A stretch of 64,000 bases of DNA from Pseudomonas sp. R37(2017) (lineage in GTDB: Bacteria; Pseudomonadota; Gammaproteobacteria; Pseudomonadales; Pseudomonadaceae), in NCBI RefSeq assembly GCF_002113375.1, contig NZ_NEHO01000004.1, positions 364,926 to 428,925 of the forward strand, in the 5' to 3' direction. A program made the translations under genes and the position numbers. The notes under the pieces were generated by a model, which was given only the letters and a program-made list of their open reading frames with translations, was not told the origin of the DNA and searched no databases. This document shows, in pieces, positions 1 through 64,000 of this stretch (within the stretch, counting starts at the first letter, position 1; every line of letters begins with the position of its first letter).

Positions 1-195
1 GGTCACTTTATTGGCAGGGGGAATCGGCGAACCGTCTTCGGCCAGAATCTCGAAGTGGCCCTCGATGGCTTCCCGCGCCATGGCCATCGCGTCATCCAGG
101 TCTTCCCCAGCGGAAAAGCACCCTGGAATGTCAGGAACTTCCACGCCCCAGGCGTGTTTTTCGTCGCCCATTGAAATTGCAATTGGGTACAGCAT
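1..195 (-). CDS. hicB: HicB-family antitoxin, partial (runs off left edge)
   Basis: The minus strand from the ATG at 195 reads 65 codons without a stop to the window edge. The N-terminus (MLYPIAISMGDEKHAWGVEV) and the following PDIPGCFSAGEDLDDAM segment, then EAIEGHFE, is the standard HicB partial RNase-H-like fold, which binds and neutralises HicA and usually represses the operon through a C-terminal DNA-binding domain. That C-terminal part is outside the window. It lies 37 bp downstream of hicA in the same direction. Family assignment is firm; whether it carries an HTH or RHH C-terminus cannot be seen. Confidence 0.88.
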   Translation of the reverse strand, partial: MLYPIAISMGDEKHAWGVEVPDIPGCFSAGEDLDDAMAMAREAIEGHFEILAEDGSPIPPANKVT

Positions 196-232
196 GTTGA
201 TTGTCCTCCACGGACGTAGCGCATCGGGCTCC

Positions 233-412
233 TCAGAGCAGCGCCTGTTGCAAAATACTGATGGCCGTTTTCTTGAGCAGATCTTTCTTCGGGTGGGGAA
301 CAGTCACCAGCCCCGGTTTGGTCGGATGCTTGAAGTGATGATGGCTGCCTCTGATTCGCACCAGATACCAGCCGTCCGCAACGAGTTGGCTTATCAAAAA
401 TCGGCTATTCAC
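233..412 (-). CDS. hicA: HicA-family toxin (59 aa, mRNA interferase)
   Basis: A GTG start at 412 follows a near-perfect Shine-Dalgarno (AAGGAGGTGAT). The 59-residue product begins VNSRFLISQLVADGWYLVRI and continues with RGSHHHFKHPTKPG, then VPHPKKDL. This is the dsRBD-like HicA fold, and the His in the GSHHHF motif is the expected catalytic residue of this ribosome-independent mRNA interferase. Toxin-before-antitoxin order is normal for hicAB. The gene is below 60 codons and is easily missed. The family call rests on the conserved GSHHHF and PHPKK motifs plus the adjacent HicB. Confidence 0.88.
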   Translation of the reverse strand: MNSRFLISQLVADGWYLVRIRGSHHHFKHPTKPGLVTVPHPKKDLLKKTAISILQQALL

Positions 413-440
413 ATCACCTCCTTGTGGTGTGCTTGTGGTT

Positions 441-480
441 ACTATACCTACTGAAATTTTGTTATCAACACTATACCTAC
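441..480 (-). promoter_or_regulatory. hicAB promoter with duplicated operator-like repeat
   Basis: Read on the minus strand, TTGATA (468-463) and TATAGT (446-441) are separated by 16 bp, a good sigma-70 promoter 29 bp upstream of the hicA start. The 11-mer GTAGGTATAGT occurs twice, at 480-470 and 451-441. One copy covers the -10 and the other abuts the -35. Direct repeats placed like this suit autorepression by the HicA-HicB complex. The repeats are seen; the binding is inferred. Confidence 0.6.
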
Positions 481-625
481 CAAACCTTCCTGGGTTCGGT
501 GGGAAAACGATAGGCTTCGAGTCTAGGAGGGGGCTGTGGCAAAGGCTTTGGGTAAGCCTGTCATTACCTGTTTTGTGTATTGCGAGGTTTTGCTGTGAAC
601 ACGTGACACTCGAATTTCAGGCATA

Positions 626-654
626 AAAAAACCGGCCATCAAGGCCGGTTTTTT
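626..654 (-). terminator. Rho-independent terminator of tRNA-Gly
   Basis: An 8-bp perfect stem AACCGGCC/GGCCGGTT (630-637 with 643-650), loop ATCAA, is flanked by A and T runs on both sides. It lies about 55 bp downstream of the tRNA-Gly 3' end on the minus strand and could also work in the other direction. Confidence 0.8.
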
Positions 655-706
655 CTGTCTCTGCATCCCCCGTCAAAACCATCCTGACGTGAGACCAAAA
701 TTCGAG

Positions 707-780
707 TGGAGCGGGTGAAGGGAATCGAACCCTCGTTATCAGCTTGGGAAGCTGGAGTAATGCCATTATACGACACCCGC
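707..780 (-). tRNA. tRNA-Gly (anticodon CCC)
   Basis: On the minus strand, 74 nt from GCGGGTG to CACCCGC followed by TCCA form a 7-bp acceptor stem with an encoded CCA. The anticodon loop TTCCCAA gives anticodon CCC. The T arm (CGAGGGTTCGATTCCCT) is canonical. It matches the bacterial glyU type closely. A terminator lies about 55 bp downstream. Confidence 0.95.
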
Positions 781-888
781 TCAGAGCGCTGACTTTGTAC
801 CAGATACGGCCGGCGATTTGAAGTTTTTCTTTGCGTGGGGCGGGTTTGACGCAGATGTAGCAGTAAAGCCTCGACCCCATGACGGTCG

Positions 889-953
889 ATCGCGGGCAAG
901 CCTTGTACCTGCGCAATACGTTTGATTCAGCAGGGCAGGGCTTGCTCGCGATG
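889..953. repeat. REP pair (divergent copies) between phaG and tRNA-Gly
   Basis: GATCGCGGGCAAGCC and the inverted GGCTTGCTCGCGATGA face each other across about 35 bp. This is the head-to-head arrangement of Pseudomonas REP/BIME elements. It sits directly downstream of phaG, where it may end or stabilise the transcript. Confidence 0.7.
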
Positions 954-961
954 ACTCTTTT

Positions 962-1849
962 TCAGCTTGCCAATGCATGGTGGTCCTGGACGTATTGGTA
1001 ACGCGGTCGGCTTTCGTATTGCGCAGGTTTCAGGAAATCCAACAGTGCGTTGCGGCTGTCCCGGCAGGCGGCTTTGTGTTCCATGTCGAGAAAGTGGCCG
1101 GCGGCCTGAATGGTACTGAAGGTGCTGTGTTGAACGTGGTTGGCGAACAACCTGGCGTCGTCGGCGGCGGTGTATTCGTCCCATTCGCCGTTGAGGAACA
1201 GCACGGGCACTTCGATTTTCTTCGCCGCGTGCATGAGGTAGCACTGGCGGTCGCTGTGCAGCACGTCGTTGATGTGGAAGTGCATCTGCCCGTACTCGTG
1301 TTCGGCCAGGGAGCTGACGTGGCGATAGTTGAAGCGCTTGAACAACGACGGCAGGTGTTTGCCGATGGTGTCGTTCACCAGGTGGCCGACCCGGTCGCGG
1401 TCGAGGTTGCCGAGGTGTTCGACGCCGCGTTCGAGGTAATCGAGCATGTGCGCGTTGATCACCGGGGAGAACGAGCTGATCACGGCTTTTTCGATGCGCC
1501 GTGGCCGTTGCGACAACGCCATCATGGTCGCCGCGCCACCCCAGGAAAACGACAGCACGTGTTCGGCGGCGAAGTGGTCGATCAGCTCAAGGATGATCTG
1601 CCCTTCGATTTCCTTGGTGAGCATTTTTTCGTGCAGGTTGTGGGCTTTTGACCGGCCCGCGTAGGGTTGGTCGTAGCAGACGACGTTGAACTGCGGATGG
1701 AGGTTTTTCACGGTTTGTGCAAACGACGCAGTCGTGGCCATTGAGCCGTTGACCAGAATAATGGTCTTTTCTGCGGCGTCTGCGCGATAGAACTCCGTGT
1801 AAACCCGATACTGACCCTGTATATCCAGCACAGCGATTTCTGGCCTCAT
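962..1849 (-). CDS. phaG: PhaG: (R)-3-hydroxyacyl-ACP:CoA transacylase / 3-hydroxyacyl-ACP thioesterase
   Basis: The 295-aa alpha/beta-hydrolase fold protein links fatty-acid synthesis to medium-chain polyhydroxyalkanoate precursors. Starting at the ATG at 1849 (AGGAGT just upstream), the N-terminus MRPEIAVLDIQGQYRVYTEF is essentially the P. putida PhaG sequence. The nucleophile elbow FSWGGA, the acidic stretch GEWDEYTAADDA and the histidine motif AGHFLDMEHK give the Ser-Asp-His set. RhlA is the closest alternative, but the N-terminus and the C-terminal RPRYQYVQ fit PhaG better. A further 30 in-frame codons upstream do not look coding. It stands alone, about 310 bp from rsuA. Confidence 0.93.
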   Translation of the reverse strand: MRPEIAVLDIQGQYRVYTEFYRADAAEKTIILVNGSMATTASFAQTVKNLHPQFNVVCYDQPYAGRSKAHNLHEKMLTKEIEGQIILELIDHFAAEHVLSFSWGGAATMMALSQRPRRIEKAVISSFSPVINAHMLDYLERGVEHLGNLDRDRVGHLVNDTIGKHLPSLFKRFNYRHVSSLAEHEYGQMHFHINDVLHSDRQCYLMHAAKKIEVPVLFLNGEWDEYTAADDARLFANHVQHSTFSTIQAAGHFLDMEHKAACRDSRNALLDFLKPAQYESRPRYQYVQDHHALAS

Positions 1850-2160
1850 GTCATAAGACTCCTGGCAAGCGTGTATGCGTGCAAAAGAGATTGCACGAGC
1901 TTTGTGACAGGTAGGCATACGCCTGGAAATTGAGAGGCCCATGTCGATCCATTGCAGTCCGGTCGACGGGTATTGTTATTGGCGGGCAGTCTGCCGGATG
2001 AGGCCGGAACCCAGGGTTCCTGCCGGCAAAAAGTTTCTTAGAAGTATGGGGTGACTCATCGGTCACATTTCGGCCGACGTCCTGATTCAAGCAGGGGTCA
2101 CGTCATCGCGCAAGTGTCTTCGATAAATTGTTCGACAACTTCTGCTCGGTGGTCGCGTGC
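1850..2160. other. Gene-free stretch upstream of phaG
   Basis: These 311 bases hold the phaG promoter region. They include the GC-rich inverted element GGAACCCAGGGTTCC near 2008-2022. No convincing sigma-70 or sigma-54 promoter and no small gene were recognised. Confidence 0.4.
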
Positions 2161-2853
2161 TTAGATCAATCCGATCTCTTCATCGGTCAGAGGGCGGTAC
2201 TCGCCCGGTTTCAACGCCTCGTCGAGCACCAGCAGCCCCATGCGCTCGCGATGCAGGCGCATCACCTTGTTATTGAAGTGGCCGAACATGCGTTTGACCT
2301 GGTGATAGCGGCCCTCGACGATGCTCAGGCGTGCACACTTTGCCCCGAGCAGCTCCAGCCTGGCCGGTTGCGTGACGAGGTCTTCGAAGGCGAAGTACAG
2401 CCCTTCGCTGAACTTGATCGCGTATTCGGGGCCGATGGCCTGCTCGGTTTCGACGTAGTAGACCTTGGGCAGCTTGGTCTGCGGTTGGGTCAGGCGCCGC
2501 GACCAACTGCCGTCATTGGTGATCAGCATCAGGCCGGTGGTGTTGAAATCCAGGCGTCCGGCGATGTGCAGTTCGTCCTTGTCCGGCTCGTGGATCAAAT
2601 CGAGTACGGTCGGGTGCTGCGGGTCTTTGGTGGCGCTGACGCAACCAGCGGGTTTGTGCAGCATGAAGTGGCGCAGGGGTTTGCCGACTTGCAGCACCTC
2701 GCTGTCGACTTCGACGCGGCTGAATTCGCGGACTTCGCTGTGCGGGTCGCAGACGACTTTTCCGTCAATCCGGACGCGCTTTTCCACCAGCAACAGGCGT
2801 ACCTGCTTACGGTTGAAGCACGGCAGGTTGCTGAGGAAGCGGTCGACGCGCAT
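2161..2853 (-). CDS. rsuA: 16S rRNA pseudouridine(516) synthase, RsuA family
   Basis: The 230-aa protein has an N-terminal S4 RNA-binding domain (about 1-60, with RKQVRLLLVEKRVRIDGK). The RsuA/RluB/E/F catalytic core follows, with the aspartate motif AGRLDFNTTGLMLITNDG (Asp about 102) and the C-terminal GRYHQVKRMF. Length and the S4 domain match RsuA. It lies 35 bp downstream of the cysteine-rich gene and probably belongs to the same minus-strand transcript as the diguanylate cyclase. Substrate U516 is inferred from family; RluE/RluB are the alternatives. Confidence 0.85.
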   Translation of the reverse strand: MRVDRFLSNLPCFNRKQVRLLLVEKRVRIDGKVVCDPHSEVREFSRVEVDSEVLQVGKPLRHFMLHKPAGCVSATKDPQHPTVLDLIHEPDKDELHIAGRLDFNTTGLMLITNDGSWSRRLTQPQTKLPKVYYVETEQAIGPEYAIKFSEGLYFAFEDLVTQPARLELLGAKCARLSIVEGRYHQVKRMFGHFNNKVMRLHRERMGLLVLDEALKPGEYRPLTDEEIGLI

Positions 2854-2887
2854 GACTCAAGGATCAGTGAAGTAAGGGGCGCGCATC

Positions 2888-3106
2888 TTACTCGATCGAT
2901 TCGGACGCTGCTTGCAACTGCGCCTCGACTTCGGCACAGCGTGGGCACAGGCACGAGGCGTTGCGCAGTTCAGCCGGCAGTGCCTGGAGCACGGCCGGGT
3001 CGATGCTGACGCCGTAGCACCAGCAGGCGCGGTCGGCTGTTCGAGGGTCGGCCAGGGTGCAGTCATTGGGGGCGCCGCAGGCAGGGCAGAGGTCAGGCTG
3101 GTTCAT
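2888..3106 (-). CDS. Cysteine-rich CWC family small protein
   Basis: The 72-aa protein has paired cysteines CPAC near the N-terminus, the signature ACWCYG in the middle and CLCPRC near the C-terminus. This is the pattern of the small cysteine-rich CWC family, presumed to bind zinc. The ATG at 3106 overlaps the end of the diguanylate cyclase gene by 14 bp, so the two are likely translationally coupled. Function is unknown; the association with rsuA is common in Pseudomonas. Confidence 0.75.
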   Translation of the reverse strand: MNQPDLCPACGAPNDCTLADPRTADRACWCYGVSIDPAVLQALPAELRNASCLCPRCAEVEAQLQAASESIE

Positions 3107-4607
3107 GGACGGAGTGGGGCATTTCCACGCAGGTTCGGTTACGGCCACTTTGCTTGGCCCGATACATTGCATGATCCGCCCGCGACAGCAAGCTGTGCAA
3201 GGTGTCGTCGGGCTGCAGGGTGGTCAAGCCAATGCTCACGGTCAGTCGCAAGGCTTTGTCGTTGTAGGCATAGTGCTGTTGTTCCACGTGCTGGCGAATT
3301 TTCTCGGCAATCATCAGACCGGTCTTGCCGTCGGTGTCCTTGAGCAACACGATGAACTCTTCTCCGCCCCAGCGGCAGACGATGTCGGAATGCCGCAGGC
3401 AGCTTTCCAGATCCCGGGCGAAACCGATCAGCACCTGGTCTCCGGCCAGGTGGCCGTAGGTGTCGTTCAGCGCCTTGAAGTGGTCCAGGTCCAGCAACAG
3501 CGCCGTCAGTGGCTTGGGCTCGCGCCGGGACTCCTGCATGGCCTGCGCGGCCAGCAGGTCGAAGCCACGACGGTTGGGCAGTTCGGTCAGGCTGTCGAGG
3601 GTGGCCTGGGCCTGGATCCTGTCCTGGAAGCGTTTGATCACCCGGTTGAGCAGCACCAGCACGATCAACGTGACCAGCAGGCAGATCAGCAGGTTGAGGT
3701 ACAGCGACTGGCGGATTTCACCGAGGGCGCTGTCTTCGCGTTTGTCGACGAACAGGTACCAGTTCAGCTCGGGGATGAACCGCGCGTTGAGGAAATGTCC
3801 CTGGCCCTGCACGGAGTACTCATAACTGCCGCTGTGGGGTTTGGGCAGGCGGCTGACCAGGTCTTTCATGCTGTCGAGTTCGCCGAGTTTCTGCCCGATG
3901 CGCGCACCCTGCGGACCCCCTTCGGCGCCGGTGAGCACCAGGCGTCCGAAGCTGTCGACGAAATACACGCTGCGCTGATAACGCTGCTGGTATTTGTCGA
4001 TCAGCTTGATCACGGCGTCGACGGTCAGGCCGACCCCGGCCGCGCCGATGAACCGGTCGTTGTAGTCGTAGACCTTGTAGTTGATGAAGAAGGTCAGGTT
4101 GTCCTTGTTGGCGAGGTCCGGGTCGACGTTGATCTCGTACGGATCCTTCATGTCGCGCACGCGAAAGTACCAGGCGTCGCGGGGTTCGGTGGCCTTGACC
4201 TGTTTGAGCACACCCTTGGCGTGGTAGTAGGTCAGGCTGGTGTTGGAGACGAAGAACGCGGTGTAGGCACCATAGTGGGTCATGACCTCGTTGAGGTAAC
4301 GGGTCATCTTGTCGGAATCCTTTTCACCGTTGACCACCCAATCGCGCATGAAGGTGTCGCGGGCCATCATCGAGGAAATCAGGATCGGCCTGACCAGGTC
4401 TTTCTGGATTTCCGAGTAGACGGTGTCCGACGTCAGCGGCAGTTCGGTGTTGACGATGGTGTCGCGGATCGATGCCCGGGAGGCGTAGTAACTGAGAAAG
4501 GAGGTAGCGAGAAAGCCTGCGCCCAGCAATGCGACCAGCGTGAGGACCAACGAGCGTTGAGAATACAGCGGCGAGCGAAGCGGCATGGCAGTTCCATTGG
4601 CAATCAT
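3093..4607 (-). CDS. Membrane-bound diguanylate cyclase with periplasmic dCACHE sensor
   Basis: The 504-aa protein has TM1 at about 20-42, a large periplasmic sensor of double-CACHE type (about 45-295), TM2 at about 300-322 (LNLLICLLVTLIVLVLL) and a C-terminal GGDEF domain. The active-site motif is GGEEF (about 412-416). An RHSD inhibitory I-site lies the usual five residues upstream, so both synthesis of c-di-GMP and product inhibition are expected. There is no EAL domain. The ligand of the sensor is unknown. First gene of a probable three-gene transcript with the CWC gene and rsuA. Confidence 0.92.
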   Translation of the reverse strand: MIANGTAMPLRSPLYSQRSLVLTLVALLGAGFLATSFLSYYASRASIRDTIVNTELPLTSDTVYSEIQKDLVRPILISSMMARDTFMRDWVVNGEKDSDKMTRYLNEVMTHYGAYTAFFVSNTSLTYYHAKGVLKQVKATEPRDAWYFRVRDMKDPYEINVDPDLANKDNLTFFINYKVYDYNDRFIGAAGVGLTVDAVIKLIDKYQQRYQRSVYFVDSFGRLVLTGAEGGPQGARIGQKLGELDSMKDLVSRLPKPHSGSYEYSVQGQGHFLNARFIPELNWYLFVDKREDSALGEIRQSLYLNLLICLLVTLIVLVLLNRVIKRFQDRIQAQATLDSLTELPNRRGFDLLAAQAMQESRREPKPLTALLLDLDHFKALNDTYGHLAGDQVLIGFARDLESCLRHSDIVCRWGGEEFIVLLKDTDGKTGLMIAEKIRQHVEQQHYAYNDKALRLTVSIGLTTLQPDDTLHSLLSRADHAMYRAKQSGRNRTCVEMPHSVHEPA

Positions 4608-4708
4608 CCGATGGCAGGCATTGTAAGGGTACTGCGGGGAAATAACTGCTCCATGTACACCGCCAATGGCAGTGAATCTCGCCTGGGGCTTGTTTGGGAG
4701 TGAGCCTT

Positions 4709-4750
4709 TGTGGCGAGGGGCTCGCCTCCCCCCGTTGGGTCGCGAAGCGG
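4709..4750. repeat. REP-like repeat of the TGTGGCGAGGGGGCTTGC type
   Basis: TTTGTGGCGAGGGGCTCGCC followed by CCCGTTGGGTCGCGAAGCGG is a slightly degraded copy of a widespread Pseudomonas intergenic repeat. It occupies the divergent gap between the diguanylate cyclase and the first tyrosine-rich lipoprotein. Confidence 0.6.
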
Positions 4751-4884
4751 TTGCACTGCATCGGAACCTGTCCGCCGCTGATCAGAAGGTGGAGGCAGTG
4801 TTGCACTTGGCAGCGATTTACCAGTCAAAACAGGTGTCAGCCGGTCTGTGCCGACTGCTGTCACAGGTCTTTACGGAGGCCGCC

Positions 4885-5145
4885 ATGTTACGTCGATTGT
4901 TGTTTGGTTTAGTGCTCGGTCTCGGATTGTCTGGTTGCTACTACTACGACGGTCCTGCCGACGTCTACGGCGGATCTTATTACTACCCCGGCTACTACTC
5001 GCCCTATTACTACGGTTACTACGGGCCGCGTTATTACGGTGGTTATCGCAGCTATTACTACGGTGGGCATGGCTACTACCGTGGCCACGGGTATTACGGT
5101 GGTCACGGCTATCACGGTGGTGGCTATCACGGTGGCCACCGTTAA
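4885..5145 (+). CDS. Tyr/Gly-rich repetitive small lipoprotein (86 aa)
   Basis: The ATG at 4885 follows GGAGG with 5-bp spacing. The N-terminus is a lipoprotein signal with lipobox LSGC (Cys about 18). The rest is low-complexity sequence made of YYY, GGHGYY and GYHGG units with almost no other residues. It should be an envelope-anchored protein of unknown function. It is followed 167 bp later by a second lipoprotein of similar composition (5313-5777), so the two are probably related by duplication. Repetitive composition prevents any domain call. Confidence 0.75.
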   Translation: MLRRLLFGLVLGLGLSGCYYYDGPADVYGGSYYYPGYYSPYYYGYYGPRYYGGYRSYYYGGHGYYRGHGYYGGHGYHGGGYHGGHR

Positions 5146-5312
5146 TCAGCCGGTGAATGGATGAAAAACCTTTTATCGGGCAGATGTTTCTACTTGTTTC
5201 AGAGGCGCACCGGATTCTGAATTCGATGTCTGATATTTCGACAGTCACCGAACATTTGGCTGCCGCCTGCCAGCGTCGCTGGTGAGGTTTACCCGCGGTC
5301 CAGGAGGCCGCC

Positions 5313-5777
5313 ATGCTCTGTCGAGAAAAGCTGCGCCGAACGCTTCTGCTTGCTGTGTCGGGATTGTCCCTGGGTGGGTGCGTGCCTTATTACGATGAAG
5401 GCGGCAGTTACTACAGTTCCGAAGTCTATACCTCGCCGGCGCCCACTCATTACGCCGGAGGGAGCTCCTACTACTCCAACGGTTACTACACGCCGGCGCC
5501 CCGGTACTACGTCCCACCAGCTCGGTATTACCAGCCGACACCGCGCTATTACTCTCAGCCGCGCATATATCAACCGTCACGCTATTACTCGCAGCCGCGC
5601 ATGTATCAGCCGTCGCGCCATTACCAGTCGGCCCCTCGTTACTATCAGCCGTCGCGGGGCGACTACCGCATGCATCAGAACCATGGCTGGGACAGCCGTA
5701 ACCGCGGGGGCTGGAACAACGACTATCGCGGTCACGACGGGCGTGGTTATCGCAGCGGGTGGGGCAAACACCGCTAG
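5313..5777 (+). CDS. Tyr/Pro/Ser-rich repetitive lipoprotein (154 aa)
   Basis: GGAGG precedes the ATG. A signal sequence ends in lipobox LGGC (Cys about 23). The mature part has repeated RYYQP, RYYSQP and RMYQPSR units, roughly 7-10 residues long, between about residues 65 and 120, then a Gly/Arg/Asn-rich tail. Signal peptide design and tyrosine bias parallel the upstream 86-aa lipoprotein. Unknown function; the repeats suggest a surface or matrix role but nothing shows it. It converges with the hydrolase gene, with only 3 bp between stop codons. Confidence 0.75.
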   Translation: MLCREKLRRTLLLAVSGLSLGGCVPYYDEGGSYYSSEVYTSPAPTHYAGGSSYYSNGYYTPAPRYYVPPARYYQPTPRYYSQPRIYQPSRYYSQPRMYQPSRHYQSAPRYYQPSRGDYRMHQNHGWDSRNRGGWNNDYRGHDGRGYRSGWGKHR

Positions 5778-5780
5778 TTT

Positions 5781-6893
5781 TCAGTATCCGGACAGATCCG
5801 CCAGCGGATGTCGACCTTCCCACGCCTTGCGGAAATGTGCCTCTACTACGGCGCCGGGCACGTTGTTGATGTCCGGCCAGTGCCAGTGCGGCTTCTGGTC
5901 TTTGTCGATCAACCTGGCTCGTACGCCTTCGCTGAATTCCGGATGACGACAGCAGTTGAGGCTCAAGGTGTATTCCATCTGAAAGACTTCGGCCAGCGAC
6001 AGATACCTGGCACGGATGATCTGCTCCCACACCAGATGGGCGGTCAGCGGCGAGCCTTCACTCAGGGTCCTGGCCGCGCGGCTCAGTAATAGATCGGTGT
6101 GATCGCGCAAGGCACTGATGGCTTTCCAGGCGCAACGCACGTCGCTGACGTCCAGCAATTCGTCGATCTGCTGGCGGCGTGGCAACCACTGGGCTTCGGG
6201 CATCTGCGCCGCGGCTTCCTGCTGCAAGGCCTTGAGCAGGCTATTGAGCTGCATGGGTGTCTGTTCCTGCCAGTTCAACTGCAGCAGTCCGTCGATCAAT
6301 TCCGACTGCTGCTCATCGAGCAGGAAACGATCGGCCAGGCCCAGGTCGATGGCATCGCGGCCGTTCATGTGCGCACCGGTCAGGCCGAGGAACAACCCGA
6401 GCTTGCCGGGCAGACGCGCCAGAAACCAACTGCCGCCAACGTCCGGATACAGGCCGATGCTGATCTCCGGCATCGCCAGGCGGCTGCTCGGCGTGACGAT
6501 ACGAATGCCTGCGCCTTGCAACAACCCCATGCCACCGCCGAGCACATAGCCATGGCCCCAGCAGATCAGCGGTTTCGGGTAGGTGTGAAGTTTGAAGTCC
6601 AGGCGATATTCCGCTGCAAAAAACTGCGCAGCCAGTGGCGGCACTTCGCCCGGATGGGCGCGACAGGCCTCCACCAGGCTGCGCACTTCACCCCCGGCAC
6701 AAAAGGCCTTGGCACCATTGCCGCGCAACAGGACGCAGACGATTTGCGGGTCCTTGGCCCAGGCTTCCATACGGTCGCGCAGGGCGTTGATCATCGGCAG
6801 GGACAGGGCGTTCAGGGATTTTTCGGCATCCAGGCTGGCGACGCCGATGCGGGCGCCGTCGGTGCCGGTGAGTTCTTCGAAGTGCAGATTCAT
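5781..6893 (-). CDS. Enoyl-CoA hydratase/isomerase family, 3-hydroxyisobutyryl-CoA hydrolase type
   Basis: The 370-aa crotonase-fold protein starts at the ATG at 6893 behind GAGGT. Visible motifs are the oxyanion-hole segments AFCAGGEVRSL and GHGYVLGGGMGL, and MPEISIGLYPDVGGSWFL, which is characteristic of 3-hydroxyisobutyryl-CoA hydrolases of valine degradation. Length (about 370) and the C-terminal extension fit the hydrolase rather than simple enoyl-CoA hydratases (about 260). It stands without other valine genes, so the physiological substrate is inferred. Divergent from ung. Confidence 0.8.
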   Translation of the reverse strand: MNLHFEELTGTDGARIGVASLDAEKSLNALSLPMINALRDRMEAWAKDPQIVCVLLRGNGAKAFCAGGEVRSLVEACRAHPGEVPPLAAQFFAAEYRLDFKLHTYPKPLICWGHGYVLGGGMGLLQGAGIRIVTPSSRLAMPEISIGLYPDVGGSWFLARLPGKLGLFLGLTGAHMNGRDAIDLGLADRFLLDEQQSELIDGLLQLNWQEQTPMQLNSLLKALQQEAAAQMPEAQWLPRRQQIDELLDVSDVRCAWKAISALRDHTDLLLSRAARTLSEGSPLTAHLVWEQIIRARYLSLAEVFQMEYTLSLNCCRHPEFSEGVRARLIDKDQKPHWHWPDINNVPGAVVEAHFRKAWEGRHPLADLSGY

Positions 6894-7025
6894 CGTGACC
6901 TCGATCGGGAATTTGAGGGTTAAGTATGATCGCTGTGTGGGAAAGTGCCGGATCCGCGTCAGATCAATTGACAAGCGTGATGCGCTTTCCTAGGGTTCGC
7001 CCCATTGTTTTTGCCGGATGTAACC

Positions 7026-7718
7026 ATGACTGCTGACGACCGTATCAAACTCGAACCGAGCTGGAAGGAGGCCCTGCGTGCCGAATTCGACCAGCCCTAC
7101 ATGGCAGAGTTGCGAAACTTCCTGCAACAGGAGCGGGCGGCCGGCAAGGAGATCTATCCGCCGGGGCCGATGATTTTCAACGCGCTCAATTCCACACCTC
7201 TGGACAAGGTCAAGGTGGTGATCCTCGGTCAGGATCCTTATCACGGCCCGGGCCAGGCCCATGGCTTGTGCTTCTCGGTGCAACCCGGCGTGCCGGCGCC
7301 GCCGTCGCTGGTGAACATCTATAAAGAACTCAAGCGCGACCTGAACATCGACATCCCCAACCACGGCTACCTGCAGAGCTGGGCCGACCAGGGCGTGTTG
7401 ATGCTCAACACCACCATGACCGTCGAGCGCGCCAATGCCAATGCGCACAAGGACAAGGGCTGGCAGTTTTTCACCGATCGGGTCATTGAAGTGGTCAGCC
7501 AGCAGCAGCCGCACCTGGTGTTCATGCTGTGGGGCGCCCATGCCCAGAGCAAACAGAAGCTGATCGATGCCACCAAGCACCTGGTGTTGACCTCGGTGCA
7601 CCCGTCACCGCTGTCGGCCTATCGCGGCTTCCTCGGTTGCGGGCACTTCAGCCGGACCAACAAGTTTCTGGAGCAGAATGGCGAGACACCGATCGAGTGG
7701 CGGTTGCCGCCGGTTTAA
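7026..7718 (+). CDS. ung: Uracil-DNA glycosylase
   Basis: The 230-aa protein removes uracil from DNA. It shows all family-1 UDG motifs: the catalytic [14 protein letters not shown] (Asp activates water), the uracil-recognition LLLNT-type segment ([11 protein letters not shown]) and the DNA-intercalation loop [11 protein letters not shown]. The ATG at 7026 gives the usual N-terminus; an upstream in-frame start adds only seven residues. Monocistronic, ending at a convergent REP pair. Confidence 0.97.
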
Positions 7719-7737
7719 GCGTTGATTTCGAGGGCCT

Positions 7738-7815
7738 CTTCGCGAGCAGGCTCGCTCCCACAGAGAATTTGCGGTGTTCACAAATCCCCTGTAGGAGCGA
7801 GCCTGCTCGCGATGA
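7738..7815. repeat. REP pair (BIME) between convergent ung and abrB-family gene
   Basis: TCGCGAGCAGGCTCGCTCCCA and the inverted GTAGGAGCGAGCCTGCTCG are separated by about 25 bp containing the frequent spacer ACAAATCCCCTG. Each half forms a hairpin. Confidence 0.9.
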
Positions 7816-7828
7816 AGTCGACTCGGTC

Positions 7829-8863
7829 TTACTCCGGATCGCGGTTCCAGTACTTGAACAACGGCTCCGCCAGAAACAGTACGAACAACAGGCGCATCAC
7901 CTGCATCGCCGTCACCAGCGGCACCGACAGTTGCAGGGTTTCCGCCGTCAGGCTCATCTCGGCAATACCGCCGGGCATCATGCCCAACGTCAGTGAACGC
8001 AGATCCAGGTGGGTCAGTGCACTCAATCCCAGTGCCGCCACCGTGGCGATCAGCATGGTCAACACCGTGGCGATCAAGGTACGGCCCATGAACGATGGCG
8101 CACGCCGGAAAAACTGCCGGTTGAAGTGACAGCCCAGACCGCTGCCGATCAGCCACTGGCCGATCTGGCTGCCGCCGTTGGGCAAGCCGATGTGCAAATC
8201 CCAGCCGATACTGACTGCCGCACTGACCAGCAAAGGCCCGAACAGCCAGGGGTTGGGTTGACGCAGGCGTTCCCAGATCCAGGCCGCCAATGCGCCAGCA
8301 GGAAACAGTAGCGCCAGCCAGCGCCAATCGATGCTGCCTGCGTGGGAAATCGGTGTACCGTCGCCCAACAGATACTTGAAGGCTGCCGGTACGCACAGCA
8401 CGACGACCAACACCCGCAAACTCTGCCCCGCCGCCACACGGCTGAGCACCGCGCCATTGCGGGCGCCGAGGTTGACCATCTCCCCGGAACCACCGGGCAT
8501 GCTGGAAAAGAACGCTGTGGCGCGATCTTCACCGGTGCGGCGCATCAACCACACGCCGACCACCGCCGACAGGCTGGTGACCAACGCACCGAAGAAGATC
8601 AGGCCGAAATGACTCAGCACCTGCTCCATCACCAGCGGGGTGAAGTGCAGGCCAATGCCGATACCGACGATCCACTGGCCGCACTTGCGGCCGCCAGGGA
8701 TTTCGGCCAATTGCCAGGGTGTCAGGCAGCGCACGAGGATGATCGCCAGCAACGAGCCGACCATCCACGGCAGAGGCCAGCCGACCTGGCTGGCGAGATA
8801 ACCGCCCAGCAGGCCGACCAGCGGGGTTCCCCACCAGAGTTTAAAGGTGGGCCGATCAGACAT
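7829..8863 (-). CDS. AbrB family membrane protein
   Basis: The 344-aa protein has about ten hydrophobic segments and two internally similar halves carrying PGGSGEM and PGGIAEMS. These duplicated motifs define the AbrB (COG3180) family, sometimes mislabelled ammonia monooxygenase. Its start overlaps the end of tctA by 8 bp, so it is the last gene of the tctC-tctB-tctA transcript. Its position suggests a role with the carboxylate transporter, but its substrate is not established. Confidence 0.82.
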   Translation of the reverse strand: MSDRPTFKLWWGTPLVGLLGGYLASQVGWPLPWMVGSLLAIILVRCLTPWQLAEIPGGRKCGQWIVGIGIGLHFTPLVMEQVLSHFGLIFFGALVTSLSAVVGVWLMRRTGEDRATAFFSSMPGGSGEMVNLGARNGAVLSRVAAGQSLRVLVVVLCVPAAFKYLLGDGTPISHAGSIDWRWLALLFPAGALAAWIWERLRQPNPWLFGPLLVSAAVSIGWDLHIGLPNGGSQIGQWLIGSGLGCHFNRQFFRRAPSFMGRTLIATVLTMLIATVAALGLSALTHLDLRSLTLGMMPGGIAEMSLTAETLQLSVPLVTAMQVMRLLFVLFLAEPLFKYWNRDPE

Positions 8864-10370
8864 CGGCGATAGCGCGTTGAGCGGCCGAACGTTTGCGCCA
8901 GATGCGAATAAGCGGCATCAGTAGCATGATCGCCGTGAGCACCCAGCAACCGAAGGTGATCGGGCTCGACCAGAGGATTTCCAGTGCACCGTTGGAAATC
9001 GACAGGGCGCGGCGCAGGTTTTGTTCCATCAATCCTCCGAGGATGAAGCCCAGCAATACGGGGGACAGCGGGAAGTCCAGCTTGCGCAGGATATAACCGA
9101 AGATGCCGATGCCGATCATCAGGAACAGGTCGAACGTTGTCGCGTGAACCGCGTAGACGCCGATCCCGGTAATGATGGCGATCACCGGCACCAGTGCCCA
9201 GTTCGGTACGGCGAGGATACGGGTGAAGATGCGGATCATCGGAATGTTGAGGATCACCAGCATCACGTTGGCGATGAACAACGAGGCGATCAGGCCCCAG
9301 ACGATGTCCGGTTGCTGTTGGAACAGCAGCGGGCCGGGGGTGATGTTGTACAGCGACAGCGCGCCAATCATCACCGCCGTGGTGCCCGAACCTGGAACGC
9401 CAAGGGTCAGCATCGGTACCAGCGCACCGCAAGCTGCGCCACCGATGGCGGTTTCCGGAGCCGCGAGGCCGCGCATGTCGCCCTGGCCGAAAGTACCCTT
9501 GGCACCCGCCATGCGTTTTTCGGTCATGTAGGCTACGGCACTGGCCAGGGTCGCGCCGGCACCCGGCAACACGCCCATGATGAAACCCAGTACGCCGCAA
9601 CGGATGTTCACCACGAACACCGACGCCGCTTCCTTGAAGTTGAACATCATCCGGCCGGTGGCTTTCACCGCTTCCTGGCCGTGGTGGGTTTTTTCCAGCA
9701 GCAGGAGGATTTCGCTGATGGAGAACAGGCCCAGTACCAGCACGACGAACTGGATGCCGTCGGTCAGGTGAACGTTGTCCCCGGTGAAGCGATACACGCC
9801 GCTGTTGGCGTCGATGCCGACGGTCGACAGGAACAGGCCGATCAGCGCCGCGATGAATGTCTTCAGCGGACGGTCACCGGCCATGCCGCCAAGGCAGACA
9901 ATTGCAAATACCATCAGTACGAAATATTCCGCCGGGCCGAAGGCAATCGCCCATTTCGCCAGCAGTGGGGCGAACAGCACCATGCCGCAGGTCGCGATAA
10001 ACGCACCGATGAACGAGCTCCATGCCGACAGCGACAGTGCTACACCAGCCAGGCCTTTGCGGGCCATCGGGTAACCGTCGAGGGTGGTCATCACGGTGGA
10101 CGCTTCGCCCGGGATGTTCAGCAGGATCGAGCTGATCCGGCCGCCGTATTCGCAACCCAGGTACACCGCCGCCAGCAGGATCAGTGCCGACTCCGGTGGC
10201 AGGCCGAGGGCAAATGCGATCGGGATCAACAGTGCCACGCCGTTGATCGGCCCCAGGCCCGGCAACAGGCCGACCACGGTGCCGATCAGGGTGCCGCTCA
10301 GCGCGGTCACCAGGTTGTACGGGCTCAGCGCGACGCCGAAACCCTGACCCAAATAGCCAAGAGTATCCAT
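8856..10370 (-). CDS. tctA: Tripartite tricarboxylate transporter, large permease TctA
   Basis: The 504-aa polytopic membrane protein carries the TctA glycine-rich motif GLLPGLGPINGVALLIP near the N-terminus and the second GVLPGAGATLASAVAYMTEKR in the middle. As the 12-TM subunit of a secondary transporter, it imports citrate-like acids delivered by TctC. The ATG at 10370 is 1 bp from the tctB stop, so an upstream extension is unnecessary. Operon tctC-tctB-tctA-abrB. Confidence 0.95.
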   Translation of the reverse strand: MDTLGYLGQGFGVALSPYNLVTALSGTLIGTVVGLLPGLGPINGVALLIPIAFALGLPPESALILLAAVYLGCEYGGRISSILLNIPGEASTVMTTLDGYPMARKGLAGVALSLSAWSSFIGAFIATCGMVLFAPLLAKWAIAFGPAEYFVLMVFAIVCLGGMAGDRPLKTFIAALIGLFLSTVGIDANSGVYRFTGDNVHLTDGIQFVVLVLGLFSISEILLLLEKTHHGQEAVKATGRMMFNFKEAASVFVVNIRCGVLGFIMGVLPGAGATLASAVAYMTEKRMAGAKGTFGQGDMRGLAAPETAIGGAACGALVPMLTLGVPGSGTTAVMIGALSLYNITPGPLLFQQQPDIVWGLIASLFIANVMLVILNIPMIRIFTRILAVPNWALVPVIAIITGIGVYAVHATTFDLFLMIGIGIFGYILRKLDFPLSPVLLGFILGGLMEQNLRRALSISNGALEILWSSPITFGCWVLTAIMLLMPLIRIWRKRSAAQRAIADV

Positions 10371-10371
10371 A

Positions 10372-10830
10372 TCAGTTCTCCAGAACGTCGAGCACGCCAA
10401 GTGGCAGCGGCACGTCCATCAACTTGTCGAACAGCAGGTAGAGGCCGACGGCCATCAGGCTGATGATCACGATGCTTGGTACCCAGCGTCCGCCATACAG
10501 ACGGGCCATGGGCACGCCGATCAAGATGCTGGCGACGATGAAACCCAAAGGTTCGAAAGTACCGGCGAACACCAGCAACAGCACTACGCAGATGCCGATC
10601 TTGGTCAGGGTTTCGCGGTCCAGTGGCGGCTCGTCAGCACTGTGCTTGATCGGTGTCGGACGGAACACCATGTACAACAGCGCCGAACCCATCAGGCCAA
10701 GCATCAACAGTGGAAAGGCCCGAGGCCCCACCGGTTCGTAGGAAAAAGCCGCTTGGTACGGCCACGCCATCAATGCCAGGCCGAGACAGGCCAGCAACAG
10801 CACCGAGGCGAAAATGCGTTGTAAGAGCAT
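10372..10830 (-). CDS. tctB: Tripartite tricarboxylate transporter, small subunit TctB
   Basis: The 152-aa protein has four hydrophobic segments (about 5-25, 40-58, 78-95 and 118-138) and the family feature EPVGPRAFPLL after the first TM. This is the length and layout of TctB. It lies 58 bp downstream of tctC and 1 bp upstream of tctA. Confidence 0.92.
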   Translation of the reverse strand: MLLQRIFASVLLLACLGLALMAWPYQAAFSYEPVGPRAFPLLMLGLMGSALLYMVFRPTPIKHSADEPPLDRETLTKIGICVVLLLVFAGTFEPLGFIVASILIGVPMARLYGGRWVPSIVIISLMAVGLYLLFDKLMDVPLPLGVLDVLEN

Positions 10831-10888
10831 GAGAAACTCCTGTGCCGCGACTCCACCGCGCGGAGTCGCAGCCGCTAGACAGGGGCGA

Positions 10889-11866
10889 TCACTGGATCAG
10901 GCCGAACTCTTTGGCCAGCACTTTGTAGTCGGCGACTTGCTTCTTCACATAGGTGTCCAGTTCCGGGCCGGTCATGGCGAACGGGAACAGCTCACGCTGG
11001 TCGCGCAGCTTGGCGAACTCCGGTGAAGCCAGCAGTTTGTCGAAGGAGTCTTTCCACCAGGCATAGTCTTCGTCGCTGACTTTTGGCCCGAGGTAGAAGC
11101 CGCGCACCACCGGCCAGACGATGTCATAGCCTTGCTCGCGAGCGGTCGGGATGTCCTTCATTTCCGGCTCGTCCAAACGCTTGTCGGAGAACACCGCCAA
11201 TAAACGCATGTCACCGCTGAGAATGTGCGGCATGGAGTCGGAAATGTCGGTGCTGCCAACCTGGATATGGCCGCCGAGCAGGGCGGTGGCGATCTCGCCG
11301 CCACCTTCGAGGGCCACGTAACGCAGGTCGCGCGGGTTGATCCCGGCGGCCTTGGCGATCAAGGCTGTCTGCATCCAGTCCTGGCTGCCGACGGTGCCGC
11401 CGGAACCGATCACCACTTTGCTCGGATCTTTCTTCAGCGCCTGGACGAGATCGTCGAGGTTCTTGTAGGGCGAATCGCTTTTCACGGCGATGGCGCCGTA
11501 GCTGGTGCCGACGGCGGCGAGCCAGCGCACGTTGCTTTCATCGAAACGACCGAACTTGCCCTGGGCCAGGTTCAGCAGCGAACCACTGGACCAGGCCACC
11601 AGGGTGCCGGCATCGGCCGGACGCTGGGCGACCACCGCGTTGTACGCCACCGCGCCGACACCACCGGGCATGTAGGTCACGCGCATCGGTTTGGTCAGCA
11701 GCTTTTCGTTGACCAGCGCGCTTTGCGCCAGTTTGCAGGTCAGGTCGAAACCACCGCCGGGCGAAGCCGGGGCGATGCATTCCGGGCGTTTTGGCTCGGC
11801 CATGAGTTGGCCGGCGAACAGCACACAGCTGGCGGCGAGGGCGAAACGGCGCATTGATCGACTCAT
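10889..11866 (-). CDS. tctC: Tricarboxylate-binding periplasmic protein TctC
   Basis: The 325-aa Bug/TctC-family solute receptor has a signal peptide ending GQLMA before EPKRPECIAPASPGGGFDL. The N-terminal PGGG loop and GTVGSQDW are ligand-binding features. The ATG at 11866 is chosen because GGAG lies 8 bp upstream; the ATG at 11878 is possible, adding four residues. First gene of tctCBA-abrB, divergent from tctDE, so its expression is likely controlled by TctD. No OpdH-like porin gene lies next to it, unlike the P. aeruginosa locus. Confidence 0.94.
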   Translation of the reverse strand: MSRSMRRFALAASCVLFAGQLMAEPKRPECIAPASPGGGFDLTCKLAQSALVNEKLLTKPMRVTYMPGGVGAVAYNAVVAQRPADAGTLVAWSSGSLLNLAQGKFGRFDESNVRWLAAVGTSYGAIAVKSDSPYKNLDDLVQALKKDPSKVVIGSGGTVGSQDWMQTALIAKAAGINPRDLRYVALEGGGEIATALLGGHIQVGSTDISDSMPHILSGDMRLLAVFSDKRLDEPEMKDIPTAREQGYDIVWPVVRGFYLGPKVSDEDYAWWKDSFDKLLASPEFAKLRDQRELFPFAMTGPELDTYVKKQVADYKVLAKEFGLIQ

Positions 11867-11878
11867 TTTTGTCTCCAT

Positions 11879-12309
11879 TGGAGTTTTTGTTTTTGGGGAT
11901 GATTCAGGTGCGACGATTTCGCACGGTGCTGGCGCGTTCGAATCCGTACGGACTGGACGACGGGCAGCCGGCTTCGGCGCTGGCAAGCGTAAACATCGGG
12001 GAGCGAGAGAAGGGGCGGGGCGGGCAAGCCTGAAGCTGTGTCGACAGCATGGTGCAATACCTCGGTTATTGTTCTTATTGGCGAAAACGCTTCGAGGCGT
12101 TTTTCGGTAGTTACATGTCAAGGCACGTTTTCAAAACTACGATTCGATGGTCGGCAGTCGAAACCATCCGTAGGCTGACTCTAACGACCCAACCTTTCGC
12201 TAACCTTTCAGCGGGCTTTCACGGTTTTTCGGGCTTCACAGCGCCGATTGCGGCTGTAAACTCCGCGCCAAAGAATGGCGTCGGCCACCCCTGAACGAGG
12301 TAAAGATCC
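11879..12309. other. Divergent control region between tctC and tctD
   Basis: This 430-bp gene-free region must hold the promoters of both transcripts. The only clear signal is the direct repeat at 12191-12209. Weak short frames here have no ribosome sites. Confidence 0.5.
12191..12209 (+). promoter_or_regulatory. Direct repeat AACCTTTC, candidate TctD operator
   Basis: AACCTTTC occurs at 12191-12198 and 12202-12209, an 11-bp period. Tandem half-sites one helical turn apart are what OmpR-family dimers bind. It lies about 100 bp upstream of tctD. Binding is inferred. Confidence 0.4.
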
Positions 12310-12981
12310 ATGCGTGTCCTGCTCGTCGAAGACCATTTGCAGCTCGCCGAAAGCGTTGCCCAGGCGCTCAAGAGCACCGGGCTGACCGTGGACGTCCTGC
12401 ACGATGGCGTGGCTGCCGACCTGGCGCTGGGCAGCGAGGAATACGCCATGGCGATCCTCGACGTCGGCTTGCCACGCATGGATGGTTTCGAAGTGCTGGC
12501 GCGACTGCGGGCACGGGGCAAGAACCTGCCGGTGTTGATGCTGACCGCCCGCAGCGACGTCAAGGACCGGGTCCACGGCCTGAACCTCGGCGCCGACGAT
12601 TACCTGGCCAAGCCGTTCGAACTGACCGAACTCGAAGCCAGGGTCAAAGCCTTGCTGCGCCGCAGTGTGCTGGGCGGTGAGCGGATTCAGCGTTGCGGTG
12701 TGCTGGCCTATGACCTGGAAACCCGGCGCTTCACCCTCGGCGAAGAATTGCTGACCCTGACTTCCCGCGAACAGGCCGTGCTCGAAGCCCTGATCGCGCG
12801 CCCCGGTCGGGTGATGAGCAAGGAGCAACTGGCGTCGCAAGTATTCGGTCTCGATGAGGAAGCCAGCCCTGATGCGATCGAAATCTACGTGCACCGCCTG
12901 CGCAAGAAACTCGATGGCCAGCCGGTCGCCATCGTGACCTTCCGTGGCCTCGGTTACTTGCTGGAAAGCCGCGATGCATAA
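12310..12981 (+). CDS. tctD: TctD response regulator (OmpR family)
   Basis: The 223-aa protein has a receiver domain (about 1-115) with phospho-acceptor Asp51 in AILDVGLPRMDG and the conserved LAKPFE lysine. A winged-helix output domain follows (about 125-220, with DAIEIYVHRLRKKL). Gene context with tctE and divergent tctCBA identifies it as the regulator of tricarboxylate uptake. Its stop overlaps the tctE start by 8 bp (ATGCATAA), so translation is coupled. Confidence 0.93.
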   Translation: MRVLLVEDHLQLAESVAQALKSTGLTVDVLHDGVAADLALGSEEYAMAILDVGLPRMDGFEVLARLRARGKNLPVLMLTARSDVKDRVHGLNLGADDYLAKPFELTELEARVKALLRRSVLGGERIQRCGVLAYDLETRRFTLGEELLTLTSREQAVLEALIARPGRVMSKEQLASQVFGLDEEASPDAIEIYVHRLRKKLDGQPVAIVTFRGLGYLLESRDA

Positions 12982-14362
12982 GCCCAGCAGCCTGCGCTGG
13001 CGGTTGCTGTGGAACCTGGCGCTGTTGCTGGTGGTGTTGATGCTGGCCAGTGGTTTGAGCGCCTACTGGAACGGTCGCGAAGCCGCCGACACGGCTTATG
13101 ACCGTACCTTGCTGGCCTCGGCGCGAACCATCGCCGCCGGCGTCTCCCAGCGCGACGGTTCCCTGAGCGCCGACGTTCCTTACGTCGCCCTCGATACGTT
13201 TGCCTACGACAGCGCCGGGCGCATTTTCTACCTGGTCAACGACATCAATCAGAAGCTGATTTCCGGTTACGAAAACCTCCCCGCGCCACCGCCGGGAACG
13301 CCGCGCACCGATGACTATCCAGCGCTGGCACGGTTCTACAATGCCCAGTACCGCGGGCAGAACGTGCGCGTGGTGAGTCTGCTCAAGCCGGTGAGTGAGC
13401 CGAACATGAACGGCATGGCGGAAATCCGCGTGGCGGAAACCGATGAAGCGCGCGTCAGCATGGCCCGCAGTCTGGCGGCTGACACCCTGCTGCGCCTGGG
13501 CATGCTGGCCATCGGTGCGTTGATGCTGGTGTGGTTTGCGGTGAGTGCCGCGCTGCGTCCGCTGGAGCGCTTGCGCACGGCGGTGGAGGAGCGTCAGCCG
13601 GACGATCTGCGCCCCTTGCCGTTGGTCGAGGTGCAGCGCGAATTGTGGCCGCTGGTGCGCGCGCTCAATCACTTTACCGAGCGCTTGCGTGGGCAGTTCG
13701 AGAAGCAGGCGCAATTCATTGCCGATGCCGCCCATGAATTGCGCACACCACTGGCGGCGCTCAAGGCGCGGCTGGAACTGGGCATGCGCTCGGCCGAACC
13801 CGATACCTGGCGCAGTACGCTGGAGACCGCCGCCCAGGGCACTGATCGCTTGACCCATCTGGCCAATCAGTTGCTTTCCCTGGCGCGGGTCGAAAACGGC
13901 GCGCGGGCGATTGCCGAGGGTGGAGCACAGTTACTCGACCTGAGCCAATTGGCTCGGGAGCTGGGCATGGCCATGGCGCCACTGGCCTACAAGCGCGGAA
14001 TCGCACTGGCGTTGGAAGCCGATGAGCCCGTCTGGTTGCGGGGCGAACCGACGCTTTTGAACGAGTTGCTGAGCAATCTGGTGGACAACGCACTGGCTCA
14101 CACGCCGCCGGGTGGCAACGTGATTCTGCGGGTCGCGGCGCCCGCCGTACTGGAAGTCGAAGATGATGGCCCCGGCATTCCTCTTGAGGAGCGCGATCGG
14201 GTGTTCGAGCGCTTTTACCGGCGCAACCAGCAGGTGGCCGGATCGGGGTTGGGATTGGCGATCGTCGGCGAGATCTGCCGCGCGCATCTGGCGCAGATCA
14301 GCCTGCACGACGGTGAGCACGCCGGGTTGAAGGTGCGGGTGAGTTTTGTAGCCGGAGAGTAA
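12974..14362 (+). CDS. tctE: TctE sensor histidine kinase
   Basis: The 462-aa protein has TM1 at about 10-32, a periplasmic TctE-type sensor domain (about 33-165), TM2 at about 170-192, HisKA with His254 in DAAHELRTPLAAL, and a HATPase domain with NLVDNALAHTPPGG, EDDGPGIP and GSGLGLAIV. The ATG at 12974 overlaps tctD. It should sense extracellular di/tricarboxylates and phosphorylate TctD. It ends against a REP pair in a convergent gap. Confidence 0.92.
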   Translation: MHKPSSLRWRLLWNLALLLVVLMLASGLSAYWNGREAADTAYDRTLLASARTIAAGVSQRDGSLSADVPYVALDTFAYDSAGRIFYLVNDINQKLISGYENLPAPPPGTPRTDDYPALARFYNAQYRGQNVRVVSLLKPVSEPNMNGMAEIRVAETDEARVSMARSLAADTLLRLGMLAIGALMLVWFAVSAALRPLERLRTAVEERQPDDLRPLPLVEVQRELWPLVRALNHFTERLRGQFEKQAQFIADAAHELRTPLAALKARLELGMRSAEPDTWRSTLETAAQGTDRLTHLANQLLSLARVENGARAIAEGGAQLLDLSQLARELGMAMAPLAYKRGIALALEADEPVWLRGEPTLLNELLSNLVDNALAHTPPGGNVILRVAAPAVLEVEDDGPGIPLEERDRVFERFYRRNQQVAGSGLGLAIVGEICRAHLAQISLHDGEHAGLKVRVSFVAGE

Positions 14363-14379
14363 TGGCGCTTGTTCTGGCC

Positions 14380-14457
14380 CCATCGCAAGCAGGCTCGCAC
14401 ATCGGATCTATGCAGCGCCACAACCCCCTGTAGGAGCGAGCCTGCTCGCGATGGGGC
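14380..14457. repeat. REP pair (BIME) between convergent tctE and HDOD gene
   Basis: CCATCGCAAGCAGGCTCGCA and TAGGAGCGAGCCTGCTCGCG are inverted about 30 bp apart; the first copy is slightly degraded. Confidence 0.85.
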
Positions 14458-14471
14458 GATGCGGTTCTGGA

Positions 14472-15293
14472 TCAGTAGAACATCGTGCGTGTTTCTTCCA
14501 GGTCGGCGCGCGTCGCCTCGTCGTCAAAATCGATTCCGAGCGTCCTGAAGGCCGGTACATTCAAGGCATCGAGACTGGCGAGCGGATGTTCGGTATCCCG
14601 CAGGCAATACAGGCTGGCTACCTGCACCAGATCCACATAGTCGACCTGCGCAGATTGGCGCTTGAAGTTCAGGTACAGCCGCGGCACTTGCACCAGCATG
14701 TCGGGGAACTCCCAGACCCTGAGCAGTTTTTCGCCAATCAGTGGATGAATCCGGTCGATCACATGGTTGAGGCTGACCGGATCGGACAGCAGCTCATAGT
14801 GATCTTCGGCGTAAGTCAGGATCGGCAGCACGCCGATCTGATGCACCAGCCCGCCAAGGGCGGCCTGGTCAGGCTTGAGCCGGGTGTAACTGCGACACAG
14901 GGCATAGCTGACGCCGGCGATTTCCAGGCTTTTGCGCCAGACCTCGCGCATCTTCTGTTCCACCACGTCGGAACGGGCATGGAAAATCTGCTCCATGACC
15001 AGGCCGATCGCCAGATTGCAGCTGTAGTTGATGCCCAGGCGAGTGATCGCGGTATGCAGGTCGGTCACTTCCTGAGTCGCGCGCAACAGCGGGCTGTTGA
15101 CCACTTTGATCAGGCGTGCCGACAGCGCGGCATCTCGACCGATCACTTTGCTCAGGGTGCTGACGCTGACTTCCGGATTTTCCGCGGCCTTGCGAATCTG
15201 CAGGGCCACTTCCGGTAACGTTGGCAGAACCAGGTCATCGTTGTTGATGGCCTCAACCAAATCCTGTTGGACCTTTTCCGCCAGCTCGCTCAT
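14472..15293 (-). CDS. HDOD-domain signalling protein
   Basis: The 273-aa protein consists almost wholly of an HDOD domain (LPTLPEVALQIRKAAEN, then VIGRDAALSARLIKVVNSP). HDOD proteins resemble HD-GYP output modules but lack catalytic metal ligands. They act as signalling scaffolds, often linked to c-di-GMP or chemotaxis. No receiver or EAL domain is fused. It is 26 bp downstream of ygfZ on the same strand. Specific role unknown. Confidence 0.85.
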   Translation of the reverse strand: MSELAEKVQQDLVEAINNDDLVLPTLPEVALQIRKAAENPEVSVSTLSKVIGRDAALSARLIKVVNSPLLRATQEVTDLHTAITRLGINYSCNLAIGLVMEQIFHARSDVVEQKMREVWRKSLEIAGVSYALCRSYTRLKPDQAALGGLVHQIGVLPILTYAEDHYELLSDPVSLNHVIDRIHPLIGEKLLRVWEFPDMLVQVPRLYLNFKRQSAQVDYVDLVQVASLYCLRDTEHPLASLDALNVPAFRTLGIDFDDEATRADLEETRTMFY

Positions 15294-15319
15294 TTAGTCT
15301 CTCTAGCCAAGTGCTGCCG

Positions 15320-16261
15320 TTATTGCTGGATTTCGCGATCGCGGTCCAGTTCATAAGGCAGGTCGAGCAACTGCAAGGACGGCCCTTCGAGGGCGCCCAG
15401 GTGGATGTCTCCACTTTCTGCTGCTTCGGCTTGCAACACAGCCAGGAGTTCAACGTTTTGCCCGGTGCGGGCCGCCAGCACCACTTCGCCGATGGAGCTG
15501 CCGTGGGTCGGGGAAAACAGCTCGATACCCGGTTCAGGCAACTCGCTGGCAGCCAGTTGCAGGCGATACAGGCGGCGCTTGAGTTTGCCCAGGTACTGCA
15601 TCCGCGCGACGATTTCCTGCCCGGTGTAGCAACCTTTCTTGAAGCTCACGCCGCCGACCGCTTGCAGGTTGAGCATCTGCGGGATGAACAGCTCGCGGGT
15701 GCCAGGCATGACCTGGCCGATCCCTGCGCGTACCTGGCCCAGCAGCCATTGATTCAGATCAGTCTCGCTCAGCACCGTCGACAGCTTGCCTTTGACCGCA
15801 TCGGCTTGATCCGCGGCGACCCACAACTCGGCGCGTTGCGGTGAGACACGGATGGCGATCAGCCCAGCGTGGCGCACGACGCTGTCGGTTTCTGCCGGCA
15901 GGGCCAGGCCGAGGCTGGCCAGTGCAGCGTCGCCATGCTCGATGCCGAAGCGGGTCCAGGCAGCACTTTCATCGGTCAGTTTCGACTTGGAAAACACCGC
16001 GTATTTCTTCAGGTCCGCCAGTTGCGGTTCGAGCAACTCGGTGGCCATGGCCAGGACCACGCCGTCCCCTTCGAGCAGGATGCGAAAACTCGACTGCATC
16101 CGGCCTTTTTGCGTGCAGCGCGCCCCAAGGCTGGCCCGGGTTTCGCTCAAGTAATTGAGGTTGCAAGTCAGTTGGCCTTGCAGGAATTTGCTGGCGTCCG
16201 CGCCGCGGACCGCGAGAACGCCTTCATGAGAAAGGGTGCAGAAAAAAGCAGAATCGGCCAT
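15320..16261 (-). CDS. ygfZ: YgfZ/GcvT-domain folate-binding protein
   Basis: The 313-aa GcvT-like tetrahydrofolate-binding protein helps Fe-S cluster maturation or repair. The diagnostic motif KKGCYTGQEIVARMQYLGK, with its essential Cys, is intact. Length agrees with the family. It is divergent from sdhE, the same neighbourhood as in Enterobacteria and other pseudomonads, which supports the call. Confidence 0.93.
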   Translation of the reverse strand: MADSAFFCTLSHEGVLAVRGADASKFLQGQLTCNLNYLSETRASLGARCTQKGRMQSSFRILLEGDGVVLAMATELLEPQLADLKKYAVFSKSKLTDESAAWTRFGIEHGDAALASLGLALPAETDSVVRHAGLIAIRVSPQRAELWVAADQADAVKGKLSTVLSETDLNQWLLGQVRAGIGQVMPGTRELFIPQMLNLQAVGGVSFKKGCYTGQEIVARMQYLGKLKRRLYRLQLAASELPEPGIELFSPTHGSSIGEVVLAARTGQNVELLAVLQAEAAESGDIHLGALEGPSLQLLDLPYELDRDREIQQ

Positions 16262-16410
16262 GGGTCATCGCAGGGTAAAGAGTCTGGCGGACATCATAAG
16301 GGGGCGCCTTCGAAATGGGTAGTTCACAAAAGATCACCGGTGCCCGACCAAAGCCGACTGTTCGATGAAGCGCGGGCCTGTATACTTGCGGCCTATTTGA
16401 GGAGCGCTCC

Positions 16411-16665
16411 ATGGTCGAAGATGTTGAACTGAACCGCCTCTTTTGGCACAGCCGCCGTGGCATGCTTGAGCTTGACGTATTACTGGTGCCGTTCACGAAA
16501 GAGGTTTACGCAACGCTCAACGAGGTGGATCGCGCGTTGTACGTCCGACTGCTGACGTGTGAGGATCAGGATATGTTCGGCTGGTTCATGGAACGCAGCG
16601 AATCGGAAGATCCTGAACTGCAACGCATGGTTCGCATGATCCTGGATCGTGTCCAACCCAAGTAA
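16411..16665 (+). CDS. sdhE: FAD assembly factor SdhE
   Basis: The 84-aa helical protein promotes covalent flavinylation of succinate dehydrogenase. The RGxxE signature is present as RRGMLELD near the N-terminus, followed by the usual [13 protein letters not shown] lies upstream of the ATG. Its 3' end overlaps ygfX by 17 bp. Confidence 0.93.
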
Positions 16666-17101
16666 CGGGTTCGAATGCCGCTGGCATGCCTCTCGGCAGT
16701 TGCTGGCGGCGTATCTTCTGGCCCAGCTGTTCGCGTTGGGCTCATTGCTTTTACTTTCAATTCCACTCTGGGCCAGCTTGCTCGGCATTGTGCTGTGCGT
16801 GGCTCACGGTTTTTGGTCGCTGCCCCGGCAGATCTTGCTGACACACCCACAGGCCTTTTGCGGCTTGCGGCGCGATGCCGATGGTTGGCAGCTTTGGTGT
16901 CGGGCGAAAGGTTGGCAGCCCGTACAGTTGCGACCGGACAGCCTGGCATTGCCATTGATTGTGGTGCTGCGTTTTCGTCTGCGTGGGGAACGCCGGGTCA
17001 GGGCCATTTGCGTGCCCCGGGATGCGCAGGCGGCGGACGTACACCGACGCCTGCGGGTCCGGCTCAAATTCAGCCGACGTAGGTGGGCGGCATCAGAATA
17101 G
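16649..17101 (+). CDS. YgfX (CptA)-family membrane protein
   Basis: The 150-aa protein starts at a GTG inside the end of sdhE, so the two are translationally coupled. Two adjacent hydrophobic segments (about 18-38 and 40-58) lie in the N-terminal half, followed by a basic C-terminal domain. The pair corresponds to sdhE-ygfX (cptBA) of E. coli, once described as a toxin-antitoxin pair and now viewed mainly through SdhE. Sequence identity to YgfX is inferred from context plus topology. Its 3' end overlaps the nadB 3' end by 32 bp, tail to tail. Confidence 0.8.
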
Positions 17102-18686
17102 TGTCCAGCGCGACGGGCAACATGTCCGGGTAGTCGAGGGTGTAATGCAGGCCACGGCTTTCCTTGCGCTCCATGGCTGACAGAATCATCAGCTCGGCCA
17201 CTTGGGCCAGGTTGCGCAGTTCGATCAAATCCCGGCTGACCTTGTAGTTACTGTAGAACTCGTCGATTTCATCCAGCAACAGTTGCACGCGGTGTTGCGC
17301 CCGCTGCAGACGCTTGTTGGTGCGCACGATGCCGACGTAGTCCCACATGAATCGTCGCAACTCATCCCAGTTGTGCGCAATGATCACGTCTTCATCGGAG
17401 TCGGTCACCTGGCTCGCATCCCAGGCGGGGAGGGCGGCGGGCATCGGAACCCGGGGCAACTGTTCGATAATGTCCGCAGCCGCCGAGCGGGCGTAAACGA
17501 AGCATTCGAGCAGCGAGTTGCTGGCCATGCGGTTGGCGCCGTGCAGGCCGGTGAAACTGGTTTCGCCAATGGCGTACAGCCCCGGCACATCGGTACGGCC
17601 CTGTTGATCGACCATTACGCCGCCGCAGGTGTAGTGCGCCGCCGGAACCACCGGGATCGGTTGCCTGGTGATGTCGATGGAGAATTCCAGGCAGCGTTCG
17701 TACATCGTCGGGAAGTGCGTCTTGATAAAAGTCTCAGGCTTGTGGCTGATGTCCAGATAGACGCAGTCGATGCCCAGGCGCTTCATTTCATGGTCGATGG
17801 CCCGGGCGACGATGTCCCGTGGCGCCAACTCGGCCCGTGGATCGAAGCGCTGCATGAAGCGCTCGCCATTGGGCAGCTTCAGGTGGGCACCTTCGCCTCG
17901 CAAGGCTTCGGTGATCAGGAAACTCTTGGCTTGCGGGTGATACAGGCAAGTAGGGTGGAACTGGTTGAATTCCAGGTTCGCTACCCGGCAGCCCGAGCGC
18001 CAGGCCATGGCGATGCCATCGCCGCAGGCACCGTCAGGGTTACTGGTGTACAGGTAAACCTTGGCCGCGCCACCGGAGGCGAGGATCACGAAACGGGCAC
18101 CATAAGTATCGACTTCGCCGGTGCCGCGGTTGAGCACATAGGCACCGAGGCAGCGATCACCTTCCAGGCCCAGGCGTTTCTCCGTGATCAGGTCAACCGC
18201 TACCCGCTGTTCCAGCAGTTCGATGTTCGGTCGCTTCCTGGCCTGATCGAGCAGGGTCGTGAAAATGGCGGCGCCCGTGGCGTCGGCGGCGTGGATGATA
18301 CGCCGGTGGCTGTGACCACCCTCGCGGGTCAAGTGGAACTCGAATCCGCCGTCTTCGTTACTCGACTGTTCATCGCGGGTAAAGGGCACGCCCTGGTCGA
18401 TCAGCCATTGAATCGCTTCCTTGCTGTGCTCGACGGTGAAGCGCACCGCGTCCTCGTGGCACAGGCCGCCGCCGGCATTGAGCGTGTCATCGACATGGGA
18501 TTCCACGGTATCGGTGTCATCCAGCACGGCTGCAACGCCGCCCTGGGCCCAGAAAGTCGAGCCATTGGCGAGGTTGCCCTTGCTCAGAACGGCAATGCGC
18601 AAATGACCTGGCAAGGTCAGCGCAAGGCTCAAGCCGGCAGCGCCGCTGCCAATTACCAGAACATCGTGTTGAAACTGTTGGCTCAT
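17070..18686 (-). CDS. nadB: L-aspartate oxidase
   Basis: The 538-aa FAD enzyme converts L-aspartate to iminoaspartate, the first step of NAD synthesis. It has the dinucleotide fold [13 protein letters not shown] at the N-terminus, then [12 protein letters not shown], and [25 protein letters not shown] in the FAD-binding part. The ATG at 18686 gives the length known for Pseudomonas NadB; the longer upstream frame lacks conserved sequence. Divergent from algU as in P. aeruginosa. Confidence 0.96.
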
Positions 18687-18959
18687 TTCAGGATTCCGCT
18701 CAAAGCGACCCGGTTCGGGGGTGGCGCAGCTGGATTGGCGAGTCAGCTCAGCCGTACAGCCTACTAGTATATAGAGGGGGGGAGCGGCACAATACCCGAG
18801 CTGGCATGGCATTGTGAAACTACTGTGACGCAAAATATCGGGCGCTTCGTCGGATGTTTTTCTGCCCGTTGGGCGCGAAAATGGCTGTATCGGCGATTTA
18901 ACAGTCTTTTTCCCGTCACGGTTGCACAATGTCGCTTCGGCACAGCTATAAAATGTTTG

Positions 18960-18986
18960 GAACTTTTGCCAAAGGGCCAAGATCAA
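18960..18986 (+). promoter_or_regulatory. Possible second AlgU (sigma-22) promoter
   Basis: GAACTT (18960-18965), a 16-bp spacer and ATCAA (18982-18986) resemble the GAACTT-N16/17-TCTGA consensus with a weak -10. It would give a long leader of about 250 nt before algU. P. aeruginosa algU also has more than one AlgU-dependent promoter. Confidence 0.4.
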
Positions 18987-19153
18987 TAGACGGATGCCTG
19001 AAACAAGGGACAGTGTCGGCTTCAGTACGGGATCGCAGTGCGATTCTTGCCGAAGAGTCCGATGACAAGATTATTCGCGCAGCCGGGTCACCTCGCGCTG
19101 CGCTTTTCGTGCGTGCCAAATCAGAGCCCGCAGGAAACTTGCCTGGAGGGGGA

Positions 19154-19180
19154 GAACTTTTGCGAAAAGCCCGAGTCTAT
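19154..19180 (+). promoter_or_regulatory. AlgU autoregulated promoter
   Basis: GAACTT (19154-19159), a 16-bp spacer and TCTAT (19176-19180) closely match the AlgU/RpoE consensus. It lies 60 bp upstream of the algU start, as expected for positive autoregulation. Confidence 0.78.
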
Positions 19181-19239
19181 GTTTGCAAGTCTGGTGGTTT
19201 ACTTCTGCAAGCCTCCTCCGAGCTCATCGAGGAGTGTTC

Positions 19240-19821
19240 ATGCTAACCCAGGAAGAGGATCAGCAACTGGTCGAGCGCGTTCAACGCGGCGACAAGCGTG
19301 CTTTCGATCTGCTAGTGCTGAAATACCAGCACAAAATTCTCGGGTTGATCGTGCGTTTCGTGCACGACACCCATGAAGCCCAGGATGTGGCACAAGAAGC
19401 CTTTATCAAGGCGTACCGTGCACTTGGAAATTTTCGCGGAGACAGCGCGTTTTATACGTGGCTTTACCGCATCGCCATCAACACGGCGAAAAACTATCTG
19501 GTTTCACGCGGCCGTCGGCCGCCGGATAGCGATGTCAGTTCCGAGGATGCAGAGTTCTATGATGGCGATCATGGCCTCAAGGATCTCGAGTCGCCTGAAC
19601 GGGCTTTGCTGCGGGATGAGATCGAAGGCACCGTCCATCGAACCATTCAGCAACTGCCGGAAGATTTGCGTACGGCATTAACTTTACGTGAGTTTGATGG
19701 TCTGAGTTACGAGGACATTGCGAGCGTCATGCAATGTCCGGTAGGCACCGTGCGCTCCCGGATCTTCCGCGCCCGGGAGGCCATCGATAAAGCCCTGCAG
19801 CCGTTGTTGCAGGAAAACTAA
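19240..19821 (+). CDS. algU: Extracytoplasmic-function sigma factor AlgU (AlgT, sigma-22)
   Basis: The 193-aa RpoE-type sigma factor has region 2 with FRGDSAFYTWLYRIAINTAKN (-10 recognition) and region 4 with the helix-turn-helix LSYEDIASVMQCPVGTVRSR. It controls alginate and envelope-stress genes. The ATG at 19240 (GAGG upstream) gives the canonical MLTQEEDQQLVERVQRGDKR start. First gene of algU-mucA-mucB-mucD; expressed from a recognisable autoregulated promoter. Confidence 0.98.
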   Translation: MLTQEEDQQLVERVQRGDKRAFDLLVLKYQHKILGLIVRFVHDTHEAQDVAQEAFIKAYRALGNFRGDSAFYTWLYRIAINTAKNYLVSRGRRPPDSDVSSEDAEFYDGDHGLKDLESPERALLRDEIEGTVHRTIQQLPEDLRTALTLREFDGLSYEDIASVMQCPVGTVRSRIFRAREAIDKALQPLLQEN

Positions 19822-19853
19822 CAGACAGCGGCGACAGCCAAGAGAGGAACGCC

Positions 19854-20441
19854 ATGAGTCGTGAAGCCCTGCAGGAATCGCTGTCCGCAGTGATGGATAA
19901 CGAAGCGGACGAATTGGAATTGCGTCGGGTATTGAATGCCTGCGACGATGTTGAAACCCGTGAAACCTGGGCTCGTTATCAGATCGCTCGGGCCGTGATG
20001 CACAAGGACCTGCTGCTTCCACGTCTGGACATCGCTGCGGCTGTTTCTGCTGCCCTGGCTGACGAAGCCGTACCGGCAAAAGCTTCCCGCGGTCCATGGC
20101 GCAGCCTGGGTCGTCTGGCGGTCGCGGCTTCCGTGACCCTGGCGGTGCTGGCCGGTGTGCGTCTGTACAACCAGGATGAGATCGCCGGTGTCGAACTCGC
20201 CCAGCAATCCAGTCAGCCCGCCCTGGCCGTTCCTCAAGTAAAAGGCCCTGCTGTTCTGGCAGGCTACAATGAGAGTTCGGAAGCTACTGGCCCAATGGCC
20301 AATGGCGTTTTGCAAGGTCAGCCAGGCTGGCACGATCAGCGTCTGCCAGGTTACTTGCGCCAACATGCTCAACAGGCTGCACTGAAAGGCACTGAGAGCG
20401 CTCTGCCTTACGCTCGTGCCGCAAGTCTGGAAAACCGTTAA
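19854..20441 (+). CDS. mucA: Anti-sigma factor MucA
   Basis: The 195-aa single-pass inner-membrane protein has a cytoplasmic AlgU-binding domain (about 1-80, starting MSREALQESLSAVMDNEADE), a TM at about 86-104 and a periplasmic tail that MucB protects from AlgW cleavage. The reading frame is intact, so no mucoidy-type truncation (mucA22-like) is present. It follows algU by 32 bp. Confidence 0.96.
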   Translation: MSREALQESLSAVMDNEADELELRRVLNACDDVETRETWARYQIARAVMHKDLLLPRLDIAAAVSAALADEAVPAKASRGPWRSLGRLAVAASVTLAVLAGVRLYNQDEIAGVELAQQSSQPALAVPQVKGPAVLAGYNESSEATGPMANGVLQGQPGWHDQRLPGYLRQHAQQAALKGTESALPYARAASLENR

Positions 20442-20449
20442 GGAGGACC

Positions 20450-21409
20450 ATGCGCGCCATACCTCTACTTTCGCTTCTGCTCAGCGGCTGGTTCATCGTT
20501 CCAGCCCAGGCCGATGATGCCCAGGACTGGTTGATCCGCCTCGGCCAGGCAGAGCAGCAGCAAAGCTTTCAGGGTACTTTCGTCTACGAGCGTAACGGTA
20601 GTTTTTCTACCCATAACATCTGGCACCGCGTCCAGGATGGAAAGGTCCGCGAGCGATTGATCCAGCTCGACGGCTCCGCTCAGGAAGTCGTTCGTATTGA
20701 TGGGCGTACTCAATGCGTCAGTGGCACGTTGATAGCAGGGTTGGGGGATTCTCCCAACTCCGCTGCCCGTGCACTCGATCCTCAAAAGCTCAAGAATTGG
20801 TATGACCTTGCCGTCATCGGCAAGTCGCGTGTCGCCGGGCGTCCGGCGGTAGTGGTAACGCTGACACCCCGCGATCAACACCGCTACGGTTTTGAACTGC
20901 ATCTGGATAAAGAAACCGGCCTGCCTCTGAAGTCCCTGCTGTTGGACGACAAGGGGCGGTTGCTGGAGCGCTTCCAGTTCACGCGGATGGATACAGCTGA
21001 CGCTCCTTCCGAAAACGACCTGCAGGCCAGTAACGATTGCAAGCCAGTCAATCTCGACAGTGACAAGGCCTCTGCCGTCAAGTCTGCCCAGACCTGGCGC
21101 TCCGACTGGTTGCCGCCCGGCTTCGAACTGACCAGCAGCACCGCGCGCAAGGATCCAGAGACCAAAACCCAGATCAATAGCCTGATGTATGACGATGGCC
21201 TGGCGCGTTTTTCGGTATTCCTTGAGCCGTTGAATGGCGCAACCGTCACCGACACCCGTACTCAGTTGGGGCCGACTGTTGCGGTCTCCCGGCGCTTGAC
21301 CACGGCACAGGGTGAAATGATGGTGACCGTCGTCGGCGAGATACCGGTCGGTACCGCTGAACGAATAGCGCTATCGATGCGTACCGACGCAGCTGCAACC
21401 AAGCAGTGA
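20450..21409 (+). CDS. mucB: MucB, periplasmic negative regulator of AlgU (RseB family)
   Basis: The 319-aa protein has a cleavable signal peptide (through VPAQA) and two RseB-type domains: an LolA-like N-domain with QSFQGTFVYERNG and a C-domain with ARFSVFLEPL. It binds the MucA periplasmic tail and blocks regulated proteolysis. The start is 8 bp after the mucA stop with AAGGAGG upstream. Confidence 0.95.
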   Translation: MRAIPLLSLLLSGWFIVPAQADDAQDWLIRLGQAEQQQSFQGTFVYERNGSFSTHNIWHRVQDGKVRERLIQLDGSAQEVVRIDGRTQCVSGTLIAGLGDSPNSAARALDPQKLKNWYDLAVIGKSRVAGRPAVVVTLTPRDQHRYGFELHLDKETGLPLKSLLLDDKGRLLERFQFTRMDTADAPSENDLQASNDCKPVNLDSDKASAVKSAQTWRSDWLPPGFELTSSTARKDPETKTQINSLMYDDGLARFSVFLEPLNGATVTDTRTQLGPTVAVSRRLTTAQGEMMVTVVGEIPVGTAERIALSMRTDAAATKQ

Positions 21410-21472
21410 GTCAAATTCGAAATGTTTCGTGAGCATTTCAATTTGCAAAAAGTCCTTAAATTTTTTATAGGT

Positions 21473-21490
21473 CAGAGCCCCTCGGCTCTG
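21473..21490 (+). terminator. Hairpin between mucB and mucD, possible attenuator
   Basis: CAGAGCC/GGCTCTG forms a 7-bp perfect stem with a CCTC loop, followed by a T-rich but interrupted tract (TAGTTTGTTGTT). It sits in the 178-bp gap where P. aeruginosa has mucC, and could partly terminate the upstream transcript. Confidence 0.4.
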
Positions 21491-21587
21491 GCCTAGTTTG
21501 TTGTTCCCGGAACAAAAATACCGGCGTATTGTTCCCGGTGTTCCTTGCTCCATATCGCTTAACCATGCTCGTCGTAACGGGAGCCGT

Positions 21588-23015
21588 ATGTCGATACCAC
21601 GCTTGAAGTCCTACCTTTCCATTATTGCCACCGTGCTGGTGCTCGGTCAGGCGGTCACCGCCCAAGCGGTCGAATTGCCTGACTTTACGCAACTGGTCGA
21701 ACAGGCTTCGCCTGCGGTCGTGAACATCAGCACCACGCAAAAGCTGCCGGATCGCAAGGTCAGTCAGCAGCAGATGCCCGACCTCGAAGGCTTGCCGCCA
21801 ATGCTGCGCGAGTTCTTCGAACGGGGCATGCCACCGCAATCGCGCTCACCTCGCGACCGTCAGCGTGAGGCAACTTCCCTGGGCTCGGGTTTCATCATCT
21901 CTACTGATGGCTACATCCTGACCAACAACCACGTGATCGCCGATGCTGATGAAATCCTCGTTCGTCTGGCTGATCGCAGCGAAATGAAAGCCAAGCTCAT
22001 CGGTACCGATCCACGTTCCGACGTGGCGCTGCTGAAAATCGAAGGCAAGGATCTGCCGGTGCTCAAGCTCGGTAAATCCCAGGACCTGAAGGCCGGTCAA
22101 TGGGTTGTCGCGATCGGTTCGCCATTCGGTTTTGACCACACCGTGACCCAAGGCATCGTCAGTGCCGTCGGTCGTAGCCTGCCGAACGAAAACTATGTGC
22201 CGTTCATCCAGACTGACGTGCCGATCAACCCGGGTAACTCGGGCGGTCCGCTGTTCAACCTGAACGGTGAGGTGGTCGGGATCAACTCGCAGATCTATAC
22301 CCGTTCCGGCGGTTTCATGGGTGTGTCGTTCGCAATCCCGATCGATGTGGCCATGGATGTTTCCAATCAGCTGAAATCCGGTGGCAAGGTCAGCCGTGGC
22401 TGGCTGGGTGTCGTGATTCAGGAAGTGAGCAAGGACCTGGCCGAGTCGTTCGGGCTGGAGAAGCCGGCCGGTGCGCTGGTTGCCCAGATCCAGGATGATG
22501 GTCCGGCTGCCAAGGGCGGGCTGCAGGTTGGCGACGTGATCCTGAGCATGAACAGTCAGCCAATCGTTATGTCGGCCGACCTGCCGCATCTTGTTGGCGC
22601 ATTGAAGGCTGGCGCCAAGGCCAATCTGGAAGTGATTCGTGACGGCAAGCGCAAGAACGTCGAATTGACGGTCGGCGCGATTCCGGACGAAGACAAGGAC
22701 CTGGATGCAATGCCAAAATCCAGCATCGAGCGCAGCAGCAATCGCCTCGGGGTTTCCGTGGTCGAGCTGACGGATGAGCAAAAGAAAACATACGACCTCA
22801 AAGGGGGTGTGCTGATCAAGGAAGTGCAGGACGGCCCTGCCGCCATGATCGGTCTGCAGCCAGGTGACGTGATCACTCACCTGAACAACCAGGCCATCGG
22901 TTCCACCAAGGAGTTCGCGGACATCGCCAAGGCGCTGCCAAAGAACCGCTCGGTGTCGATGCGGGTGCTGCGCCAGGGTCGTGCGAGTTTCATCACCTTC
23001 AAACTGGCTGAGTAA
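21588..23015 (+). CDS. mucD: MucD, DegP-like periplasmic serine protease/chaperone
   Basis: The 475-aa protein has a signal peptide to about residue 27, then a trypsin-like HtrA domain with His in TNNHVIADAD, Asp in DPRSDVALLKIEG and Ser in NPGNSGGPLFN, and two C-terminal PDZ domains (about 255-355 and 390-470). It degrades misfolded envelope proteins and restrains AlgU activation. The ATG at 21588 is preceded by CGGGAG. Preceded by a hairpin and followed by a strong terminator; it may have its own promoter in the 178-bp gap. Confidence 0.96.
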   Translation: MSIPRLKSYLSIIATVLVLGQAVTAQAVELPDFTQLVEQASPAVVNISTTQKLPDRKVSQQQMPDLEGLPPMLREFFERGMPPQSRSPRDRQREATSLGSGFIISTDGYILTNNHVIADADEILVRLADRSEMKAKLIGTDPRSDVALLKIEGKDLPVLKLGKSQDLKAGQWVVAIGSPFGFDHTVTQGIVSAVGRSLPNENYVPFIQTDVPINPGNSGGPLFNLNGEVVGINSQIYTRSGGFMGVSFAIPIDVAMDVSNQLKSGGKVSRGWLGVVIQEVSKDLAESFGLEKPAGALVAQIQDDGPAAKGGLQVGDVILSMNSQPIVMSADLPHLVGALKAGAKANLEVIRDGKRKNVELTVGAIPDEDKDLDAMPKSSIERSSNRLGVSVVELTDEQKKTYDLKGGVLIKEVQDGPAAMIGLQPGDVITHLNNQAIGSTKEFADIAKALPKNRSVSMRVLRQGRASFITFKLAE

Positions 23016-23033
23016 TCCGGTTGTTGGCTGAAT

Positions 23034-23066
23034 AAAAAACCGCCTCGCAAGAGGCGGTTTTTTTTT
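23034..23066 (+). terminator. Rho-independent terminator of the algU-mucD cluster
   Basis: The 9-bp stem AACCGCCTC/GAGGCGGTT with GCAA tetraloop is followed by nine T; A-run before it makes it bidirectional, serving the convergent bepA gene too. Confidence 0.93.
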
Positions 23067-23092
23067 GTCCGGGCTTTTTGTCCCCGAGGGCG

Positions 23093-24526
23093 TCAGCCCA
23101 TCATGTCCTTGATCATGCGCTCCTGCTCCATCAGCTCGCGTTGCCGCGCGTCGATCCGTGAAGACAGCGGGAAGTTGCTGCCTGCCTTGCGTTTGGCGAA
23201 GTCCAATTGCTGTATGGCCTGTTTGTAGTCTCCGACCAACGCAAAATACTCGGCGCGAGCCTGGTGCAGGCCGATGATGTTGCCCGACAGGCCGCGCGTT
23301 TCGGCCACCTGATACCACACGTCCGGATCATCCGGGCGCGACTTGAGCAGGCCTTCGAGGGCTTTCTCCGCATCCGCTGTGCGGTTTTGCTTGAGCAGCA
23401 GGTCGACGCGCACCTGGTTCAGCGGGTAGTTGCCAGGGTACTGGCTCATCAAGCGATCAACCCGGGACTGGGCGTCCGCCAGGCGATTGTTGGTGATATC
23501 CAGATCGACCTGAGCCAGGTTGTAGATGATTTCGTTGGGTGACTTGGCCAGCAATTGCTTGAGGTTTTCCCGTGCTTCGTTCAGTTGACCGCCCTTGATC
23601 TGGGCGATCGCCAGGCCGTAGCGTGCCACGTCGTTTTTCGGGTTCTCGTCGAGCTGGGCGCGGAAGCGCTTGGCGCCGAGCCCCGGGGTTTCCTCGTAGA
23701 TCAGTTGTACCCGTGCGCGGATCAGTTGGTAGCGCATGCTGTCTTCGATGCCGCCCGTTGGAAACTGTTCGGCGCGGTTGCGGGTGTCGGCGATACGCGA
23801 TTCGGTGACCGGGTGAGTCAGCAGGAATTCCGGCGGCTTGGCATCGTAGCGGTACTGGCGCCCCAGGCGCTCGAACATGGTTGGCATCGAGCGGGGGTCG
23901 TAACCGGCCTTTTCCAGATTGAGGATGCCGATACGGTCGGCTTCCTGCTCGTTCTGGCGGGAGAATCGCCGCTGTTCCTGGATGGCGGCGGCCTGTGTAC
24001 CGGCAATGGCGGCGATCCCGGCGTCACCGCCACCAGCGGCTGCTACCACAATACCCGCCAGCAATGCAGCCATCATCGGCACTTGCATGCGTTGCTGCGC
24101 TTCGACGCCACGGGCAAAGTGGCGCTGCGACAAGTGAGCCAATTCGTGGGCCATTACCGAGGCATATTCGCCTTCGGTCTGGGCGTTGAGGAACAAACCA
24201 CCATTGACCCCGACGATCCCGCCCGGCGCCGCGAAGGCGTTGAGCTGCGGGCTGTTGATCAGGATGAACTCAAGACGCCGGTCGGTGACCTGGCTGGTCT
24301 CCAGCAGTCGGTAAACGCTCGATTCCACGTAATCCTTGAGCTGCGGATCGTTGAGCTGCGAAACCTGACTGCGCAACATGGCCAGCCAGGCGCGACCGAG
24401 CTCGTATTCCTGTTGGGGCGAGACAATGGCAGAACTGGCGTCGCCGAGTGACGGCAAGTCGTCGGCGAAGCCCGGTGAGGCGAGCAGGCAAGCGAGCGTC
24501 AGCAGGGTAGGGCGCAAAAATGTCAT
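23093..24526 (-). CDS. M48 metalloprotease with TPR repeats, BepA family
   Basis: The 477-aa periplasmic protein has a signal peptide (through PGFA), an M48 zinc-protease domain with the HExxH motif in SVMAHELAHLSQRHFARG (about residues 130-145) and a C-terminal TPR superhelix (about 290-477). BepA assists outer-membrane protein (LptD) assembly and degrades stalled intermediates. The ATG at 24526 is chosen for the signal peptide; an upstream TTG would add seven residues. Divergent from the tusA-like gene. Confidence 0.9.
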   Translation of the reverse strand: MTFLRPTLLTLACLLASPGFADDLPSLGDASSAIVSPQQEYELGRAWLAMLRSQVSQLNDPQLKDYVESSVYRLLETSQVTDRRLEFILINSPQLNAFAAPGGIVGVNGGLFLNAQTEGEYASVMAHELAHLSQRHFARGVEAQQRMQVPMMAALLAGIVVAAAGGGDAGIAAIAGTQAAAIQEQRRFSRQNEQEADRIGILNLEKAGYDPRSMPTMFERLGRQYRYDAKPPEFLLTHPVTESRIADTRNRAEQFPTGGIEDSMRYQLIRARVQLIYEETPGLGAKRFRAQLDENPKNDVARYGLAIAQIKGGQLNEARENLKQLLAKSPNEIIYNLAQVDLDITNNRLADAQSRVDRLMSQYPGNYPLNQVRVDLLLKQNRTADAEKALEGLLKSRPDDPDVWYQVAETRGLSGNIIGLHQARAEYFALVGDYKQAIQQLDFAKRKAGSNFPLSSRIDARQRELMEQERMIKDMMG

Positions 24527-24624
24527 GCACAAAGCCTTAGTCGACAAAGACCTTACTGTAGCCGGACACCGGCGTTGCGACCAGATATTCTAAGCAACTC
24601 AACCACCTGACCCGGAGTGATGCA

Positions 24625-24864
24625 ATGACCGACGCTGTAGAGCATGACGTTGAACTGGACGCCAGCGGCCTGAACTGCCCGCTGCCGTTGCTCAAGGCCA
24701 AGATGGAACTCAACCGCCTGGCCAGCGGCGCCGTGCTCAAGGTCATCGCCACCGATGCAGGTTCACAGCGCGACTTTCGCACCTTTGCCCGATTGGCCGG
24801 TCATACCCTGCTTCGTGAAGAAGAAGACGCCGGTGTTTACCGCTACTGGTTGAAAAAAGCCTGA
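24625..24864 (+). CDS. TusA/SirA-family sulfur carrier protein
   Basis: The 79-aa two-layer alpha/beta protein has the signature SGLNCPLPLLKAK, in which Cys18 of CPxP is the persulfide-carrying residue. It relays sulfur in tRNA thiolation or other sulfur transfer. Several paralogues exist in Pseudomonas, so identity with TusA itself is uncertain. It is 31 bp upstream of the perM-like gene and co-directional. Confidence 0.85.
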   Translation: MTDAVEHDVELDASGLNCPLPLLKAKMELNRLASGAVLKVIATDAGSQRDFRTFARLAGHTLLREEEDAGVYRYWLKKA

Positions 24865-24895
24865 AATTGGCTGCGTTTGCCCCTAAGGATTATTG

Positions 24896-25966
24896 ATGTT
24901 CAAAGTGTTGCGTGACTGGATTCAGCGCTATTTTTCCGATGAAGAAGCGGTGGTGCTGGCTGTCCTGCTGATTCTGGCGTTCACCGCTGTCCTGACCCTG
25001 GGCGGCATGCTGGCACCTGTGCTTGCCGGGATGGTGCTGGCGTACCTGATGCAGGGGCTGGTGGTGACCCTTGAACGCCTGCGGGTACCGGGTGGGGTCG
25101 CGGTAGGGTTGGTCTTTGCGTTGTTCATGGGGTTGTTGCTGGTATTTATTGTGATTGTCGTGCCACTGCTCTGGCATCAGATGATCACCCTGTTCAACGA
25201 GTTGCCTGGCATGCTCGCCAAGTGGCAGTCACTGTTGTTGTTGCTGCCTGAACGCTATCCGCATCTGGTATCCGATGAGCAGGTGCTGCAAATCATCGAA
25301 TTGGCGCGGGGCGAAATCGGCAAGTTTGGTCAGTGGGCGCTGACGTTTTCGCTGTCGAGCCTGCCATTGCTGGTGAACATCATGATCTACCTGGTGCTGG
25401 TGCCGATCCTGGTGTTTTTCTTCCTCAAGGATCGGCTCATGATCGGTCAGTGGGTGCGCGGTTACCTGCCCCGTGAGCGGGCGCTGATTACCCGGGTCGC
25501 TCATGAAATGAACCGGCAGATCGCCAACTACATTCGCGGCAAAGTCATCGAGATATTCATTTGTGGTGGTGTGACCTACATCGCCTTTGTTGTTCTTGAA
25601 CTCAACTACGCGGCGCTGCTGGCATTGCTGGTGGGGATTTCGGTGGTGGTGCCTTACGTCGGCGCCGTCGTGGTGACTGTGCCCGTGTTTCTGATTGCGC
25701 TGTTCCAGTGGGGCTGGAGCGATCAGTTCATCTACTTGATGGCGGTCTACGGGATCATCCAGACGCTGGATGGCAACGTGCTGGTGCCTTTGCTGTTCTC
25801 GGAGGCGGTTAACCTGCACCCGGTGGCGATCATTTGCGCGGTGCTGCTGTTTGGCGGGTTGTGGGGGTTCTGGGGGGTATTCTTTGCGATTCCCCTGGCG
25901 ACGCTGTTCAAGGCTGTGCTGGACGCCTGGCCGCGCAAGGAGCCGGAGGTGGCGCCGCTGCTTTAG
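24896..25966 (+). CDS. AI-2E/PerM-family transporter
   Basis: The 356-aa membrane protein has about seven TM segments and the PerM/YdiK family features VPILVFFFLKDR, VPYVGAVVVTVPV and the C-terminal GNVLVPLLFSEAVNLHP. The second ATG at 24896 has AAGGAT at the right distance. The family includes the AI-2 exporter TqsA and Na+/H+ antiporters; the substrate here is unknown. It ends at a REP pair. Confidence 0.88.
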   Translation: MFKVLRDWIQRYFSDEEAVVLAVLLILAFTAVLTLGGMLAPVLAGMVLAYLMQGLVVTLERLRVPGGVAVGLVFALFMGLLLVFIVIVVPLLWHQMITLFNELPGMLAKWQSLLLLLPERYPHLVSDEQVLQIIELARGEIGKFGQWALTFSLSSLPLLVNIMIYLVLVPILVFFFLKDRLMIGQWVRGYLPRERALITRVAHEMNRQIANYIRGKVIEIFICGGVTYIAFVVLELNYAALLALLVGISVVVPYVGAVVVTVPVFLIALFQWGWSDQFIYLMAVYGIIQTLDGNVLVPLLFSEAVNLHPVAIICAVLLFGGLWGFWGVFFAIPLATLFKAVLDAWPRKEPEVAPLL

Positions 25967-26000
25967 CGGTCAGCCTTCTGTTTTCAGTGAGGTGGATGGC

Positions 26001-26080
26001 CTCTTCGCGAGCAGGCTCGCTCCCACAGAGATTTGTGCCGAGTACAAAACCAATGTGGGGCTGAGCCTGCTCGGGAAGGC
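26001..26080. repeat. REP pair (BIME) between convergent perM-like gene and bcp
   Basis: CTCTTCGCGAGCAGGCTCGC and TGTGGGGCTGAGCCTGCTCG lie inverted about 35 bp apart; the second half is degraded. Confidence 0.85.
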
Positions 26081-26102
26081 GTCTAGGCAGACGCCAGATA
26101 CA

Positions 26103-26576
26103 TCAGGCCTTGTTCAGCGCCTGAGCCGCAGCCAAAACCGCATCCACATGCCCCGGTACCTTCACCCCGCGCCATTCCTGACGCAGCACGCCTTTGGCAT
26201 CGATCAGAAACGTGCTGCGATCCACGCCCATGTATTCCTTGCCGTAGAGCTTTTTCAGTTTGATCACGTCGAACAGCTGGCAGATGGCTTCGTCCTTGTC
26301 GCTGATCAGCTCAAAGGGGAACTCCTGCTTGCATTTGAAGTTCTCGTGGGATTTAAGGCTGTCGCGAGACACGCCGAACACTTCGGTATTGGCGGCCTTG
26401 AAGGCGGTGTACTGGTCACGAAAGCCCTGGCCTTCGGTCGTGCAGCCCGGCGTGCTGTCCTTGGGGTAGAAGTAGATCACTACCTGCTTGCCCTTCAGGC
26501 CAGCGAGGCTGACGGTCTGCCCGCTGGTGGCGGGGGCTTCGAAATCGGCAACCGGTTGGTCGATGGCAACGGCCAT
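26103..26576 (-). CDS. bcp: Thioredoxin-dependent peroxiredoxin, Bcp/PrxQ type
   Basis: The 157-aa peroxiredoxin has the peroxidatic motif FYPKDSTPGCTTEG (Cys45) and a downstream RSTFLIDAKG. The position five residues after Cys45, which carries a resolving Cys in many PrxQ proteins, is glycine here, so a different Cys (FKCKQ or AICQLF) or an external thiol resolves the sulfenate. It follows gcvR by 10 bp on the same strand, a conserved gcvR-bcp pair. Confidence 0.92.
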   Translation of the reverse strand: MAVAIDQPVADFEAPATSGQTVSLAGLKGKQVVIYFYPKDSTPGCTTEGQGFRDQYTAFKAANTEVFGVSRDSLKSHENFKCKQEFPFELISDKDEAICQLFDVIKLKKLYGKEYMGVDRSTFLIDAKGVLRQEWRGVKVPGHVDAVLAAAQALNKA

Positions 26577-26586
26577 GAAAACTTCC

Positions 26587-27147
26587 TTACATTGGGTTCT
26601 GTGGGCGCCAGGGTTCGATCAGGGCATCCAGGTTCAGTGCGTCGGCAAAATCCAGGAACTGATCGCGTAGCCAACTGATCTGCACGCCGGCCGGCAAGGT
26701 CACGGTAAACGTGGCGTTGAGCATGGTGCCGCCGGTCTGCGGGGCCTGATAGGTGTCGCAGGTCAGGTTTTCCAGTTCGACATTGTGGTCCATGAAGAAC
26801 TGGCACAGTTCGTTGATGATGTCCGAGCGGTAGGCCGAGCTGACATAAGCGACATATGGCAGGGCCTGGGGACGGTTTTCCAGGGCGGCGCTGCGGACCA
26901 CGTTGACCGTGAACGCATGACGCTTGGCCAGCACTGGCAGGCTGCCTTCCAGGCGCGCCAGGGCATCCCAGCTGCCGGAGATTTCCAGCACCAGTGCACT
27001 GCATTCGCCATGGCGGGTCAGGCGAGAGGTGACAACGGCGCAGCGGTTTTCATGGCTGGCGCGGCACAGGACGTTGGTCAGCTCCATGGGGTTGGCGCCG
27101 AGGGCACTGATGACAAGGAATTGTTCGCGAACTGTGGGGGTGGACAT
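26587..27147 (-). CDS. gcvR: Glycine cleavage system transcriptional repressor GcvR-type ACT protein
   Basis: The 186-aa protein is built of two ACT domains; the first opens with TVREQFLVISALGANPMELT, the second with ALPYVAYVSSAYRSDIINEL. This agrees with GcvR, which binds glycine and antagonises GcvA. Neighbours dapA (divergent) and bcp are the conserved context. ACT-only proteins without DNA-binding domain act through partners, so direct repression is not implied. Confidence 0.87.
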   Translation of the reverse strand: MSTPTVREQFLVISALGANPMELTNVLCRASHENRCAVVTSRLTRHGECSALVLEISGSWDALARLEGSLPVLAKRHAFTVNVVRSAALENRPQALPYVAYVSSAYRSDIINELCQFFMDHNVELENLTCDTYQAPQTGGTMLNATFTVTLPAGVQISWLRDQFLDFADALNLDALIEPWRPQNPM

Positions 27148-27475
27148 GCAGCATTCCTAAAGCGATGAGCGGTCGGTACGTCAATGGGCTGATTGGCCGG
27201 GAGCGAGCCTGCGTATGCGAACTCAGAAAGCCCCGAGTGACAGGTTGCAACGAGCTCCGGCAAGGCGGGAGCGAGACGTGGCAAGGCTGGATCAGGACTT
27301 GTGATGCCGAAAATGGAGGCTGAAACCCGACGGACGAGCCTGTCCGTACCGATCAAAGTTTGAAGGGTAGCGAAAACCGGCGCCAAGGGGAATGGCGACA
27401 GCACAGTACTTCGCTTGTGCAAGCATCTTGGCGCCAGTACCATTACGGCTCTCTTTTTCCGGCAGGAGCGGTTTC
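27148..27475. other. Divergent control region gcvR/dapA
   Basis: This 328-bp gene-free region has a GGAG ribosome site for dapA near 27464 and an inverted element GGCGCC repeated near 27383 and 27430. No promoter boxes of high quality or riboswitch fold (lysine or glycine) were recognised. Confidence 0.4.
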
Positions 27476-28354
27476 ATGATTGCGGGCAGTATGGTGGCAC
27501 TGGTCACACCCATGGATGCACAGGGGGATATTGACTGGGACAGCCTCAGCAAACTCGTGGACTTCCATCTCAAGAACGGCACCCATGCCATTGTCGCGGT
27601 CGGTACTACCGGCGAGTCGGCCACTCTTGATGTAGAAGAACACATTGCCGTCATCAAAGCCGTGGTCAAACAGGTCAATGGCCGCATACCGGTGATCGCC
27701 GGTACCGGCGCCAACTCGACCCGCGAAGCCGTCGAGTTGACCCGCAATGCCAAGGAAGCCGGCGCCGACGCCTGCCTGCTGGTCGTGCCGTACTACAACA
27801 AGCCGACCCAGGAAGGCCTGTACCTGCACTTCAAGCACATCGCCGAAGCGGTCGACATCCCGCAGATTCTCTATAACGTTCCCGGCCGCACCTCCTGCGA
27901 CATGCAGGCCGAGACAGTGATCCGCCTGTCCACCGTGCCGAACATCATCGGCATCAAGGAAGCGACCGGCGACCTCAAGCGCGCCAAAGCCATCCTCGAC
28001 GGAGTCAGCAAGGACTTCATCGTTCTTTCCGGCGATGATCCGACCGCGGTCGAGCTGATCCTGATGGGCGGCAAGGGCAACATCTCCGTCACCGCCAACG
28101 TCGCTCCGCGTGAAATGGCCGATCTGTGCGAGGCCGCCCTCAAGGGCGATGCCGCGACTGCACGGGCGATCAACGAAAAACTGATGCCGCTGCACAAGGA
28201 CCTGTTCATCGAAGCCAACCCGATTCCGGTGAAGTGGGCTTTGGTTGAAATGGGCCTGATGCACGAAGGTATTCGCCTGCCGCTGACGTGGCTGAGCGCA
28301 CCTTGTCACGAAACGCTCCGCACGGCCCTGCGCCAGTGCAGCGTCCTGGTTTAA
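27476..28354 (+). CDS. dapA: 4-hydroxy-tetrahydrodipicolinate synthase
   Basis: The 292-aa class I aldolase-fold enzyme condenses aspartate semialdehyde with pyruvate in lysine and diaminopimelate synthesis. Motifs are [11 protein letters not shown], the [10 protein letters not shown] loop with the proton-relay Tyr, and the Schiff-base lysine in GIKEATGDL. The ATG at 27476 is 8 bp after GGAG. First gene of dapA-bamC-MBL-purC. Confidence 0.97.
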
Positions 28355-28371
28355 TTGAGGAAGTACACCGC

Positions 28372-29487
28372 ATGAAGCGAATGGCCGGACTTTCCGCACT
28401 TGCCTTGATTATCTCCAGCACCAGTGGCTGCGGATGGCTCTGGGGCCCGGAAGGTTATTTCCGTGACCGTGGTAGCGATTACCTGCAAGCGCAACAGACC
28501 GCACCGATGCAAATTCCACAGGATATCCATACCGCCAAGCGTCTGGATCCGCTGTTGCCGATCCCGCGCAACGTGGCCGATGACACTGCCACGGGCGAAT
28601 ACGTGGTTCCTCGTCCTCAGCCGCTGACAGCGGCTGCCGACGCCAGTGCCTACTCGCTGCAGAAGAGCGGCGGCATCAGCTCCATCCTGGCGCAGAACCC
28701 GCCGGCCGAAGTCTGGCCAGTGGCCGTTCAATTCTTCCAGGACAACGGTTTCCGCCTGGATGAACAGCGTCCGCAAACCGGCGAATTCACCACCACCTGG
28801 CAGCATTCCGACGAACTGTCCGCCGCTGTGGCCAAGCGCCTGAGCGCGGCCGGCGTCAGCACCGACAGCGAAACCCGTGTGCGGGTGCGCATCGAGCCGG
28901 GCGTGCAGCGCAACACCAGTGAAGTCTATGTGGTCAGCGCCGAGCGTCCTGCCGGCAGCACCGCTGACGTGGCGTTCACCAACCGTTCGGTCAATACTGG
29001 CCTGGACGCGGCACTGGTCGACGACATGCTGGCGAGCATGAGCCGTATCTCGGAGAAGGGCGGTTCGGTCTCGATGCTGGCTTCCCGTGATTTCGACGCG
29101 CCCAGCCGTGTCAGCCTGAGCGAAGACGGCAGCGGCAACCCCGTGTTGAACGTCGGTACCGATCTGGATCGTGCCTGGTCGAGCGTCGGTCGTGCGCTGG
29201 AGCAAGGCGATTGGCGTGTCGAAGACATCAACCGCAGCCTGGGCCTGTACTACATCAACCTGGCCGAAAAAGCCGAGAAGAAAGACGACAAGCCAGGCTT
29301 CTTCGGCAGCCTGTTCGGCACCGCACCGAGCAAGGAAGAGCTTGAAGCTCGTGCCGAGCGTTATCAGGTTCGCCTGAGCAAGGTTGGCGAGAACGTCCAG
29401 GTCACCGTCGAGAAGAACATCAACACCGTGGCGCCGGCAGACGTGGCGCGTAAAGTGTTGAGCAAGATTCAAGACAACCTGGGCTGA
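28372..29487 (+). CDS. bamC: Outer membrane assembly lipoprotein BamC (NlpB/DapX)
   Basis: The 371-aa lipoprotein has lipobox STSGC (Cys20) and a BAM-complex BamC domain layout: an unstructured N-terminal segment and two helix-grip domains. The location directly behind dapA is the conserved dapA-nlpB arrangement. It is a non-essential part of the machine that inserts beta-barrel proteins. Confidence 0.92.
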   Translation: MKRMAGLSALALIISSTSGCGWLWGPEGYFRDRGSDYLQAQQTAPMQIPQDIHTAKRLDPLLPIPRNVADDTATGEYVVPRPQPLTAAADASAYSLQKSGGISSILAQNPPAEVWPVAVQFFQDNGFRLDEQRPQTGEFTTTWQHSDELSAAVAKRLSAAGVSTDSETRVRVRIEPGVQRNTSEVYVVSAERPAGSTADVAFTNRSVNTGLDAALVDDMLASMSRISEKGGSVSMLASRDFDAPSRVSLSEDGSGNPVLNVGTDLDRAWSSVGRALEQGDWRVEDINRSLGLYYINLAEKAEKKDDKPGFFGSLFGTAPSKEELEARAERYQVRLSKVGENVQVTVEKNINTVAPADVARKVLSKIQDNLG

Positions 29488-29491
29488 TCCT

Positions 29492-30250
29492 GTGCGTTTT
29501 GCCGTTCTCGGCAGCGGTAGTCAGGGGAACGGCACGCTGATAGCCAGCGATGACACGTATGTCCTGGTCGATTGTGGTTTTTCCCTGCGGGAAACCGAAA
29601 AACGCCTGCTGCGCCTGGGTGTGAACCCGGCGCAGTTGAGCGCGATACTCGTGACCCACGAACATGCCGACCACGTGCATGGCGTGGGTTTGCTGTCTCG
29701 GCGCTACAATCTGCCTGTCTACCTCAGTCGCGGGACCTTGCGCGGGATGCGCAAGCCAATTGAACCGGCAGGCTTTCTGGCTGGTGGCGAGCAACTGCAA
29801 ATCGGCGACTTGAGCATCAGTGTCATTGCCGTGGCCCATGATGCACAGGAACCGACGCAGTACGTCTTCAGTGACGGTGTACGGCGTTTTGGCCTGTTGA
29901 CCGACCTGGGGTCGTATTGTGACAAGGTGCTGGACGGTTACCGGGACCTCGATGCGTTGATGATCGAGTCCAACCATTGCAGGGACATGCTGGCTCGCGG
30001 TCACTACCCTTACTTTCTCAAGCAGCGGGTGGGCGGTGAGCTGGGACATTTGAACAACCATCAGGCGGCATTCCTGGTGGCCGAGCTGGGCTGGAAAGAC
30101 CTGCAACACCTGGTCCTGGCCCATCTGAGCAGCAAGAACAACCTGCCGCGGCTGGCCCGGCAATGTTTTGTCGACACCCTCGGGTGCGACCCGGACTGGC
30201 TGCAACTGGCCGATCAAGATTCAGGGCTCGACTGGCGTCACATCGCCTAG
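29492..30250 (+). CDS. MBL-fold metallohydrolase (YycJ/WalJ-like)
   Basis: The 252-aa protein starts with GTG 4 bp after the bamC stop. It has the metallo-beta-lactamase metal motif THEHADHVHG (about 54-63), an IESNHC segment and LAHLSSKNN near the C-terminus, as in YycJ-type exonuclease-like hydrolases. The substrate is unknown; the bamC-MBL-purC order is typical of Pseudomonas. Confidence 0.85.
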   Translation: MRFAVLGSGSQGNGTLIASDDTYVLVDCGFSLRETEKRLLRLGVNPAQLSAILVTHEHADHVHGVGLLSRRYNLPVYLSRGTLRGMRKPIEPAGFLAGGEQLQIGDLSISVIAVAHDAQEPTQYVFSDGVRRFGLLTDLGSYCDKVLDGYRDLDALMIESNHCRDMLARGHYPYFLKQRVGGELGHLNNHQAAFLVAELGWKDLQHLVLAHLSSKNNLPRLARQCFVDTLGCDPDWLQLADQDSGLDWRHIA

Positions 30251-30278
30251 CCCATCTACTTAGCAAGCGGAGCCCATC

Positions 30279-30992
30279 ATGGAAAAACGTGAAGAACTCT
30301 ACCGCGGCAAAGCCAAGTCGGTTTACAAGACCGACGACGCTGACCGTCTGATCCTGCTGTTTCGCAACGACACCTCGGCGTTCGACGGCAAGCGTATCGA
30401 ACAGCTCGACCGCAAAGGCATGGTGAACAACAAGTTCAACGCCTTCATCATGCAGAAGCTCGAAGCTGCCGGCGTGCCGACCCAGTTCGACAAGCTGCTG
30501 GGCGACAACGAATGCCTGGTGAAGAAGCTGGACATGATCCCGGTCGAGTGCGTCGTGCGTAACTACGCCGCTGGCAGCCTGGTCAAGCGCCTGGGTGTCG
30601 AAGAGGGCATGAAGCTCAATCCTTACACCTTCGAACTGTTCCTGAAGGACGACGCCAAGGGCGACCCGTTCATCAACGAATCCCACGTCGTGGCATTTGG
30701 CTGGGGCACTGCCGAGCAACTGGTTCGCATGAAGGAACTGTCGCTCAAGGTCAACGAAGTCCTGAGCAAGCTGTTCGATGACGCCGGTCTGCTGCTGGTC
30801 GACTTCAAGCTTGAATTCGGCGTATTCAGCGACGGCTCCATCGTGCTGGGCGACGAGTTCAGCCCGGACGGCTGCCGCCTGTGGGACAAGGACACCAAGA
30901 AGAAGATGGACAAAGACCGCTTCCGTCAGGGCCTCGGTGGCGTCATCGAAGCCTACGAAGAAGTCGCCAATCGTCTGGGCGTACCGCTTTAA
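30279..30992 (+). CDS. purC: SAICAR synthetase (phosphoribosylaminoimidazole-succinocarboxamide synthase)
   Basis: The 237-aa ATP-dependent enzyme ligates aspartate to CAIR in purine synthesis. It shows [13 protein letters not shown] at the N-terminus, [15 protein letters not shown] and the [12 protein letters not shown] motif. Length matches bacterial single-domain PurC. Last gene before tRNA-Ser. Confidence 0.97.
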
Positions 30993-31059
30993 TCGACGCA
31001 AGCATCTGAAAGCACAGAAATATTTCGCTTGGGGGGTTCGCTTCCGGCGAAAGTGTTGA

Positions 31060-31065
31060 TATGAT
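31060..31065 (+). promoter_or_regulatory. -10 element of tRNA-Ser
   Basis: TATGAT sits 10 bp before the mature tRNA 5' end, followed by a GC-rich discriminator (GCGCGCC) typical of stringently controlled stable RNA promoters. The -35 (TTCGCT region) is weak. Confidence 0.5.
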
Positions 31066-31075
31066 GCGCGCCGTT

Positions 31076-31165
31076 GGAGAGATGCCAGAGTGGCCGAATG
31101 GGACGGATTCGAAATCCGTTGTACCTTCACCGGTACCTAGGGTTCGAATCCCTATCTCTCCGCCA
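31076..31165 (+). tRNA. tRNA-Ser (anticodon CGA), island insertion site
   Basis: The 90-nt class II tRNA has acceptor stem GGAGAGA/TCTCTCC, encoded GCCA, a long variable arm (TACCTTCACCGGTA) and anticodon loop ATTCGAAA, giving CGA. Its last 17 nt plus three following bases are duplicated at 39181-39200, the distal end of the integrated island. The tRNA is intact after integration. Confidence 0.96.
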
Positions 31166-31168
31166 TTA
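31149..31168 (+). repeat. attL: left attachment repeat of the island
   Basis: The 20-mer TCCCTATCTCTCCGCCATTA covers the tRNA-Ser 3' end plus three bases and is repeated exactly at 39181-39200. Such a tRNA 3' end duplication marks the core of tyrosine-integrase site-specific insertion. Confidence 0.93.
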
Positions 31169-31171
31169 TTC

Positions 31172-31208
31172 AAAAAGCCTCGTAAGTCCTTGATTTACGG
31201 GGTTTTTT
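31172..31208 (+). terminator. Terminator just inside the island, downstream of tRNA-Ser
   Basis: The stem GCCTCGTAA/TTACGGGG (one G-T pair) is followed by TTTTTT. The island supplies a replacement terminator for the tRNA, whose own terminator is now beyond attR (39207-39240). Confidence 0.75.
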
Positions 31209-31227
31209 GTGCCTATGTGTTTTTCGA

Positions 31228-31250
31228 TTCTACTACTCAATTCTACTACT
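31228..31250 (+). repeat. Left arm-type integrase sites
   Basis: TTCTACTACT occurs at 31228-31237 and 31241-31250 (13-bp period), about 60 bp inside attL. The same 10-mer with the same period is present near the right end. This is the expected pattern for arm sites bound by the N-terminal domain of a tyrosine integrase. Confidence 0.6.
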
Positions 31251-31537
31251 CACTTTTTCCCCAAATACCCAAACCACCCCGGCAATCGAATCCCGTTTTG
31301 TGGTCGAATCCATATGCTCTGATGGGCAGAATCCGGTGTTGGTTGTCTGGAGATTGGTCGCCAGCGTTTAACCGGACCGGATTCAGGAAACACCCGGTGG
31401 TCGGGATAATCTCAACATCCGAGAGTGGGTGTGCGTCAAGTGAATGGTTGTGAGGCTGCGTAGGATCGCGTATGTGGGGTTTTAGCTGAATGCCAGTGTC
31501 ATGCAGGCACTCAGCCTTTATCGTTGTTCTATGGTGT
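31251..31537. other. Gene-free left margin of the island
   Basis: These 287 bases lie between the arm sites and the serine recombinase stop. They contain the 13-mer CCCGTTTTGTGGT (31292-31304), repeated at 35132-35144. No gene or strong terminator was seen. Confidence 0.4.
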
Positions 31538-32158
31538 TTAGGCTAGCTCTCGCTTGATCCGATAAACAGTTGCAACACCACACTCAGCCAGCTTGGCGAT
31601 CTTGTCAGCAGACATGGTTGGATGTTCCTGCATCAGCGACTTCACCTGCTCATGCAATGCTACATTCTTCCCTTTACCTGATGGCTTCCACTCAGGCTCA
31701 GCAGCACGCTTGTTAGCAAGTCCTTGGTTGATACGTTCAACACGTTTGTCTTGATCGAGGCGAGCCATAGTTTGCATCAGTTCGATCAGCATATCGTTGA
31801 TCACATCCATGATCTGACCAGTGATACCTTTGTCTTTCACCATCATGTGACTGGTTGGAAGGTCAGCAATCACCAGCTTCAAACCTTTAGCCTTGATCGT
31901 TGCCTTGAGCGTTTCCCAATCGGTCTGAGACAGACGCGACAACCTGTCTACGGATTCGCACAAGAGAATTTCCCCCGGTTGTGCAGTGTCCAGCAGTCTC
32001 ATCAATTCAGGTCGGTTGAGTTTCGTACCACTGATGTTCTCGGCGTACACGTCAACGATGTTCAAACCTTTATCACCAGCGAATGCTTCCAGTGCGATAC
32101 GGGCACGGTTTGCATCTTGATCCTTGGTTGATGCTCTCAGGTACAGATGTGCGTTCAT
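31538..32158 (-). CDS. Serine recombinase (resolvase/invertase family)
   Basis: The 206-aa protein has the catalytic N-terminal domain: YLRAST with nucleophile Ser10, then GTKLNRPELMRLLDTAQPGEILLCESVDRLSR with the conserved Arg residues. A long E helix follows, and a C-terminal helix-turn-helix (about 175-206, TMSADKIAKLAECGVATVYRIKR). Size and layout are those of small Tn3-resolvase/Hin invertases, not of large phage integrases. AAAGGA lies upstream of the ATG. The promoter region is dense in GATAG/CTATC motifs. Inferred role: resolving multimers or inverting a segment of the island; no target is proved. Confidence 0.9.
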   Translation of the reverse strand: MNAHLYLRASTKDQDANRARIALEAFAGDKGLNIVDVYAENISGTKLNRPELMRLLDTAQPGEILLCESVDRLSRLSQTDWETLKATIKAKGLKLVIADLPTSHMMVKDKGITGQIMDVINDMLIELMQTMARLDQDKRVERINQGLANKRAAEPEWKPSGKGKNVALHEQVKSLMQEHPTMSADKIAKLAECGVATVYRIKRELA

Positions 32159-32162
32159 GCTG

Positions 32163-32287
32163 GCTATCCTTTGGCTATTGATTTGATAGACCTATGATAA
32201 TCCTATCTGATAGCTATCTGCAATAGTAATTTGATAGTGGTTTATCACCGGTTATCCGACTACCAGACAAGTAGACTTCTTTGATAG
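32163..32287. repeat. GATAG/CTATC repeat cluster upstream of the serine recombinase
   Basis: Seven pentamers occur in 125 bp, in both orientations. They include TTGATAG at 32183, 32231 and 32281, the perfect palindrome GATAGCTATC at 32209-32218 and a CTATCTG direct repeat (32203, 32214). It fills the space between the recombinase start and the neighbouring small gene, where a res-like site or autoregulatory operator would be expected. Confidence 0.55.
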
Positions 32288-32290
32288 CGG

Positions 32291-32506
32291 TTACTGGCGT
32301 ATCCGAAGAATGCCAGCGGTGATGGCAGATGCATTTGTGTCAATGGTTTCCAATGCTGCAATCGCGTTGTCGTGCACGTCGGGCGAACCTGTTGACTTTG
32401 CCCACAAAGAAACTTCTTCAATTGCAGCAGCCAAAGCATGCTGGTTGTGCAAAAGCAAAGTCAGAACATCGGCGGTAGCGATGGCTGCGTGGTTGTTGTC
32501 TGACAT
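32291..32506 (-). CDS. Small hypothetical protein (71 aa)
   Basis: It begins MSDNNHAAIATADVLTLLLH, is acidic, mostly helical and alanine-rich, with no cysteine, signal peptide or TM. AAGGAC precedes the ATG at suitable distance. Similar short proteins are, from memory, common in Pseudomonas, but no function is known. It lies upstream of the serine recombinase on the same strand, separated by the GATAG repeat cluster. Confidence 0.6.
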   Translation of the reverse strand: MSDNNHAAIATADVLTLLLHNQHALAAAIEEVSLWAKSTGSPDVHDNAIAALETIDTNASAITAGILRIRQ

Positions 32507-32695
32507 AGGTGTCGTCCTTGATGGGGGTGTAAAGATCGTAGCTCAGCACATGGTTGAGACGGCGTGTAGTGGCATCTGTGGCGTGATCGATTCGCCGGTC
32601 AGGGTATGTATTAACGCCCTGTAGCGGTAAGCACCGGGATGTTGTTCTCCAGGTCAACCATGTGAAAGTCCCTACTGAGGTTACGCGAGGTTGAT

Positions 32696-33094
32696 TCAGG
32701 GTTTTCCGCAAGGGAAGGCGGAAGCCATCGCCAGAGCTATCGAAGTGACCTCATGCTGGTGAAGTTTCTCCGGGTTCTCTTTCAGGTACTTCACCACAAT
32801 CCGTAACTGTTGCTCCTTCGTCACAGACTCAGGCGGACAGATGAATGGAGGGAGCGTCTTTCCCGAAGAGGCACTGTAGTAACCACGAGCCATTTCGATT
32901 CCATCGAGAGTACCTTCGATCTTACCTAGACATACTCCGCCGCCAAATGCGCTCTTACCAGCACCGCCATCTACGACATTCAGTGCGTCCTGACACTGCT
33001 GAAGAAGGACATTGCCGTTTGCCAATACAAAGCCAGTCCAGCCACTGGCCAGCAACGTTAGCGTGCACATCATCTTGGATTTCAAAAGGGGCAT
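32696..33094 (-). CDS. Rap1a/Tai-family immunity-like secreted protein
   Basis: The 132-aa protein has a signal peptide (about 1-25, ending FVLA). Its mature part carries the spacing of the Rap1a/Tai family: LLQQCQDAL, a central GVCLGKIEGTLDG, then FICPPESVTKEQQLRIVVKYLKENPEKLHQ and the terminal ASAFPC. Four cysteines probably form two disulfides. In Serratia, Rap1a/Rap2a are periplasmic immunity proteins against T6SS amidase effectors. No effector lies beside it. The start is uncertain: ATGs at 33136, 33094 and 33073 all lack an ideal ribosome site; 33094 gives the best signal peptide. Confidence 0.7.
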   Translation of the reverse strand: MPLLKSKMMCTLTLLASGWTGFVLANGNVLLQQCQDALNVVDGGAGKSAFGGGVCLGKIEGTLDGIEMARGYYSASSGKTLPPFICPPESVTKEQQLRIVVKYLKENPEKLHQHEVTSIALAMASAFPCGKP

Positions 33095-33338
33095 TCCTTT
33101 GGGTTCGCGAGGATGGCAATGTACCAGCACGTACATAGATCAGCGAGGGTATCGCCCATGGCTCACGAGGCTTCCGCCTCAAGACGGTACAACCAACCCG
33201 GTGGCATCGAACAAGTCGAATGGAAGATAAGGGCATGAGCCGGGCTTGCAAGTAGGTTTACCTGCTGAGCATGACTGAAGTTAACAACCTAAAGATGGTT
33301 TCGCCTTTGAAGAGCCATCAAAATCAAGGAGGGATGTA
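33095..33338. other. Divergent gap between the Rap1a-like gene and the 33339 gene
   Basis: This 244-bp region must drive both genes. Strong AAGGAGG for the rightward gene is at its end. No repeat or clear promoter was recognised. Confidence 0.35.
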
Positions 33339-34169
33339 ATGCTTTCGGAGATTATTTGCTTTTTAAAATCAGTTCCAGATGTTATTTGGTCGGGGGTCGC
33401 CGCATCAGGCATAACTTTGCTTGGGGTGATGGTTTCGAATAGAAGCAATACCAGTCGACTGGTGTTGCAACTTAATCATGATGCGACCGAGAAGTCCAAG
33501 GAGAGAGTCAGCAATCTTAGGCGTGAGGTTTACTTAAAGGCGTTTGAAGATATTGAAGTTGCAAGTCTTCATATTAGCAACCTGTCTAGTCGCTCTCTCA
33601 CTAATTTGAACCTAATGTCAGAGCTTCAGGAGATTACCGGGTCGATAGCAAGGTTAAAATTGGTAGCTGAATCTAAGACTTCGATATTGGCGGGGGGTTT
33701 AGGTGTTGAGCTTGGCTCGCTGTTTTTAAAGCTACTACCTCGGCTTGCTGTCATACAGGCTGCAAGAACAGATATCGAGATTAACAACTCATTGCATGAG
33801 AGTTCATCTGCTGAGGCTTCAAGAGTAATACGGGAAATGAACAAGTTAAATGAGGAGGGGCGGCAAAATGAGGTGGCGTTTCAGAGTCTTCAAAGCTCAT
33901 ACGAATTTAACTCCAGTCAGGCTCAACAGTATGCAGATGCACGCGCTCTTGCTTACGAGGCGCTTCACGTTGGATTGCGCGAATTTAGCACGATGCTTTT
34001 CCCTGAAATGAAAGCCTTATCTAAGATTCAATTGAAGGTTATGGTAGCCATACGCGAGGATCTCGGCATTGCCTGTGATGTGGCAGACTTTCAACGACAA
34101 TTGGAGCGTCAATGGGCTGTGATGGAAGCTGGGTATGGTGACGCCATGAAGGATTTGAAAGGGGAGTAG
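33339..34169 (+). CDS. Membrane-anchored coiled-coil protein of unknown function (276 aa), island cargo
   Basis: An ideal ribosome site (AAGGAGGGATGTA) precedes the ATG. One TM lies at about 12-33 (DVIWSGVAASGITLLGVMVSN), then a long, mainly helical cytoplasmic part with heptad-like stretches (about 45-75 and 160-200). No catalytic motif was recognised. Codon use is distinctly AT-rich (many ATA, TTA, AGG codons), unlike the neighbouring chromosome. It is the only sizeable rightward gene in the island, so it is a prime candidate for the benefit gene (for example phage defence), but this is inference only. Confidence 0.75.
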   Translation: MLSEIICFLKSVPDVIWSGVAASGITLLGVMVSNRSNTSRLVLQLNHDATEKSKERVSNLRREVYLKAFEDIEVASLHISNLSSRSLTNLNLMSELQEITGSIARLKLVAESKTSILAGGLGVELGSLFLKLLPRLAVIQAARTDIEINNSLHESSSAEASRVIREMNKLNEEGRQNEVAFQSLQSSYEFNSSQAQQYADARALAYEALHVGLREFSTMLFPEMKALSKIQLKVMVAIREDLGIACDVADFQRQLERQWAVMEAGYGDAMKDLKGE

Positions 34170-34427
34170 TTTTTGGCGGTGATCGTAGGGCGAATATGTC
34201 ATATCGGTTGAAGGCTAGGTTTTATTCCCGGTTTTCAATCGATTGGCACTACTACGTACAATATCGAGAAAGAAAGTGAATCATGCTTAGCCTGAATTGC
34301 TCAGGCACCAATGAAAATGCGGGTTGTAACAACCGTTACCACAATGCAGCGTCACACCGTTGACCAGGATCATCCTGCTGACTCACCTGCTTTCAGTCCT
34401 GCACCAAGGTTGTGGTGGTGGCGATCA
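34170..34427. other. Gene-free stretch with weak hairpin
   Basis: These 258 bases hold GCCTGA/TCAGGC (34290-34306), a 6-bp hairpin without a T tract. The sequence toward 34427 looks like the GC-richer remnant of coding DNA following the early stop of the 153-aa gene, but no frame could be joined with confidence. Confidence 0.35.
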
Positions 34428-34889
34428 TCACACCGGCACCAACATCGCTTTGTTCAACAACGACCAACGTCTGATTCTGATGTCACCAAAGACTTTCGTA
34501 AGGTCATGTGGTCTTTGGTTTTCGATTGCACTGGCAATTGTGTATGGTTTCAGTCCTTCAAGCCTCTTGCTTTTGACGTTCATGTCTGCTGTGAATGACT
34601 CATCAACAATTTGTTTCAAGCCGCCTGACTGGGCTGTGGTCAGGATCATTAGGTACGCTTGCAATCCCTTGTCACCTTTACCATTCCCATTCTTGGTCTG
34701 GATACGAACCAAGAAGGGTTGACCGGGGTATCGCTTACGCAAGGATTGCAGAAATGGTTCCTTGTCAGTCAACAGTTGGTTGCTCAGCTTAAGGTCGTCA
34801 TAGAACACTGAGTACTGATGTGACCAGTGGTGTCCTGTCAGCAATGCTAGGTATCGTCTCTTGGTCTTGTCTTCACTCGTTTCACTCAT
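34428..34889 (-). CDS. Hypothetical protein (153 aa), possibly truncated replication-type protein
   Basis: Basic and aromatic-rich, it begins MSETSEDKTKRRYLALLTGH and continues HWSHQYSVFYDDLKL, then RYPGQPFLVRIQTKNGNGKGDKG. GGGGA precedes the ATG. No HUH, primase or AAA motif was seen. The position, downstream of a repeat-bearing gene-poor region, and the abrupt end followed by non-coding DNA make a shortened replication or DNA-processing protein conceivable, but not shown. Low-to-moderate GC like the other island genes. Confidence 0.6.
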   Translation of the reverse strand: MSETSEDKTKRRYLALLTGHHWSHQYSVFYDDLKLSNQLLTDKEPFLQSLRKRYPGQPFLVRIQTKNGNGKGDKGLQAYLMILTTAQSGGLKQIVDESFTADMNVKSKRLEGLKPYTIASAIENQRPHDLTKVFGDIRIRRWSLLNKAMLVPV

Positions 34890-35314
34890 TCTCTTTCCCC
34901 TAATCTTTAAAGTTAATCTCTTGAATACATACTCTCAAACACAGCACTAGAACTCTCAATCTCTCACTTTCCTAGATACTTCAATACGTCACGCTGATTG
35001 CGATGCCGGCAATCCCCCGTAAACATTGGGCCAAACCGACGTTTTAAGGCAAAACGTACAGAATTACTAGTGCGGCGATTTTCGCATTACTAGTGCGGTG
35101 ATTTCAACCCTGATTCTGGTTCATTTTCAACCCCGTTTTGTGGTGATGAACCCACCATGATCGCGATGAACATTCACACCACATGCACACCTTTCTACAA
35201 GGCAGCATAAAGCCCCGTGCAGACGTTGATTGTCTGCCGGAGCCATAGCGGTATTACTTTTCATTGCAAAGCGCTCAGAAGCGATTGTGGGAGTTTGCAG
35301 AAGGTGTTACAGGA
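34890..35314. other. 425-bp gene-poor central region of the island, candidate origin or control region
   Basis: It contains CT-rich sequence (34915-34980), an inverted repeat (35039-35057) and two iteron-like direct repeats (35063-35104). The 13-mer shared with the island left margin is at 35132-35144. No open frame with a ribosome site was found. Confidence 0.45.
35039..35104 (+). repeat. Inverted repeat plus two 19-bp iteron-like direct repeats
   Basis: ACGTTTT-AAGGC-AAAACGT forms a 7-bp inverted repeat (35039-35057). ATTACTAGTGCGGCGATTT (35063-35081) recurs as ATTACTAGTGCGGTGATTT (35086-35104), one mismatch, 23-bp period. Repeats spaced by about two helical turns are seen in iteron origins and in tandem operators. 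Confidence 0.65.
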
Positions 35315-35791
35315 TCAGTCTGGAATGATCAACGGGGCAAATGTATCAGCAACTTCCTTTTCAATCTCACGCAATAGTTTTGCTCTTTTCTCCTCTTCTC
35401 GACGCTGTTCTTTCAACTCAGCGGCTTGGATCAGTTGTTGAGTGAGTTTTGCTTTATATTCTTCACGCTCTGCTTCAAGTTCTTTTATGTACTGTGCCTT
35501 CACGTCCACATCGATAACGTCAAGATCTAATTTTTGCAATTCTGGCGGTTTGATCATTGATGCCGAGTAATCAAGCGGCAGTGTTATGATTGGTGACCAC
35601 TTGCTGAGTTCATAACCAAGTTTCGACTTCTCAATAATGGCGGTTATAAATTCGTAAGGGAAGTCAGTTTGTACAACCTCCAAACACTGTGCAGATTGCC
35701 TGTACTTGGCGTGGGCATGTTCCTGAAGTTGTTTAAGTTCAGCTTCATCATACTGGCGAGGTGCACCAGATATCTTAATTCTATCAGTCAT
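35315..35791 (-). CDS. Hypothetical coiled-coil protein (158 aa)
   Basis: It begins MTDRIKISGAPRQYDEAELK; the C-terminal third (about 100-145) is strongly charged and predicted coiled coil (KELEAEREEYKAKLTQQL). No TM or signal. A good site, AAAGGAAAATAAA, precedes the ATG, and the stop of the upstream gene is 1 bp away, so translation is coupled. Unknown function; part of the island's minus-strand gene set. Confidence 0.65.
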   Translation of the reverse strand: MTDRIKISGAPRQYDEAELKQLQEHAHAKYRQSAQCLEVVQTDFPYEFITAIIEKSKLGYELSKWSPIITLPLDYSASMIKPPELQKLDLDVIDVDVKAQYIKELEAEREEYKAKLTQQLIQAAELKEQRREEEKRAKLLREIEKEVADTFAPLIIPD

Positions 35792-35792
35792 T

Positions 35793-36041
35793 TTATTTTC
35801 CTTTCTTTTGTCGAATGCGATTTACCATCAACTCTACGATGGTCATGCGGTATTGTTCATCGGTTAACTTGATGTTGGTGATGGTTGTTACTTTACCGGT
35901 GTTGATTGTATTAGCACTCGTGATTACATCAACATCAGTCTTTGTATGCTGCTTTGGAAGTTGTTCTTTACTACGTCTTGCGAATGCTTTGGTAAAGCCA
36001 GCAGTGAAGTAGTCCAGTTTCGTTTTGGTATCATCACTCAT
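35793..36041 (-). CDS. Hypothetical protein (82 aa)
   Basis: Starting MSDDTKTKLDYFTAGFTKAF, it is basic in the middle (ARRSKEQLPKQH) and at the C-terminus (NRIRQKKGK). The ATG at 36041 overlaps the end of the preceding 62-aa gene by 8 bp. The longer frame upstream (to 36116) is translated by the overlapping gene in another frame and is unlikely. Unknown function. Confidence 0.6.
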   Translation of the reverse strand: MSDDTKTKLDYFTAGFTKAFARRSKEQLPKQHTKTDVDVITSANTINTGKVTTITNIKLTDEQYRMTIVELMVNRIRQKKGK

Positions 36042-36222
36042 AGCAATCACTCTTTGCTTCACGTAAAGCTTGAATGCCATATTCATTAACCAGACGTTCA
36101 AGCTGTTGTGAGGCACGGTTTACTTCATTTTCATCACCAGCAGCCATTGCTGATTGTTGTAACGATAAATAATGTTTCATTTGAAGCACAGCAAGGTGCC
36201 GTTCAAGCAGCGGGGTATTCAT
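36034..36222 (-). CDS. Hypothetical protein (62 aa)
   Basis: A short helical protein, MNTPLLERHLAVLQMKHYLS..., with AAAGGA 11 bp upstream of the ATG. It overlaps the 82-aa gene by 8 bp in operon fashion. No recognised domain. A gap of 165 bp separates it from the 137-aa gene upstream, so a promoter may lie there. Confidence 0.55.
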   Translation of the reverse strand: MNTPLLERHLAVLQMKHYLSLQQSAMAAGDENEVNRASQQLERLVNEYGIQALREAKSDCYE

Positions 36223-36387
36223 GTATTATTATTCCTTTGGTTTGTTGTATTGATATACACCTGAGATACGGCTGAAATAGCGTTTTCAACCCATATAAAT
36301 CAAGGTGTGTAGACGTGCAAAAGTGGCAACCTAGGGGGTAGCCCAGGGTGACAGGTATTTGAGGCTATAAACGCGTTACAGAAGCTC

Positions 36388-36801
36388 TCAGCGGTACTTA
36401 TCTAAGTAAGCTTCAGCAACCATTGTGCCGGTGAGAAATACATCTGATAGGTGGTGGTGATTAGCATCTGGATTGGAAGCGATCCAATGTTTAATACTTG
36501 ACTCACGATCAACCGACGTTGGCGTCTGTTCATTACGAATGCGAGTGTTGACCAACTTAGCTTTACTATGTCTGTTGCCACTGATTTGTTCGCTGAAGCT
36601 TGGACAACTATCCATAAGCTCACCAACGCTAACCAACACACCTCTGGTCAATGCCTTTTTGTGAAGTTTGTAGAAGTGGTTGAGAACAATGATTGAAGCT
36701 TCATGAAAGCTATGGTCATCATCCGGTTTTGGTGGTAATGAACTGGTTATCACTTTCAGAATGAGTTGTGATGGCTTATGTACGACTATGAAGTTACTCA
36801 T
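36388..36801 (-). CDS. Hypothetical protein (137 aa)
   Basis: It begins MSNFIVVHKPSQLILKVITS; a soluble alpha/beta protein without recognisable motif. AAGGAAAACCA gives a good ribosome site. It lies 63 bp downstream of the 51-aa gene, on the same strand. AT-rich codons. Unknown function. Confidence 0.6.
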   Translation of the reverse strand: MSNFIVVHKPSQLILKVITSSLPPKPDDDHSFHEASIIVLNHFYKLHKKALTRGVLVSVGELMDSCPSFSEQISGNRHSKAKLVNTRIRNEQTPTSVDRESSIKHWIASNPDANHHHLSDVFLTGTMVAEAYLDKYR

Positions 36802-36864
36802 TGGTTTTCCTTATCGATAGGTGATCCTCTGACTTGTGGTTAAAGTATTTAGGATTGAGTGGTG

Positions 36865-37020
36865 TTAGACGTTTGATTTCTTCTGTTTATCACGGCGTCG
36901 AAGGTTGTTCGTGACGCTGGTTAGCATTACGTTAATGCAATGGGTGTGACTGGTGTACCCAGTACGCACCATTAACTCTTCTAGTTTCATCACAGCCTCT
37001 TGATTGAGGAATATCTTCAT
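36865..37020 (-). CDS. Small ribbon-helix-helix-like protein (51 aa)
   Basis: The frame from the ATG at 37020 reads MKIFLNQEAVMKLEELMVRT, then GYTSHTHCINVMLTSVTNNLRRRDKQKKSNV. The layout (short beta strand, helix, turn, helix and basic tail) resembles ribbon-helix-helix regulators. Its ATG overlaps the stop of the zinc-finger-like gene as ATGA, so it is translationally coupled. At 51 residues it is below usual cut-offs. DNA binding is inferred, from shape and charge only. Confidence 0.6.
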   Translation of the reverse strand: MKIFLNQEAVMKLEELMVRTGYTSHTHCINVMLTSVTNNLRRRDKQKKSNV

Positions 37021-37259
37021 AGTGAACGCTCACTTTGGACAGCACGATCATGTACGTATTGATTAACTGATTTTCCAGTAGCATCAGCAGCTTTGGTAAT
37101 CAGTGCATGGTTAGCAATGCTGAACATAATCCGCTCTGGAATCATCGTGATCTTTGATTGTCGCCATACCGCGTTCCTGCATTTGCTTGAGCATGTTGCG
37201 GCATGTGATCTACGGTTGATCAGTGGTGTGGAACATCCACGGCAGAGCTTAATAGTCAT
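37017..37259 (-). CDS. Small zinc-finger-like protein (80 aa), possible regulator
   Basis: It has MTIKLCRGCSTPLINRRSHA with CxxC, then ATCSSKCRNAVWRQ with CxxxC, a likely four-Cys zinc site in the first 30 residues. The C-terminal half (ALITKAADATGKSVNQYVHDRA) looks like a ribbon-helix-helix or helical DNA-binding segment. GAGG upstream of the ATG. First gene of the leftward small-gene set, downstream of a terminator that isolates it from the integrase. Confidence 0.6.
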   Translation of the reverse strand: MTIKLCRGCSTPLINRRSHAATCSSKCRNAVWRQSKITMIPERIMFSIANHALITKAADATGKSVNQYVHDRAVQSERSL

Positions 37260-37315
37260 AGGTATCTACCTCGTTAGTTGATAGTGTTTGTAAAATGTCC
37301 GGCATAGACAAAAAG

Positions 37316-37344
37316 AAAGCCATACCGGTGAGGGTTATGGCTTT
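37316..37344 (-). terminator. Terminator downstream of the integrase
   Basis: AAAGCCATA/TATGGCTTT, a 9-bp perfect stem; on the minus strand it is followed by CTTTTTG. It ends the integrase transcript 200 bp past its stop and before the small-gene set starts. Confidence 0.75.
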
Positions 37345-37544
37345 GGGGAATTAGCTGTGGAGGAACAACTTCACATACTGACACTTGAAGGAAGGGCAAG
37401 CTGTCAGCTTGGAGATACCGGTCAAGTGAATGGCTATACACTGAGAACGGAGTGTAGCTGTTCAACTCCACTATGAGAGCATTATATCACGAATGATTCT
37501 CATTGTCAATATCCGCCTCAACTAATGTTGACACTTAGATTAAA
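37345..37544. other. Gap between integrase stop and terminator
   Basis: Contains an AT-rich stretch with the small palindrome AATGA-TTC-TCATT (37492-37504). No gene supported. Confidence 0.35.
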
Positions 37545-39065
37545 CTATTTTTGAAAATCAAAGTGTAGGAGTTGTATAGCTTCCTGCTTCTGTTCAAATG
37601 AGCATCCGCCACTGTAGACGCTCAACGTGAACGATTTGTTCTCGTGTCCTACGATGTACGGCAGCACCTCCAAACCTACACCTGCTCGGTGAAGTTCGGT
37701 CGTGGTGGTTTTTCGGATGCTGTGGAATACGTGAAGTTTTGAGAACTCAGCTTTAGTTTTCAATCGCCCAAACTGTTTACCCAGCCTGTCAAGTCGGATG
37801 CCGTATTTGTTGTTGCCACCTTTGAATAAGTATCCATCATTCGCTGGTGCTTGCGAACACAGACTTTTGTATAGAGGAACAAGAGATGCGTGCAACGGGA
37901 TATCTCGTACACCGGCAACCGACTTGGCTTTAGGGATGTGGAAACCTATTGGTTCGTTATGCTGGTCAAATATTGTGTCAACCGGTTCAATTCGCCCGAT
38001 TTCCTCAATCCTAGCGCCCGTGTATGCACCAAAGATGATGAGATTGGCTAAATCGTCTTTACCGCCTTCTCGGGCTGTCTTGTACAGGTCTTCAATCTCT
38101 TTACGGGTGAAGGGAAGATATGATTCACCGGCTTCTTTACCAACTTTTGGTAGATCGTGACCATCGAACGGGCACTGCTGCCCGGTGAATTCATCACGGA
38201 ACTGAGCGTTGTATTTTATAGCCCATTTCCAGAAATCTCGTCCCGACCACAAGTAGTTCAAAAGGGTCTGGCGGGCACCACCTTGTTTTTTCACAAAGTT
38301 GTGGATGGTGTCGAAGGTGAGCGGGGCACCTTCAGTTGTCAGGAACTTGGATATCTTTTCAACGCGAGCTTTATGACTATCACGGGTTTTCTCTGATTCG
38401 ATTTGTGTGACAAGGTACTTTACCCATGCTTCAATCATGGATGGGCTGATTGGTGAGCGTGGTTTGTACAATGTCGGATTACGTACAATCGCTTGAGCTT
38501 CCTGATGCTCTTCGTCAGACAGGTTGTATTCATATGCAGCAACGACGGCTTCAGCATCTCCTTGGATCGACAGAAGATTGTGATGTAGGACTACGGCGTC
38601 ACCAGCTGTCATACCTTTTTCGCAGGCATCATTGAATTTCTTTACATGGTCGGTTACACGAGCAGCTAATGCATGCTCTCCCATTTCTTCCATGGCTTTC
38701 GCCATTTCCAATAGTTTTCCAATGAATAAGCCGTCAGGGCGATCAGGAACAACATCTAGATTTATCGGGGTGAGTAGCAGAGATACGCCATCGTTTTGCT
38801 TCTGCTTCAATTGTTTTCCAAGCTCATGCTGGGCAAGTCGCCATTCGTCTCCCTTATTACCTTTTGCCGTTCTCGCCGCTTCAATGTCAGCTTTCCATTG
38901 TGAAAGGATCGGCAGACGGCGGAGCATTGCCTCCGATCTCATGCCGGTTTTGAGTGACTGGATCAACACGGTTCGATTGCCAAGCGCCCGGCGGACATCC
39001 TTCGGTACATCAAGCCGGACATACCACGTTGATTCGTTTTTCTTTTGGAAAATATGATCAGCCAT
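37545..39065 (-). CDS. Tyrosine recombinase (integrase) of the island
   Basis: The 506-aa phage-type integrase has an N-terminal DUF6538-like start (ADHIFQKKNESTWYVRLDVP, binding arm sites), a core-binding domain (about 205-310) and a catalytic domain with Arg in AYTGARIEEIG, the HSIRKT box (His, Arg), GHEN and the nucleophile Tyr in SVYSGG near the C-terminus. It is the enzyme expected to insert the element at tRNA-Ser. The ATG at 39065 is chosen over a TTG 12 bp upstream; neither has a strong ribosome site. The start region abuts the right arm repeats, suggesting autoregulation. Confidence 0.93.
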   Translation of the reverse strand: MADHIFQKKNESTWYVRLDVPKDVRRALGNRTVLIQSLKTGMRSEAMLRRLPILSQWKADIEAARTAKGNKGDEWRLAQHELGKQLKQKQNDGVSLLLTPINLDVVPDRPDGLFIGKLLEMAKAMEEMGEHALAARVTDHVKKFNDACEKGMTAGDAVVLHHNLLSIQGDAEAVVAAYEYNLSDEEHQEAQAIVRNPTLYKPRSPISPSMIEAWVKYLVTQIESEKTRDSHKARVEKISKFLTTEGAPLTFDTIHNFVKKQGGARQTLLNYLWSGRDFWKWAIKYNAQFRDEFTGQQCPFDGHDLPKVGKEAGESYLPFTRKEIEDLYKTAREGGKDDLANLIIFGAYTGARIEEIGRIEPVDTIFDQHNEPIGFHIPKAKSVAGVRDIPLHASLVPLYKSLCSQAPANDGYLFKGGNNKYGIRLDRLGKQFGRLKTKAEFSKLHVFHSIRKTTTTELHRAGVGLEVLPYIVGHENKSFTLSVYSGGCSFEQKQEAIQLLHFDFQK

Positions 39066-39083
39066 ACATAGCACCAAGGCGTG

Positions 39084-39120
39084 AGTAGTAGTGTGAATTC
39101 TACTACTATTTTCTACTACT
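39084..39120 (+). repeat. Right arm-type integrase sites
   Basis: TTCTACTACT at 39098-39107 and 39111-39120 (13-bp period), plus an inverted partial copy AGTAGTAG at 39084-39091. Same 10-mer and period as at 31228-31250. They lie between the integrase start and attR. Confidence 0.6.
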
Positions 39121-39180
39121 ATTGGTGGTGAAGGCCAATAAATACTGGGTTTGTTGGGGTTAAAGATCGTTATCGGAGAT

Positions 39181-39200
39181 TCCCTATCTCTCCGCCATTA
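39181..39200 (+). repeat. attR: right attachment repeat of the island
   Basis: Exact copy of the 20-mer at 31149-31168 (tRNA-Ser 3' end). Beyond it begins sequence that includes the original tRNA terminator. Confidence 0.93.
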
Positions 39201-39206
39201 CACAGA

Positions 39207-39240
39207 AAAAGCCCCGTAGCTGAAAAGCTCCGGGGCTTTT
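39207..39240 (+). terminator. Original terminator of tRNA-Ser, displaced by the island
   Basis: AAAAGCCCCG/CGGGGCTTTT, a 10-bp stem with T-run, immediately past attR. In an island-free chromosome it would lie just downstream of the tRNA. Confidence 0.85.
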
Positions 39241-39404
39241 TCGTTTCCGGAGCTTTTTCCAGCGGTCTATCGCTGCCTGCATCCGATCAAGGAAATCCAG
39301 TAGCTGAAACGTGAACCGCATCAGGCTGTTGAACTTGAGTTGGATGGACGGCAGTTGCCCCGGCTACCTAAACTGTCAGCAGATTTGGGGATCGGGGGCA
39401 GTGG

Positions 39405-40331
39405 ATGAATCGTAACGAACTTCGCAAGGCGGATATCAACCTGATGGTGGTATTCGAAACGCTGATGCTGGAGCGCAATGTCACTCGGGTGGCGGAGAAG
39501 CTGTTTCTCGGGCAGCCGACCATCAGCTCTGCACTCAACCGCTTGCGTGCGATGTTCAATGATCCGCTGTTCATACGCGTGGGTCATCGCATGGAGCCGA
39601 CGGCTCGGGCAGAGGAGATCATCAGGCATCTGTCGCCGGCGCTGGATTCCTTGTCCGTGGCCTTGAGCCTGACCCATGATTTTGACCCGGCCAGCAGCAC
39701 GATGACATTCCGCATCGGTTTGTCCGACGATGTCGAGTTCGGCCTGTTGCCGCCATTGCTGCGAGCCCTGCGCCAGGAAGCGCCGAAAGTGGTGTTTGTG
39801 GTGCAGCATGTCGATTACTGGCGGATTCCCGACTTGCTGGCGTCCGGCGATATCACGGTGGGTATCAGCCAGACCCGTGGCTTGCCTGCCAATGCCAAGC
39901 GCAAGTTGCTTCGGCACATCCAGCCCTGCATATTGCGCGCCGATGCCAGCGACACGGCGCTGACCCTCGATGAGTATTGCGCGCGACCCCATGTGCTGGT
40001 GTCCCACACCGCCAACGTCAGTGGCTACGCCGACGAATGGCTGGCGGAAATCGGCCGCACGCGCCAGGTGGTGCTCTCGGTACCGCAATACAGTTCGTTG
40101 CCGGCACTGCTCGCCGGGACAGACCTGATTGCCAGCCTGCCGGACTACGCCGCCGAGGCGATGGCTGCTTCGGGAATGCTGTACAAGGAACCCTTTCCCT
40201 TCAAGACACCGACCCTGGATTTGTCCATGGTCTGGCTCAGTCATGTCGATACCGACCCCGCCGAGCGCTGGTTGCGCTCGCGCCTGGAGGCATTCATGAG
40301 TGAGCGTGCCGTCTTGCCGCTGCCCGAATGA
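39405..40331 (+). CDS. LysR-family transcriptional regulator
   Basis: The 308-aa protein has an N-terminal winged HTH (about 8-66, with LERNVTRVAEKLFLGQPTISSALNRLR) and a LysR substrate-binding domain (about 95-300). It stands 55 bp upstream of the CHMI-family isomerase and may share its transcript, though LysR regulators usually control divergent genes. Inducer unknown. Confidence 0.9.
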   Translation: MNRNELRKADINLMVVFETLMLERNVTRVAEKLFLGQPTISSALNRLRAMFNDPLFIRVGHRMEPTARAEEIIRHLSPALDSLSVALSLTHDFDPASSTMTFRIGLSDDVEFGLLPPLLRALRQEAPKVVFVVQHVDYWRIPDLLASGDITVGISQTRGLPANAKRKLLRHIQPCILRADASDTALTLDEYCARPHVLVSHTANVSGYADEWLAEIGRTRQVVLSVPQYSSLPALLAGTDLIASLPDYAAEAMAASGMLYKEPFPFKTPTLDLSMVWLSHVDTDPAERWLRSRLEAFMSERAVLPLPE

Positions 40332-40386
40332 ACAGGGCGAGGCTCTGTCATACGTACGACCTTTCCATTCACTTAGGAGTCAACTC

Positions 40387-40752
40387 ATGCCTCACCTGCA
40401 CATGGAATACACCGCCAACCTGACTGACCTGAATGCCGATGTGGCACTGATGCGGCTGAACAATGCCCTGGTGGGCTCCGGTCAGTTCGCTGCCGAATTC
40501 GACATCAAGAGCCGCGCGGTCAAGGTCGATACGTTCAAGGTCGGTACGGCAATGGCTGAACGTGCGTTCGTGCATGTGAAGCTGGCGCTGTTGAGTGGTC
40601 GTTCCGCAGAGATCAAGAAACAGCTGTCTGAAAGTCTGCTGGCAGTGGTGCGGGATCTGTGTGAATGGCCGAGCAGCATTGAGGTCCAGTTGTGCGTGGA
40701 AATTCTCGACATCGATCGCGACTCCTACAGCAAGACGGCCATCAATAACTGA
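40387..40752 (+). CDS. 5-carboxymethyl-2-hydroxymuconate isomerase family protein
   Basis: The 121-aa tautomerase-superfamily protein has Pro directly after the initiator Met (MPHLHMEYTANL), the catalytic base after Met removal, and the CHMI C-terminal FVHVKLALLSGRS pattern. The site AGGAGT precedes the ATG. In homoprotocatechuate degradation CHMI (HpaF) isomerises CHM, but no other hpa gene is nearby, so the true substrate is uncertain. Confidence 0.82.
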   Translation: MPHLHMEYTANLTDLNADVALMRLNNALVGSGQFAAEFDIKSRAVKVDTFKVGTAMAERAFVHVKLALLSGRSAEIKKQLSESLLAVVRDLCEWPSSIEVQLCVEILDIDRDSYSKTAINN

Positions 40753-40755
40753 ACA

Positions 40756-41694
40756 TCAGGTTGATTCCAGCCCGGCGCAGGCCAGGATCACTTGTTCTCG
40801 CAACCAGGTGTTGGCGCTGTCCTGATCGACATTCCGGTTCCACTGCATCTCGAGGGTGAAGCTCGGCAAGCCTTCGGGAGCTTCACAGTGATTGAAGCTG
40901 TCTGCTCTGGCCAGCAGTTGTCGGATGCGCCGGGGCAGGGTCAGGGCATAGTCGGTGCCGCTGATCAGCTTCAGCGCCGCACTGTAGCTGTTGGCGCGTG
41001 CAACGATCTGGCGCTGTTGTGCCTGCTGTGCGAGCCAGCCATCGACCATGTTGGTCGCGGACGTCCAGGGTGTCGGGAACACGTGCCGACGTTCGACATA
41101 GGCTTGCAGACTCAAGCGTGATTCCACCGGTGCGGCGTGTTTGTCGAAAACACACACCAGATCATCTTCGAGCAGTGTCCGGGATTTGAAATCGGCGTGA
41201 CGGCGATGAAAGTTCGGGCCGAAGCACATCACCAGATCGAGGCTGCCGTCGCGCAACGCTTCGGCAGGAATGTCGGCTTCGAGTTTGAACACATTGACCA
41301 TCACCGGAAGATCGGCGAGATCGAAGGTTTTCAACAGGCGCGGCAGGATCAACTGCTCGAAATATTCCGGTGCGCAGATGTTGAAGGTCACGGTTTGCAG
41401 GCTCGGGTCGAATGCGGGTGAGCCGGCGTGGCACAGGTTGATGTTTTCCAGGACTTTCAGCGCGTGGGGGTACATCGCGTCAGCCTTGCCGGTGGGCTGC
41501 ATGCCGCCGGTACGGGTATTGATGAACAGCTCGTCCTCGAAAATGGCGCGCAGTTTTTTCAGGCAGTAACTCACTGTCGACTGGCTGACGCAAAGTGTCT
41601 CGGACACTCCGGTGACGCTGTTCTGCTCGTACACGGCGACGAACACCAGGAGGTCCTGCATGTCGAGTTTTCTAAGCGAATTACTGTTCAGCAT
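40756..41694 (-). CDS. LysR-family transcriptional regulator
   Basis: The 312-aa protein has an N-terminal HTH (VTGVSETLCVSQSTVSYCLKKLR) and a LysR effector domain. Its stop is 3 bp from the convergent CHMI gene stop. It is distinct from the 39405 regulator in sequence. Target unknown; the EamA gene 114 bp upstream on the same strand is a candidate partner. Confidence 0.9.
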   Translation of the reverse strand: MLNSNSLRKLDMQDLLVFVAVYEQNSVTGVSETLCVSQSTVSYCLKKLRAIFEDELFINTRTGGMQPTGKADAMYPHALKVLENINLCHAGSPAFDPSLQTVTFNICAPEYFEQLILPRLLKTFDLADLPVMVNVFKLEADIPAEALRDGSLDLVMCFGPNFHRRHADFKSRTLLEDDLVCVFDKHAAPVESRLSLQAYVERRHVFPTPWTSATNMVDGWLAQQAQQRQIVARANSYSAALKLISGTDYALTLPRRIRQLLARADSFNHCEAPEGLPSFTLEMQWNRNVDQDSANTWLREQVILACAGLEST

Positions 41695-41808
41695 CCATTG
41701 CGTCTCGCTGCGTCCCTTGCGCTGACCCTGTGCAAGGGTGAGCGAATGATCCTAGCGGAATGAGAGGGAATGGAGAATGCCTGGCAGGAAGTTTCGCCCA
41801 AGGACCTT

Positions 41809-42726
41809 TCAGCTCTGGACCATCGCTGACACAGCGCTACGGCTGGACATCAATAGCGCGAACATGCCGATACCCACCAGTACCGCGCCGGCCAACTCCA
41901 GCGGAAGCGGCATCTGGCGCCCCCAGAACCAGTGAAACAAGGTGATGAACAGCGTACTCAGGTAGATATAGGAAATCACCGAAGACGGCGCGATCACGCC
42001 GATGGCCCGGTGCAACAGCCAAAACGTCGCCAGGGTGGCGAACACCGCCAGGTACATCAGCCAGTAGAAATCGTTGAGCGTCAGAAATGATGCCGAACGC
42101 CAACCGCCACTGAGTCCGCAGAACACCAGCAGGAACAGCGCACCGAACAGCATGTTCCAGAACGTCATGGGCACTGGCCCGCGCCCCTTGAGGCTATTGG
42201 CTTTCAGGCGCTGGCTGAGAGGGGCGTAGAGTGCCATCGCCAGGCAACCGATGCCGTACACCGTCAGTGCGTACGCTGATGGCAACTCGTCGGGGCCGGT
42301 GCCTTTCAAGATCAGCAGCACTGCCCCGGCAGCGGCGAGCAGCATCGGCACAATCCGTTGTTTCAGGCGGCTGTCCGGTGTCAGGACGGCTTCGAACCCC
42401 AGGGTCATCAGTGGCACCAGGGTGAACATCGTCCCGGTGTTGACGGCCGAGGTGTAGCGCAATGCTTCGAACAATGAGCCGAAGTACAGCGCCAGCAGCA
42501 GGCCGAGCACCGCGTGGCCCAGCAGTCCGCGGACGGTCATGACGGTATCGCCTTTATGCAGCAACAGCGGCAGAAACACCAATGCGCACAACAGCAGGCG
42601 CAAACCGGTCAGCAGGATCGGATCGATGGCCTGGCTGACTTGCGCCGCTGCGGAAAACGATGCGGCGATCAATAACGCCCAAAGCAGCATGCTCGCGTGA
42701 GCGGTGGCGAAACCGGTGGTTTTCAT
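41809..42726 (-). CDS. EamA/DMT-family transporter
   Basis: The 305-aa protein has ten hydrophobic segments arranged as two EamA repeats; the first contains AIDPILLTGLRLLLCALVFLP, the second ends with IGMFALLMSS. It belongs to the drug/metabolite exporter superfamily. The ATG at 42726 follows GGAG. The neighbouring LysR gene suggests regulated export of a small metabolite, not identifiable from sequence. Confidence 0.87.
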   Translation of the reverse strand: MKTTGFATAHASMLLWALLIAASFSAAAQVSQAIDPILLTGLRLLLCALVFLPLLLHKGDTVMTVRGLLGHAVLGLLLALYFGSLFEALRYTSAVNTGTMFTLVPLMTLGFEAVLTPDSRLKQRIVPMLLAAAGAVLLILKGTGPDELPSAYALTVYGIGCLAMALYAPLSQRLKANSLKGRGPVPMTFWNMLFGALFLLVFCGLSGGWRSASFLTLNDFYWLMYLAVFATLATFWLLHRAIGVIAPSSVISYIYLSTLFITLFHWFWGRQMPLPLELAGAVLVGIGMFALLMSSRSAVSAMVQS

Positions 42727-43202
42727 GGAAGGCTCCGGGTCAATGGGTGTGGCGACCAATTAGGCGCGTGTCGCCTGGAAGCGGCAAATCAGAAAATCCG
42801 GCGTGGTATCTGGAAATTAAATACTGTGGGAGAGGAATGTTTAGCCAGACCACATCCAAGGTTCTTCAAATCCTGATTTAACGACTCAACCCATCGTGTG
42901 ACGCTGCGGGTCTTCTGTTTTCTGCGGTTCACTCTATGGACGGTTGGCCAGTCGTAATCCACCTCAAGGCATCCGCTGGCGCTCGAGCGTCGAGCCTTGG
43001 TCGTCGGTTCACGTCCGCCACCGCGCCAAACCTCTCTGCACTTCCTTCTGAACTGGCCTTCTGGGCGCTTTGGCATTGCCGCCATGCGCGCCCGCCGGAT
43101 TCCCGCTTTTTCTGCTGATTATCCCTACATTTTCCGGTTGAAGCCGGGATCAAAGCGCGGGTGCTTTTGCGTGCCCGTATGACGCGGAAAAAGAGAATTC
43201 CC
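42727..43202. other. 476-bp gene-free region between EamA and GS-like genes
   Basis: A divergent promoter region. Rightward frames here (for example near 42936) lack coding bias. No repeat or operator was recognised with confidence. Confidence 0.4.
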
Positions 43203-44585
43203 ATGAGCAGTGCCACGACCTCGTTTGCCACCCCGCAAGAAGCCCTGACCTTTCTGGAGCAGAACCCGGACATTGAAATGTTCGAACTGTTCATCCTCGA
43301 CAACAACGGAGTACCGCGGGGCAAACTGCTGCATCGTGACGAGTTGCTGGCGGTGTATGAAAGCGGGCGGCCCTTGCCCAGCACCATCCTCGGCCTGACC
43401 ATCAATGGCGATGACGTGGAAAATTCCGGGCTGGTCTGGGATGTCGGGGATATCGACTGCCGGGCCTACCCGATCAGCGGCAGCCTCACGCGTATGCCGT
43501 GGCGTCTGATACCGACCGCGGCCGTGCAGGTCAGCATGCACCCGACCCAGGGAATGCCCGCCACCATTGCCGATCCCCGTCATTTGCTGGCGAAAGTCAT
43601 CGAAGGCTTGCAGGCTGACGGTTATTACCCGGTCATGGCGGCGGAATTGGAGTTCTATCTGCTGGATCAGCAACGCGACAGCGACGGCCGGCCTCAACCG
43701 GCGCGGGATGTCGATGGTGGGCGTCCGCGCGGTACTCAGGTCTATGGTTTGCGTGAGCTTGAGCAGATCGAACCGTTCCTGGCCGATCTCTATACCGCCT
43801 GCAAGCTTCAGGGGATTCCGGCGCGCACGGCCATTTCCGAATACGCGCCGGGGCAGGTGGAAATCACCCTGGAACACCGCACCGACGCGCTACAGGCGAT
43901 GGACGAAGCGGTGCGCTACAAGCGTCTGGTCAAGGGCGTGGCGCACAAGCACGGCATGACAGCCTGCTTCATGGCCAAGCCTTTCGATGACCTGGCCGGC
44001 ACCGGAATGCACATGCACGTGAGCCTCGCGGACAAGGACGGTAACAACCTGTTCGCCAGCGAAGCCCCGGATGGAGCGCCGCTGCTCAAGCAGGCCGTCG
44101 CAGGCATGCTGAGTACCTTGCTTGATTCGCTGTTGATGTTCTGTCCGAACGCCAACTCCTACCGTCGATTCCAGACCAACAGCTACGCACCTCTGGCGGC
44201 CACCTGGGGCGTGGACAATCGCACCGTGAGTTTGCGCGTACCTGGCGGTCCGGCGTATTCCCGACATATCGAGCATCGAATTTGTGGCGCGGATGCCAAC
44301 CCCTATCTGGCGGCTGCGGCGATTCTGGCCGGTATTCATCGCGGTATCCGCGAACAGCTCGACCCTGGTGCGCCGGTGGAAGGCAATGGTTACGCCCAGG
44401 CTGCGAAATTGTTGCCGACAGACTGGCTGACCACATTGCGTTCGCTGGAGGGTTCCAGTTGGGCCAGGGAAGCCTTCGGCGGCGAATTTCTGGGTGTCTA
44501 CCTGGCGGTGAAGCGTGCCGAGTATCGCCAATTCATGGGCGAGGTCGGAGAGCAGGATTGGCGCTGGTACTTGCATCAGGCTTGA
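43203..44585 (+). CDS. Glutamine synthetase family, gamma-glutamylpolyamine synthetase type
   Basis: The 460-aa protein has an N-terminal beta-grasp (about 15-115, starting DIEMFELFILDNNGVPRGK) and a GS catalytic domain with metal ligands in AAELEFYLLD, the GTGMHMHVSL ATP/Mn motif and NSYRRF and ENR-type loops. Sequence and size match PuuA/SpuI proteins, which attach glutamate to polyamines or amines, rather than GlnA (missing the adenylylation loop). The ATG at 43203 follows GAGAATTCCC, the best start in frame. Confidence 0.87.
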   Translation: MSSATTSFATPQEALTFLEQNPDIEMFELFILDNNGVPRGKLLHRDELLAVYESGRPLPSTILGLTINGDDVENSGLVWDVGDIDCRAYPISGSLTRMPWRLIPTAAVQVSMHPTQGMPATIADPRHLLAKVIEGLQADGYYPVMAAELEFYLLDQQRDSDGRPQPARDVDGGRPRGTQVYGLRELEQIEPFLADLYTACKLQGIPARTAISEYAPGQVEITLEHRTDALQAMDEAVRYKRLVKGVAHKHGMTACFMAKPFDDLAGTGMHMHVSLADKDGNNLFASEAPDGAPLLKQAVAGMLSTLLDSLLMFCPNANSYRRFQTNSYAPLAATWGVDNRTVSLRVPGGPAYSRHIEHRICGADANPYLAAAAILAGIHRGIREQLDPGAPVEGNGYAQAAKLLPTDWLTTLRSLEGSSWAREAFGGEFLGVYLAVKRAEYRQFMGEVGEQDWRWYLHQA

Positions 44586-44714
44586 TTGAAAGCTGAGTGG
44601 AAGCTGAACTGTTCTCAAATACTCTGCAGGTTTCAGGCGGGTCTGCAAGCCAACTAATTGTTGGCTTCTTTTTCACAAAAAATTGATGGATGGCTACCTA
44701 AAATTAGAACTGTC

Positions 44715-44743
44715 TCGGTAAATGAAATTTTCACATTTACCGA
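44715..44743 (+). promoter_or_regulatory. Perfect 10-bp inverted repeat upstream of eptA
   Basis: TCGGTAAATG (44715-44724) and CATTTACCGA (44734-44743) are exact inverted repeats with a 9-bp AT-rich spacer, 31 bp before the eptA ATG. Candidate dimer operator or 5'-leader hairpin. Confidence 0.5.
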
Positions 44744-44774
44744 AGACACTTCTTTTCAGGACCCGCCGAACCTC

Positions 44775-46424
44775 ATGCTTAAGATTAAAGCCGTGCGCCC
44801 AGAGTGGGTGACACTGATTGCCAGCGTATTTTTGTTGGTTTGTTTCAATTTCGTACTCTGGCAACACCTGTTCGAAATCACCACTTCCGACGGTAAGGGC
44901 ATCGTCATGCGCGTGGCTTTCGGGGTGATGATCTGCGCGGCCTTCAACATTCTACTGACTCTGCTGGCATTCCGGCCGGTGCTCAAGCCGGTCCTGATCC
45001 TGCTGTTCATGATCAGCGCGGGCGTGGCGTATTTCATGAGTCAGTATGGTGTTCTTATCGACACTGGCATGTTGCGTAACTTCGCTGAAACCAATGCCAC
45101 GGAAGTTCGCGATTTACTCTCGATCAAGTTGTTTTTTTATATTGTGTTGCTTGGTGTTTTACCGTCTTGGCTGTTGTGGAAAACGCCGATCAGTTATCGG
45201 CGTTGGCATCGTGAATTGCTCAGTAAAGTTATGGTGGCCTTTGCTTCGGCGGCGGTGATCGGTGGTGTTGCATTGATTAACTATCAAGGTCTGTCTTCAC
45301 TGTTTCGCAACCATCACGAATTGCGCCTGATGGTGGTGCCAAGCAACTACATTGGTGCCTCCGCTGGTTTCCTGCGCGAGAAAGTAGCCACTGCACGGCA
45401 GCCCTTTGTCAAACTCGGTGAAGATGCCCAGCGCAATTCGGCCTGGCAAACTCATGGGCGCAAATCCCTGACTGTTCTTGTCGTGGGTGAAAGTGCCCGG
45501 GCGGAGAACTTCGGCATCCTTGGCTATAGCCGCGACACCACGCCGAAACTGAGTAAGGAAGACGGCCTGATCGCCTTCACCGATGTGCACTCCTGCGGCA
45601 CCGAAACCGCTGTCTCGGTGCCTTGCATGTTCTCCAATATGGGGCGCAAGGACTATGACGCCAGCAAGGCAAAGAACGAAGAAGGCCTGCTGGATGTGCT
45701 CAAGCGTGCAGGTATCGAGGTGATCTGGCGTGACAACCAGTCAGGCTGCAAGGGTACGTGCGATCGCGTCACCGTTGAAGATGTCAGCAACCTGAAAGAT
45801 CCGGCGCTGTGCGCCAACAGTGAATGCCGCGATGAAATCCTCCTGCAAGGGCTGCAGCACTTCATCGATACCCTGGACAAGGACACGGTATTGGTACTGC
45901 ACCAGATGGGCAGCCACGGTCCGGAGTACTTCAAGCGTTATCCGAAAGAGTTCGAGCGCTTCACCCCTGTTTGCGAAAGTAATGCCCTGAACAATTGCAG
46001 TCGCGAAAGTATCGTCAATGGCTACGACAACACCCTGGTGTACACCGACCATGTGCTGTCGACGTTGATCGATCTGCTGCGCAGCAATCAGGAAAAAGTG
46101 GATACCGCGATGCTGTACCTGTCGGACCACGGCGAATCCCTGGGTGAGTACAACTTGTTCCTCCATGGCACGCCTTACATGCTGGCGCCGGAGCAGCAAA
46201 AGCATGTAGCCATGTTTGCCTGGTTCTCCGACAGCTATAAAAAATCGTTTGCGGTAGATACCCATTGCCTGCAACAGAGTCGTGAAAAGCCCCTGAGTCA
46301 GGACAACCTGTTCCATTCGATGCTTGGGCTGCTGGAGGTCAACAGCAAGGTCTACAACCAGGATCTGGACATGTTTGCCGGATGTCGCGGGCCAGTTGTC
46401 GACGGCGTGTTGGCCAAAGATTGA
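44775..46424 (+). CDS. eptA: Phosphoethanolamine-lipid A transferase EptA
   Basis: The 549-aa inner-membrane enzyme adds phosphoethanolamine to lipid A, lowering affinity for cationic peptides. It has five N-terminal TM helices (about 12-180), then the periplasmic alkaline-phosphatase-fold domain: VGESARAENFGILGYSRDTTP, the catalytic Thr in SCGTETAVSVPCMFS (about residue 278) with flanking disulfide cysteines, and the metal motif LSDHGESLGEY. All zinc-site residues are present. Followed by a methyltransferase gene 69 bp later. Confidence 0.94.
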   Translation: MLKIKAVRPEWVTLIASVFLLVCFNFVLWQHLFEITTSDGKGIVMRVAFGVMICAAFNILLTLLAFRPVLKPVLILLFMISAGVAYFMSQYGVLIDTGMLRNFAETNATEVRDLLSIKLFFYIVLLGVLPSWLLWKTPISYRRWHRELLSKVMVAFASAAVIGGVALINYQGLSSLFRNHHELRLMVVPSNYIGASAGFLREKVATARQPFVKLGEDAQRNSAWQTHGRKSLTVLVVGESARAENFGILGYSRDTTPKLSKEDGLIAFTDVHSCGTETAVSVPCMFSNMGRKDYDASKAKNEEGLLDVLKRAGIEVIWRDNQSGCKGTCDRVTVEDVSNLKDPALCANSECRDEILLQGLQHFIDTLDKDTVLVLHQMGSHGPEYFKRYPKEFERFTPVCESNALNNCSRESIVNGYDNTLVYTDHVLSTLIDLLRSNQEKVDTAMLYLSDHGESLGEYNLFLHGTPYMLAPEQQKHVAMFAWFSDSYKKSFAVDTHCLQQSREKPLSQDNLFHSMLGLLEVNSKVYNQDLDMFAGCRGPVVDGVLAKD

Positions 46425-46493
46425 GTGCTCCGATTTTGTTTCACGCGGAGGCCGCCGACCTGCGGCCAGAACTTTCATCAAGAGCTATTGCAC

Positions 46494-47144
46494 ATGTCCG
46501 CTCAGCCCCCGTCCGCCATTGAGCTTGAGATTGCCCGGCGCTACGACCAGGAGCACGCGCGCGTCTGCCTTCAGCCGCAAGCGCCTGGCCTGACCGGACG
46601 TCTGGTGCTCTGGCGTGAGGAGCGTCTGGTGCGCAATGCACTCAAGGTCGCCGGCGAACCAGGGCTGATCCTCGACGTGGCTTGTGGTGTGGGGCGTTTT
46701 TGGCCGGTGCTGGCCGAACATGCCAATCGGGTGATCCTGGCGACGGATCCCTCCCAGGACATTCTCGATCACGCCCACACACACCACCCGCAGAGTCTGA
46801 TGAAGCGGGTCAAGACCTTTCAAAGCTCCGCATTCGCGATTGGCTTGTCGGAGAACGCGGTTGACTGCATTTTTTGCATGCAACTGTTTCAGCATCTCAC
46901 CAACCCGGAACATCGCCTGGCGATGTTGCGCGAGTTTTACCGGGTCAGTCGCGATACGGTGATGGTCGCGGTGCGTCTGGAAGGTCGTTTCCAGAGCGCG
47001 GGTTCGGGGATGGAAGGACCATTGCCGAGCAAGAGCGAGGTGGAAAGCGAGTTCAGGCAGGCGGGTTTCCGTTTGCTCAGCCATCAGGAGTTTTTCCCCG
47101 GTTGCGCGCGGATGCGGATTTACGTGCTGGGTAAGACCAGCTAG
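46494..47144 (+). CDS. Class I SAM-dependent methyltransferase
   Basis: The 216-aa protein has the Rossmann SAM-binding motif LILDVACGVGRFWPVL, an acidic motif II (ATDPSQDIL) and a post-I NAVDCIFCMQLFQHL segment. The substrate is unknown. Position behind eptA suggests an envelope or lipid link, which is inference from context only. Confidence 0.85.
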   Translation: MSAQPPSAIELEIARRYDQEHARVCLQPQAPGLTGRLVLWREERLVRNALKVAGEPGLILDVACGVGRFWPVLAEHANRVILATDPSQDILDHAHTHHPQSLMKRVKTFQSSAFAIGLSENAVDCIFCMQLFQHLTNPEHRLAMLREFYRVSRDTVMVAVRLEGRFQSAGSGMEGPLPSKSEVESEFRQAGFRLLSHQEFFPGCARMRIYVLGKTS

Positions 47145-47267
47145 CGCGACGTTGTAGGACTATTCTTCATGTCGCGCAGTAATTTTCGCTAACGCTCTTG
47201 TTCAGTGGATGCGTGGAAATCGCCGGGGGCGATATATACTGCGCGCCATTCTTCAAGGGAGAGCCGT

Positions 47268-48401
47268 GTGGCCATCGATATTCACTGGATTCGCGACAAC
47301 GATAGCCTCGGACGGTTGTGTGCCGAGTGGCAGCAACTGCCATTCGTTGCCCTCGACACCGAATTCATGCGGGTCGACACCTTCTATCCGATCGCAGGCC
47401 TTCTGCAGGTCGGCGATGGCGAACGCGCCCACCTGATTGACCCGCTGACCATCGACAACTGGCAACCCTTGGCCGCATTGCTGGAAAACCCGGCCGTGGT
47501 CAAAGTTGTTCATGCGTGCAGCGAAGATCTCGAAGTCTTGCTACGCCTGACTGGCAGCCTGCCGGCGCCACTGTTCGATACTCAACTGGCCGCCGCTTAC
47601 CTGAACCTCGGGTTCTCCATGGGCTATTCGCGGCTGGTGCAGGAAGTGCTCGGTATCGACCTGCCCAAGGGTGAAACCCGTTCCGACTGGCTGCAACGTC
47701 CGCTTTCCGAAACGCAGGTCAGCTATGCCGCCGAAGATGCCGTGCATTTGGCTGAAGTCTTTGTAAAGCTGCGTCCAAAACTGTCTGACGACAAGTACGC
47801 CTGGGTCCTGGAAGACGGCGCCGAGCTGGTGGCCAACCTGCGCCGCGAGGTCGATCCGTACGAGGTCTATCGCGATGCCAAGCTGGCCTGGAAGCTGTCT
47901 CGCGCCCAACTCGCGGTTTTGCGTGAGCTCTGCGCCTGGCGCGAAAAGGAAGCCCGGGCCCGTGACCTGCCGCGCAACCGGATTATCCGCGAGCATTCGC
48001 TGTGGCCGCTGGCGCGTACGCAACCGGATAACCTGGGTGCCCTGGCGAAAATCGAAGACATGCACCCACGTACCGTGCGTCAGGACGGCGAATTTCTGCT
48101 TGATCTGATCAAGCGCTCTGGCAGTGTGTCGCCTGACCAATGGCCGCCAGCCGTGCCGGAGCCGCTGCCAGTGGATGCCGCCACGTTGCTCAAGCAACTG
48201 AAGGCCATCGGCCAGGCCGAGGCCGAGCGCCTGAGCATCGCGCCGGAACTGATGCTGCGCAAGAAAACCCTGGATGCGCTGCTCAAGAGCGGCTTCCCCA
48301 ATGGTCCCTACCAATTGCCTGATTCGCTGCGTGGCTGGCGCCGCGAATTGATGGGCCAGGCGCTGCTCGACAGCCTGGCCACCGCCGGAGAACAGCCTTG
48401 A
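47268..48401 (+). CDS. rnd: Ribonuclease D
   Basis: The 377-aa 3'-5' exoribonuclease trims tRNA precursors. The DEDD signature is complete: DTEF (Asp and Glu, about residue 29-31), [10 protein letters not shown] (Asp) and YAAEDAVHL (Tyr, Asp). Two HRDC domains follow (about 205-290 and 295-370). The GTG start at 47268 follows AAGGGAGAG. Its stop overlaps the ycgL start by 4 bp (TTGA). Confidence 0.95.
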
Positions 48402-48691
48402 AACATATTTGCTCCATCTACCGCAGCTCGAAGAAAAACGAAATGTACCTGTACGTGCTCAAGAGCGATGCTCTGGAGCGTGTGCCGGATGCCCTGATGG
48501 CAGCCTTCGGCAAGGCCATCCACGCGTTCGACCTGGTGTTGACCCCCGAGCGCAAGCTGTCGCGCGAGGACATCGCGGTCGTGCTGGAAAACCTCGAAAA
48601 ACAGGGTTATCACCTGCAAATGCCACCTGCCGAAGAAGAGTACATCGAGCACTTGCCGGAAGAGTTGTTGCGTCGCAACGATCCAGTGTGA
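48398..48691 (+). CDS. ycgL: YcgL-domain protein
   Basis: The 97-aa protein begins with a TTG start that overlaps the rnd stop. [19 protein letters not shown] and the central [12 protein letters not shown] fit the YcgL family (DUF709). Function unknown; the rnd-ycgL pair is conserved in gammaproteobacteria. Ends [12 protein letters not shown]. Confidence 0.88.
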
Positions 48692-48809
48692 GCGGCAGAC
48701 AGTCCTGTCCACGGTGGTTATGGAACACCGATTGATTTTAGCGATGGCAGCGTCGACGGAGCACCGCTCCGTCGGCTGTCGTCTGCACCGTTTTTGAAAG
48801 GTTTGAAGC

Positions 48810-49742
48810 ATGCGCGTCCTGATTGCTGAACACGACCACCCTGTGTACGCCCAACTGTTACGCGAGGCAGCACCGGACCTGGAGGTGCTGACCAGCGGTG
48901 ATTCCGCCGAACTGGCCAGTCAGGCCGTCGACTGCCCGGTGTGGCTCGGCCAGCCCGATTTGCTGGCGACCCTGTTACGCCAGGGCCATCAACCGCAATG
49001 GCTGCAATCGACCTGGGCCGGCATCACGCCGCTGCTGGCCGACGGCTTGCCGCGGCACTACCGGTTGACGCGTGCCGTCGGCATCTTCGGCCAGGTCATG
49101 GCCGAGTACGTACTCACCTATATGCTCGGTCACGAACGTGAGGTGCTGGCGCGGCTGGTCAGCCAGGTCGAGCGCAAATGGGACAGTCGTCATGGCCAGA
49201 GTCTGGCGGGGCGCAAAGTGTTGATCGTCGGCACCGGCGATATCGGTCAAAGTGTCGCGCAGTTCCTCGTGCCGTTTGGCGTCGAGCTGTATGGCGTTGC
49301 CAGCAGCGCGAGGGAGCAGGCACCGTTTATCGAGGTCGGTTCACTGGCAGATCTGCCACGCTTGGTGGGTGAAGTCGATTACGTGGTCAATCTGCTGCCG
49401 AACACGCCGGACACCCACGACATCTACGACGCGGCGCTGTTCAAGCAATTCAAGCCGACCGGGTTGTTCATCAACGCCGGGCGCGGTGTGGCGGTGGTCG
49501 ATGCGGATCTGGTGGAAGCCTTGAAGGAAGGGCATCTGGCGGGCGCGGTCATCGACGTGTGCCGTCAGGAGCCATTGCCACAGCGTCATCCATTCTGGAC
49601 CGCCTGGGGCCTGTTGCTGACCGGCCACAGCTCGGCACCGACTTCGCCGTCGATGATGGTGAAGCTGTTTGTCGAAAACCTGCGGGCGTATCAGGCGGGA
49701 GAAGCATTGCGCGGGGAAGTGGATTTCGATCGCGGGTACTGA
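48810..49742 (+). CDS. D-2-hydroxyacid dehydrogenase family protein
   Basis: The 310-aa NAD(P)-binding dehydrogenase has the Rossmann motif VGTGDIGQSVAQFLVPFG (about 131), NAGRGVAVVDADL with the catalytic Arg region, a Glu in CRQEPLP and the His-type HPFW. It resembles the GhrA-like glyoxylate/hydroxypyruvate reductases. It is 118 bp downstream of ycgL, so probably separately expressed. Confidence 0.87.
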   Translation: MRVLIAEHDHPVYAQLLREAAPDLEVLTSGDSAELASQAVDCPVWLGQPDLLATLLRQGHQPQWLQSTWAGITPLLADGLPRHYRLTRAVGIFGQVMAEYVLTYMLGHEREVLARLVSQVERKWDSRHGQSLAGRKVLIVGTGDIGQSVAQFLVPFGVELYGVASSAREQAPFIEVGSLADLPRLVGEVDYVVNLLPNTPDTHDIYDAALFKQFKPTGLFINAGRGVAVVDADLVEALKEGHLAGAVIDVCRQEPLPQRHPFWTAWGLLLTGHSSAPTSPSMMVKLFVENLRAYQAGEALRGEVDFDRGY

Positions 49743-49756
49743 AAACACCCTAAAAC

Positions 49757-49845
49757 TGTAGGAGCGAGCCTGCTCGCGATGAGGCCGGCACATTCAACAT
49801 TGAAGTTGACTGGCACTGCGCTATCGCGAGCAAGCTTCCACAGGG
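49757..49845. repeat. REP pair, subtype with ACATTGAAGTTGACTG spacer
   Basis: TGTAGGAGCGAGCCTGCTCG and CTATCGCGAGCAAGCTTCCA are inverted. The spacer (CACATTCAACATTGAAGTTGACTG...) is shared in near-identical form with the pair at 57241-57347, unlike the other pairs. Confidence 0.88.
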
Positions 49846-49859
49846 ACTTTCAGTATGGC

Positions 49860-50456
49860 TCAGAGGGTGAAGTCACCTTCAGCCGCCAGCTCGCTCAATG
49901 GACGACGCGGGCTCGGTTCTTCACGGGCTTGCAGGTAATCCGACAGACTCGCCTTGTCCCCCAGCTTGCCCACCGCGACGGCGGCGTGCAGAGCGTAACC
50001 TTGCGGAATGTTCAGCTCCTTGCGGGTCAGTTCCTGGTCGAAACCGGCCATGCCGTGGGTATGCCAGCCGCTCAGGCTCGCTTGCAAGGCCAGGTGACCC
50101 CAGGCCGAACCGGTGTCGAAGGTGTGCCACAGGGCCGGGGTTTCTTCGGCGGCGCCAGGCACGGCAAAAGTGGTTTTCGAGATCACGATCACCAGGGCCG
50201 AAGCATGTTGCGCCCAGCTGCGGTTGAATTCATTGAGCAGGCCAAGGTAACGCTCCCAGTTTGGCGTGTCGCGACGTGCGTAAAGGAAGCGCCAGGGTTG
50301 CGAGTTATAGGCCGAAGGTGCCCAGCGCGCGGCTTCGAAGAAGCTCAGCAGGGTTTCCTCTGGAATCGTTTCGCCAGTGAAGGCGCGGGGCGACCAGCGA
50401 TCGGTGAACTGAGGGTGAATGGCGTAATCGGCAACGCGTGGGTTGGCACTCATCAA
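49860..50456 (-). CDS. Nitroreductase family oxidoreductase
   Basis: The 198-aa FMN-binding protein has the family N-terminal RWSPRAFTGETIPEETLL, the APSAYNSQPWRF motif and a C-terminal AVGKLGDKASL. Likely NAD(P)H-dependent reduction of nitro or quinone compounds; natural substrate not known. Its 5' end faces the ycgN gene. Confidence 0.87.
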   Translation of the reverse strand: MMSANPRVADYAIHPQFTDRWSPRAFTGETIPEETLLSFFEAARWAPSAYNSQPWRFLYARRDTPNWERYLGLLNEFNRSWAQHASALVIVISKTTFAVPGAAEETPALWHTFDTGSAWGHLALQASLSGWHTHGMAGFDQELTRKELNIPQGYALHAAVAVGKLGDKASLSDYLQAREEPSPRRPLSELAAEGDFTL

Positions 50457-50617
50457 GAGATTCCTTGCTACGTTTGAAAGTGGGAGCGACGCAAAACCCT
50501 ACTTGTCAGCGCAAAAACTGACAAGCCCGTTCTACCGACAGTCGCCCATGCTTGGCCCAAGGGGCTTCGGGCACTAGACTGGCGGCCTTTTCATCACCTG
50601 ATGTCGATGCTCGAACC

Positions 50618-51067
50618 ATGGCCGCCAAAGTAGAACCGTTCTGGATACGCAAAACCCTCGATCAACTGGATCAGGAGGAATGGGAGTCGCTGTGCGATGG
50701 CTGTGGGTTGTGCTGCCTGCAAAAGCTTGAGGACGAAGACGACAACAGCGTTTATTACACGCGTATCGCCTGCAAGCTGCTGGACCTGAAAACCTGCCAG
50801 TGCACGAACTACCCTAACCGCCGTGATTCCGTGCCGGACTGTATCCAGCTCACGCCAGGCAAGGCTGACGAATTCAAATGGCTGCCGCCGACCTGCGGCT
50901 ATCGCCTGGTCAGCGAAGGCAAGGACCTGCCGTTGTGGCATCACCTGGTGTGCGGTGACCGCGATGCCGTGCATCACGAGCGCATTTCCCAGTCCGGGCG
51001 CATGCTCGCCGAGGGCAGCGTGCCGGAAGAAGATTGGGAAGATCATCTGATTTTCCGCGCGGGTTGA
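50618..51067 (+). CDS. ycgN: YcgN/UPF0260 family cysteine-cluster protein
   Basis: The 149-aa protein has the signature [15 protein letters not shown] near residue 27, and further cysteines [14 protein letters not shown], characteristic of the YkgJ-type cysteine cluster presumed to bind zinc or an Fe-S cluster. The ATG at 50618 is preceded by a weak site; the upstream 22 codons look non-coding. Function unknown. Confidence 0.87.
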
Positions 51068-51102
51068 CTGCCTGAGATTTAACCTTTCACGAAGGAGTGT
51101 GT

Positions 51103-52332
51103 ATGGCTGTGGGATGGCGGCAGGCGTGGGGCGCTGGATTACTGGCGGTGAGTTCGCCCGTATGGGCTGCGAACAAGGTCAATCTGGATTATCACGTGCG
51201 CCTGTTGCCGCAGAGCGATCAGGCCGAAGTACGCCTGACGCTTGCCCAGGGCTCGGCGGTACGCAGCCTGGACTTCAACCTTGGCGACGGTAGCCACTAC
51301 AGCGATTTCAAGGCAGATGGCCAATGGCAATTGATCCCTGGCCAAGCGGCGCGCGGTGTCTGGCGTCCGGCAGCCGACAAGGCCAGCCTGACCTACCGCG
51401 TGAAAATCAGCCACGGGCGCAAGAACGGCAGCTTCGACACGCGCATGACGCCAGATTGGGCGTTGATGCGCGGCGACGATCTGGTGCCGGCGGCCAGGCT
51501 CGATCAACAGGACGGCACCGAACTGGTTTCACGCCTTGAATTCGAGCTGCCCGGTGGCTGGAAAAGCGTTGAAACCGCCTGGTCACGAATCGGCAAGAAC
51601 AAATTCCGTATCGATAACCCCTCCCGGCTGTTCGACCGACCCACTGGCTGGATGCTCGCTGGCCAGTTGGGCAGTCGCCGGACTCGTCTGGGCGAGACCG
51701 AGGTCACCGTCGCCTCGGCGCAGGGGCAGGGGATGCGCCGTATGGATGTGCTGACCCTGCTGACCTTCGTCTGGCCGCAAGTGCAGGCGCTGTATCCGCG
51801 CCATCCCGGCAAGCTGTTGATCGTCGGGGCCAATGATCCAATGTGGCGCGGCAGCCAGTCGGCGCACGAGTCGATCTATCTCAACAGTCACCTGCCGCTG
51901 GTCAGCGAAAGCGGCACCAGTGCCCTGGTCCGTGAGTTGGCACAGGTGTTCGGACGGATCAACGGCACCCAGCGCAGTGACTGGATCAGTGAAGGTTTTG
52001 CCGAGTATTACGCCATCGAGCTGGTGCGCCGGGCTGGCGGCATGAGTGATGAGCGCTACGAGAGCCTGCACGGCAAACTGGTCAATAACAGCCAGACAGT
52101 CACCACGCTGCGTGGCGAGCAGGTCAGCCCGGCGCAAGTAGCCAGGGCGGTGGTTTTGCTGCAGGAGCTGGACGGCGAGATTCGCCTGAAAACCCATAAC
52201 AAGCGGTCACTGGACGATGTGTTGCGCGGGGCGATGCGGCAGGGGGATATCGATACCCAGGCGTTTGTTCAACTCAGTGAAAGCGTGATCGGTGGTTCTT
52301 CGAAGGTGCTCAGTACCGAGTTGATTCAGTAA
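51103..52332 (+). CDS. Secreted gluzincin-like pseudo-peptidase (409 aa), zinc motif lost
   Basis: GAAGGAG precedes the ATG. A signal peptide ends in PVWA. The fold resembles M1/M61 aminopeptidases: an N-terminal beta domain, then a central helix-rich domain with LVRELAQVF at the position of the HExxH motif, followed at the normal distance by SDWISEGFAEYYAIELV, which retains the third-ligand glutamate and Tyr. The expected HELAH is RELAQ, so zinc binding and hydrolysis should be lost. Role unknown; perhaps binding or scaffolding. It ends at a REP pair. Confidence 0.65.
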   Translation: MAVGWRQAWGAGLLAVSSPVWAANKVNLDYHVRLLPQSDQAEVRLTLAQGSAVRSLDFNLGDGSHYSDFKADGQWQLIPGQAARGVWRPAADKASLTYRVKISHGRKNGSFDTRMTPDWALMRGDDLVPAARLDQQDGTELVSRLEFELPGGWKSVETAWSRIGKNKFRIDNPSRLFDRPTGWMLAGQLGSRRTRLGETEVTVASAQGQGMRRMDVLTLLTFVWPQVQALYPRHPGKLLIVGANDPMWRGSQSAHESIYLNSHLPLVSESGTSALVRELAQVFGRINGTQRSDWISEGFAEYYAIELVRRAGGMSDERYESLHGKLVNNSQTVTTLRGEQVSPAQVARAVVLLQELDGEIRLKTHNKRSLDDVLRGAMRQGDIDTQAFVQLSESVIGGSSKVLSTELIQ

Positions 52333-52339
52333 CTGCGCA

Positions 52340-52415
52340 TTCGCGAGCAGGCTCGCTCCCACATTTGATCTGCGCCGTACACAAATCCCCTGTGGGAGCG
52401 AGCCTGCTCGCGAAG
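52340..52415. repeat. REP pair (BIME) between convergent 51103 and DUF2892 genes
   Basis: TTCGCGAGCAGGCTCGCTCC and TGTGGGAGCGAGCCTGCTCG inverted, spacer with ACAAATCCCCTG. Two nearly perfect copies. Confidence 0.92.
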
Positions 52416-52444
52416 GGGCCATCAGACTCGAAAAGCCATCTGGA

Positions 52445-52822
52445 TCAAACCCCGGCTTTCGGTGATTTCAACGAGTCATTGCCAGTCACGGTGGCGGATT
52501 TGGTCGCCGCCTCGGCATTGGCCTTCAACTGGCTCAGTTCCTCGCCCGCCCGCTGAATTTTCGCCCGTACGTTGTTCATGTCCTGACGGCCTTTCTCCAG
52601 CAGGCTTTTCGCCGAACTGTGGCCGGTGATACCTCGCGCCAGGGCCACGCCGCCGATGGCCACCTGGATCAGGCCGAAGATCCCGCCACGCCGCAGGCCC
52701 TTGCCCACCATCACCACGCCACCGGCCAGGGAGCCGATGCGTTCCCAGCCCTGCACGTTCTGCTCGGACGGGCTCTGGAACGGGGTGGATTCGATACGCT
52801 CGACGCGTTTGAGTTGGCTCAT
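52445..52822 (-). CDS. DUF2892-type small membrane protein (125 aa)
   Basis: Begins MSQLKRVERIESTPFQSPSE. Central glycine-rich hydrophobic region (about 28-70: RIGSLAGGVVMVG, then GLIQVAIGGVALARGITGHS) of the YgaP-like DUF2892 family. The C-terminal half is a charged coiled coil with alanine repeats. Function unknown. Confidence 0.75.
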   Translation of the reverse strand: MSQLKRVERIESTPFQSPSEQNVQGWERIGSLAGGVVMVGKGLRRGGIFGLIQVAIGGVALARGITGHSSAKSLLEKGRQDMNNVRAKIQRAGEELSQLKANAEAATKSATVTGNDSLKSPKAGV

Positions 52823-52902
52823 GGTCTGTCTCCAGGCTTCAGTGATCGATAGTCAAACTGACTGCAAGGACAGGCAGCTTGTTCAATCGGATGTGCGGCG
52901 AT

Positions 52903-53373
52903 TCAGCGGAATTTTGGCCCGGAGCGGGTATTGAGCCCCTTGGCCATGCGGTCGTAGAGCACGACGTTGACCGTGGCGGCCAGGTTCATGCAACCGGTGG
53001 TCGGAATGTAGACCACGTCTTCGCACCAGTCGCGAATCTCTTTATCCAGCGATCCGTCCTCCGGGCCGAAGATGTAGAGCGCGCGATCCGGGTGGGTGTA
53101 TTCGGGCAACGGGCGGGCGCCCTCCACCAGTTCCACGGCGACGGGCACACAATTGAGGGGCAGGATTTTCTTCAGGTCGTCGATGCCGATCAGCGGGATG
53201 TCGTAGTGCACGCGCTTGGTATCTGTGACGAAGTCGGCGGCGCGTTCATAGCGTTTGCCGGTGTAGAACACCGATGCCACGCCATAACAGCCAGCGGCGC
53301 GCATCACCGAACCGACGTTCTCCGGTGATTTGGGGTTATACAAACCAATGCAGCTGTACCGTTTGTCTGCCAC
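52903..53373 (-). CDS. SpoU/TrmH-superfamily RNA methyltransferase (156 aa)
   Basis: GTG start at 53373, as the conserved sequence begins VADKRYSCIGLYNPKSPENV. SPOUT motifs: NVGSVMRAAG, IFGPEDGSLD and the C-terminal MNLAATVNVVLYDRM. This short form without extra RNA-binding domain resembles TrmL (tRNA Um34/Cm34) but could modify another RNA. REP pair lies 90 bp upstream. Confidence 0.85.
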   Translation of the reverse strand: MADKRYSCIGLYNPKSPENVGSVMRAAGCYGVASVFYTGKRYERAADFVTDTKRVHYDIPLIGIDDLKKILPLNCVPVAVELVEGARPLPEYTHPDRALYIFGPEDGSLDKEIRDWCEDVVYIPTTGCMNLAATVNVVLYDRMAKGLNTRSGPKFR

Positions 53374-53462
53374 GAGCGGGGTGCCTTTCGGAAAAAAAGC
53401 GCGATTATACGGGGATTGGGGCGGGGGTGTTCGGTTTGAGATTGGCGGTGTTTGAGCAATTG

Positions 53463-53545
53463 CTATCGCGAGCAGGCTCGCTCCCACAGTTGACCGAGGT
53501 GTCCGGACGGACGCGGATCAATGTGGGAGCGAGCCTGGTCCGGGC
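53463..53545. repeat. REP pair upstream of the SPOUT gene
   Basis: CTATCGCGAGCAGGCTCGCT and TGTGGGAGCGAGCCTGGTCC inverted; the second copy is degraded. Confidence 0.85.
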
Positions 53546-53585
53546 GGCGAACCGACGAAGAGGCCGGTTAAGGCGCTGAAAATCT

Positions 53586-53957
53586 TCAGTCTTCTTTTTT
53601 CATCAACCCGGCCAGGGCGGCAAACGGGTTATGCGTGGCCTTGGCGATTTTCGGCGTGCTGAGGGAGCCTTCGTCGAAATACTGCTGGTCGGTATACCGC
53701 GAGTGTTCGTTATCGTGGCAGTACAGGCACAACAGCTCCCAGTTCGAACCGTCCTGCGGGTTGTTGTCGTGGTTGTGGTCGCGGTGGTGCACGGTCAGTT
53801 CGCTCAAGCGCTTGCCGGAGAATTCACGGGCGCAGCGACCGCAGACGTGCGGGTACATCTTCAGGGCCTTGTCGCGGTAGCCCATTTCCTTGTCGCGCTG
53901 ATTGTCGGCGAGGATGCGATCCAGCTTCGAAGTGTTGGTCGGGGTGGACGAACTCAT
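53586..53957 (-). CDS. yajD: YajD family HNH nuclease
   Basis: The 123-aa HNH endonuclease domain has CGRCAREFSGKRLSELTVHHRDHNHDNN and the second zinc knuckle LLCLYCHDNEHSR, i.e. two CxxC pairs around the HNH core HHRDHNHD. YajD is a widely conserved HNH protein of unknown biological role. Stands alone. Confidence 0.9.
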   Translation of the reverse strand: MSSSTPTNTSKLDRILADNQRDKEMGYRDKALKMYPHVCGRCAREFSGKRLSELTVHHRDHNHDNNPQDGSNWELLCLYCHDNEHSRYTDQQYFDEGSLSTPKIAKATHNPFAALAGLMKKED

Positions 53958-54004
53958 GGTTCACCTTTGTAAATGACTAATGACGGTATTAAGCGAAGTT
54001 TAGC

Positions 54005-54115
54005 TCAGCCCTTGGGCTTCTCGGCAATCCAGATGGTGTGGCGGGCGCCCTTGTCGACGTCGAGCACAGAACGAAACGTTTCATGGGGCTCGCTTGAAGA
54101 AAGTTGGCAGAACTC
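54005..54115 (-). pseudogene. Possible C-terminal remnant of a lost gene
   Basis: On the minus strand the 36 codons before the TGA (54007-54005) read with strong G/C third positions and sensible protein sequence (HETFRSVLDVDKGARHTIWI, then AEKPKG). Upstream the frame merges into the leader and antisense of the proline-rich gene and has no coding character. It looks like the tail of a deleted gene, or a very short ORF from the ATG near 54154. Identity not recognised. Confidence 0.3.
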
Positions 54116-54179
54116 GAGAGGGCAAACAGACGCAGTTGGGAGTAGCCTGTTCATGACGACAAGGCCAACGGAGCCATTG

Positions 54180-54470
54180 ATGAAGCGCACCATTCTAACG
54201 GTCATTGCCCTGGCCGCGCTCTCGATAACTGCAGCGCAGGCCCAACAGCTGCAATCGATTCCCGTCAGCCCCGCGCCGATGCCCGGATCGCCCGGCACCG
54301 CGACGCCCACGCCGTACCCGCAGATCAGCCCGGCGCCGTTGCCCAAAGTCGGCCCTGGCAGTAGCGGTCCGCCGTTGGTGCCAATCGAAATGCCGAGCCC
54401 GCCGACCAAGGACCAGCCTGTGCCGGGGATTGAGCCGAGCCCGCCCAAACCCAAGCCGCCGGGTGGCTAG
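54180..54470 (+). CDS. Small proline-rich secreted protein (96 aa)
   Basis: Start MKRTILTVIALAALSITAAQAQ gives a clear signal peptide. The mature part is about 30% proline in low-complexity PxPxP stretches ending PSPPKPKPPGG, with no cysteine. GGAG lies 8 bp upstream. Function unknown; the composition suggests a spacer or cell-wall-associated role only. Confidence 0.75.
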   Translation: MKRTILTVIALAALSITAAQAQQLQSIPVSPAPMPGSPGTATPTPYPQISPAPLPKVGPGSSGPPLVPIEMPSPPTKDQPVPGIEPSPPKPKPPGG

Positions 54471-54940
54471 ACCTGCTGTGAAAGCAACTGGCCGTCGGCC
54501 ATGCGCAGGCGTTTGGACAGGGACACGGCAAGGGCACGGATGATCTTGGCGGCGATTTTCGGAGCGTCGTTGAGCATCTTTTCCAGTGAGTCCTTGCCCA
54601 GGTTGAGCAACTGGCAATTGCTCGCGGCTACGCAACTGGCCGAGCGCCGCTCGCCATCGAGCACGGCCATCTCGCCAAACGAGCGACCGCTGCGCAAGGT
54701 GGCGATGGTGACTCGTTGCCCGTCAGCGGTGGTTTTCTGCACCGCTACCTGACCTGTGTGGATGATGCACATGAAACTGCCGGCATCACCCTCCTGGAAG
54801 ATTTCCTCGCCCTGGGCGATGGTACTGATACTGAAGTAGCCCGAAGCCGCGACGAAGTCCGCCGGCAGCAGTTGATCGAACAGGCCGCAATCCATCAGCC
54901 AGTCGCGAATTTCGTTGTTCAGAAAGGTTGGTTCAGACAT
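54467..54940 (-). CDS. Cyclic nucleotide-binding (CRP-fold) domain protein
   Basis: The 157-aa single cNMP-binding domain has GEEIFQEGDAGSFMCIIHTG and the phosphate-binding cassette RSGRSFGEMAVLDGERRSAS (GE-A and R present). No DNA-binding HTH follows. The short C-terminal helix region ends at KRLRMADGQLLSQQV. It probably senses a cyclic nucleotide or acts as structural sensor. Its stop overlaps the proline-rich gene stop by 4 bp, tail to tail. Confidence 0.87.
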   Translation of the reverse strand: MSEPTFLNNEIRDWLMDCGLFDQLLPADFVAASGYFSISTIAQGEEIFQEGDAGSFMCIIHTGQVAVQKTTADGQRVTIATLRSGRSFGEMAVLDGERRSASCVAASNCQLLNLGKDSLEKMLNDAPKIAAKIIRALAVSLSKRLRMADGQLLSQQV

Positions 54941-54989
54941 GTCGTCACGGTCTTTTTGTAGTGTCTGTTGTTCCGGGGATGAGCCGTTC

Positions 54990-55084
54990 TTGTGGGAGCG
55001 AGCCTGCTCGCGAATGGGTCGTCACAGCCAATGGAGGTATTGAATGTGCCATCGTTTTCGCGAGCAGGCTCGCTCCCACAGGGG
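54990..55084. repeat. REP pair between the cNMP gene and opdB
   Basis: TGTGGGAGCGAGCCTGCTCG and TTCGCGAGCAGGCTCGCTCC inverted across about 48 bp. Confidence 0.92.
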
Positions 55085-55144
55085 ATATGCAGTGTATCGG
55101 CCTGCCTGGTGCGCAATTGAGACTGGTTCATCGGCCCAAGTTCC

Positions 55145-57199
55145 TCAGGCAATACCCAGTACCTTGAACAAAAACGCATATTCGAGCGCTACGTCACGCA
55201 ATCCCTGATATCGACCGCTCATCCCGCCATGCCCGGCACCCAGTTCTGTCTTGAGCAGTAGCGGATTGCTGTCGGTCTTGGTCGCGCGCAACTTCGCCAC
55301 CCACTTGGCGGCTTCCCAATACTGCACACGGCTGTCGTTGTAGCCGGCGATCACCAGGGTCGCCGGATAAGCTTGGGCGCTGACGTTTTCGTACGGCGCG
55401 TAGGCCTTGATCCGATCGTGGACGTCCGGTTCTTCAGGGTTGCCCCACTCGTCGTATTCCGTGACGGTCAATGGCAGGTCAGGGTCGAGCATGGTGTTGA
55501 GTACGTCGACGAACGGCACTTCGGCGATGGCGGCGCCAAACAGCTCCGGCCGTTGATTGAGCACCGCGCCGATCAGCAAGCCACCGGCGCTGCCGCCGCT
55601 GATCGCCAACTGCGGGGCAGAGGTGAAGCCTTGGGCGATCAGGTGTTCGGCGCAGGCGATGAAGTCGCTGAAAGTGTTGTGCTTGTGCTCCTGCTTGCCG
55701 GCGCGATACCAGGCTTCACCCAGTTCGCCGCCGCCGCGCACGTGGGCAATGGCAAACGCCATGCCGCGATCCAGCAGGCTCAGGCGTGCATGGGAAAACC
55801 ATGGGTCGAGGCTTTCGCCATAGGCGCCATAACCGTAGAGGTACAGCGGCACGGGCTTGCCGAGGTCGGCGCGCTTGATCACCAGGCTGATCGGTACTTG
55901 CGTGCCGTCCGGCGCAGTGGCCCACAGGCGCTGGCTGACATAGACGTCGGCATCGAACGGGCCGAGTACCGGGGTTTGCTTGAGGACTTTCTGCTCGCCG
56001 GTCGCCAGTTCAAGCTGACGGATTTGCGCGGGGCGATTCAGCGCTTCGTAGCGCAGGCGAATTCGCTCGCTTTCGAATTCCAGGCTGTTTTGCACATGCA
56101 GGCTGTAGGCCGCATCCGGCAATTGCACGCGATAAGGCGCCTGGCCCTGCGGATGAACCTCGATAACTGGCAAGCCGCCGACCCGCAGGCTGAGGGTCAT
56201 GGCCCCGGTATTCAGGCTGATGCCGTCGATCATCACCGTGTCGCTGTGGGGGATCAGGTTCTGCCAGTCGGCTTCGGTGGGGGCTATGCCGGTATCGATG
56301 GCCGTGTACAACGCGAAATTGATGCCGTCACGGTTGCTGCGAATGAACCAGGTCCATTGACCGTCGAGCACACCGTGGTCCACATCGTACTCATGATCCT
56401 CGACCCTTGGCGCCAGGCAGGTAAACGCCTGCTGGGGCCGGGAGGCATCGAGGACCCAGACTTCGCTGGTGGTCTTGCTGCCCACGGACAGCAGCAATTG
56501 CTGCTCGGAGCTCGAACGGTAGCAATGCATGAAGAAGCGACCGTCCGGCTCATGGAACACCTCTTCGGCCGCCGTGCCATCCAGGCGATAGCGATACAGC
56601 TTGTGCGGGCGATGGGTGTCGTCCAGTTCGCCAAAGAACAGCGTCAGGCTGTCGTTGGCCCAGGTCATGCTGCCGTCACAGTCCTGGAATTCCAGTTCGC
56701 TGACGCGACCGTCGGACAATTCCTTCACGAACAGCGTGTAAATCTCATCGCCGCTGGAGTCGACGCTGTAGGCCAGGCGTTGATGGTCCGGGCTGATGCT
56801 GAACGCCCCTAGCGAAAAGAAGCCACCGTTGGCCAGTTCGTTGGGGTCCAGCAGCAGTTGTTCGCGGTTTTCGTCGAGGGTCAGGCTGTCATCGGACGGA
56901 CGGGGGCAGCGGTAGTGCCGGGCGTACTCATCGCCCGCCGTGGTGCGGGTGTAGTACAGATACGGTCCCCACGGCGAGGGCAGGGACAAGTCGGTCTCGA
57001 GAATCCGCCCCTTGATCTCCTCGAACAGGGTTTCGCGCAGCTCGGCCTGGTCGGCGGTTTGCGTTTGCTGATAGCTGTTTTCGGCTTTCAGGTAGTCGAG
57101 CACTGCATCGGTATCGCGCTCTTGCAGCCAGGCATACGGGTCGGAGCCTTCAGCCTTGTGGGCAATCGGAGCGTCGTGAATGTTGGCGGATGGGGGCAT
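55145..57199 (-). CDS. Oligopeptidase B (S9 prolyl oligopeptidase family)
   Basis: The 684-aa protein has an N-terminal seven-bladed beta-propeller (about 70-400) and a C-terminal alpha/beta-hydrolase domain with nucleophile Ser in ISGGSAGGLL, an acidic residue in the GYNDSRVQYW loop and His in LGAGHGGMSGR. It cleaves short peptides after basic residues. The ATG at 57199 begins the conserved MPPSANIHDAPIA; the 42 codons upstream cover a REP and are not coding. Divergent from the 57416 gene. Confidence 0.92.
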   Translation of the reverse strand: MPPSANIHDAPIAHKAEGSDPYAWLQERDTDAVLDYLKAENSYQQTQTADQAELRETLFEEIKGRILETDLSLPSPWGPYLYYTRTTAGDEYARHYRCPRPSDDSLTLDENREQLLLDPNELANGGFFSLGAFSISPDHQRLAYSVDSSGDEIYTLFVKELSDGRVSELEFQDCDGSMTWANDSLTLFFGELDDTHRPHKLYRYRLDGTAAEEVFHEPDGRFFMHCYRSSSEQQLLLSVGSKTTSEVWVLDASRPQQAFTCLAPRVEDHEYDVDHGVLDGQWTWFIRSNRDGINFALYTAIDTGIAPTEADWQNLIPHSDTVMIDGISLNTGAMTLSLRVGGLPVIEVHPQGQAPYRVQLPDAAYSLHVQNSLEFESERIRLRYEALNRPAQIRQLELATGEQKVLKQTPVLGPFDADVYVSQRLWATAPDGTQVPISLVIKRADLGKPVPLYLYGYGAYGESLDPWFSHARLSLLDRGMAFAIAHVRGGGELGEAWYRAGKQEHKHNTFSDFIACAEHLIAQGFTSAPQLAISGGSAGGLLIGAVLNQRPELFGAAIAEVPFVDVLNTMLDPDLPLTVTEYDEWGNPEEPDVHDRIKAYAPYENVSAQAYPATLVIAGYNDSRVQYWEAAKWVAKLRATKTDSNPLLLKTELGAGHGGMSGRYQGLRDVALEYAFLFKVLGIA

Positions 57200-57240
57200 G
57201 AAGGGCTCTCGAGCAGTGTACGGAGTTGGGGGTGAACAAC

Positions 57241-57347
57241 CTGTAGGAGCGAGCATGCTCGCGATGAGGTCAGTACATCCAACATCAATGTTGACTGTCA
57301 GTCCGCTATCGCGAGCATGCCGCAAGCGGGCACCCGCTCCTACAGGG
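57241..57347. repeat. REP pair, subtype with ACATCAATGTTGACTG spacer
   Basis: TGTAGGAGCGAGCATGCTCG and CTATCGCGAGCATGCCGCAA, followed by a second inverted element GCAAGCGGGCACCCGCTCC. Both halves share the CATG variant. Spacer related to the pair at 49757. Confidence 0.87.
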
Positions 57348-57415
57348 TTCTATGTCTTGATGCAGCCTGATGGGCGAAAAGCCGTTATCATAAGCGCCTC
57401 TTTGCCTGCCTTGCC

Positions 57416-57913
57416 ATGGACACCATGACCGAGAACGACTATCTGATCGCTTGGGGCCTTTACGCCTTCGCCGCTTTGGGCTGCCTGTTGGTGTGGATGC
57501 GCTTGACCCGCTGGATGTGGCGTTGGCTGCGAGAGCCGCTGCGGCTGGTGATGGCCGTGCTGCTGTTCAGCCCGACCATCGTCGACCCGGTCAAGGAAAA
57601 GGTCGCACCGGCCGTCGCCATTACCGCGCTCGACCTGCTGTTCAAGGTCGGCAACAACGCCTGGCGGGCGATTTCCGACCTGTTCATGTACGGCATGATC
57701 GCGTTCGGCCTCTATCTGGTACTGGTGGCGATCCGTTTCCCCATCGAGCGCGCTTCCAATGCCCGCAAGGAGCGTGAGGCTGCCGCCCAGGCCGCCGTCC
57801 GCGCCGACGAGCGTGAGGATGATCAACCCTTCGGCGGCGCCGGCGATGATCGTTACGGTCGTCCACCGGTGCCGAGCAACCCTCAGCGGATGCGAGTGGA
57901 ACCCCGTCTGTAA
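57416..57913 (+). CDS. Conserved membrane protein (165 aa)
   Basis: Two or three hydrophobic segments (about 10-28, 40-58 and 92-108). The C-terminal tail is charged and proline/glycine-rich. Start either MDTMTE (57416) or the ATG 9 bp later; neither has a strong site. It precedes yafJ by 32 bp, on the same strand. No known domain recognised. Confidence 0.7.
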
Positions 57914-57945
57914 CCTTGCCCCTGCGATTGAGCGAGAGTCCGAGC

Positions 57946-58722
57946 ATGTGTGAGCTATTGGGCATGAGCGCCAATGTCCCGACCGATATCGTGTTCAGCT
58001 TCACCGGGCTGATGCAGCGCGGCGGACGTACCGGCCCGCACCGCGATGGCTGGGGCATTGCCTTCTATGAAGGCCGTGGGCTGCGGCTGTTCCAGGACCC
58101 GGCGGCGAGCTGCGAGTCGGAAGTCGCGAACCTGGTGCAGCGCTATCCGATCAAGAGCGAAGTGGTGATCGGGCACATCCGGCAGGCCAACGTCGGCAAG
58201 GTCTGCCTGTCCAACACACACCCGTTCGTCCGTGAGCTGTGGGGGCGCAACTGGTGTTTCGCCCATAACGGCCAGCTGGCTGGCTTTCAGCCAACCGCCA
58301 GTTTCTACCGGCCGGTCGGCGATACCGACAGCGAAGCGGCGTTCTGCGACTTGCTGAACCGCGTGCGCGCGGCGTTCCCCGAGCCGGTCGAGGTCGAGGA
58401 ACTGCTGCCGGACCTGGTGGCTGCTTGCGCCGAATACCGCAGCAAGGGCGTGTTCAATTGCCTGCTCAGCGACGGCGACTGGCTGTTCTGCTATTGCTCG
58501 ACCAAGCTGGCGCAAATCACCCGTCGCGCACCGTTTGGCCCGGCTCGCTTGAAAGATGTCGACGTGATCGTCGATTTTCAGGCCGAAACCACCCCTGACG
58601 ATGTGGTCACCGTGATCGCCACCGAACCCCTGACCGAAAACGAAACCTGGACCCGCTACGAACCGGGTCAATGGAGCCTGTGGCGACGCGGCGAATGCGT
58701 CAGCCAGGGCATGACCGAATAA
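57946..58722 (+). CDS. yafJ: Class II glutamine amidotransferase, YafJ family
   Basis: The 258-aa Ntn-hydrolase has the nucleophile Cys directly after Met ([14 protein letters not shown]), [18 protein letters not shown] and the GHIRQANVG and FAHNGQL motifs of glutaminase domains. No synthetase domain is attached, so the ammonia acceptor is unknown. Start fixed by the need for Cys2. 11 bp upstream of the DUF2937 gene. Confidence 0.9.
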
Positions 58723-58733
58723 GGACTCCTTGC

Positions 58734-59276
58734 ATGTTGCTCAGTTATCTACGGCTGGTGTTGTTTGCGGCCGGCCTGTTGATCGGTGTCCAGGTGCCGG
58801 GCTTCATCAACGATTACGCCAAGCGAGTCGAAGCGCATCTGATCGAGGCGCAGGCCAGTCTCAGCGGCTTCCAGAACACAGCCAATCAGTTCTTCAAAGG
58901 CGATATGCAGGCCCTGGTTGCGCATTATCGCGCCAGCGAAGACCCGATTTTTCGCAGCGACGCCGACAGTCTGAGCAACCTGTTGACTCGCCAGCTGGCG
59001 CTGGACAAGCAATTCCAGGCAATGCAGGGCCCGTGGTACATCCGCTTCCTGCAGGTGGTGCTGGCCGCCGATCCGGATATCCGCAAGGAAACCTGGAATG
59101 GCTACAGTTACCAGATCCTGCTGACGCCCGAAGCGATGATCTGGGGCATGAGCGGCGCATTGTTGCTGTCGTTTGGCCTCGAGTGCCTGTTCCGACTGAT
59201 TGACTGGGTGGTGCTGGGCGGCAAGCGTCTGCGCCAGAGCCGGCCGATCGAAGAGCGGGATTTGCGCGGTTTGTAA
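58734..59276 (+). CDS. DUF2937 family membrane protein
   Basis: The 180-aa protein has TM1 at about 5-23, a periplasmic helical region (about 25-135: YAKRVEAHLIEAQASLSGFQ...) and TM2 at about 140-162. The layout matches DUF2937. Follows yafJ closely (11 bp). Function unknown. Confidence 0.8.
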   Translation: MLLSYLRLVLFAAGLLIGVQVPGFINDYAKRVEAHLIEAQASLSGFQNTANQFFKGDMQALVAHYRASEDPIFRSDADSLSNLLTRQLALDKQFQAMQGPWYIRFLQVVLAADPDIRKETWNGYSYQILLTPEAMIWGMSGALLLSFGLECLFRLIDWVVLGGKRLRQSRPIEERDLRGL

Positions 59277-59290
59277 CACCGGCGAACGTC

Positions 59291-59314
59291 AAGGAGCCGG
59301 CAAGCCGGCCCCTT
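59291..59314. terminator. GC-rich hairpin between convergent DUF2937 and TonB receptor genes
   Basis: AAGG-A-GCCGGC-AA-GCCGGC-C-CCTT forms a strong stem but lacks a T tract; probable bidirectional terminator. Confidence 0.55.
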
Positions 59315-59320
59315 GCTTGA

Positions 59321-61432
59321 TTACCAATCAATCGAATAGGTCAGGCTCAAGGTACGGCCTTCGGCGTTGGGGAATGGCGCTCTGGCGTTGGCCTGGGCGA
59401 ACAGGTTGACGTACGTACGGTTGGTCAGGTTGAACACCCCGCCTTCCAGGCGACCGACCGGCAAGTACACGGAGCCGAGCAGGTCCACCAGCGTATAGCC
59501 TTCGATGTCGCGCCCGTTGTTGTCCTTGGCGGCAGCGTCGTAGCTGGACAGGTGCATGCCTTGCAGACGCAGGGTGTAGTCGTCTTCGGCGTAGCCGACG
59601 AACAGCGTGGTCTTGGCCGGTGAAATGCGTGTCGCCGGCAGATCGATCCATTTCCCGTTCTGCTCGGTCTCGCCCTTGGCCCAGGCATAAGTGCCACCCA
59701 CCGACCAGTGATCGGTCGCGAGGTAGGTCAGGCTGTTTTCGATGCCGCGAACCCGCTCCTTCTGGTTGATCAGACGCAGGACGCGGTCAGTGGCATCGTA
59801 GAACTGGGTCACGTCCGAGGTGTTTTCGTAGACGGTGACGTCGGCCTGCCACTTGTCCCAGTCTCCGCGCCAGCCCAGCTCGTAGCTGTCGACCTTGATG
59901 GCCTGGGCGTTGAGGCTCTGGATATCGAATGTGCTGTTCACGTCACGCAGGAAGCGCTGGATGTCCGGCAGCGAAAACCCCTGGCTGAAATTGGCGAAGA
60001 CGTCCTGATGCTCACTCAGGTGATAGACCGCGCCCAGGTTATAGAGCGTGGCGTCGTATTTGAGGGTGTCACCGGGCAGGATGGCGCGTTCGCCGGTCTG
60101 GACGATCTGTCCGTAAGCGATGCTGTCGGAGACTTCGCTTTCGATCCACTCGCGGCGCACACCGCCACGCAAGGTCCAGTCACCGATGTCCCAGGACATC
60201 TGCCCGAACAGCGCCTTGGTGGTGGTTTCGATATCCGGGCCCAGCTCGTAAGTAGTGCCCGTCTTGGTGTAGGTCAACCCATTGAGGGTGTACTGATCAC
60301 CACGCTGGCGAGAGCGTTCGTGATCATAGTCGGCGCCCCAGACCAGGTTACCCGTGGCGTTGCCGATGGCCGGCAACGGCGTGTCGATGGCCGCGCGCAG
60401 GCCGTAGACATCCTGCACGCTGTTGTTGTCTGAGATCCCGGCCTTGCCCCGCGACAGGTCCGGGAAGAACAGCGCGTCGGCCCGGCGCCAGTAGCTTTCC
60501 AGTTGCAGGCCCTGGCCGTAGAAGTCCTGGTCGGTGTAGTTGAGGTTGACCGCCTGGTTATGGGTGTAGGGCTGGTCATCGAGTTTCAGACCCTGGACCG
60601 CCACGGCCTCTTGCCGGTTTTTCGGGTCTTTGGTGTAACCGGTGTCCTGCTGGTCCTTGTAGTCCTGCAGCGACAGACTGAGTTTTTTGTCGGCATCCAG
60701 TTCGTAACCGAAACGACCTTGCAGGTCATAGGTTCCGGTGTCCATGTTGCTGCCCTGGGAGGTGTCCTGAGGGATGCGATTGCCGTTGCCGTCGTACTGA
60801 TCGTTGCGCTGGGTCAGGTCGGCGGACACGTACCAGTCCAGGGCATCCTTGCGCCCGGTCGCACTTTGAAAGGCTTCGTAGGCGAAACCTTTGCTGTTGA
60901 GGTTGTTGCCGGTGGTCAGGCCCAGTTTGCTGCTGTAGGCAAGGTCCTGACCCTGGTTGCGCTTGGTGATGATGTTGATGATGCCGCCCGAAGCACCGGC
61001 ACCATAAATGCTGCTGGCGCCGGAAACCACTTCGATGCGTTCGATACTGGCCGGTGCGATGCTGTTGAGCTGGCGGAAGTTGTCTCGCGTGGCGTTCTGC
61101 GACACGCCGTCGATCAACACCAGCATGTTGCGTCCGCGCAGGGTCTGGCCGAAGTTGCTCATCCCGCCGCTGGACGGTGCCAGGCCGGGAACCAGTTGCC
61201 CCAGAATGTCGGAGACCCGACGCCCGGCGCCACTCTGTTGGCTGATCTGTTGTTCGTCGATCACCTGGACCGAGCCTGGAATCGAGGCAATGGTCGCTTC
61301 GCTGCGAGTCGCGGAAACGACCGTGGCTTGCATGTTCAATGTGCCGGGTTGCTGGTCGGTGTCCTCGGCCCAGGCCTGGGCATTGACGGAACCGAGCAGC
61401 GGAATCAACAAGGAAAGTTTGGTACGGGTCAT
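59321..61432 (-). CDS. TonB-dependent siderophore receptor, IutA/RhtA-like
   Basis: The 703-aa outer-membrane protein has a signal peptide (through AQAWA), a plug domain (about 35-160) with TLRGRNMLVLIDGVSQNATR and RIEVVSGASSIYGAGASGGIINIIT, then a 22-strand barrel ending in an aromatic residue (TYSIDW). Sections such as IKVDSYELGWRGDW and YTLVDLLGSVYLPVGRLEGG closely parallel aerobactin receptor IutA. Last gene of IucA/C-MFS-receptor, 14 bp after the MFS stop. Substrate: probably the siderophore made by this operon. Confidence 0.88.
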   Translation of the reverse strand: MTRTKLSLLIPLLGSVNAQAWAEDTDQQPGTLNMQATVVSATRSEATIASIPGSVQVIDEQQISQQSGAGRRVSDILGQLVPGLAPSSGGMSNFGQTLRGRNMLVLIDGVSQNATRDNFRQLNSIAPASIERIEVVSGASSIYGAGASGGIINIITKRNQGQDLAYSSKLGLTTGNNLNSKGFAYEAFQSATGRKDALDWYVSADLTQRNDQYDGNGNRIPQDTSQGSNMDTGTYDLQGRFGYELDADKKLSLSLQDYKDQQDTGYTKDPKNRQEAVAVQGLKLDDQPYTHNQAVNLNYTDQDFYGQGLQLESYWRRADALFFPDLSRGKAGISDNNSVQDVYGLRAAIDTPLPAIGNATGNLVWGADYDHERSRQRGDQYTLNGLTYTKTGTTYELGPDIETTTKALFGQMSWDIGDWTLRGGVRREWIESEVSDSIAYGQIVQTGERAILPGDTLKYDATLYNLGAVYHLSEHQDVFANFSQGFSLPDIQRFLRDVNSTFDIQSLNAQAIKVDSYELGWRGDWDKWQADVTVYENTSDVTQFYDATDRVLRLINQKERVRGIENSLTYLATDHWSVGGTYAWAKGETEQNGKWIDLPATRISPAKTTLFVGYAEDDYTLRLQGMHLSSYDAAAKDNNGRDIEGYTLVDLLGSVYLPVGRLEGGVFNLTNRTYVNLFAQANARAPFPNAEGRTLSLTYSIDW

Positions 61433-61446
61433 TAGGTGATCTTTTT

Positions 61447-62658
61447 TTAGTCGTGACAAGTGTGGGTAGATACGATTGCGGGGGCTGGCGTGGAGGTGAA
61501 CGAGCGCACCCAGCGGATCCCGATGGCGGCCAGGGCATAGGTCAGTGCCACCAGCCAGAAACTGTGGGCCAGTCCGACCAGCCCCATGCCGATCCCGCCG
61601 AGGACGGCACCGAGCAAAGCGCCAGCCTTGGCCGCGCTGTTGCCCAGGCCGAGGGCAAAACCCTGCTGGCCTGCAGACACGGTGTTGGCGATCAGTGCAT
61701 AGGCGACAGGGAGCAGTGCGCCTTGCCAGATCCCCCAGACCAACCGGCTGGCAAGAAAACCCAGCCATTCGTTGGCCAGCGCCGTGGCCGCTAGCGTCAG
61801 GGCGCAGAGCCAGGCAACGCCTTCGATGACGCGCAAGGTGTAAGCCGGCTGCCAGCGGTCGAACAGACGCCCCCACAGCGGTGCGCAAATGGCCAGGGTC
61901 GCGGCGCTCGCCGCGTAGGTAGCGCCGATCAGCCAGCCTGGCGCATGCAGAATGTCGGCGACGTACAACGCGTAGAAGGGCTGCGGCATCATCTTCGCGG
62001 CTTGAATCAACACGATCACCAACAGGATTCCACCAAGCCAGCCTTTGGGCAGGGCCACCGGCGCAACCGGTTTCTTCGTAGTGGCTCGCGCCTTGTCTGC
62101 CGGCAGGAAAAGACTCCCCAGTGCACACAGCAGGCAAATCGCCGTCGCGCCATGGCAGAGCAAAGCAAACCCTGAGATGTCCATCAGCCAGCCGCCCAGT
62201 ACCGGGCCGATCAACGAGCCGACAGCGGTCGCCGATTGCAGGCGGGCCAGAGTGTGACCGCGCCGGGAGCTGTCGCAGCAGGCCAGGGCATAGGCTTGCG
62301 CGGCGGCGAGAAAGCCAGCCAGCGCGCCTTGCATCACGCGAATGCCCACCAGCAACCACGGGTCGAGGGTGATGGCCGCCAGCCCTTGGCACAGCGCAAG
62401 TGCCAGCAGCGCCCGAACGATCATCGGCTTGTGCCCGGTGCGATCACCCAATCGCCCCCATGCAGGCGTCAGGAGCATGGCCGCCAGCATCGGGCCGGCA
62501 TAGACCAGCGCCGATAGCAGCGCGGTGTAGCCGGCGCCTTCTGGCCCAAGCAGATGCTGAATCTGCATGGGCCAGAACGGGCCGCTCATTTCCATGGCAC
62601 CCATGGAGACAAACTGGATGACGATCAGCAGTCGCAACGCGCGACCATCAGCGAGCAT
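61447..62658 (-). CDS. MFS transporter, probable siderophore exporter
   Basis: The 403-aa protein has 12 TM segments and the MFS motif A pattern (AWGRLGDRTGHKPMIV) after TM2. MFS pumps in NIS siderophore operons export the product. Its ATG overlaps the upstream synthetase gene by 11 bp, so expression is coupled. Direction of transport and substrate are inferred from context. Confidence 0.87.
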   Translation of the reverse strand: MLADGRALRLLIVIQFVSMGAMEMSGPFWPMQIQHLLGPEGAGYTALLSALVYAGPMLAAMLLTPAWGRLGDRTGHKPMIVRALLALALCQGLAAITLDPWLLVGIRVMQGALAGFLAAAQAYALACCDSSRRGHTLARLQSATAVGSLIGPVLGGWLMDISGFALLCHGATAICLLCALGSLFLPADKARATTKKPVAPVALPKGWLGGILLVIVLIQAAKMMPQPFYALYVADILHAPGWLIGATYAASAATLAICAPLWGRLFDRWQPAYTLRVIEGVAWLCALTLAATALANEWLGFLASRLVWGIWQGALLPVAYALIANTVSAGQQGFALGLGNSAAKAGALLGAVLGGIGMGLVGLAHSFWLVALTYALAAIGIRWVRSFTSTPAPAIVSTHTCHD

Positions 62659-64000
62659 CGGCGTTGGTTCGCAGCGGATTACTCAGGCGTCCGACGATGT
62701 CGGCGTGGCTGTCGTGCAAGCGCATGCGCATGAACGATTTGGCCGGCCAATCCTGTTCCAGCAGGGCCTGACGCTCGCTTGCCCAGCGTGCCGGTTCGAC
62801 CTGCTCGCGCACGCTCTCGAAGCACTGTTCAACGTGCGTAGCCAAGCGCTCCCAAAGGATATTTTCCGACACATTCCAGTGGCGGGCGCAGAGCAATGTC
62901 AACTCACCGAGGTGGCACATGAATGTGGTGTGCAGGAGCTTGTCACGGACAAAACCGGCGTCGTCGTACAGGGTCATTTTCGGATCGTACAGCGGGATAT
63001 CCAGACCCTTGGCGTGCAGGGTGCCGCGATCGATGCGAATGTCGCCGAAGTCACGCAGTAACAGCCGATTCAACTGCCCGTCAGCGCCCATCACCATAAA
63101 GCTGTTTTGCTGATGCGCTTCGAACGCCACGCCATACATCAGGTAGATGCCCAGCAGGCTCGGGACGGCAATCGACAGGTAGTCGTCGAAGAACGCCAGC
63201 ATGGCTTCGCTGTCGTCACGGCCCTGAGCCAGTTGCACCCAGTCACGCAGCAACGGTTGTTCCAGTTCGTTGACGGCGAACAGGCTGCCGACCGGCACGG
63301 CCAGTTCGTTTTCTTGCAGCAGGGTCAGTGGGTTGTCGCGGTACAGCACGGCGGCATGCCGGGACCTTTCGTCATTGGCCGGTTGTGGTGCGTAGTGCAC
63401 GCCGATGCGCTCCGGCACGATGTTCAGCAGGCGCTGAATCTGTGGTTCACGATCGAGAATCCGCAGTATCAGTTGGCTGATGCGCGGTCCCATCCGGGCC
63501 GAGCGCGGCGACACGGTGCGCTGCACGCTGGTCAGTCGCAAGGCCACCGGCAGTTTGACCATCGGCGCAACGCGGCTGGCCTCTGGTACGACTGTGCGGA
63601 AGGACATGGTCGGGTGGCCAGTGAAGGCAACGATGTCGGTGACGATCAGCAGGTTGTCGGCGATCTCGTTGGCGAACGAGTTGGGCAGTTCTTCGTTGGC
63701 TTGCCATGGGTGCGACGGCAGCGGGAGGTAGTCCGCTGCCTCCAGACCCCGTTGCCGCAAATGGCGCAGCAATTGTTCGGCGGCCTGCGGGAAGTGGCCC
63801 TGCCACCAGTCCCAGTACTCGGCGGTGCCGGCCAGTGACTCGACGTGTGCGTACTGACGGTGCAGGGCGCACAGCACAATTGGAAAACTCGCTTCGAATT
63901 CCGGCGAGAAAGCGATGACCTGTGCAGCGCTCAGGCCCAGTTTGGTCTTGTAGTTCGGATGCCAAGGGTGGCCGAGCGTGCCCCACTGTTCGAGCAGAGA
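62648..64000 (-). CDS. NIS siderophore synthetase, IucA/IucC family, partial (runs off right edge)
   Basis: The open frame extends from the stop at 62648 to the window end with no stop: 450 residues visible, N-terminus missing. It reads SLLEQWGTLGHPWHPNYKTK, then the GLSAAQVIAFSPEFEASFP segment. The GHPxHPxxK motif defines IucA/IucC-type ATP-dependent condensation of citrate or succinate with amines. Later come SHPWQ, SFRTVVPE, the LRDFGDIRI catalytic-loop motif and a C-terminal FhuF-like helical part. The internal GTG at 63877 is not the start. The product (aerobactin-like, rhizobactin-like or other) cannot be fixed from one synthetase. Confidence 0.92.
   Translation of the reverse strand, partial: SLLEQWGTLGHPWHPNYKTKLGLSAAQVIAFSPEFEASFPIVLCALHRQYAHVESLAGTAEYWDWWQGHFPQAAEQLLRHLRQRGLEAADYLPLPSHPWQANEELPNSFANEIADNLLIVTDIVAFTGHPTMSFRTVVPEASRVAPMVKLPVALRLTSVQRTVSPRSARMGPRISQLILRILDREPQIQRLLNIVPERIGVHYAPQPANDERSRHAAVLYRDNPLTLLQENELAVPVGSLFAVNELEQPLLRDWVQLAQGRDDSEAMLAFFDDYLSIAVPSLLGIYLMYGVAFEAHQQNSFMVMGADGQLNRLLLRDFGDIRIDRGTLHAKGLDIPLYDPKMTLYDDAGFVRDKLLHTTFMCHLGELTLLCARHWNVSENILWERLATHVEQCFESVREQVEPARWASERQALLEQDWPAKSFMRMRLHDSHADIVGRLSNPLRTNADAR

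Follow-up and report, generated by a model that had tools for sequence, protein, structure and literature searches.

A conserved island-specific box upstream of a putative DNA-binding protein gene: a candidate promoter-operator in a Pseudomonas genomic island

What is the role of two near-identical direct repeats found in the gene-free centre of a small genomic island? The repeats lie within a window (the whole stretch of Pseudomonas DNA that was analysed, 64 kb). They had been described in an earlier note as iteron-like, adjacent to an inverted repeat and upstream of a gene encoding a basic 153-aa protein; together with a resolvase, they were proposed to be a replication module of the excised island. 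The explanation favoured here, with a probability of roughly 0.55, is that both are copies of one island-specific box, arranged in tandem and forming the promoter-operator of the 153-aa gene.

The island and its central gap

The element is a genomic island of 8.05 kb, integrated in the tRNA-Ser(CGA) gene of a Pseudomonas genome. It encodes a tyrosine integrase (Phage_integrase in Pfam, E 7.5e-13) and is flanked by direct repeats at the end of the tRNA gene and at the opposite end (Table 1). Its GC content is 0.462, vs 0.600 for the remaining window. Seven of the 10 island ORFs that were scanned, including the one encoding the 153-aa protein, gave no Pfam match that passes the curated cut-off.

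Several other features of the island were observed (loci are listed in the next section). The cargo includes a gene encoding a Rap1a-domain protein (32696-33136; E 2.5e-15); L027 and G367 also encode relatives of it. The stretch from the box to the integrase gene (35315-37471) includes genes for proteins of 158, 107, 62, 137 and 80 aa; relatives of these are found in L024, and a partial set in L023, L025, L029 and G256. The sequence TTCTACTACT has four copies in the whole window (31228, 31241, 39098, 39111), i.e. two pairs with a 13-bp spacing, immediately inside attL and attR; these pairs are possibly arm-type binding sites for the integrase. Defence genes in the island were rejected: a PADLOC search of 8 proteins of the window and 2 of relatives gave weak matches only (best E 0.0013, to the recombinase).

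Table 1. Features of the island, sorted by position in the window. The promoter is a candidate; the fold is predicted.
Feature	Position	Strand	Basis or remark
attL	31149-31168	none	20-bp direct repeat, 3' end of tRNA-Ser(CGA)
Small serine recombinase, 206 aa, resolvase/invertase type	31538-32158	minus	domain match
Basic 153-aa protein, predicted ferredoxin-like fold, no HUH motif	34428-34889	minus	pI 9.8
Leader motif TCTAGGA	34970-34976	minus	TATAGGA in many Pseudomonas relatives
Leader block CCCAATGTTTACGGGG	35014-35031	minus	conserved: identical in L023, close in L024
Inverted repeat, 7 bp, 5-nt loop, ACGTTTT-aaggc-AAAACGT	35039-35057	none	chance-level
Box copy 2, core GCCGCACTAGTAATT	35063-35081	minus	23 bp closer to the 153-aa gene
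Candidate sigma-70-like promoter TTGAAA-18-GAAAAT, TG before -10	35078-35107	minus	consensus match
Box copy 1, core ACCGCACTAGTAATG	35086-35104	minus	core between candidate -35 and -10
Tyrosine integrase with DUF6538 domain	37545-39077	minus	Pfam
attR	39181-39200	none	20-bp repeat identical to attL, opposite island end

Positions 34890-35314 (425 bp) are exactly the gap between the 153-aa gene and the next gene (35315-35791); only one other listed ORF of at least 60 aa enters it (74 aa, GTG start, plus strand, 35217-35441). The direct repeats, ATTACTAGTGCGG(C/T)GATTT, are 19 nt each, 95% identical and 23 nt apart from start to start; on the minus strand, i.e. that of the gene, the repeat reads ACCGCACTAGTAATG. 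At up to 3 mismatches, just these two matches are found in the 64 kb (expected 0.00), and the 6.03-Mb genome has no further copy of the 13-base core ATTACTAGTGCGG beyond these two. A comparable pair was obtained in 0/200 dinucleotide shuffles of the gap. The repeats described earlier, with their single mismatch and 23-bp period, are thus real, and the gene of the basic protein does lie downstream of them. The inverted repeat is present too, but at chance level: at least one equally good was found in 53/300 shuffles of the gap. It is absent from the relatives L023 and L024 (sequences judged by eye) and was rejected as an origin hairpin on account of the shuffles.

The box and its gene in other loci

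Matches to the 153-aa protein were found in 10/398 Pseudomonas genomes (own genome and one fragment counted), in 3/390 genomes at the order level and in 2/369 at the class level (own genome included in both). A first single-protein search of the contigs of named genomes gave no relative; a profile search of the named genomes gave 12 loci, including some in Alteromonas, Salinimonas and Stutzerimonas (L023 is the P. viridiflava locus). The plasmid, phage and viral-contig collections gave no relatives of the protein family, and no match to the 17-base box pattern.

The 19 loci compared are the window, L023-L034, G032, G367, G029, G543, G687 and G835 (the last three being also L035, L036 and L037). 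Duplicate identifiers were counted once (L023 = G026, L025 = G072, L027 = G071, L028 = G060, L031 = G087). G256, in which the match spans residues 89-152 only, was left out; this relative island (L011) shows only that part of the 153-aa gene, yet has an open gene for a 208-aa small recombinase.

A box with the core CCGCA is found 157-211 bp upstream of the start codon of the gene in 17/19 loci, which include Alteromonas (protein 23% identical), Salinimonas and one class-level relative. Its full form, CCGCA(C/T)(A/T)A(C/G)TA, occurs in 12 of the 17. Variant boxes are CCGCACTAAAA (G029), CCGCATACTTA (L032 and L033), CCGCACACTTT (L034) and CCGCAGTAATA (G835); these spellings were spotted by eye and afterwards included in the pattern. 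G543 (CCGTCTAAGT at -160) and G687 (CCGTTAAAGT at -129) show a weak likeness and are excluded from the 17. There are two copies in 3/19 loci, one in 14/19 and a weak likeness only in 2/19; these counts are not independent, because the loci are related. The tandem double box is limited to the window, L023 and L024. Iterons are not supported, as 16/19 loci have a single box or the weak likeness only, and an iteron array was rejected: double boxes are confined to these three loci, and several iterons were not found.

The exact 15-mer ACCGCACTASTAATG was found in 5/398 Pseudomonas genomes, at one site per genome and in every case upstream of the 153-aa gene (placed by comparison with the homologue matches); as a control, the reversed pattern matches 10 of the 398. 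The 5 other gene carriers among these genomes, which lack the exact 15-mer, have an altered box or a gene fragment only. In a scan of 10 island regions at up to 3 mismatches (7 trimmed to about the island, 3 entire stretches of 18-20 kb), the box was found at the gene alone in 7/10; there was one weak extra match (3 mismatches) in L028 and two in G032, and the diverged box of L031 was missed. As far as these sequences go, the box is a conserved, island-specific DNA element linked to the 153-aa gene family, at a fairly constant upstream distance.

The 153-aa gene recurs as a unit with genes for an integrase and a small recombinase, whose types vary. In 15/19 loci an integrase gene is found upstream in the same orientation as the 153-aa gene (Pfam or BLAST clustering); it is placed elsewhere in G032, L029 and G835, and none was identified in L026. 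A small serine recombinase is encoded within the retrieved stretch in 15/19 loci, or 14/19 after removal of L026, where the recombinase adjoins an inserted transposon with TniA-like, TniB and TniQ genes. G029 encodes a 184-aa tyrosine recombinase in its place; in L033 and L034 the contig ends shortly past the gene, and the 4.6-kb contig of G835 has no recombinase. Island ends were mapped for the window and G835; elsewhere, the recombinase is presumed to lie within the island. The integrases are tyrosine or large serine recombinases, and the integration sites include tRNA-Ser (window, L024, L028, L030), tmRNA (G543) and others. Box and gene remain constant while integrase and recombinase are swapped, which argues for a role in the element's own control or replication, not in integration. 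They are probably the element's own control unit.

Two of the loci have further features. In L026 (11459-16031), the 72-aa gene of the island has a resolvase gene and the TniA-like, TniB and TniQ genes as neighbours, at the position where other islands hold their recombinase; Tni-type transposons seek res sites. L040 (G835:C94, 4613 bp) is from a class-level relative. Of its two copies of a 20-base att core, one begins 10 bp in from a contig end and the other stops 6 bp short of the opposite end; the rest of that genome has no further copy. This hints that, in the culture that was sequenced, the element was excised, in tandem or multi-copy.

Predicted fold and motifs of the 153-aa protein

The window protein has no relative in Pfam, NCBIfam or PHROG, and none among PDB sequences at E <= 1. 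Its AlphaFold2 model (pLDDT 87.5, pTM 0.82) has the predicted order helix, strand, helix, strand, strand, helix, strand, helix, with a beta-alpha-beta-beta-alpha-beta core. In a second model (pLDDT 80.4), for which the distant relative L034 served as lead sequence, helices and strands follow in much the same order.

Among viral models, Foldseek gave 14 matches to the window model at E <= 0.001: 4 named replication proteins, 1 parvoviral nonstructural protein, 1 uncharacterised protein and 8 nameless ones. The second model had 0 matches at this threshold; among its best 50 viral matches listed, those named by function are Rep proteins. Viral proteins with a ferredoxin-like fold of this type are mostly Rep, so that these matches are a lean and no proof. 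In the PDB (window model only), Foldseek gave no match at E <= 0.001, and SIRV1 ORF119 ranked second (E 2.1e-3). In VIA lists, where missing folds carry no meaning, the best match of the window model is a bacterial ribosome chain (Z 7.2, 3.2 A, 100 residues) and that of the second model is SIRV1 ORF119 (Z 6.4, 3.3 A, 102 residues). Ribosomal protein S6 itself (1ris) has a Z of 6.1 with the window model; SIRV1 ORF119 and RepB rank among generic matches.

HUH initiators (pMV158 RepB, microvirus and G2P-type Rep, and SIRV1 ORF119, which we take to be an HUH Rep entered in the PDB as a hypothetical protein) have the beta-alpha-beta-beta-alpha-beta core that is predicted here. Unlike them, the 153-aa protein has neither an HUH (or HUQ) motif nor a conserved tyrosine, and its Z values are in the generic ferredoxin-like range. 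The third core strand (residues 76-84) reads LQAYLMILT. In a 12-sequence alignment, the HUH position is QA[YWF] in 9/12 and HAY in L031, and is without His in L032 and L034; no Tyr is invariant or near-invariant. Invariant residues after M1 are E3, K8, R11, L50, P127, R141 and N146. Membership of YagK_YfjJ_C, taken here to be the Gp2-like family, was rejected (hhalign probability 0.1% vs 6 family members).

A comparison with Rep folds had been suggested in the earlier note. Its outcome is divided: the predicted ferredoxin-like shape and the 4/14 named viral replication matches agree with such a fold, the HUH and Tyr residues are missing and the PDB matches are generic. On the models, the protein is likeliest a putative DNA-binding domain that resembles Rep in shape and has no nickase chemistry.

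Operator, origin and other readings

Promoters were scored over 520 bp with a simple sigma-70 model (approximate matrices, not fitted to these data). In 10/19 loci, the box lies inside the highest-scoring promoter of the gene strand; random placement of the box gave a mean of 0.94 loci and a maximum of 6 (20,000 draws), and the top promoter of the opposite strand encloses it in 3/19. The 9/19 loci whose best promoter does not enclose the box include all 7 non-Pseudomonas loci; either other promoters are used there, or the promoter reading is not general. In the window, a separate scan of 34420-35400 gave TTGAAA-18-GAAAAT as the sole promoter-like site, which by itself is no better than shuffles (1 found vs mean 1.3).

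We read the box as the operator of an island-encoded putative DNA-binding protein gene rather than as part of an iteron array. As the 10/19 loci suggest, it would lie between the -35 and the -10 of the gene's promoter, so that a bound protein would control transcription. The basic 153-aa protein, with a predicted fold also used by Rep DNA-binding domains, would bind the box and so keep its own production in check. The second copy lies about two helical turns off, overlaps the -10 end and the expected (inferred) transcription start, and may tighten this control. The 153-aa gene would further be a control or initiation gene of the excised island, which the integrase would move and whose multimers the small recombinase would break. 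An operator-promoter explains the exclusivity, the position and the tandem copy of the box, and needs only binding of the protein to its own box. It does not account for the conserved leader blocks.

A tentative alternative is that the gap is the replication origin of the excised island, with the 153-aa protein as initiator, the box as its binding site and an A+T-rich leader as melting region. Autoregulation at the initiator binding site is normal for such replication systems, so that this alternative overlaps the operator, and both can be true together. The viral fold matches, with 4/14 named replication proteins and the parvoviral one, fit an initiator; the second model, which has none at E <= 0.001, and the missing HUH motif and conserved Tyr do not. 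Retention of gene and box across the swaps of integrase type is also expected of an origin, as is the small recombinase (serine type in 14/19 loci, small tyrosine type in one more), because a replicating circle would want a resolvase-type enzyme. The GC content of the last 60 bp of the leader is low in some loci (0.33 in the window, L023 and L024; 0.23-0.40 in the six loci L032-L037), but is 0.35-0.53 in the other ten Pseudomonas/Stutzerimonas loci, most of which are not A+T-rich. The rarity of the double box (3/19) counts against an origin, as does the lack of relatives of the window protein in Pfam, NCBIfam, PHROG and PDB sequences, and in the plasmid, phage and viral-contig collections. A DnaA box (consensus TTATCCACA) is absent at up to 1 mismatch within 300 bp in 17/19 loci, the window included; L033 and G029 have a single 1-mismatch match each, and the window gap has none at up to 2 mismatches.

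What remains of the replication module with resolvase proposed earlier is a conserved gene-linked repeat, a fold leaning to replication initiators and a co-travelling small recombinase; iterons, a nearby DnaA box and Rep catalytic residues are lacking, and the box lies at the gene's best promoter in 10/19 loci. A replication role for the 153-aa gene and the repeats is possible, and unproven. A wider proposal, somewhat more speculative than the origin, is that these islands are undescribed minimal integrative elements, found across Gammaproteobacteria, that combine varied integrases with a fixed unit. This unit would consist of a control/start site with one or two boxes, a small resolvase and a protein of Rep fold that lacks nickase residues. 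After excision, this protein would initiate replication of the circle at the promoter region of its own gene, using neither HUH chemistry nor DnaA boxes.

In SGI1, an island of the integrated type, a dedicated rep gene is combined with an iteron origin, according to the excerpted text of PMC7433901. The window island resembles SGI1 in being integrated and in having a dedicated rep gene (here putative) and short direct repeats. In the same excerpts, the iterons of SGI1 number four, are 17 bp long and lie downstream of rep; a putative DnaA box is also described, and control is by AcaCD (PMC7433901). The window differs in having two boxes upstream of the gene, and a DnaA box was not found there. 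By analogy with AcaCD and SGI1, the box could be the site of a regulator of the host or of a helper element that switches the island on. Its position inside the candidate promoter would suit this. The idea is unlikely, as the exact box is found only at the 153-aa gene in 398 genomes (exact matches only), and box and protein appear to diverge in parallel.

The leader, of 150-200 nt and partly conserved, separates the candidate promoter from the start codon and could for this reason be a structured regulatory RNA. Changes on both sides of predicted RNA pairs were found in 5/21 pairs (3-sequence set) and 3/15 (7-sequence set). The window leader, however, folds no better than shuffles (z +0.71; 151/200 at least as good), the 7-sequence set scores unfavourably in its covariation term (+1.28), and the sole Rfam match (E 2.2, 14.6 bits vs a gathering score of 37) is located at and beyond the 3' end of the 153-aa gene. 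An RNA leader is thus very improbable and was rejected, on the z value and the weak covariation. Apart from folding, 34890-34976 (minus strand) is a purine-rich leader with GAGAGT/AGATTA-like repeats conserved in L023 and L024, and L004 (the L025 locus) has a perfect 15-bp tandem repeat immediately upstream of the gene.

Least probable is a role of the box in recombination, as an att core or as the res site of the small recombinase: an integrase and a small recombinase are encoded on the same island, but the att repeats are about 4 kb off on each side and the box is constant while the types of both enzymes change.

Other small islands were compared. The PICMI satellite model requires int, alpA and prim, in the excerpted text of PMC10803314; the likeness is that of a compact integrated island with an integrase (6,110 bp for PICMI115 vs 8.05 kb here), and no AlpA or primase family was found at E <= 1 among the 10 island proteins of the window. 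I55-type Pseudomonas islands also have a tyrosine integrase and direct repeats (at tmRNA in I55), and no recognised transfer genes; they differ in having intY and alpA, and many have inovirus Gp2-like genes (PMC12595487, in excerpt), whereas the 153-aa family has no profile match to YagK_YfjJ_C (hhalign probability 0.1%). For GInts, the title of PMC5385486 names four essential genes. In the open-access literature (titles, abstract openings, best matches), no report of the 153-aa gene or of the box was found.

Small islands without transfer genes are common, and their persistence after excision is mostly obscure. The pair formed by the box and the 153-aa gene, constant across changing integrase, cargo and insertion site, is a marker for finding such islands, and the box is a short target for binding and copy-number tests.
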